A DNA stretch of 34,589 nucleotides from Myxococcales bacterium FL481 (GTDB lineage: Bacteria > Myxococcota_A > Polyangia > Nannocystales > Nannocystaceae). The notes beneath the pieces are model-generated. The model had not been told where the DNA came from, made no database searches, and saw only the letters and a list, made by a program, of their open reading frames with translations. Location of the stretch: the NCBI GenBank assembly GCA_006508105.1, contig QKPP01000078.1, forward strand, positions 1 to 34,589. The letters run 5' to 3'. The translations under genes were made by a program, and so were the position numbers. Every line of letters starts with the position of its first letter. The first letter of the stretch is position 1. Positions 1-34,589 of this stretch are shown here, piece after piece.

Positions 1-196
<196 letters not shown>

Positions 197-820
197 CTTC
201 TGAGATTCTCCCCTCTCGAGATGTTCAGAGGTGGTGGATCACAGTACACGGACGGCCGGATCGGTGCCAAGCGAACGAATGGCGCACCGCCCCGCCCCGC
301 GCGGCACGAGACGTCCGGTGATGACCGTACCGGACTATTCGGTCATGCAGATAGCCGAGCCTACCCAACTTTCGTGACCCTATCTCGCGCTTGGCTGGAC
401 TCCCTGGGTGCGTCGCCGTCCGTGGCAGCGAGCCGGCGCGTCATGACTCTGGCTTCGTCATCGGGCGTTCGACCGACAGCACGCAACGCAGCCCGTCAGC
501 GACGACCAGCGGCGCCGCGCGGGCGACCGTAACGCCGCAACGTCCCCACCATCGACGGACCCGCGAGGCCGGTGACTCGCGTGTACTGACCCGATCGCGC
601 CCCGGCGGGCGACGGCTGGTCGAAGTGGACGTCGTGACCCGCCGCCAGTTTGCCTCCGTGGGCTCGAACCCGTCCGGGTTCGACGAGGTCACGTGGCCGC
701 GTCTCGCGGCCTCGACGAACCGTGCGCCGCGGGTCGCCGGCATGCATCGCGCGCCGCCCGACCCGGCCGAGTTTGCGCCGGCCTCGGCCGATTCGCCCAA
801 CCTCACGCGGTCAAGCCAAA
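197..820. other. Region without a convincing gene
   Basis: This stretch of about 620 bp lies upstream of the minus-strand lipoprotein and downstream of the small membrane protein at 821-1177. Open frames on both strands translate to Arg/Ser/Pro-rich, compositionally shadow-like sequence with no recognisable motif or signal peptide, so none is called. It contains a 20-bp perfect dyad (664-683), listed separately, and presumably the promoter of the lipoprotein. A poorly conserved small gene cannot be excluded. Confidence 0.5.
664..683. repeat. Perfect dyad, 9-bp arms around a 2-bp centre
   Basis: The sequence TCGAACCCG-TC-CGGGTTCGA is a perfect inverted repeat inside the non-coding stretch. 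The 2-bp centre is too small for a stable RNA loop without opening pairs, so a dimeric protein binding site is a plausible reading. No regulator can be assigned. Confidence 0.5.
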
Positions 821-1177
821 CTACGGGCCGAAGCTGACGCGGTACCCGCGATCGACGAGATAGCTGCGATGCCACGGAAGCATCGCGCGCTGCCCGTCGG
901 CGAGCTCGACGTGCAGACAGATCGTGTCGCCGCCGGCCTCAAAGCCGCGCGCGACGACCACATCGTGCGCGGCGAGCATGGCGACCGTCTCCGCCGGGGC
1001 CGGCGGCCGACCGAGCCGGCAATGCGCCGCCTCACCGACCACGGGCAGCGACTGGAGAGCCTCGAACGCCACTCCCCAGCGCACGAAGACCAGACCCCAA
1101 GCCCACATCACCACAAGGCCCAGCGCCGCGCGATGGCGCCAAGTCATCCACGGCCAGATCGGATCTACGAGCCGCAT
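821..1177 (-). CDS. Small single-pass membrane protein, hypothetical
   Basis: A 118-aa protein with one hydrophobic segment near the N-terminus (about residues 15-35, WRHRAALGLVVMWAWGLVF) preceded by basic residues. The rest is a soluble tail of about 80 residues ending in a Trp/Tyr/Arg-rich stretch (LPWHRSYLVDRGYRVSFGP). The tail is probably periplasmic. No family is recognised. It lies downstream of the RND operon on the same strand, separated by a strong hairpin, so co-transcription is doubtful. No clear ribosome-binding site precedes the ATG at 1177; an in-frame ATG at 1147 is an alternative start. The hydrophobic segment and non-shadow composition favour a real gene. Confidence 0.55.
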   Translation of the reverse strand: MRLVDPIWPWMTWRHRAALGLVVMWAWGLVFVRWGVAFEALQSLPVVGEAAHCRLGRPPAPAETVAMLAAHDVVVARGFEAGGDTICLHVELADGQRAMLPWHRSYLVDRGYRVSFGP

Positions 1178-1260
1178 CTACGTCATTGTGTGGTCGACTG
1201 CCGCCCAGCCCACACCCCCGGCCGGCTTCGGTCCCCACCCGAAACCAGATGCGCCAGCCC

Positions 1261-1290
1261 CGACCGGCGGCCAGTTATCACCGCCGGTCG
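1261..1290 (-). terminator. Strong hairpin just after the RND operon
   Basis: A perfect 10-bp stem (CGACCGGCGG / CCGCCGGTCG) with a 10-nt loop lies 32 nt beyond the last stop codon of the RND operon at 1323. No U-run follows on the minus strand, so it is not a canonical intrinsic terminator. It may be a U-less terminator or a 3'-end stabilising structure. Confidence 0.5.
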
Positions 1291-1322
1291 ACGACGCATC
1301 AATATGGCACTGTCCCGCGCCG

Positions 1323-4300
1323 CTACGCTCCGTATCGCTTCACCACTCGCTCGGCCCATCGACGTAGTGCGTGGCCGAAGTCGTCGAAGAACGTGTAGCA
1401 AACGGGCACGACGATGAGGGTCAAGACCGTCGCGGTGGTCATGCCTCCAACCAGCGTGCGCCCGAAAGCGCCGTACGGCAGCCCTTCCGAGGGTGCGTTT
1501 GAAAACGCGAGGGGCAGCATGCCCCCCACCGTCGTCAACGCCGTCATCAAGATCGGCCGAAAGCGGTGGGTACCCGCTTGAACAATGGCCTCCACCCGAT
1601 CGAGGCCGTCCTTGCGCGCGTTGTTGATGAAATCGACGAGCACAATCCCGTTGTTCACCACCACACCGAGGAGCAACAGGACCCCGATCGTGGCGAGCGG
1701 GTCGATGTCCGACCCCGTGAGGAACAGAAACCACCACACCCCCACCGCCGACAGCGGGATCGACGGCACCACGCTCAACGGCAGCACAAACGACTCGAAC
1801 AAAAACCCCATCAGCAAGAAGATGAAGACAAACCCCAACAACATGGCAAAGACCATGTCCTGCAGTTGCTCATCGACTTCCCGCGACTCGGCCTGGTCAT
1901 CAAACGAAACCCCGCGGGGCGTCTCGTAGGCGTCTAGGAACTTCTGAATGCGACCGATGGTGGCGAATCGGTCCTTGGGATCGAGCTCGAGGTTCACGCG
2001 CGCCGCAACGCGCTTGTTGTTGCGCACAAGTTCGGACTGACCGCGTTCCACCTCCGCGCCCGCGAGCGTTCGGAGCGGAACCATCGTCCCCGCGTTGGTC
2101 GCAACCTTGAACTGCATCAGGTCGCGCAGCTGTTCCCGGTCGGGCTTGCGATAGGAGATCCGCACGTCTACCTCGCGTTCCTCCGCGTGGTACCGCGGCA
2201 GCATGCTACCGCGCAGCGCCGAGCTCACGGTGTTGGCGATCATCCCCGCCGAGACCCCGAACCGCTCGGCCAACGTGCGATCGAGGGAAAGCTCGAGTTC
2301 ATCGCGACGCGACGTGTCGCTCGCCGCCGCGGCCACGGTGGTCACCCCCTTGACATCCACCAGGCGGCGCTCGAGGGCCTCAGCAACGGTTTGGACCGTG
2401 TCGTGGTCGTCTCCGTAGATGAACACCGGAAAGGTGGAGCTCGACCCGCCATCGCTTTCGCCGAAGTTGGAGCGCTTCTCCCACCCCGGCGGCGTGGGCA
2501 GCTCGTCGAAGATCTCCTTGCCCAGCTCGCGCAAGGGCGGCGCCCCCGGTTCAGGATCGTCGAAGAACACCGAAATGCGGACCATCCCCTCGACCACATT
2601 GATGTACTCCCCCGAGCCTCCGTAGCCCTTGCGGTGCTCGGCAAACCAGCCTTCCACTTTGCGCACAAACACGTCGGCCTCTTCTAGAGGCACGTGCGAC
2701 GGCACGGTGTAGTTGATCCGAATCTGCCGCCCTCCGAGGTTTTGCTCCCGCGCCATCTTGACCCCGGTCTCGGGATTCGCCGGCACCGCGATGCTGCCCA
2801 TCGCCAGCAGCACGACCATCATCACGTCCGCTCGGCGCCGCAGACTCGCTCGCAACACCCGTGTATACACCCGGTTCAAGCGCCCGACGCTAGCCTCATA
2901 GGCGTTGCCCAACTTGGCTTTCCACCATCTGTCGAGGCGGGCCAAAGGACCCGTTTGCCCGTTCTCGGCGACGTTCGAGTCAAACAAGATGGTTGCCGCG
3001 AGCGGGATCAGGACAATGGCGACGAACAAGCTCGCGACGAGCGAGACACACACGGGCGTCACCATCCGCACGAGATAAAACTGCGTGGGGCCCGACGACA
3101 TCAACGAGGCCGGGAGAAAGACGATCAGCGTCGTCATAGTGGCCAGCGTAATCGGCAACGCGACCTCGCTCGCCCCGTGCAGCGCCGCCGCCATGCGACT
3201 GACTCCGCGGCTGCGGTACCGCACGATGTTTTCCGCCACGACCACCGAGTTGTCGACCACCAAGCCGATGCAGATCATCAACCCGATCAGCGAGACCAGA
3301 TTGATGCTTTGACCGCTGAAATACATGACCGGCAACGCGAGAAAAATCGACAGCGGAATCGACCCGGCGATCACCAAGGTCAGCCGCAGGCGCCGCAAGA
3401 AGAACAGCAGCACAATAAACGCCAACACCCCGCCTTGCATGCCCGCATCGGTCACTTGCCGCAGGCTGGACAAGATGGTGTCCCCCTGCACGAAGAACTC
3501 GTCAATGGAGAACTCGGCCATGCGCGGGTCGGCCCGCGCTTCTTCGATGACCGCCTTGATCGCCTCGCACACCTCGACGGTGTTCGCCTGCGATTCCTTG
3601 CGGATCGCCAGGGCCCACATGGGCCGCCCGTTGTACCGATCGCGGCGCTCGATCTCAGGATAGTCGTAGACGACCTCCGCGACGTCACTGAGGCGCAGAT
3701 CATTGTCGCCCACGACCACCCGACGCAGTTCGTCGATGTCTTGGTAGCTGGCCAACGAGCGCAGCAAGAATCTGTCGTCACCGTCGACAATGGTGCCGCT
3801 CGCGAGATTGAAGTTGGACTGACCCAAGCGCTGAGCGATCTCGAAGATGTTGAGATTCGCGGCCTCCGCCAACGAACGGTTGACCTCGATCCGGATTTCC
3901 CGTTGATCGTTCCCCCACACTTCGACTTGGGCCACGCCGGGCACCCGCTCGAGCCGCCGCACCACGGCGCGCTCGATGAGCACTTCGGGGTCTTGAAAAC
4001 CATCGGGCCAGCCCACCCCATAAAAGCCGATGGCGAAGTCGTCCGAGGACATCTTGCGGATGAAGATCTTGTCCACATCGTCGGGCAACTCCGCCCGCGC
4101 CCGCTCCACACGGTCACGCACCTCACGATACGCGCGATCCATGTCAGCATCGGGCTCGAACACTAGATTGATCCGTCCGTCCGAGCTGCTCGAGGTGCCG
4201 ATCAATTCCTTGAGCTGGGAGATCCCCGCGAGCTCTTGCTCGAGCGGAATCGTGATGCGCTCCTCCACGTCACGCGCAGTGGAATTGTTATACGGCACCA

Positions 4301-4466
4301 TCACCCACATAAACGGCGACGACGCGCCGCTGGGGATCAATTCGAGCCGGATGTTGAGGAGGGCCACGGCCCCAAGCACCAACACGCTGGCGAATACCAT
4401 CAGCATGGTGATCGGCCGCGACAACGCGGTGTGGACAACTCCGTTATCGCGCAGGTACCGATTCAC
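1323..4466 (-). CDS. RND-family efflux permease (second permease of operon)
   Basis: A 1047-aa inner-membrane proton-driven RND transporter of the AcrB/HAE type, normal in length. The N-terminal TM1 (about residues 18-37) is followed by a large periplasmic porter domain, TM2-6, a second porter domain and TM7-12, giving the usual twofold repeat. TM4 carries GLVVDNSVVVAEN with Asp405, at the position of the AcrB proton-relay Asp407; the second Asp of AcrB is Asn here, as in many RND proteins. Its ATG overlaps the stop of the upstream permease by 4 bp (ATGA), so translation is coupled. Together with the 8155-4463 permease and the adaptor it should form a tripartite pump needing a TolC-like channel encoded elsewhere. 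The substrate cannot be predicted from sequence alone. Confidence 0.93.
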   Translation of the reverse strand: MNRYLRDNGVVHTALSRPITMLMVFASVLVLGAVALLNIRLELIPSGASSPFMWVMVPYNNSTARDVEERITIPLEQELAGISQLKELIGTSSSSDGRINLVFEPDADMDRAYREVRDRVERARAELPDDVDKIFIRKMSSDDFAIGFYGVGWPDGFQDPEVLIERAVVRRLERVPGVAQVEVWGNDQREIRIEVNRSLAEAANLNIFEIAQRLGQSNFNLASGTIVDGDDRFLLRSLASYQDIDELRRVVVGDNDLRLSDVAEVVYDYPEIERRDRYNGRPMWALAIRKESQANTVEVCEAIKAVIEEARADPRMAEFSIDEFFVQGDTILSSLRQVTDAGMQGGVLAFIVLLFFLRRLRLTLVIAGSIPLSIFLALPVMYFSGQSINLVSLIGLMICIGLVVDNSVVVAENIVRYRSRGVSRMAAALHGASEVALPITLATMTTLIVFLPASLMSSGPTQFYLVRMVTPVCVSLVASLFVAIVLIPLAATILFDSNVAENGQTGPLARLDRWWKAKLGNAYEASVGRLNRVYTRVLRASLRRRADVMMVVLLAMGSIAVPANPETGVKMAREQNLGGRQIRINYTVPSHVPLEEADVFVRKVEGWFAEHRKGYGGSGEYINVVEGMVRISVFFDDPEPGAPPLRELGKEIFDELPTPPGWEKRSNFGESDGGSSSTFPVFIYGDDHDTVQTVAEALERRLVDVKGVTTVAAAASDTSRRDELELSLDRTLAERFGVSAGMIANTVSSALRGSMLPRYHAEEREVDVRISYRKPDREQLRDLMQFKVATNAGTMVPLRTLAGAEVERGQSELVRNNKRVAARVNLELDPKDRFATIGRIQKFLDAYETPRGVSFDDQAESREVDEQLQDMVFAMLLGFVFIFLLMGFLFESFVLPLSVVPSIPLSAVGVWWFLFLTGSDIDPLATIGVLLLLGVVVNNGIVLVDFINNARKDGLDRVEAIVQAGTHRFRPILMTALTTVGGMLPLAFSNAPSEGLPYGAFGRTLVGGMTTATVLTLIVVPVCYTFFDDFGHALRRWAERVVKRYGA

Positions 4467-7400
4467 GAGACCTCGGGACCTCGCTTGGGATGGAGGGCTT
4501 CGGGATCAAGCTGTTCGATCTCACGGGCCAAGGCCGCGCCAGGGGTCACCTGGCCACGCGCAAACCATCGGTCGAGTCCGGAGTAGATCGTGGGGATCAC
4601 GACCAGCGTGAGCACCGTGGAGAAGGACAAGCCCGCGATGACGGTAATCGCCATCGGCTGACGAATCTCCGCACCGTCGCCCAGCCCGAGGGCCATGGGA
4701 ACCAAGCCCAGCACCGTGGTCGAGGTGGTCATCAAGATCGGTCGCAATCGCACCTGGCCCGCCTGGACCAAGGCGTCGTGGGTGGGCAGCCCGCGGGCTT
4801 TGAGCTGATTGACGTAGTCCACGAGCACGATGGCGTTGTTGACGACGATGCCGGCCAACATGATGGCCCCCAAGACCACCACCACCGACACCGGCATGTC
4901 GAGCCCCACCAACGCGATCAACACCCCGGCCGCCGCCATCGGAATCGTAAACAAGATGATGAGCGGGTAGAGCAGGCTCTCGAACTGGGAGGCCATGATC
5001 ACGTAGACCAAAAAAATCGACAACCCCAAGGCCACGTAGAGCGACTGCGACGAAGTCTCCCACTCCTCGCTTTGCCCACGAACTTGGGTGGTCACCGAAC
5101 TTGGCAGTCGGACCTCACGCAAGGCAGCGTCGACACGATCGGTCGCCTGGCCCAGCCCCACGCCCTCCACGTTGGCGGTCACGATCCCCACGCGTTGTTG
5201 GCCCACCCGCCGGATCTCGTTCGGCCCGCGACCGATCACGATGTCGGCGACAGCCTCAAGAGGAATGGGGCGAAGCTGCCCCGGGTTGACCACGAGGTCG
5301 CGCAGCCCTTCGACCGTGGTCTGCTGCACGCCGGCAAGACGGACGCGCATGGGAACTTTGCGGTCGCGCCGGGTGTACTTCGTCGCCTCCGTCCCCTGAA
5401 TCTTGTCTCGTACCAACTCGGCCACGGTGCGAATGTCGAGCTGATGACGTGCGAGCGCGTCGCGGTCGTACACGATCTGCACCTCGGGGTTGCCGGGCAT
5501 GATCGACGATTGCACGTCGCGTAGCCCCCGCACGGTCCGCAGGCGCGCCACGACGGCGTCAGTGGCCTCGGCCAGAGCGTTGAGCTCGTATCCGCGAACC
5601 TCGACTTCGATCGGCGTTTTGAATGAGAACAGCACGGGACGCGTGATGTTGGCCTCGAGATCCGGCACCTTTGAAACGTGGCGCCGCACGACCTCGAGGG
5701 CTTCGACCTCGGCGTCGCGGGCCGTTGGCAACGCTGGTGCCGGCGGCGCGTCGGCCAGCGCCGCCTCCCACGGACTGGCGGCCGGCGCCTCTTCCCCGGT
5801 TGGTGCCGTCGCGGCTTCCGGCTCCTCCGCGCCCGGGCCCCACGGCCCGGGGCCTGGGTCTGGCGCCTTCGTGGCCACGTCGGTGCGTGCGGCCGCCCGC
5901 TGCTGGGCGCCACCGGCGAGTAGGCTGACTTTGAGCTTGGCCGTGTGCTCGCCGCGTTCCCCTGTGTCCGCACTGTCCCGCTCGCTGCCGATCGACGACG
6001 AGAGTGAACGCAGATGCGGCACTTCATCCCGCAACGCCTCCTCCAGCGGACGCACCACCCGATCGGTCTCATCCAACGGCGTACCGACCGGCAATTCCAG
6101 TTCGACTGTGAACTCCCCCTGGTGCAGCTCAGGAATGAGTTCGGTGTCGAGGTCCGCCGAGGCATCCACGGCGGCCCACACTCCCAAGCCGCACAAGGCG
6201 TAGACCACGATCGCATTTCGCAAGCTCCAACGGATCAGCCGGCCGTACAAGCGCGACGTCACCCGCAAAACGGCGTCGAATAGCCACAAAAGCGGCGCAC
6301 ATAGACCACCGAGCCCCCACGCGACGCCGAATGCAACCATGACCAGCCCCCGAAGCGAGACCGCGAATACCGTGGTCAGCAGCTTGAGCACCAAGTCGGC
6401 CAGGCCATGCAACACGAACCGCGCCAGCACGTAGACTGGCGGCAGGATCAACCAGTAGGCCCACCCCCGTAAGCCTCGAAAACCGGCGACGAGTTGTTCG
6501 ACGGACAGCCAGCGGCGCCAGGTCTCGCCCAGCCCGGACCACACCGATTGATTCGGCCGACCGGCTCCGTCGAGGCCACGCCGCGAGGCCAGCATTGGAA
6601 TGAAGGTGAGGGCCACGGCCAGCGAGGCGAGTAGGCTGAACACGACCGTCAAACCCAGGTCGCCGAACATCTGGCCGGCCACCCCCTCGACAAAGACCAT
6701 CGGAAAAAACACCGCGATCGACGTGAGGGTGGAGGCGAGTACGGCCGAGCCGACCTCCGTCGTCCCGCGCAAGGTGGCACGCACGAGGTCGTCTCCCTCC
6801 TCGCGGCAGCGATGGATCGATTCCAACACCACAATCGAATTGTCGACCAGCATGCCCACCCCCAACGCCAGCCCGCCGAGGGACATAATATTGAGCGAGA
6901 CACCCGACAGATTGAGCGGAGCAAACGTCAACGCGATCGAGATTGGAATCGAGACCGCAACAATGCCGGTGGTTCGCACATCCCGCAAGAACATGAACAG
7001 CACGACGACGGCGAGCAGGCCCCCGATGACCGCAGTCGATAGCACTTCGTCGATGCTCGAGCGGATAAACAGCGAGCGATCGGCGACGACCATCAGTTTG
7101 GCGTCGAACTCCTCGGCCAGTCGCGGGCCCACGGCAGCATCGAGCCGCTCGCGAACGCGACCGGCCATCTCGACGATATTGGCATCTGCCTCCTTGTAAA
7201 CTTCGATTTCCACCGTCTCCCGGTCGTCGATCCGGGTGATCATGTCGCGCTCGCGAAAGCCGTGTTCCACGTACCCGATGTCCCGTAGCTTCACGTCACG
7301 ACCGTCGCGGCTGACGACGACCAGATCCCGCACGTCGTCGAGGTGCCGGAACTCGTTCACCGTGCGGATCAGGTAGCGAGTTCGTCCCTGCCGCATGTTG

Positions 7401-8155
7401 CCCCCGGCGAGATTGATGTTCTCCGCCCGCAGGCGCTCGATGACCGTCGCCGTGCTGATCCCCGTGCGCCGCAACGCGTCTTCGTCGAGCTCGACGTGGA
7501 TCTCCTCCTCGAGTCCGCCGATGATCTTGACTGCGGCCACGCCGTCGATGGGCTCGAGCAATCGTCGAACCTCACGCTCGCCGACGCGGCGCAGGTACTT
7601 GAGGCCGGCCACGCCGTCGTACAACTCGCCTTCGCCGGATAGGCTCAACACCAAGACGGGGTCGAGCGTGGGATCGTAGCGCAAGATCAGCGGTTGCTTG
7701 GCTTCCTCGGGCAGGATCGGTTTGACGCTGTCGAGCTTTTCGAGCACGTCTTGGTTGGCGTCGTCCATGTCCGTGTCCCACGAGAACTCGAGGACCACGT
7801 CGCAGTACCCCGCCCGCGCCACGCTCGAGATTCGCGTCACGCCGGTCACCACGCCCAGCGCCTCTTCCAGTGGACGGGCAAGATCGTTTTCGACTTCCGC
7901 CGGTGCCGCGCCGTCGTACTCCGTACGCACCGTCATCTTGGGGTACGAGATGTCGGGCATCAGATTCAGCGGCAGCAGTCGCGCGCTGAATAGTCCGAAC
8001 ACCATGGCCGCGAGAAACACCACGAGCACGCCGACGGGGCGCGTCACAGTGAAGCGGAACCGGTCGAGGCCCCGCGCCGAGGCGGCCGGTTCGTGGACCG
8101 GGTCGACATGACCGCCGGCGGCAGCGTCGGGGCGCAGTGGCGAAGAGTCGCTCAT
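4463..8155 (-). CDS. RND-family efflux permease, enlarged (1230 aa)
   Basis: An AcrB/HAE-type inner-membrane transporter, about 180 residues longer than usual. The first half is canonical: TM1 (about residues 38-58), porter domain, TM2-6, and TM4 with GVGMLVDNSIVVLE (Asp438, proton-relay position). Two insertions explain the length. One, between TM6 and TM7 (roughly 6260-6560), contains extra hydrophobic segments such as LILPPVYVLARFVLHGLADL. The other, roughly 5695-5905, is a Pro/Ala/Glu-rich low-complexity stretch in the second periplasmic porter domain. The C-terminal half then continues normally to TM12 and a short cytoplasmic tail. The start overlaps the adaptor stop by 4 bp and the stop overlaps the next permease start by 4 bp. 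Two unequal permeases behind one adaptor suggest a heteromeric pump like MdtBC, by inference. Confidence 0.92.
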   Translation of the reverse strand: MSDSSPLRPDAAAGGHVDPVHEPAASARGLDRFRFTVTRPVGVLVVFLAAMVFGLFSARLLPLNLMPDISYPKMTVRTEYDGAAPAEVENDLARPLEEALGVVTGVTRISSVARAGYCDVVLEFSWDTDMDDANQDVLEKLDSVKPILPEEAKQPLILRYDPTLDPVLVLSLSGEGELYDGVAGLKYLRRVGEREVRRLLEPIDGVAAVKIIGGLEEEIHVELDEDALRRTGISTATVIERLRAENINLAGGNMRQGRTRYLIRTVNEFRHLDDVRDLVVVSRDGRDVKLRDIGYVEHGFRERDMITRIDDRETVEIEVYKEADANIVEMAGRVRERLDAAVGPRLAEEFDAKLMVVADRSLFIRSSIDEVLSTAVIGGLLAVVVLFMFLRDVRTTGIVAVSIPISIALTFAPLNLSGVSLNIMSLGGLALGVGMLVDNSIVVLESIHRCREEGDDLVRATLRGTTEVGSAVLASTLTSIAVFFPMVFVEGVAGQMFGDLGLTVVFSLLASLAVALTFIPMLASRRGLDGAGRPNQSVWSGLGETWRRWLSVEQLVAGFRGLRGWAYWLILPPVYVLARFVLHGLADLVLKLLTTVFAVSLRGLVMVAFGVAWGLGGLCAPLLWLFDAVLRVTSRLYGRLIRWSLRNAIVVYALCGLGVWAAVDASADLDTELIPELHQGEFTVELELPVGTPLDETDRVVRPLEEALRDEVPHLRSLSSSIGSERDSADTGERGEHTAKLKVSLLAGGAQQRAAARTDVATKAPDPGPGPWGPGAEEPEAATAPTGEEAPAASPWEAALADAPPAPALPTARDAEVEALEVVRRHVSKVPDLEANITRPVLFSFKTPIEVEVRGYELNALAEATDAVVARLRTVRGLRDVQSSIMPGNPEVQIVYDRDALARHQLDIRTVAELVRDKIQGTEATKYTRRDRKVPMRVRLAGVQQTTVEGLRDLVVNPGQLRPIPLEAVADIVIGRGPNEIRRVGQQRVGIVTANVEGVGLGQATDRVDAALREVRLPSSVTTQVRGQSEEWETSSQSLYVALGLSIFLVYVIMASQFESLLYPLIILFTIPMAAAGVLIALVGLDMPVSVVVVLGAIMLAGIVVNNAIVLVDYVNQLKARGLPTHDALVQAGQVRLRPILMTTSTTVLGLVPMALGLGDGAEIRQPMAITVIAGLSFSTVLTLVVIPTIYSGLDRWFARGQVTPGAALAREIEQLDPEALHPKRGPEVS

Positions 8156-9426
8156 GTGCCTTCCGCGTCCCCAGACTGCGGACCGTCGGCCGCGACCGTC
8201 GGCTGGGCGGCCTCGCCGTTGGCCTCGCCCGCGTCGGCGAGTGGCTTCCCGTCGCTGTCCACCAAGACGACGCTGGCCCCGTCTTGCAAACCATCGTGCC
8301 CCGCGACGACGACTTGCTGATCGGCCGCGAGACCTGAGACAACCTGCACCCGATCATCGTCTTCGAGCCCCAATTCGACGAGCGTGCGCTTGACGGTGGG
8401 CTCCTCCTCGCCGGACTCCAACACGAATACGTGCACCCGCTCCTCGTCGCGAACAAGGGCCGTTTTGCTGACCAGCAAGGCGCCTTCCCGCCGCTCGGTG
8501 GTGAGCGTCACTTCGGCGTACATCCCGGGTAAAAAGCCCCGCTCGGTGCCCGTCGCGGCCACCGGCAACGCCACGGTCACCTTGACGGTGCCCGTGGCCG
8601 CGTCGACGATCGGCGCGATGCGAGTCACCGTGCCGGTGCCGCGCCGCCCTTTCGCGGCCTTGCCGACCACCCGGGCCGGCTGGCCCACGCGAATGCGATC
8701 GAGCTCTTTTTCGGGCACGTAGACACGAGCCACCAGTGTGTCGAAATCGACCAACGAGAACAGCTGAGCGCCGTTCGAGACGAACGCCCCTTCCGCCACC
8801 ACACGCTCCGTCAGCGTCCCGGCAAACGGCGCGAGCACCCGAGTGTTGCCCACGTCGCGGCGGCGATCGACGCGATCTCGCTTGGCGATGCGTAGCGCAT
8901 CTTGGGCTTCGGCGAGGTCTTGATCGCTGGCCACGCCGCGCCGGTGCAGCGCCTGCACCCGGGCCAGGTCGGTCCTCGCCTTGTCGAGTCCCTCATCGGC
9001 CCGAGCGAGCTGGCTCGACTGCGAGTCGTAGCGCAAACGAGCCAGTAGCTGGCCCTTCTTCACGTTCTCGCCCTCTTCGACGTTCAGTTTGATGATTCGG
9101 CCGGTCGCCTCGGCGTGCACCGTAACTGATCGCTCGGCTTCGATTGTACTCGCCGACACAATCGACGCTGCAATATCGCCGACCTCGACGGCCGCGACCG
9201 CCACCGGGGTCGGCGGCTCGGAATCGCCGGTGCCGCCGGTTGAACTACTGGTGTCCGACTTGTCGCCGCCGAAACCGGCCCCAGGCGGCCCCATTTGGCC
9301 ACAGGCCGCGAAAAACAAGGAGAGTCCGACCAGCGGACCCAGTGGCCAGGCCGGGCGTCGACACCGGGGGCGATGCGAGGCCGCGACGGTACGACGAACG
9401 GAGAAAAGCGAGAAGGAAGTGGTCAT
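8152..9426 (-). CDS. RND efflux periplasmic adaptor (membrane fusion protein), lipoprotein
   Basis: A 424-aa HlyD/AcrA-type adaptor linking inner-membrane RND permeases to an outer-membrane channel. The N-terminus has a hydrophobic core ending in a lipobox (LSLFFAAC, Cys42), then a Gly/Ser/Thr-rich linker. Next come a biotinyl-lipoyl-like half (VTVHAEATGRIIKLNVEEGE), a short alpha-helical hairpin rich in Ala/Arg/Asp (about residues 135-190), the second lipoyl half (VLAPFAGTLTERVVAEGAFV) and the beta-barrel and membrane-proximal domains. A short acidic Ala-rich tail ends it. The ATG at 9426 is chosen; an in-frame GTG at 9453 with AGG upstream is possible. It is the first gene of the coupled operon, so expression probably starts in the 154-bp gap before it. 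Confidence 0.92.
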   Translation of the reverse strand: MTTSFSLFSVRRTVAASHRPRCRRPAWPLGPLVGLSLFFAACGQMGPPGAGFGGDKSDTSSSTGGTGDSEPPTPVAVAAVEVGDIAASIVSASTIEAERSVTVHAEATGRIIKLNVEEGENVKKGQLLARLRYDSQSSQLARADEGLDKARTDLARVQALHRRGVASDQDLAEAQDALRIAKRDRVDRRRDVGNTRVLAPFAGTLTERVVAEGAFVSNGAQLFSLVDFDTLVARVYVPEKELDRIRVGQPARVVGKAAKGRRGTGTVTRIAPIVDAATGTVKVTVALPVAATGTERGFLPGMYAEVTLTTERREGALLVSKTALVRDEERVHVFVLESGEEEPTVKRTLVELGLEDDDRVQVVSGLAADQQVVVAGHDGLQDGASVVLVDSDGKPLADAGEANGEAAQPTVAADGPQSGDAEGT

Positions 9427-9607
9427 GACACGAAATGGGGCCCAACGATCCACCGGACCTGGACGCAGCTACGCCGCCAACTGGCGCCGCTTGGACCCGA
9501 CGAGGCCGGTGGGTGTTTCGAGACGAGAAGAGTCGTGCCACCGCACGAGAACACGACAAGATGGTGGCGATCGTTCGCGGCGCGCGCTCGACCGCAGCTG
9601 TCGCGGA

Positions 9608-10384
9608 CTAGCCGCGGGCCAAGAGCCCTTCCGCCAGCTCTGAGAACGCCGCCGCCTCTCGCGCCTGCGCGACAAACTGCGGCAAATCATCGAACTGTTG
9701 GAGCTGATCCACCACGTCCCGGGTGCCGACGGTCAAGCCGAATCGCCCGGGGCGAAACAGGCCCACGTCGTTGGGTGCGTCGCCGATGGTCGCCACCGTG
9801 GTCGGATCGGTGCCTTCTTGCGCCAAGACTTGGAGCAGGCCCTCGCCCTTGTCAGGAAGTTGCTCGGCGAGATGGACATGCACGTTGGACCAGACGAGGT
9901 GGACGCCTCGCTCGCGCGCTCGCTCCCGTAGTCGCTCGAGCTCGGGCTCACCGCGGCCCTCTCGCTCGTAGGCGACATCGCCGAGGCGACAAAACGCATC
10001 GCCGGTGCGCTGCAACCCAGCCTGGTGGTCCGCGTTGAGCCAATCGCCCACCGCCAACAACCGCTCCACGTCCGTGGGGCGACCCGAGATCCAACGCGGG
10101 GCACGATCGGGCACGACTTCGAGCAGGCCGTTTTCCGCGATGCCCCGGGTCACGCCCGGCAGGTAGCGGCACAATCCCAAGACCTCCCCCGCGGGGCGGC
10201 CACTGACCGGGATCACCTCGACCCCAGCGCGAATCAGTCGAGCGATGACCTCGACGATCGGAGACCGCAGCTCGCCGCGATCCGTGAGCGTGCCATCGAC
10301 GTCGGTGGCGACAATCGCCACTCGAGCCCACGCGCGGGGGTCAACGCGAGCGGCTTCGGCAAGGGGTCGGGGTCGGGCAGTCAT
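9608..10384 (-). CDS. HAD superfamily phosphatase (HAD-IIB, Cof/SPP-like)
   Basis: A 258-aa cytosolic HAD hydrolase. Motif I is DVDGTLTD with nucleophile Asp28 and general acid Asp30; motif II is the Ser in VIPVSGRP; a Lys in LPDKGEGL fits motif III; motif IV is GDAPND. The cap inserted between motifs II and III fits the type IIB group, which contains sugar-phosphate, phosphoglycolate and mannosyl-3-phosphoglycerate phosphatases. The substrate is not predictable. The ATG at 10384 is chosen because the conserved core starts about 20 residues later; a longer start at 10420 would overlap the divergent kinase start. It is followed 154 bp later by the efflux operon on the same strand, with no obvious functional tie. 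Confidence 0.85.
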   Translation of the reverse strand: MTARPRPLAEAARVDPRAWARVAIVATDVDGTLTDRGELRSPIVEVIARLIRAGVEVIPVSGRPAGEVLGLCRYLPGVTRGIAENGLLEVVPDRAPRWISGRPTDVERLLAVGDWLNADHQAGLQRTGDAFCRLGDVAYEREGRGEPELERLRERARERGVHLVWSNVHVHLAEQLPDKGEGLLQVLAQEGTDPTTVATIGDAPNDVGLFRPGRFGLTVGTRDVVDQLQQFDDLPQFVAQAREAAAFSELAEGLLARG

Positions 10385-10418
10385 GCGAGATGAGCGTGGT
10401 AGGCTGCGAGTCCCTACC

Positions 10419-11639
10419 ATGGGAACGCTGGAGCTGCAGCCCGGAGACGTCTACGCCGGAAACATCCGCATCCTCGAGCGTTTGGGTACCGGCACTTTTG
10501 CCACGGTGTACCGCGTGGAGGTGCCCAGCTATCCGTTGCCCCTGGCGCTCAAACTCAGCCGAGAGAGCATCGACAGCGCCGAGCGGGCGCAACGCGCCCT
10601 GCGCGAGGTCACGATCTTGCGGGCCCTGACCAATCCCCACGTGTGCCGCACCTTCGACTGTGGGCTGCGCCCCGATGGACACGTGTACATGCTCATGGAG
10701 TACCTCGAAGGCTGCACGCTCGAAGAGTGGCACGACTTCTCCGAACCGCTGCACGCCGCCCAGGCCGTGACGATCGTGCATCAGGCCTGCCTCGGGCTGG
10801 CGGAAGCCCACGCCAAGGGCATCGTGCACCGTGACGTCAAACCCGAGAACATCTTCGTCGAACGCAAAGGTCAGATCAAAGTGTTGGACTTTGGACTGGC
10901 CCGATCCTGGGACGGCTCGCCGGTGGTGGGAGTCAACGCCACGGACGTCCACATGGTCGTTGGGACGCCGCACTACAGCCAGCCCGAGCAATTGCACACG
11001 CGGGTCCTCAGCCCGGCGAGCGACGTGTACGCGCTCTCGCTGATGCTGTACGAGCTGCTTTCGGCGCACTCTCCGTTCCATCCCGACCGCCCCTTGGCGG
11101 TGGTCAAAGAGGAGCTGTTGGACACGCCCATGGCCTGGCTGCGCTGCCACAGCGACCAGCCCGTGCACCCCCTTCGGGCGCATCGAGGCTGCGACGACCT
11201 GCCGGAGGCACTCGTCTGCGGTATCGAGCGCGGATTGGCAAAAAACCCCGGCGACCGCCCACCGCACGCGGCCGCGCTAGCCAATTTGTTGGGCATGGTG
11301 CTGCACCGGGACCTGGGGGTCCCGGTGGCCGCCAGCCTCAAGATCTTGCACCCCGACGGCGACCTTGAAGACCGGGTGTTCTTGCCCGGGAGCTATCGCA
11401 TCGGATCTGGCGAGCGCTGTGAGATTCCGCTGCGGCACAAAGCCGCGGCTCGCGTCCACGCCGTGCTGGAGTGGAGCGGCCGCCCGCACTATCCCCAGCT
11501 GCGCCCGGTCGCGGGTGGCGGTCAGGTGCGGGTCAACGGCGTGATCATCCACAGGGTCGCCCAGCTCGGTCCCGAAGACGAGTTCAGCGTGGCCGGGTAC
11601 GAGCTCGCAGTGGGGCTCACTCCCCGCCCCGCGTCGTGA
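10419..11639 (+). CDS. Ser/Thr protein kinase (Hanks type) with C-terminal FHA domain
   Basis: A 406-aa cytosolic protein. The kinase domain covers about residues 9-290: Gly loop [15 protein letters not shown]-anchoring Lys45 (LALKLS), catalytic loop HRDVKPEN with Asp139, and DFG at Asp157. The usual APE is replaced by QPE (YSQPEQ). All key residues for activity are present. The last about 100 residues look like an FHA phosphothreonine-binding domain: [26 protein letters not shown] matches the GR-S-H pattern in degraded form, and a terminal beta strand with VNGVIIH follows. There is no membrane segment. The kinase may dock its own phosphorylated sites or partners. An in-frame ATG at 10383 is an alternative start but would overlap the divergent HAD gene. 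Confidence 0.9.
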
Positions 11640-11687
11640 TCCTGGCGCCAATCTCGCGTCGCGCTGGCTGCGATGGCACGCCGGCCT

Positions 11688-11716
11688 TTGACAAACCCCG
11701 GCAGTCGTTGCTAGAT
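11688..11716 (+). promoter_or_regulatory. Sigma-70 type promoter of tRNA-Pro
   Basis: TTGACA at 11688-11693, a 17-nt spacer and CTAGAT at 11711-11716 match the housekeeping consensus well, and transcription would begin about 8 nt before the tRNA. It is the clearest promoter in the window. Confidence 0.75.
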
Positions 11717-11730
11717 GGCTCGGCCGTTTT

Positions 11731-11807
<77 letters not shown>

Positions 11808-11915
11808 CAATCAGACGATGCCACGCGCCGGTGGGCGTTCGGGCCGCATCTCGGCGCAGGGGCCGAGCGACCGAGCTACCACCGGTTCGGCATCTCTGGC
11901 AACCTTGGACAGACC

Positions 11916-12512
11916 GTGTCGCTACTGCGCGTACTCGTCATCGACGACGATCCAAGTATTTGCGAGTACCTCGACAAGCTGCTGACCCGCGAAGACTGCG
12001 ACGTCACCACGTGCTGCCAACCGCGGGAGGGGCTGCAGCTGATCGAAAACGACGACTATCACATCGTCATTTTAGATCTGCAGATGCCCGATCGCCCCGG
12101 CATGGATCTGTTGTCGGACATCCGCCGCCAAGATCAAAACGTGGCGGTCATCATCCTCACCGGGTTTCCCACGCTGGAGAGTGCGACCAACGCCATCAGC
12201 TTGGACATCTCTGCGTACATGCAAAAGCCGTTTTCCGGCGAGGAGATGCGCGACACGATCGCTGCGGTCGCTCGCAAAAAGGGCATCATGGTGCGCCCCG
12301 AAGACGAGCTGCACATCAGCATCGGTCGGCAGATTCGCAAGCACCGCAAAGACCGCAGCATGCCACTGCGAGTGTTGAGCCAGCGCGTTCACATGTCGAT
12401 CAGCTTGCTGAGTCAAATCGAACGCGCGGAACGTCCCGCTTCCATTTCTCATCTCTACCGCATCGCGAACGCGCTGGAGATGCGCGTGGTGGATCTCATC
12501 GGCGACTTCTAG
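11916..12512 (+). CDS. Response regulator receiver fused to XRE-type HTH
   Basis: A 198-aa cytosolic regulator. Residues 1-120 form a receiver domain: acidic pocket VIDDDPS, phosphoacceptor Asp54 in DLQMPDRPG, Thr in ILTG and Lys104 in MQKPF, all intact. Residues about 137-198 form a Cro/C1-type helix-turn-helix (IGRQIRKHRK, then LSQRVHMSISLLSQIERAER). XRE domains are rare as receiver outputs; OmpR, NarL or Fis types are usual. The start is a GTG at 11916; no good ATG exists upstream in frame and the receiver begins right there. No sensor kinase is adjacent, so it is an orphan. DNA binding under phosphorylation control is inferred from the architecture. Confidence 0.88.
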   Translation: MSLLRVLVIDDDPSICEYLDKLLTREDCDVTTCCQPREGLQLIENDDYHIVILDLQMPDRPGMDLLSDIRRQDQNVAVIILTGFPTLESATNAISLDISAYMQKPFSGEEMRDTIAAVARKKGIMVRPEDELHISIGRQIRKHRKDRSMPLRVLSQRVHMSISLLSQIERAERPASISHLYRIANALEMRVVDLIGDF

Positions 12513-12763
12513 GTTTTGCCATTGGTCGTGAGCCGAGCCAGACCAAGACCCGGTCCGTTGCCGCCGACACGCCGGCTTCGCTTGGCCGCCGATGACCGAC
12601 CCCTCGCGGCCGGCTGAACCGAGGCTGCGCTGGCTCCCTGACGGGGTGAAGCGTGGACGACCCCTCGCGGCCAGCCGACCCCAAACCGGTTCACGTTCGC
12701 CGACCCGGTGAAATCGGTCTCACGGGAGTCGCGCGGGCCGGTGGCTCGGTGTAGCATGCGTCC
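12513..12763. other. Intergenic region with 14-bp direct repeat
   Basis: This 251-bp gap between the receiver-XRE gene and the Cys-rich protein gene holds two copies of GACCCCTCGCGGCC, at 12598-12611 and 12659-12672, 61 bp apart. No gene is supported. The region should contain the promoter of the downstream gene, but no clear -35/-10 pair was seen. Confidence 0.55.
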
Positions 12764-13612
12764 ATGCCCTTCGGGCGCGCCCGGCCTCCGCTCAAACTCC
12801 GTCGCAGCGTCGTGTTGGCTGCGATCGTATCGCTCGCGGGGCAATGCCAGCGGAGAACCGCCCCCGGGTCCGATGCCCCGGCGGCGGGCGACGAACACCG
12901 GGCCACCCTCGGCGAGGTCTGTGAGGCCACCTGTGCTCGGCTCGCCGCGTGTCCGGCAGACGCGGTCGACACCCAAGCGTTCGCGTTCGACTGCTCTGCC
13001 TCCTGCCCGAGCGCGGCCGAACCCGCGAGTCGCGATGCGACGCGACTGCTCGACTGTGCCCGTCTCGACAGCTGCACCGCGTTCATGAGCTGTGCCGAGC
13101 TGGCCTCGTCGGACGCGGGGACCGAGATCGAGGCCGAAGCCGCCGCTACGCCCCGTTCGGCGACCGTCGCCGCGCCCGACCCGTGTGAACGAGTGTGTCA
13201 TCGAGCCAGCGGTTGTCCCGACGGACCACGAGAGATCGACAGCTGTGTCGCGCGCTGCCAAAACGCGAACGATGCGTCAACCAACCCCGTGCTGGCGTGC
13301 CAACACCAGCCCACTTGCGACGCGCTGCTGCCCTGCCTCGCCGCCGCTCGGGGTCCCGCGGGCCCGCTGACCCCGCTCGGCATCGACGAGACCTGCGTGC
13401 AGCTGTGTGACCGCACACGAGCGTGCGGGGCCGACTCGTCGGAACTCGACGGCCGCCAACTTCGTGCGCTATCGCGAGACACACAAGACGTATGGATGGA
13501 GTGCGCCATCCAATGCACCCAAGAAGTCCGGGACGACAACCGCGCCGCGTTTGACGAATGCTTGGCGATCGAACCATGCGACCGGTTTCTCAAGTGTGCC
13601 GACGAGCTCTAG
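12764..13612 (+). CDS. Cys-rich exported protein with three Cys repeats
   Basis: A 282-aa protein with an N-terminal signal-peptide-like segment ([17 protein letters not shown]). The cysteine at residue 28 sits in a weak lipobox (Gln at -1), so it may be a lipoprotein or a plainly secreted protein. The mature part has three repeated Cys modules, at roughly residues 48-110, 143-190 and 205-280. Each begins with a CxxxC pair such as CEATC, CERVC or CVQLC and ends in further spaced cysteines, suggesting disulphide-bonded units. An acidic Ala/Thr linker separates modules one and two. Such multi-Cys proteins are typical of myxobacterial secretomes. Function is unknown. It sits 22 bp before pyrC but is probably unrelated to pyrimidine synthesis. 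Confidence 0.8.
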
Positions 13613-13634
13613 AGCAAGTACAATCGCCTCGCCC

Positions 13635-14675
13635 ATGGACCGCATCACGATCACCCGTCCGGACGACTGGCACATTCACCTTCGAGACGGCGAGCATCTC
13701 GTCACCACGGTACCCCACGTGGCCCGTCAGTTCGCCCGCGCAATCGTGATGCCGAACCTCAAGCCGCCGGTGGCCACGGTGGACGACGCGATCGCGTACC
13801 GGGATCGAATCTTGGCGGCGCGACCGGCTGGCTCTCGCTTTCGGCCGCTGCTGACCCTGTACCTAACCGATCGCACCACCGCAGAGGAGATCGAGCGCGC
13901 CGCCGCGTGCCCCGACGTGGTGGCCGTCAAACTCTATCCCGCGGGAGCGACGACGAACTCGGATCGCGGCGTCGCGGACTTGCGAGGGCTGGCGCCGGTG
14001 CTCGAGGTCATGGCCCAAACCGACTTGCTCCTGCTCGTGCACGGAGAAGTGACCGATCCCGAAGTGGACGTTTTTGACCGGGAGGCCGTGTTCCTCGAGC
14101 GTGAATTGGCGCCGATCCTCGAGCGGCATCCCCAGCTGCATGTGGTGCTTGAACACATCACCACGGAACAAGCTGTGGCCTTTGTGCGCGCCGGCGGACC
14201 CAATCTCGCGGCGACGATTACGGCGCATCACCTGCTGCTCAACCGCAACGCGATGTTCCAAGGCGGCTTGTCCCCCCACGCCTACTGCCTGCCCGTGCTC
14301 AAGCGAGAACGCCACCGGCAGGCCCTGCTGGGTGCCGCGTGCTCGGGAGAACCGAAGTTCTTTCTCGGCACCGACAGCGCCCCGCACCGGCGGACGGACA
14401 AAGTCAGCGACTGCGGCTGCGCGGGGATCTACACCGCCCACGCGGCCATGGAGTTTTACGCCGAAGCGTTCGATAGCATGGGGGCGCTCGAGTACCTCGA
14501 GGGCTTCGCCAGCCAGTTCGGCCCGGATTTCTATGGCCTGCCCCGCAACCGCGAGACGATCTCGCTGGTGCGTCGACCATCACCCGTGCCAGCCTCGTAT
14601 CCGCTGGCCGGCTCGCAGCTCGTACCGATGCGTGGTGGCGAGACCACGCAGTGGCAGCTCGTCGCCCCCGGCTAA
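13635..14675 (+). CDS. pyrC: Dihydroorotase
   Basis: A 346-aa cytosolic zinc amidohydrolase that interconverts carbamoyl-aspartate and dihydroorotate, the third step of de novo pyrimidine synthesis. It is a class II enzyme like E. coli PyrC (348 aa). Every ligand is present at an offset of about three residues: His13 and His15 ([10 protein letters not shown]), Lys99 ([15 protein letters not shown], the carbamylated lysine), His136 (LVHGEV), His174 (LEHITT) and Asp247 (GTDSAPH). The ATG at 13635 is chosen because the conserved N-terminus begins there; longer in-frame reading overlaps the preceding gene. A TACAAT hexamer lies only 11 nt before the ATG, so a very short leader is possible. No other pyr gene is nearby. 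Confidence 0.96.
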
Positions 14676-14713
14676 CCGCCGAGGCCGACAGACCGGGCCG
14701 CCTCCCCCCGGAG

Positions 14714-15841
14714 ATGGCAGCGAACACCACGCACGAGCGCGGGCCACCGGCCGGACTGGGACGAACCTGGCGAGTCGGGCTCGCCCTGTGTCTCGCCGGG
14801 ACGATGGCGATCGGCGTGTGGCTACGTTGGGCGCTCGCGGGTCACGTCGGTCTCCCGGTGCCATTCGCCCACCTTCGACACGCGCATTCCCATCTCGGGT
14901 ATTTCGGGCTGCTGTTTCCGCTGGCCTGGCTGGGCTGGGCGGCCGCCGGGGCTCAACCGCCGGGACCCAAGGCGCGGGTGGGCTACGGCCTGTGTACGCT
15001 TTTCGCTTGCATCGGGTTTGTGCGCAGCGGCTACGGGCCGCTGGCCATCGCCGGAAGCACGGGGGTCGCGGCGTTTTGGCTGTGGAGCAGCGCCACGCTG
15101 ATCCGCCGGATGAAGCGGCTCGACGACCCGCTAGGGGCCGTGCCCATCGGTATTGCGCTGTCTCTCGCCTGCGTGCCGATGATCGCGACCACGCTACGCT
15201 CGGACCCCGCGCTGGCGCACGGGTACGTGTCGACGTTCCTCGCGGCGTTGCTGCTCCTCGTAGTGGTGCCGTCGGCAGTCGCGGGCCGCGGCGTGTCCGT
15301 TGGCCCGTGGCCTGGGCTCCTCGTCGCGGGCGGGCTGGGCTGTGTGTTCCTCGGCGTGGCACCGAACCCCGTCACCCGGGTGGGCCTATTCGCATACGCC
15401 GGACTGCTCCTCGCGCCCGTGGCCTCGCGCCGACTCCCGAGCCACGCCCGCGCCACCTGGGCGGCAGTGGCACTGGGCCTGGGCGCGATGGCCTGCGGAC
15501 TGCTGCCGAACGTGCGGCCCGTCGCCCTCGGTGCCATCCATTTTCTCATCCTGGGGCCCGTCCTCGCGAGCGTTGCGCCGCTGTGGCTCGCTCCCCCGCC
15601 TGCGGCGTGGCGTTGGTGGATCGGACACGGGTTGTGCGGGGCCATGGCCGCTGCGTTGGGGCTGCAGGCTTTCACCGCGAATCCGCTGACGTGGACCGTC
15701 GCCGCCACGGCCGGCACCGGCACTCTGTTGTGGTGGATCTGGGCGCTGATCGAACTGTGGTTCGCCCGGTCTCGGATCAAACCGACCCACGCGCGCGCGC
15801 CCGACCGAAAGGCCGCGTTGAAATCGGAGAAACGCGGCTAG
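14714..15841 (+). CDS. Polytopic membrane protein, about 11-12 helices, His-containing
   Basis: A 375-aa inner-membrane protein, nearly all hydrophobic helices. Conserved-looking histidines sit in or next to helices: HLRHAHSHLGYFG near residues 50-65, DPALAHGY, GAIHFLILGP and GHGLCG. Spaced helix histidines recall haem-binding membrane proteins such as NnrS or cbb3-oxidase-like folds, but no diagnostic signature was recognised, so function is left open. The tail is basic (RIKPTHARAPDRKAALK). The start is uncertain: ATG 14714 is reported, but an in-frame GTG at 14651 would overlap the pyrC end and neither has a good ribosome-binding site. It probably shares the pyrC transcript. Its stop overlaps that of the convergent gene. 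Confidence 0.78.
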   Translation: MAANTTHERGPPAGLGRTWRVGLALCLAGTMAIGVWLRWALAGHVGLPVPFAHLRHAHSHLGYFGLLFPLAWLGWAAAGAQPPGPKARVGYGLCTLFACIGFVRSGYGPLAIAGSTGVAAFWLWSSATLIRRMKRLDDPLGAVPIGIALSLACVPMIATTLRSDPALAHGYVSTFLAALLLLVVVPSAVAGRGVSVGPWPGLLVAGGLGCVFLGVAPNPVTRVGLFAYAGLLLAPVASRRLPSHARATWAAVALGLGAMACGLLPNVRPVALGAIHFLILGPVLASVAPLWLAPPPAAWRWWIGHGLCGAMAAALGLQAFTANPLTWTVAATAGTGTLLWWIWALIELWFARSRIKPTHARAPDRKAALKSEKRG

Positions 15842-16617
15842 GCGACGCGTAGGTAGGTCGTCGCGTCCTCGGCCCGTCCCCCGCACGCGCTGACGATCGC
15901 GGGATGGAGTAGATCCGGGGCCACCGGTTTCGGCAGCCAGCCATCGACTTCGGGCAACAGCCGCAGCCCGCGGCCCTCACCCCGCAATCCGATGATGGCC
16001 GGTCGCTCGGCGACGGTCCCGGCCGACGCAACCAAGCGGGCGACGTCCGGCGTGGCCTCGTCGACCAGCAAGAGATCGAATCGGCGATGTCGGAGGCCAC
16101 GAATCGCGGCCGCTACGGACACCACCATTTGCACGCGGTGGCCCATGCCAAACACGATCATCGCCGTCCGGCGAGCGTCGCGTCGTCGAGCATCCACCAC
16201 CAGCACGCTGGCCTGGCGTCCGCGCGCGCGCGGCGAGTGAGCTCGGCCCGCCTCGTCGTCGACCGTATGCACGTGCAGACACACCCGACCCGGCAAGACC
16301 TCGCCGGCGTCGCGCACATGCAGATTCAGCTGGGCTTGACGAACCTCGCGGTCAAAACTGGCGAGCTCCACTCGCACTGCAACCTCGTTGGTTTCGCGAG
16401 TTCGGGCCGCGCCCGCCACCGCGTCACTGACGAGCTGACGCAGGCCAAACGCGTCTCCCGTGGCGTAGCTTGGAAGCGACCGGTCGAGTTGAACGTCCGG
16501 TGCCATCGCGCCGTCCTCGAGACGCGCCGCGGCATCCCAACACGCGTCCTGGATCACCTCGCCGAGTGGAAAACAGTCGTGCCCCTGGGCACGACCGGGA
16601 GGGAAAAGGTCCGCCAT
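15838..16617 (-). CDS. Degenerate histidine-kinase-like ATPase plus receiver-like domain
   Basis: A 259-aa protein. The N-terminal half resembles the ATPase module of hybrid sensor kinases: PLGEVIQDACW, GDAFGLRQLVSDAVAGAART in place of the N box, and VRDAGEVLPG in place of the D-x-G box. The N-box asparagines are missing. The C-terminal half resembles a receiver: VLVVDARRRD has lost the paired acidic residues, Asp186 in LLLVDEATPD matches the phosphoacceptor, the Thr/Ser position is LRG, and Lys230 (WLPKPV) is kept. No DHp histidine was found. It may be a decayed or repurposed hybrid kinase. The start is uncertain (ATG 16617; GTG 16680 is in frame). It is convergent with the membrane protein gene, sharing CTAG as both stops. 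Confidence 0.6.
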   Translation of the reverse strand: MADLFPPGRAQGHDCFPLGEVIQDACWDAAARLEDGAMAPDVQLDRSLPSYATGDAFGLRQLVSDAVAGAARTRETNEVAVRVELASFDREVRQAQLNLHVRDAGEVLPGRVCLHVHTVDDEAGRAHSPRARGRQASVLVVDARRRDARRTAMIVFGMGHRVQMVVSVAAAIRGLRHRRFDLLLVDEATPDVARLVASAGTVAERPAIIGLRGEGRGLRLLPEVDGWLPKPVAPDLLHPAIVSACGGRAEDATTYLRVA

Positions 16618-17101
16618 CGGGATCTGCTCGAACACATTCACTGCGGTCGTGATCGTCCGAAAGGTGCGAGCTTTGAGCACGAACGTGCGCCCCTCAGCGC
16701 GCGAAGGGCACGCAACCACCGTGGTTGTGCAATGCGTCCGAGATGTTGGCGTACTCCAGCCCACGCTTCGCCGCGGCCGGCTGCGAACGCACCGCAGGGA
16801 TGACCCGTTTGCGGGGGCACCGACCCGATTGGGCCCATCATGGAACAAACCGACCACCCGCGCCGGCCCGTTCCGCCGCGCTCGACTCGCGTAGCCGGTC
16901 CGGCGAAGCCCGACCGCGCAACGATGCCGACGTCGCCGCAAGCCGGTTCCCGTCGCGCGCGAAAGACGAGCCGATCCGGCGAACGGAGTACGCGAGTCCC
17001 CAGCCCGACGAGCCGAGCCGCGGGGACGGGTCGGAAGGCCGTGACCCGCGTCGGCGCATGGTGCCGACGCGCCGTCGCGTCACTCCGCGCGGACGCCCGG
17101 T
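16618..17101. other. Gap without a convincing gene
   Basis: About 480 bp between the metallopeptidase stop at 17102 and the kinase-like gene, both on the minus strand. Open frames here read as Arg/Ser/Pro-rich shadow sequence with no motif. The first about 60 bp (16618-16680) could be the true N-terminus of the kinase-like gene (VLKARTFRTITTAVNVFEQ). The rest presumably holds a terminator and promoter, but no clear signal was seen. Confidence 0.5.
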
Positions 17102-19957
17102 CTAGTCGATCTTCACGCGGCTGCGCAGGCGCACGGGCTCGCCGTCGGCCACAAGATCGGCCACGACCTGCACCATCGCCCCTTTGGGCCACGACACGCC
17201 GGACTTGGGCTTGAACGCGGCTTGGACCTCACGGCGTTCAAACGGTCGCACCGACACCGGAACCTCGACCGTCGCCGCCTCCAGATCGGTCCCCGGGAGC
17301 GCCTCGAAGCGCACCGTGCCGTCGGTCTTGCCGCCGAACGGTCCTCGCACCGCGGCGGTCACAGTGCGCTCATTGGCCTCGCCAGACTTGACGGAGGGAG
17401 CCTCCAACACCACGCCGGGGTACGGTTCCGCCCCGGCGCTGCGGGTGAGCTCCAATTTGTGGCCAGCCCAGGTCAGCTTCGCGGTCGCGCTGAACAACGG
17501 AGCCGGCAAAGCGACGGGCTCGTCCGCCGCCACCTTCGTCGAGCCGTTGGCCCCGGGGGCCTCCGTCTCCGCCGCTGGGTCCGCCGCTGGGTCCGTCGCC
17601 GGAGCTGGCGGCGGAGCCCCGTCCGCCGCGGGCTCGAGTCGGGTGCGGAGCACGGCTCCTGGGGCCAAGTCGACAGCTGGGGCGTCGACCGCCTGTCCGT
17701 CGGTGCGGCTGATCTGAATCGTTCCCTTGAGCGGCAGCTCGCCGTGGTTGCGCAGCACAAGCGCCACCCCCTGTCGACCCCGCGCGTCAGGGCGCTGCCA
17801 CTCGAAGCGAAGATCGGCCCCCGAAAGCTCGACCAACGCCTCCGCGCCCTTGGGCGCGTTGGCGACGGCCGCGGCGAGTTTTTCGAGCGCCTGAGGATGG
17901 GCCTGGTCCAGCTTCTCCCGCTCGCCCGCTGGGGCGGCGGCGGCGGCGGCGAACTCGGCCACGGCTTCGTCGAGCGGGCCCACCGTCCCCACGCCCGCTC
18001 GCCACTGCGCGCGCACCAGCCGGTAGAGAGAGTCATCCAGGGCGCTCCGCCAACGATTGGGCGGAGCCGCAACGTTGAGGTCCACGGGTCGCGGATTGAG
18101 TCGTCGCCCGTCGTCGACGTGCGGCGTAATGCGGTGGCTGACGGCGCTCGCCACCACCGCGACGGGACGCGAGAGCAACTTCTCGCGCAAGTTCGCGTCG
18201 ATCGTCACGCTCCGCACGAACGCGGGGCTCCGGGCCGCATCGGATCGCACGGTGACTTGCACCGCGTTGGCGTCGATCTTGATGTTCACGCCCACACGAG
18301 GCTTCGCACTCGACTCGAGCGCTGCCACGAGTTCACGTGGCAGCGCGAAGGCATGACGGGCCACACCGATCGGCTCGCCCTCGATCACGAGCGTGTCGCC
18401 GTACTCCAGCAAGACCCGCAGCTGCTCGTCGAGGTCGAGATCGGGGTGCTTTTTGATCTCTCGGGTTCGCAAGCCCCGATTCGCCGCGCGCAGCCGGGCG
18501 TTGGCGGGTTGCTCTTCGATGCCCAAAGCCATGCCCACCACGCCGCGGTGCAAGTGATCCGGCAAGAATGCGACGTCATACCCAATCGACGGGGTGTCGC
18601 CCCCCCGGCGCACCGGGCCGACAAAGCTCGGAACCTCGGTTCGGGGAAAGTCCACGTGTTGGGCGTCGTACCGAGCGGACTGTCCCGGCGCCAAGTCGAG
18701 ACGCAAACGGGGCATGCCCTTGACCGAGCTGCGGGTTCTCACCCAAAACGCGTTGCCCTCTTGCTCCCAAGGACCCCCGTCGAGATGGAACGTCTTGCCG
18801 AAGTCCTTTTCGAGCCATCCGACCCAGGTCGCGAATTCTCGTTCGAGGGTTTCCCAGTCGGGAAACACCGACCGCAACACCTCGAGCGTCGCGTCCGCGT
18901 TGCGAGGAAGGCCCGCGACCCGGCGCTGCAACATCTCGTCGCGGTAGATTCTGAACTTTTGTGCACGCAAGGGGTCATCGAGCATGTAGTGCACGATGAG
19001 AAAGTTGATGCCACGCTTGAGCGCGTCCTTTTCGATGATGCTCTCAAGGCTCGGGCCCCGGCCTTTGGCGTATTCGTCGAGCCCGATTTGGAGGTAGTCC
19101 ATCACGCCACGCTCAAACACCATCAAGGTGAGCTGTCGATTGATGGGATCCCAAACGTGGTGGGCCAGCGAATCGGCAATGCCCTCCCCCCACCACGTCG
19201 GTAGCCAGCCGGAGTAATCGCTTAGCGCCATTTGAAAGGCGTGGGCCGTCTCGTGGATCACGATATATCGCTGGTGGTGCTCGCGAGCGCTGGGAAAGCT
19301 GTAACCGGCGAGGTTGTAGTACATCGTCTCGCCGCCCGCCGTCTCGTGGACACCGCGAAGGAAGCCGTCGTCCAGCATCGTCTCGCGGACCCTCGCTCGG
19401 CTCGAACCGTACACCGCCGCGATACGCTGGTTTTCGATGTTCGGCGGTTCGGCCCCGAACGCCTCCACGTAGTGGGGATACGAGAGCTCGAGCAACTCGA
19501 GGTACAGCTGGATCTTCTCGCGCGGCAAGTCGCTTTTGAGTGCGAAGTGTTTGCTAACCCACCACTCAAAACCCGGGGTATTGGCGATCTTGCCGTGACT
19601 GTAGGTGTACGGGATATTCTTACCGACGCGCTGGATATCGACCGACCGCAGGGTGGACGTGCGGCCCGACACCACCACGTCCACCGCCTGTTCGGCGGGG
19701 GCGGGGATCGTGCCCGAGGGCGGCGGATCCCCCGCCTCGTCCTCGCCCGCCGCCGACCGATCGGTCTCAGACTTCTTCGCGGCTGCCTTGTCGTCCTTGG
19801 CTTTGGCCGGCTTCGCCGCCGCGGATGCCTTCGAGGCATCCTCCGCCGCGGCATCGCGCGGAGCCTGGGACTCGCAGCCCCCGGCCAGCAACGCTGGAAT
19901 CGCGCAGGAAAGGAAGGAGACGATGCACAGGCGACGAGCTCGGTGATTCACCACCAA
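17102..19957 (-). CDS. Large lipoprotein with zinc metallopeptidase (gluzincin/MA-like) domain
   Basis: A 951-aa exported protein. The signal peptide ends in the lipobox LLAGGC (Cys28), followed by an Ala/Lys/Asp/Glu-rich linker of about 60 residues. Residues about 110-390 form the peptidase: H235-E-T-A-H239 and, 19 residues on, E258 in WWGEGIADS, the HExxH...E zinc site of gluzincins of the peptidase-MA type. The remaining about 550 residues are not catalytic. They contain beta-rich stretches, an Ala-rich helical part near residues 640-690, a Pro/Ala/Asp/Glu linker near 780-810, and a terminal domain suggesting Ig-like or CARDB-like folds. It probably acts at the outer membrane or cell surface. 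The substrate is unknown. It is transcribed alone, divergent from the carotenoid genes. Confidence 0.85.
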   Translation of the reverse strand: MVVNHRARRLCIVSFLSCAIPALLAGGCESQAPRDAAAEDASKASAAAKPAKAKDDKAAAKKSETDRSAAGEDEAGDPPPSGTIPAPAEQAVDVVVSGRTSTLRSVDIQRVGKNIPYTYSHGKIANTPGFEWWVSKHFALKSDLPREKIQLYLELLELSYPHYVEAFGAEPPNIENQRIAAVYGSSRARVRETMLDDGFLRGVHETAGGETMYYNLAGYSFPSAREHHQRYIVIHETAHAFQMALSDYSGWLPTWWGEGIADSLAHHVWDPINRQLTLMVFERGVMDYLQIGLDEYAKGRGPSLESIIEKDALKRGINFLIVHYMLDDPLRAQKFRIYRDEMLQRRVAGLPRNADATLEVLRSVFPDWETLEREFATWVGWLEKDFGKTFHLDGGPWEQEGNAFWVRTRSSVKGMPRLRLDLAPGQSARYDAQHVDFPRTEVPSFVGPVRRGGDTPSIGYDVAFLPDHLHRGVVGMALGIEEQPANARLRAANRGLRTREIKKHPDLDLDEQLRVLLEYGDTLVIEGEPIGVARHAFALPRELVAALESSAKPRVGVNIKIDANAVQVTVRSDAARSPAFVRSVTIDANLREKLLSRPVAVVASAVSHRITPHVDDGRRLNPRPVDLNVAAPPNRWRSALDDSLYRLVRAQWRAGVGTVGPLDEAVAEFAAAAAAPAGEREKLDQAHPQALEKLAAAVANAPKGAEALVELSGADLRFEWQRPDARGRQGVALVLRNHGELPLKGTIQISRTDGQAVDAPAVDLAPGAVLRTRLEPAADGAPPPAPATDPAADPAAETEAPGANGSTKVAADEPVALPAPLFSATAKLTWAGHKLELTRSAGAEPYPGVVLEAPSVKSGEANERTVTAAVRGPFGGKTDGTVRFEALPGTDLEAATVEVPVSVRPFERREVQAAFKPKSGVSWPKGAMVQVVADLVADGEPVRLRSRVKID

Positions 19958-20554
19958 GCCACGCTACACGGGCGGTGCGCGGCCTTCAACGCCGTCTCGG
20001 CGGTGGACCGGCGCGACGGCGCGAGCTCGCGTCTTCGAGCCACCTCAACGCGCCGATCCGCGGAAATCGGCGCTGGTTTCGACCGATCGCGACACCGGCG
20101 ACTGGCTCGGCGCGGCCGGGCCAAGCCCCGCCGAACCCGGCCCGAGACCGCACGCCGGCCGGGTCGCGAGCGGAGGCTCGCCCCGATCTCTGCCTCGCAC
20201 CGCGGGCTGGGGCCGATCGGCCCCGGCCGTCCGATCGAGAGGATTCGGTTGCCGCGCAGGCCGTGACGCGCGGGGCCGTGGCAGCACGTAGACGGGCAAC
20301 GGCCGAATCGGATCCAAACTCGCGACGACCCGGAATCGTTGAATGACCGTGAGACTCAGCCCGATCCGTGTCGATGGGCTTGCCCGCCGCCTTTGCGGGT
20401 GGTGGTGCACGACGTCGGCGGTGAGAGCCGTTCGCCCCGCCGACGTCGCCCATCGTCTCGATGCCATTCCACCGCAAACCTTTCGCTCGGATCCGCGGGA
20501 ACGCACACCATACTTCGAGACTCGAGGTCGCCACCGTACGGCGCGAACGAGGTC
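19958..20554. promoter_or_regulatory. Divergent intergenic region, metallopeptidase / carotenoid genes
   Basis: About 600 bp separate the two divergent starts. Open frames on either strand are Arg/Ala/Pro-rich and show no motif, so no gene is called. Promoters for both directions must lie here. A GGAAC motif near 20499 resembles an ECF-sigma -35 element, but no convincing -10 follows; the carotenoid promoter cannot be placed by eye. Confidence 0.45.
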
Positions 20555-21637
20555 TTGGATATCATCATCACGGGTGCCGGGCTGTCAGCGTTGCTGTTGG
20601 CCCAAAGTCTGCTTGCCGTCCGAGACGACATCCAGCTGCAGTTGGTCGGTCCCAGTTCGACGGGCCGATCCCACGTGCTCTCGTACTGGAGCAGCGAACA
20701 AACGCCCTTCGATCTCGACGTGATCGCTTCGTGGTCCACCGTGTCGATCGTCGATCGGCACGGTCATGAGCTCCGAGCGCCGCTAAAACGCAATCGCTAC
20801 CACACGCTGCGGGTGGAGGCCTGGATCGATCGCATGACCCAAGCGCTTGGGCCTCGTGTCGAACAGATCACCGGCACCGTCGAGGCCATCGCGCCGGATG
20901 ACCGATCCGTTCGGCTGCGCGTGGGTGAACACGAACTCAAGGCGGACTGGGTGTTTGCGAGTCATCGCGTGAGCAGCCCGCCGGACTGTTGGCAGCGGTT
21001 CCTGGGCTGGGAGGTCACGGTGCCCGAGCCGGTCTGCGACCTCGATGTGGCCCGCATCATGGACTTTCGCACTGCGGCCGAGGGCGACTTTCGCTTCGTC
21101 TACCTGTTGCCGCTGACCGAGACGCGGATCTTGGTCGAGCACGTGAGCTACGAGCCGTGCGACCATGCGGCGCATCTGGAAGCGTACCTCCGAGACGTCT
21201 TGGCCCTATCGACCTGGGAAGTCGTGAGACAAGAGAGCGGAGCCACGCCCATCTTCCGTGATCCTCCCCCGCGGACACAAAACCGCGTGATTCCCATCGG
21301 TGTGGGCGGAGGCCTCGCCAAACCCGCCACCGGCTACGCCATCACCCGCATGTGGCGAGACGCTGAGCAGATCGCGGCCTCGCTGCGCGACCACGACGAG
21401 CCCATCGCGGCCCCCGCCCGCGGCATGCTCTACCGGCTGTCTGATCACTACTTCGTCGACCTCCTCGGTACCGATCCCTCGCAAATCTGCGACCTTCTCA
21501 CGGCATTGTTCCGCCACGTGCCCGGGGATGCGCTGCTGGATTTTCTGGACGAGCAAGCGAGCCTGGGCGACCGCCTCGCCGTCGCTCGCTGGGTGCCCGG
21601 CTGGCTCAAGTGGCTCCAAAGCCGCTCCGCTTCCTAG
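20555..21637 (+). CDS. Lycopene cyclase family protein (CrtY-like)
   Basis: A 360-aa flavoprotein-like enzyme expected to close beta-ionone rings on lycopene or a related carotene. It opens with a dinucleotide-binding motif IIITGAGLSALLLAQSLL. It then shows family landmarks in the right order: Tyr-rich region YHTLRVEAWIDRM, FLGWEVTVPEPV, FRFVYLLPLTETRILVEH, ESGATPIF and GGGLAKPATGYAITRMW. The length fits CrtY (about 380). The start is a TTG at 20555, inferred because coding homology begins exactly there with weak GAGG upstream; an ATG at 20339 in the same frame would add 72 shadow-like residues. It is followed 58 bp later by a phytoene-desaturase-type gene, supporting a carotenoid role. Which ring type is made cannot be told. 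Confidence 0.85.
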   Translation: MDIIITGAGLSALLLAQSLLAVRDDIQLQLVGPSSTGRSHVLSYWSSEQTPFDLDVIASWSTVSIVDRHGHELRAPLKRNRYHTLRVEAWIDRMTQALGPRVEQITGTVEAIAPDDRSVRLRVGEHELKADWVFASHRVSSPPDCWQRFLGWEVTVPEPVCDLDVARIMDFRTAAEGDFRFVYLLPLTETRILVEHVSYEPCDHAAHLEAYLRDVLALSTWEVVRQESGATPIFRDPPPRTQNRVIPIGVGGGLAKPATGYAITRMWRDAEQIAASLRDHDEPIAAPARGMLYRLSDHYFVDLLGTDPSQICDLLTALFRHVPGDALLDFLDEQASLGDRLAVARWVPGWLKWLQSRSAS

Positions 21638-21695
21638 CCGTCGGCGCCTCGCCGATCGACCGGCGTTCTTTCTACATACACCCGTTTTGAGACCG

Positions 21696-23285
21696 ATGAC
21701 CAAGCAAAGACGAGTCACTATAGTCGGCGGCGGCCCCGGCGGGCTGTGCACAGCCATGCTGCTCGCCTATCGCGGCTTTGCCGTTACACTGTTGGAGAAA
21801 CGCTCGAGCGTGGGCGGCCGAACCGGGGGTTTTCGTCGAGATGGGTACACCTTCGACGTCGGCTCGACGCTGCTGATGATGCGATTCGTGGTCGAGGAGA
21901 TGTACGAACTCGTCGGCCGCCGACTCGCCGATCACCTGCGCATTGTACCGATCGATCCGATGTACCGCCTCGACTTCGGCGACCGCAGTCTGAACGTGTC
22001 GTCGGACGCGTCGCGCATGGAGGACGAGTTGCAACGCTTCGCACCGAGCTCGCGCCGCTCGCTGCAGAGTTTCTTGCGTAGCGAACGCAACCGACTCTCT
22101 CACCTTTACCCGATGCTCCAGCGGGAATGGTCGGGGCTTCGGCGCCTGGTCTCCCCCTCGCTGGTCACCGCGCTCCCGCACGTAGGACTACGCCGCAGCA
22201 TACACGACGTCGCGGGCCAGTACTTCTCTGATCCCGACATCCAGCTTGCCTTCTCGTTCCAGTCGGCGTACCTGGGCATGTCGCCGTGGTCCTGCCCCGC
22301 CGGATTTGCCATGGTCCCCTACGTTGAGCACGCGTGGGGTATTGACCACATCGAAGGCGGGATTCACCAACTCACGCGCTCCATGGAGGAGATCGCCATG
22401 GGCCTGGGGGTGCACATTCGTCGGGAATGCTGTGCCCGCCGACTGATCGGCGACAAACGTCATTGTCGCGCCGTCGAGCTGGCCAGCGGGGAACGCATCG
22501 AAACGGACGACGTCGTGATCAATGCCGATGCCGTGGCGGCACTCCTGGGTATGTTGGACGACAACGTGTCGTTGCGGTTTTGTCGACCCCGGCTACGGCG
22601 CATGCGCGAGTCGTGCTCGACGTTTATGCTCTACCTCGGTCTCGACACGCGACTTGCTCTCGACCACCACACCTTCTTCTTCGCGGCTGACTACCGCGCG
22701 GAAATGGACCGCGTGTTCGGGTCTCGCACGCTCGCCGACGACTTCTCGTTGTACGTGTGCAACCCCAGCGCGACCGATTCGACGATGGCGCCTCCCGGTC
22801 ACTCCGCGCTCTACGTGCTCGCCCTGGTCCCCAACACCCGAGCCGACATCGACTGGCGCACCCGTGCCCCGCAGCTACGCGAACAGATTCTCGACCGTCT
22901 GGAACGCCGCGCCAGCGCGTCCATCCGACCGCATATTCAGGTGAGCGAACAGATGACACCCACCGACTGGGCCGACCGATACCACGTGTCCCACGGCGCA
23001 GTGTTCGGTCTGAGTCACTCTATCGATCAAATGCTCGCATTCCGCCTCCCCAACCGTTTGCCGGCGCCACGCAATGTGTATCTCACCGGGGGCAGTACGA
23101 GCCCGGGCAGCGGTCTTCCGACGATCCTCGAGTCGGCCCGGATCGCGGCGCGGCTCATCTGCGAGCGACACGGGGTGTTCTTTCCACCCCCTCGCCCGCT
23201 CCCGCCGCCGGGGGGGCATCGACCGCAAGAGGTGTGGGTCCCGGGACCGGCCTCGTTCAGTGCAGAGGGGTCGCACCAGGCGTGA
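21696..23285 (+). CDS. Phytoene desaturase family oxidoreductase (CrtI-like)
   Basis: A 529-aa FAD-dependent oxidoreductase of the CrtI family, which desaturate, isomerise or hydrate carotenoids. The N-terminus has the Rossmann motif VTIVGGGPGGLCTAMLLA and then LLEKRSSVGGRTGGF and YTFDVGSTLLMM, all typical. The C-terminal FAD motif is YLTGGSTSPGSGLPTILES at about residues 460-480. The last about 30 residues are Pro-rich and variable. The ATG at 21696 sits right at the family start. It forms a pair with the upstream lycopene cyclase. Phytoene synthase (crtB) and GGPP synthase (crtE) are not in the window. CrtI paralogues are hard to separate by eye (desaturase, ketolase or saturase), so no symbol is assigned. 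Confidence 0.9.
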   Translation: MTKQRRVTIVGGGPGGLCTAMLLAYRGFAVTLLEKRSSVGGRTGGFRRDGYTFDVGSTLLMMRFVVEEMYELVGRRLADHLRIVPIDPMYRLDFGDRSLNVSSDASRMEDELQRFAPSSRRSLQSFLRSERNRLSHLYPMLQREWSGLRRLVSPSLVTALPHVGLRRSIHDVAGQYFSDPDIQLAFSFQSAYLGMSPWSCPAGFAMVPYVEHAWGIDHIEGGIHQLTRSMEEIAMGLGVHIRRECCARRLIGDKRHCRAVELASGERIETDDVVINADAVAALLGMLDDNVSLRFCRPRLRRMRESCSTFMLYLGLDTRLALDHHTFFFAADYRAEMDRVFGSRTLADDFSLYVCNPSATDSTMAPPGHSALYVLALVPNTRADIDWRTRAPQLREQILDRLERRASASIRPHIQVSEQMTPTDWADRYHVSHGAVFGLSHSIDQMLAFRLPNRLPAPRNVYLTGGSTSPGSGLPTILESARIAARLICERHGVFFPPPRPLPPPGGHRPQEVWVPGPASFSAEGSHQA

Positions 23286-23390
23286 CGCCCCCCGCGAATC
23301 GCAGAAAACTAGATCGAGCGCTCACCGCCCAGGCGGCTCAAGGTGTGACCAGGTTTGACCGGCCACACTCTCGGTCCTCACGCCGCCCCC

Positions 23391-23750
23391 TCATCCGATC
23401 GGCGAGATCTGCTCGATTCGGGTGCCGAGCCCCGCCGCGAGTAGCTGCGACTCGAACGCGGCGACATCGTGTTCTGTGGCCGCCGTCTTGCGAAACGTGA
23501 CGACGATCCGGTTCCCACCGATCACGCCGCTAATGTGCACATCTGGTCGGTCGACGACAAAATGGTCCCGCGCCCCCTGCACGCGCTTTGAAAACGCGTG
23601 CACGACGACCAGGTCCGGGGGAAACTGCGCCAGAAAGCTCCTGCCCACGCCACACGCCGCGAAGTAGTGAATCCGGAGCTTGCTGGCGCAATCCAGCGTG
23701 CGGACGGCCCGAACCGCTCCGGCTAGCTGGCCTTGGGCAGCAGATCCCAT
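23391..23750 (-). CDS. Hypothetical 119-aa protein, last gene of V4R-like cassette
   Basis: A small soluble protein of unknown family. After a short Ala/Gly/Val N-terminus it alternates strands and helices (KLRIHYFAACGVGRSFLAQF, DLVVVHAFSK, RIVVTFRKTA) and looks like a compact alpha/beta fold. Its ATG lies 28 nt inside the end of the V4R-like gene, so it is probably translationally coupled and works with it. It has two cysteines near the N-terminus (CASK, AACG). No signal peptide or membrane segment. Low shadow character supports reality. It ends convergently, 105 bp from the CrtI-like gene end, with no clear terminator between them. Confidence 0.6.
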   Translation of the reverse strand: MGSAAQGQLAGAVRAVRTLDCASKLRIHYFAACGVGRSFLAQFPPDLVVVHAFSKRVQGARDHFVVDRPDVHISGVIGGNRIVVTFRKTAATEHDVAAFESQLLAAGLGTRIEQISPIG

Positions 23751-24997
23751 TGGTGATCGGCTCGCTCGACCGCAAACTCGGTCCTCGCGTGGCCCATCGC
23801 ACCGCTCGAGATCGGTGTCGCGCCGTAGGAACCCGATGATTTGAATAGGCGCTGGTAATACTCTGCGGTGAACGCTGGCCGACTCGCAACCTCGCCATGA
23901 TAAACGAGGTTCATGATCCCGGCGGCTGCGCCTTGAGCCAGGAAGGAGACGGGGCGCGGCGAGTGGCCATACATACTGCGATAGCCGCTGCTTTCGTAGT
24001 CGTCGTGAATCACAAATTCGGCCGAGCGTTCCGACACGTTGCGCACCTGCCAGCGTCCCCATCCGAGCGCATTGACGCAAGCGACGATACCGTGGACCCA
24101 GTCCTCCTGGCTCTTGAGTGTGGGCTGAATCAATGCCTCCCACTCCGGTGATGTCATGATGCCGCCGAAGGTATTGAACGCGCAAACGTGACCCGCCTCG
24201 ACGAGCAGGGGAGCGGCCACATCGGCACCGGTCGACCCGAGCTCGCGGGTGAGGGCATTGAGAAACTCAAACGAAATGCGGTTGTAGTAGTTGCCGTAAT
24301 GCCGCGTAAGATACACGCCGAACGCCGGAATCATTCCCCGCTCATCACCTTCTATCGGCATCTTGGACAAGGCGTCCAAAATGCCCTCGTAGTCGACGTT
24401 GGGAGTTGTCACCGACAGCGGAACATGATTCGTTAACGTTCCAGCCCCGACCGACTCGAAGATCGAGTAGTTGGCTTGTCCCGATTCTAGCTCGAACGTG
24501 GCGGTGTCGTGATCCGGCACGGACGGGCAGGTTGTTTGCCGCACGCTGAAACTGCCGAGTGGCTTGTCGAAGATCGCAGCTGCAGCCCCCGCCAGCCACC
24601 CCGATGAGAATTGGCAAACAGGCCGGGAACTCACCCCGAACTTGGCCTTCCACGCCATCGCGTAGTGCGCGTGGGGAGTCTCAACCCGTCCTCCCTCGGG
24701 CGTCAGTGGGCCCAGATCAAACGTCCCAAAGCCGGCCCAACGGTAGAGCTGTTGCGCCACGGACTTGCGCTCGTCGACGGCGGCGAGGGAAAGCTCGGCA
24801 AACACGGTTCGCAGCTGGGCGAACGCCACCTCGGCCGCGGCGCCGACCAAAAACGGCTCTGATTGCACAATCGGTGCATCCTCGGCGATCGTGCGCTGCA
24901 AAAACGTGTTGTAGTGATGGCAATGAAAGAGCATCGGCTCGCCGCCAACGAGGCAGCGCCGGTGATCCAGGTCGTTTGTGACGGGGAAATCGACCAT
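23723..24997 (-). CDS. Protein with two tandem V4R-like domains, unknown function
   Basis: A 424-aa soluble protein with an internal duplication. Each half has a helical lead-in (FHCHHYNTFLQ... in the first, YGNYYNRISFEFL... in the second). Each is followed by a block WAGFGTFDLGPL / ALGWGRWQVRNV and a helix RPVCQFSSGWLAGAAAAIF / RPVSFLAQGAAAGIMNLVY. This order resembles V4R (4-vinyl reductase) small-molecule-binding domains, which usually show a Gly-rich helix followed by a Cys/acidic strand (here TTCPS...TATFELE). The match is by eye and moderate. The His-Cys-His-His run near residue 25 could bind a metal or cofactor. A strong AAGGAG lies 7 nt before the ATG. It sits between two small genes on one transcript. 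There is no DNA-binding or kinase domain, so any sensing role is inference. Confidence 0.72.
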   Translation of the reverse strand: MVDFPVTNDLDHRRCLVGGEPMLFHCHHYNTFLQRTIAEDAPIVQSEPFLVGAAAEVAFAQLRTVFAELSLAAVDERKSVAQQLYRWAGFGTFDLGPLTPEGGRVETPHAHYAMAWKAKFGVSSRPVCQFSSGWLAGAAAAIFDKPLGSFSVRQTTCPSVPDHDTATFELESGQANYSIFESVGAGTLTNHVPLSVTTPNVDYEGILDALSKMPIEGDERGMIPAFGVYLTRHYGNYYNRISFEFLNALTRELGSTGADVAAPLLVEAGHVCAFNTFGGIMTSPEWEALIQPTLKSQEDWVHGIVACVNALGWGRWQVRNVSERSAEFVIHDDYESSGYRSMYGHSPRPVSFLAQGAAAGIMNLVYHGEVASRPAFTAEYYQRLFKSSGSYGATPISSGAMGHARTEFAVERADHQWDLLPKAS

Positions 24998-25004
24998 CGT
25001 GGTT

Positions 25005-25010
25005 CTCCTT
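25005..25010 (-). promoter_or_regulatory. Strong ribosome-binding site of the V4R-like gene
   Basis: AAGGAG on the minus strand, 7 nt before the ATG at 24997, fills the 15-bp gap after the 69-aa gene. It is one of the best Shine-Dalgarno matches in the window. Confidence 0.85.
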
Positions 25011-25012
25011 GG

Positions 25013-25222
25013 TTACACGGGGCAGGGTTTGTTGACGACTTCGGACGCCGCCTGACGCAGCTCCGCGACGAGCTCCGGGTCGGCATGCGTGCGGGGAGTG
25101 AGCTGCTCAAGGGTGGTCTTGTGGCGGACAAGCGACTTGATGACTCGCAGGCGCAGCCGATTGACGGCCTCGACGTTCCCTTCGTCGCGAACCCAGCTGA
25201 TAATCTGGTGTGCGGTAGCCAA
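25013..25222 (-). CDS. Small 69-aa protein, first gene of V4R-like cassette
   Basis: A short, mostly helical soluble protein with an amphipathic centre (VEAVNRLRLRVIKSLVRHKT) and a C-terminal tail ending KPCPV with one cysteine. The start is set at a TTG (25220-25222) because AGGAG lies 8 nt upstream at 25231-25235. Longer in-frame readings toward 25342 have shadow-like Arg/Gly composition. Its stop is 15 bp before the V4R-like gene, so the two are surely co-transcribed. No family is recognised; it may be a partner or carrier for the larger protein. Small size and the TTG start make automatic annotation likely to miss or misplace it. Confidence 0.65.
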   Translation of the reverse strand: MATAHQIISWVRDEGNVEAVNRLRLRVIKSLVRHKTTLEQLTPRTHADPELVAELRQAASEVVNKPCPV

Positions 25223-25230
25223 TGTAGTGT

Positions 25231-25235
25231 CTCCT
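25231..25235 (-). promoter_or_regulatory. Ribosome-binding site that fixes a TTG start
   Basis: AGGAG on the minus strand with an 8-nt spacer to TTG at 25222. It decides the start of the 69-aa gene, for which no ATG is suitably placed. Confidence 0.75.
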
Positions 25236-25475
25236 GATTCGAGGCGCGCGAGGCCTCGGTCAGGCACCCGCGCTCGCGCAGACGACCCATGCATACGGCC
25301 AGGCCCTCCCCGGCCCCACCGCTCTGATTCAACTTGGGCCACGTGACTTTCAGCGCGAAGAGGCGCCAGCGCGAAAGGTCCGCGAGGACGGCTGGCGCCG
25401 GCGTGTTTCCGCGACGTGAGCCGAGCAAAGCGCGCCGAAGCGCCGGCGCGCGCGAGCTACAACCCGCCGGCTACC

Positions 25476-25886
25476 TCAGCGCGGACGACTCAACTGCCCC
25501 ACCGACATACCGGCCGCCATGGCGACCACGAACCCGATCGCCGTCCACGAACCCGTGGCGAGGTTCGTCAGTGCCGGACCCGGGCAGTAGCCCGACAGGG
25601 CCCAACCGACCCCGAACAACGCTGACCCGACGAGCAAGCGGCGATCGACGCCGCGGGAGGGCGGCAACGCGAACGCGGCGCCGAACCGCGGCAGTGAACG
25701 CCGCATAGTGACTCGATACGCGATCGCGTTGACGGCCCAAGCGCCCGCCATGACGAAGGCCAAAGTCGGGTCCCAGCGGCCGAGCACATCGAGAAACCCG
25801 AGTACGCGGTGCGGATCGAGCATGCCCCCGACCGCGAGGCCAACCGCGAAACCAACCCCGGAGATGAACGCGACGAGCCAGCGCAT
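25476..25886 (-). CDS. YeeE/YedE-family permease half (PmpB-like)
   Basis: A 136-aa inner-membrane protein with about four helices. It carries the family motif with a conserved cysteine, SGYCPGPALTNLATGS, near residue 100, and a GMLDPHRVLGFLD loop early on. YeeE/YedE proteins import sulfur compounds such as thiosulfate, or related substrates, through cysteine relays; small two-gene versions (PmpA/PmpB) are common in proteobacteria. It begins 4 bp after the stop of the partner gene, so the two halves should assemble together. The ATG at 25886 is chosen because the first helix begins right after it. Confidence 0.85.
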   Translation of the reverse strand: MRWLVAFISGVGFAVGLAVGGMLDPHRVLGFLDVLGRWDPTLAFVMAGAWAVNAIAYRVTMRRSLPRFGAAFALPPSRGVDRRLLVGSALFGVGWALSGYCPGPALTNLATGSWTAIGFVVAMAAGMSVGQLSRPR

Positions 25887-25890
25887 CCGA

Positions 25891-26307
25891 TCAGCCCCCA
25901 AGCCCACGGAGGCACGCCACCGTGACGATGCCGGTGGCCATGAACGTGCAGACGGCGGCGAAGGAACGCATGGAGCCACGAGCCAGCCCGCAGACGCCGT
26001 GCCCGCTGGTGCAGCCGTTGCCAAGCGTGGTGCCGAGACCGACGAGGAACGCGGACAGCAACAACACGGTCGACGATTCCCGAATCGGGGCCCCAAACAA
26101 GGATGGTGCGACGCCGTTCACCGCAAGGCCGCCGATGATCAGTCCGCTGAGAAACACCAAGCGCCAGCCCACCTCGCGGCGCTGCAGGACGCCGCCCAAG
26201 ACCCCGCTGATCCCGGCAACCCGGCCGGTGCCCCACAGTAGCAAGGCCGCTGAGAGCCCGATGATCGCTCCGCCCGCGAGCCCACGAACGAGGAGGTAGT
26301 CCGCCAT
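25891..26307 (-). CDS. YeeE/YedE-family permease half (PmpA-like)
   Basis: A 138-aa inner-membrane protein with about four helices, partner of the gene just downstream. The signature LGNGCTSGHGVCGLARGS at about residues 94-111 contains the two cysteines typical of YeeE/YedE proteins, placed to handle sulfur-containing substrates. An early Gly-rich helix (GLAGGAIIGLSAALLLW) is also typical. AAGG lies 7 nt before the ATG at 26307. No rhodanese, persulfide dioxygenase or ArsR regulator is adjacent, although such genes often accompany pmpAB. The substrate is therefore inferred only from the family. Confidence 0.87.
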   Translation of the reverse strand: MADYLLVRGLAGGAIIGLSAALLLWGTGRVAGISGVLGGVLQRREVGWRLVFLSGLIIGGLAVNGVAPSLFGAPIRESSTVLLLSAFLVGLGTTLGNGCTSGHGVCGLARGSMRSFAAVCTFMATGIVTVACLRGLGG

Positions 26308-26357
26308 CGGCGGACCTTACTACTTGGCCGCCGAGAAGACGACCGCAGGCGGTGCGG

Positions 26358-26371
26358 CCACGCCGGCGTGG
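26358..26371. repeat. 14-bp perfect palindrome between lacZ and the permease genes
   Basis: CCACGCCGGCGTGG lies 12 nt after the beta-galactosidase stop. It may be part of a weak hairpin or a protein site; no U-run follows on the minus strand. Confidence 0.45.
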
Positions 26372-26382
26372 AGCCGGCCTCG

Positions 26383-31699
<5,317 letters not shown>

Positions 31700-31703
31700 C
31701 TAC

Positions 31704-34169
31704 CTACTTGCCTTTGCCTTTGGGTTTGCTACGCGTCGATAGGCCGTCGGAGCCCATCGCCGCGAAATCGACGGGCTGTGGCAGGGGCATCTCGACTGCT
31801 TTGACGGTCCCTCGAGCGAACACCGGCCTTCCTTTGCCACCGCGCCCGGTCCGCTTGCGGTCGCTCGCACGCAATTTGATCTTGCCACCGGTCGTGCGCG
31901 CTAGCTCCACGTCGCGTTGCGCCGGCCAGGCGGACACCACCTCGTCGCTCGGCTCGGCTTTGATCAATGTCACGCCCTTGCCGGGTCCGGTGAGCATATT
32001 GATCTCTTGCGAGTTGCAGCACAGCAGTTTGCCCGAGCGCGTGACCACGCACACGTCGTCTTCGGCGTAGACCTGAAATACGGCCACAAACTCGTCACCC
32101 TCGCGCAGCTTGCCAAATAATCGCCCCCGACTGGTGCTCGGCTCGCGATGCGGCCACAACGCGAATCGTAGGCTCAACCCTCGCTTGGTCACCGCGAGAA
32201 AGTGCGGATAGGGCTCTTCGTACTCCTCGCCGAGCTCCGGCTTGTCGTACGCGAACTCCTCCATGATCCGCGAATCGGTGGTCGCCGCGGCGACGATTCG
32301 TTCGCCGTCCTTCATCTTGAACAGCTTTTGCACCGGCGTCCCGTGCCCGGTGGACTGCGGGATGTCGTTGATACGACACGCATAGGCGGCCCCGCGACTC
32401 GAGAACAAGACAATGCACTCTCGCGTGCTCCCGCCGATCACGTCGAGCACGGCGTCGCCCTCACGCATGCGGGTCGTCTCGAGTTTGATGTTGCGTTGGC
32501 GCTTGATCCACCCATCGCGGGTGATCAGCACGTGGGCGTCCTCGTCAACGATGAAACTCTCGGCCGTGAACTCCTCGACACCATCGTCCTCACTGACCTG
32601 AGTGCGGCGCTTATCACCGTACTTGCCGGCGAGCTCCTCCAACTCGTCTTTGACCACGCGCCAGAGCCTGGCTGGACTGCGCAGGATCGCTCGGATCTGC
32701 TTCGCTCGCTTCCGTTTCTCGGCCAGCTCGAGGCGGATCTTCTCGATCTCCAGCTTGGCGAGGCGATACAGCCGCGTCTCGAGCACGGCATCGGCTTGCA
32801 GCTCGTCGAGTTCGAAGGCCTTCATCAGCTTCGTCGCGGCGTCGGCTTTGCCGTCGGAACGACGAATGATTCGAATCGCGCGGTCGAGGTCGTCGAAAAT
32901 CCTCTCGAACCCCTCAAGAATGTGGATCCGCTCCTCGAGTCTCCGCAGCTCGTACTCGAAGCGGCGCGTCACCGTGGCGAAGCGGAAATCGAGAAAGTGC
33001 CGCAAAATTCGATCGAGCGGCAGCCGGGCCGGAACGCTGACCTCGGGATTCGAGGTCGGCGTCAAACAGGTCATGTCGACTTTGATGTTGACCTGCATGC
33101 GCGTGTGTTTGCACAGGTAGGCCATGATCAGCTCGGGGTCGACGCCGCCTTTGGCCGCGAGCTCTAGCTCGACGCGCACGTCGGTTGTACTCAGATCTTG
33201 GATACCGATGACCCCTGGCAGCTTCTTGGCGACGATAAGCGCCCCGATCTCCTCGACGAGCGCCGCCTTCTCCACGCCGTAGGGCACCGAGGTCATGACC
33301 ACCGTCGAGCCGTCGCGCCCGCCCTCGTCCAGCTTCCATTCGCCGCGCAACTTGAAGCTACCCCGTCCGCTCTCGTAGGCGGCGACGATCTCGTCTCGCG
33401 TGGCGACCAAACGGCCCCCCGTGGGAAAGTCCGGCCCCTTGATCGAGCGCAACAGCTTGCGCACCGACACCTCGGGGTTGTCGATCATCACCACGCAAGC
33501 TTTGATCACCTCGCCGAGATTGTGCGGTGGGATGCTGGTCGCCATCCCCACGGCGATGCCCGATCCGCCGTTGACGAGCAGCTGGGGAAACCGGGCCGGC
33601 AACACCGTGGGCTCGAATCCCGTGCCGTCGTAGTTCGCTCGCAGATCGACCGTCTTGCTGCGCAGCTCGACGAGCAGCTCCGACGCGAGCTCGGTCAGAC
33701 GCGCCTCGGTGTACCGGTACGCTGCCGGCGAATCCCCGTCGATCGAACCGAAGTTTCCCTGGCCGTCGACCAACGGCATGCGCATGGCAAAGTCTTGGGC
33801 CAAACGCACCATCGCGTCGTACACGGCCGTGTCGCCGTGCGGGTGATAGCGGCCGATCACATCGCCCACGACCTTGGCGCTTTTGCGGTGACGCGCGTCG
33901 TGCGTCAGGTGCAGGTCCTCGAACATCGTGTAGAGGATCCGGCGGTGCACCGGCTTGAGACCGTCGCGCACATCGGGGATCGCACGCGAGGTGATGACAC
34001 TCAGCGCGTAGGTCAGGTACTTGCGTCGCGCCTGCTCCGCCAGATCGGCGCGGATCAGGCCCTCACCACCGGACCCGCCACCGCCGCCGGAGCCGTCGTC
34101 GCCGCGACCTCCTCGGCGCGCGCGAGAGGGTGCAGTCGAACTCGTCTCGAAACTGGCTGAAAAGCTCAT
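31704..34169 (-). CDS. parC: DNA topoisomerase IV subunit A
   Basis: An 821-aa DNA-cleaving subunit of topoisomerase IV. After a Ser/Arg/Gly-rich N-terminal extension (about 40 residues, including a [12 protein letters not shown] run) comes the winged-helix core ([23 protein letters not shown]). The catalytic Tyr153 sits in AYRYTEARL. The coiled-coil tower follows (about residues 410-490), then a beta-pinwheel-like C-terminal domain of GyrA-like repeats. The tail is Lys/Gly-rich (SKPKGKGK). The core alone cannot separate GyrA from ParC; its operon with parE decides. ATG 34169 is chosen; GTG 34199 is in frame and adds ten residues. The order parC-parE is noted because the cleavage subunit comes first. 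Confidence 0.9.
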
Positions 34170-34295
34170 GGATGGGGCCGCGCCGAAAGCCGTCCGCACG
34201 AAGCGCGCTTCAGCGCCGCCGCCAGGTTAGCGACTCGAGACCACCCGTCAAAGTTTCAGGGGTGCGCGGAGTCGACCGGCCGACCGCCACACGAC

Positions 34296-34330
34296 AAAAC
34301 GGCGCCCCCGAACGAGTCGAGAGGCGCCGT
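34296..34330 (-). terminator. Rho-independent terminator of the right-edge gene
   Basis: On the minus strand the stem ACGGCGCC/GGCGCCGT (8 perfect pairs, 16-nt loop with an inner CGA/TCG) is followed at once by a short T-run, giving GCCGTTTTG. It lies 58 bp after the stop at 34388 and before the parC start, so it should separate the two units. Confidence 0.75.
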
Positions 34331-34387
34331 GCGGCGCGGTCCAGGGCGGGCGGGGTCGAGGTACCGCACGCGCCCTAGGCGGCCCGA

Positions 34388-34589
34388 CTAGGCCGGCATG
34401 TCGTAGGTGCAGATGCCGAATTCCGGGTAGTCCGGCAGTGCCTTGCAGGTGCCGTGACCTCCGCACTCATCGATGACGGCCAACGGATCGCACGAGAGAG
34501 CACAACGGCTCGGCTCGACCATGGTTCCGGTGTCGCTGCCACCCGAGTCGCTGCCACCCGTGTCGCTGCCACCCGTGTCGCTGCCACCC
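34388..34589 (-). CDS. C-terminus of a Cys-rich secreted protein with GGSDT linker (partial)
   Basis: The 5' part lies beyond the window. The visible 66 residues start in a repeat of Gly-Gly-Ser-Asp-Thr/Ser units, then VEPSRCALSC, then CGGHGTC, and end GICTYDMPA before TAG. Five cysteines in about 45 residues suggest a small disulphide-bonded, EGF-like or sugar-binding module at the C-terminus, with the repeat as a flexible spacer after a signal peptide or lipobox. This layout is very common in Nannocystis-type myxobacteria. Function is unknown. Confidence 0.72.
   Translation of the reverse strand, partial: GGSDTGGSDTGGSDSGGSDTGTMVEPSRCALSCDPLAVIDECGGHGTCKALPDYPEFGICTYDMPA
34532..34589. repeat. 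15-bp tandem repeat encoding GGSDT/S units
   Basis: Four copies of gtcgctgccacccg(t/a), the last cut by the window edge, sit in frame in the minus-strand gene. Each unit encodes five residues, so copy-number change keeps the frame. Confidence 0.9.

Follow-up and report, generated by a model that had tools for sequence, protein, structure and literature searches.

The window, a 34,589-nucleotide stretch of DNA from Myxococcales bacterium FL481 that was analyzed as a whole, carries three closely packed genes on its minus strand. Gene A (25013-25222) encodes a small predicted adaptor of 69 amino acids and starts with TTG, with an AGGAG sequence 8 nt upstream; gene B (23723-24997), preceded by AAGGAG, encodes a tandem V4R protein of 424 amino acids and putative receptor; and gene C (23391-23750) encodes a small cysteine-bearing protein of 119 amino acids. 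A and B are separated by a gap of 15 bp and B and C overlap by 28 nt, an arrangement that agreed in every detail with the original prediction. Codon-position GC was found to be coding-like in all three, a codon-model gene caller selected A, B, and C alike, and their conservation across phyla shows that they are real genes. Located 253 bp upstream of gene A on the same strand, and outside the conserved module, is a gene pair (25476-26307) composed of (i) a DUF6691 gene at 25476-25886 (Pfam E-value 4.5e-41); and (ii) a Sulf_transp-like gene at 25891-26307, for which the Pfam E-values of 3.4e-5 and 1.6e-4 were under the curated cut-off. Based on these domain matches, the pair resembles both components of a sulfur transporter of the YeeE/YedE type. 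Among the loci compared, the pair was found upstream of the module in the window's genome only. The neighbors had been described as novel, which holds for A and C, neither of which belongs to a named family, and does not hold for this upstream pair. Promoter and terminator scans of the locus remained at chance level, and no plasmid copies of the module were found. A role of the cassette as a known anti-phage defense system was set aside, as the PADLOC models matched none of A, B, or C. The sole tRNA detected in the window was a tRNA-Pro (CGG) at 11731-11807 on the plus strand.

Analysis of B confirmed that it is a tandem V4R protein with the domain duplicated in one chain, as had been proposed from the appearance of its two halves. 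The first half matched the Pfam V4R profile (PF02830) at an E-value of 6.8e-6 and 26.5 bits, which is below the 31-bit curated cut-off; the same profile matched 37 of 62 B relatives at E ≤ 0.001, with a best E-value of 3.9e-20. When half 1 (24458-24970, minus strand, residues ~10-180) was aligned with half 2 (23750-24400, minus strand, residues ~200-416) by hhalign, the halves were found to be homologous (98.3% probability, E-value 2e-14), and in many Polyangia they are split into neighboring stand-alone genes of ~170 and ~215 amino acids. The AlphaFold model of B (pLDDT 95.8, pTM 0.94) was compared with the PDB by Foldseek, and the V4R domains of the phenol sensors PoxR, MopR, and DmpR were retrieved first at a probability of 1.00 (E-values of 5e-6 to 4e-4, the former for PoxR), followed by H-NOX, Bet3, and MJ1460. 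The weaker matches to H-NOX and TRAPP Bet3 are expected for the V4R fold group and imply neither sequence relation nor shared function. At the sequence level, the B profile reached MopR weakly (E-value 0.006), phmmer of B against PDB sequences gave no matches, and NCBIfam matched none of A, B, or C. Pfam detected no domain besides V4R in B; the protein stops after its second V4R half, with no AAA+ sigma-54 activator or DNA-binding domain fused to it.

B was next set against known V4R systems. It has the V4R fold in common with PoxR, MopR, and DmpR, but differs from these phenol sensors in that it (i) is built of two V4R domains without AAA+ or DNA-binding domains; and (ii) carries an HCHHYN motif typical of the B family. 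The cysteine cluster in the C-terminal part of V4R domains of the PoxR/MopR/DmpR type is a metal site. In the window B this cluster is incomplete, with C157 kept in half 1 and A166, S351, and S398 at positions where many relatives carry Cys, and this counts against reading B as a sensor. One tested relative resembled MsvR, a methanogen regulator with redox-responsive cysteines in its V4R domain (PMC3729527): the kinase-linked B of Nannocystis locus L134 matched the MsvR model at an E-value of 8.5e-9, with 35 bits against an NCBIfam cut-off of 220 bits, while the window B did not match this model. Counter to MsvR, B is without a DNA-binding domain and has separate small partners in A and C. Pairs of V4R units have also been reported to cluster with an Fe-S protein, bilin genes, and a bilin-associated globin (pre-PcyA, Synechocystis slr0144-slr0149; PMC10151467). 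That cluster resembles the module in its two V4R units and small partner genes, a likeness in gene content; its neighbor genes differ, with globin and heme oxygenase absent from the tallied neighbors of the module. V4R sensors are already known; neither Pfam nor NCBIfam names a family of this tandem, three-gene, multi-output form. Among the papers searched, none joined a V4R domain and a cysteine desulfurase and, among the titles listed, none described the three-gene module.

The His-Cys-His-His run noticed near the N-terminus of B (H25 C26 H27 H28) proved to be real and under strong constraint. It opens the HCHHYN motif (residues 25-30; 24908-24925, minus strand), which was kept in 31 of the 35 relatives retrieved by whole-sequence similarity. 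Across the family H25, C26, and H28 are nearly invariant, and position 27 is frequently Asn and not His. Residue C272 of half 2 (codon at 24182-24184, minus strand) was found to covary with H25/C26: among those 35 relatives, on which this count is based, the residues were jointly present in 31 and jointly absent in 4, a joint loss that may represent one or two events because all four losers sit in the roadblock-linked branch. This co-occurrence fits a single site that may be made from both halves. In the separate contig set, the conservation of HCHHYN and CAFNTFGG is biased, since the set was fetched with patterns derived from those motifs. The B paralogues of the roadblock-linked loci L063, L066, L069, and L070 have lost H25, N30, and C272 together.

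Of the 379 Myxococcota genomes sampled, 35 were found to encode a B relative, the window's own among them; a second copy was looked for in that genome and found to be absent. When one genome was scanned for each species, 184 B relatives were obtained, with 80 loci kept. The organisms in the B tree span ~17 phyla, some of the labels of which may be wrong because many of the genomes are metagenome bins. On the tree, the window B groups with full support in a clade of nine rows from several phyla; no recognized output gene is attached to the module in any of these rows, and no kinase, phosphatase, or response regulator is adjacent to it in the window or its clade.

The small genes were found to recur beside B. 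Of 108 distinct loci, 46 gave an A-type profile match immediately upstream of B and ~69 a C-type match immediately downstream; 50 of the latter fell within strict limits, and the remainder, counted by hand, were in reading frames extending back into B. The A-B-C order was conserved across phyla. The original prediction was to be abandoned if B had no structural match to V4R or if the small genes were not conserved beside it; the structural match was obtained and the small genes are conserved. A few further C genes lie upstream of B or are inverted, as in L055, where the C gene (14308-14610, minus strand) is inverted relative to B at the contig end, and the one C-type match distant from B was marginal (E-value 0.0096). 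A large minority of the B loci are without a recognizable C or A, which counts against a three-part sensor complex. Gene fusions were detected for both small proteins. In L082, A is joined to the B N-terminus (E-value 3.9e-18), and at a locus listed as both L041 and L116, C is joined to a cysteine desulfurase (E-value 9.8e-18). In L120 (Sericytochromatia; 9206-9655, plus strand), C appears from its sequence to run on into a region bearing two CxxCxxCxxxCP motifs, which are typical of [4Fe-4S] ferredoxins; an IscS-type cysteine desulfurase gene follows.

Neither small protein could be assigned to a known family, with Pfam giving a match at chance level only for A and none for C. The AlphaFold model of C had a pLDDT of 90.5, and its comparison with the PDB retrieved nothing at E ≤ 0.001 (best TM ~0.4), by which C as a known fold was dismissed. 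Cys21 (codon at 23688-23690, minus strand) is a near-universal residue of the C family, conserved at 90% or more in two alignments; the L076 protein, which seemed to be without it, was traced to a start-codon miscall and is not a real exception. The most divergent C groups have position, size, and the cysteine in common, which falls short of proving sequence homology among them.

The genes that adjoin the module in relatives were tallied. No kinase partner had been seen in the original prediction, which is correct for the window but not for its relatives, in which histidine kinases, SpoIIE/PAS/STAS proteins, response regulators, and cysteine desulfurases are adjacent. Compared with background genes (other genes of the same loci) and with shared ancestry ignored, the downstream positions were enriched for PAS_4 (16/70 versus 3/105), HATPase_c (11/70 versus 5/105), STAS (6/70 versus 0/105), and SpoIIE (4/70 versus 0/105). 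Class-V aminotransferase domains were also enriched downstream, by P-values that likewise ignore shared ancestry. These proteins are cysteine desulfurases of two different classes that retain the catalytic Lys and Cys, and they were found after C in Sandaracinaceae-type, Holophagae, Sericytochromatia, and other loci. Upstream of B, relatives encode response regulators, ODP di-iron proteins, and ParA together with roadblock-like proteins; the ParA and roadblock-like genes precede B in Polyangia, and a roadblock gene does so in Acidithiobacillus. When mapped on the B tree, the kinase-type label needed 8 changes (5 forced by well-supported branches) and the NifS-type label 5 changes (3 forced), so that the core has acquired different partners on several occasions. 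The roadblock/ParA linkage was found on one side of the tree only (17 rows, 2 changes). In Nannocystis L134 (5697-11271, plus strand), as well as L142 and L148, an SBP56 gene and a membrane protein gene are followed by B, C, and a kinase-type protein; SBP56, of the 56-kDa selenium-binding/methanethiol-oxidase type, was seen beside the module in this one genus.

We hold, with somewhat more confidence than doubt, that A, B, and C form a self-contained sensory input complex, the outputs of which are interchangeable between lineages. B would be the receptor, with two V4R domains in one chain resembling a fused V4R dimer. At a His/Cys site to which half 1 may give H25-C26-x-H28 and half 2 C272, it would either bind a metal or small ligand or respond to thiol redox. 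A would serve as a small adaptor at the B N-terminus, and C as a small thiol-bearing partner docked on B, with a conserved cysteine that may share or report the state of B. Histidine kinases, SpoIIE phosphatases, PAS/STAS proteins, roadblock/ParA proteins, ODP di-iron proteins, and cysteine desulfurases would be the outputs elsewhere. This proposal is favored by (i) the V4R fold nearest to that of the ligand-sensing PoxR, MopR, and DmpR; (ii) the A-B and C-desulfurase fusions; (iii) the downstream partner enrichment and the regulator, ParA, roadblock, and ODP genes upstream; (iv) the co-occurrence of H25/C26 and C272; (v) the A-B-C order kept across phyla; (vi) the repeated partner changes on the B tree; and (vii) the MsvR match of the kinase-linked relative. 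The gene order and the L082 fusion bear indirectly on whether A, B, and C interact. The window clade is without an adjacent output gene, which counts against the sensor complex, and its output would therefore be expected in trans. The MsvR similarity, cysteine desulfurases, SBP56 genes, and the sulfur transporter of the window make thiol redox or reactive sulfur the most likely signal; this is the weaker part of the claim, and we put it forward tentatively, with doubt outweighing confidence. A more specific version, in which the single cysteine of C is charged or read at the His/Cys site between the B halves and one redox/reactive-sulfur receptor feeds, depending on lineage, into kinases, phosphatases, ParA-type ATPases, or desulfurases, would seem a long shot.

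The main rival to sensing is sulfur carrying, with C as a persulfide acceptor or carrier supplied by a cysteine desulfurase or through import of a sulfur compound, and B as a scaffold or enzyme that uses the sulfur, e.g., in an Fe-S or metal-thiolate center. The one near-universal Cys of C would suit this role, as would its fusions to a desulfurase and to a ferredoxin-like CxxCxxC stretch, the desulfurases of two classes with intact catalytic residues that follow it in several lineages, and the YeeE/YedE-type transporter upstream in the window. However, desulfurases occur at a minority of loci and signaling partners are commoner, the transporter linkage was seen once, and the model of C gave no fold match to known sulfur carriers in the PDB; we regard this explanation as unlikely. 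Even less probable is a structural or polarity platform, in which B acts like a homologue of TRAPP Bet3 with roadblock and ParA proteins. Though Bet3 is among the structural matches of B and the ParA and roadblock-like genes of Polyangia and Acidithiobacillus are suggestive, that linkage does not extend beyond one side of the tree, the window cassette has no roadblock, ParA, or small GTPase, and four roadblock-linked copies have lost the HC/C272 residues.

The original prediction had allowed for a pigment or lipid ligand, by which the module would serve carotenoid or tetrapyrrole metabolism. Hydrophobic molecules are the presumed ligands of V4R domains (PMC2253512), other V4R pairs cluster with the bilin genes noted above, and the cassette lies end to end with a phytoene-desaturase-like gene at a distance of 105 bp. 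Yet this gene runs toward the cassette, which is thus not in the carotenoid operon; lycopene cyclase and the desaturase are encoded opposite to A-B-C, convergently and without cotranscription, and carotenoid genes are absent from the tallied neighbor families at other loci. The carotenoid link was accordingly set aside, and we consider a pigment or lipid role very improbable.

Returning to the sensory reading, this undescribed three-gene unit, spread across many phyla, is probably a chemical sensing device, likely of redox or sulfur. V4R domains are widespread and few have a known signal; here, the module occurs in ~17 phyla with two small proteins that are absent from the family libraries searched, one of them of unmatched fold. 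As the module is coupled to recognizable outputs in some lineages, its signal should be findable, and an answer read from the output of kinase-linked species would be transferable to standalone versions such as that of the window. A redox or reactive-sulfur signal, if true, would add a sensor class.

Several further arrangements were noted among the B loci. In Myxococcota (L040, 1516-4979, minus strand; also L045 and L053), an operon of a ParA ATPase gene, two roadblock-like genes, a tandem V4R gene, and a C-type gene does not correspond to a recognized system. In Acidithiobacillus and Calditrichales (L104, 6707-9299, and L119, 1446-4454, both plus strand), ODP di-iron beta-lactamase-fold genes and a roadblock or other small gene are directly upstream of B, while in Halothiobacillus (L111, 6252-10113, plus strand) a single run encodes a roadblock-like protein, a PAS protein, a PhnD-like binding protein, B, and a response regulator.
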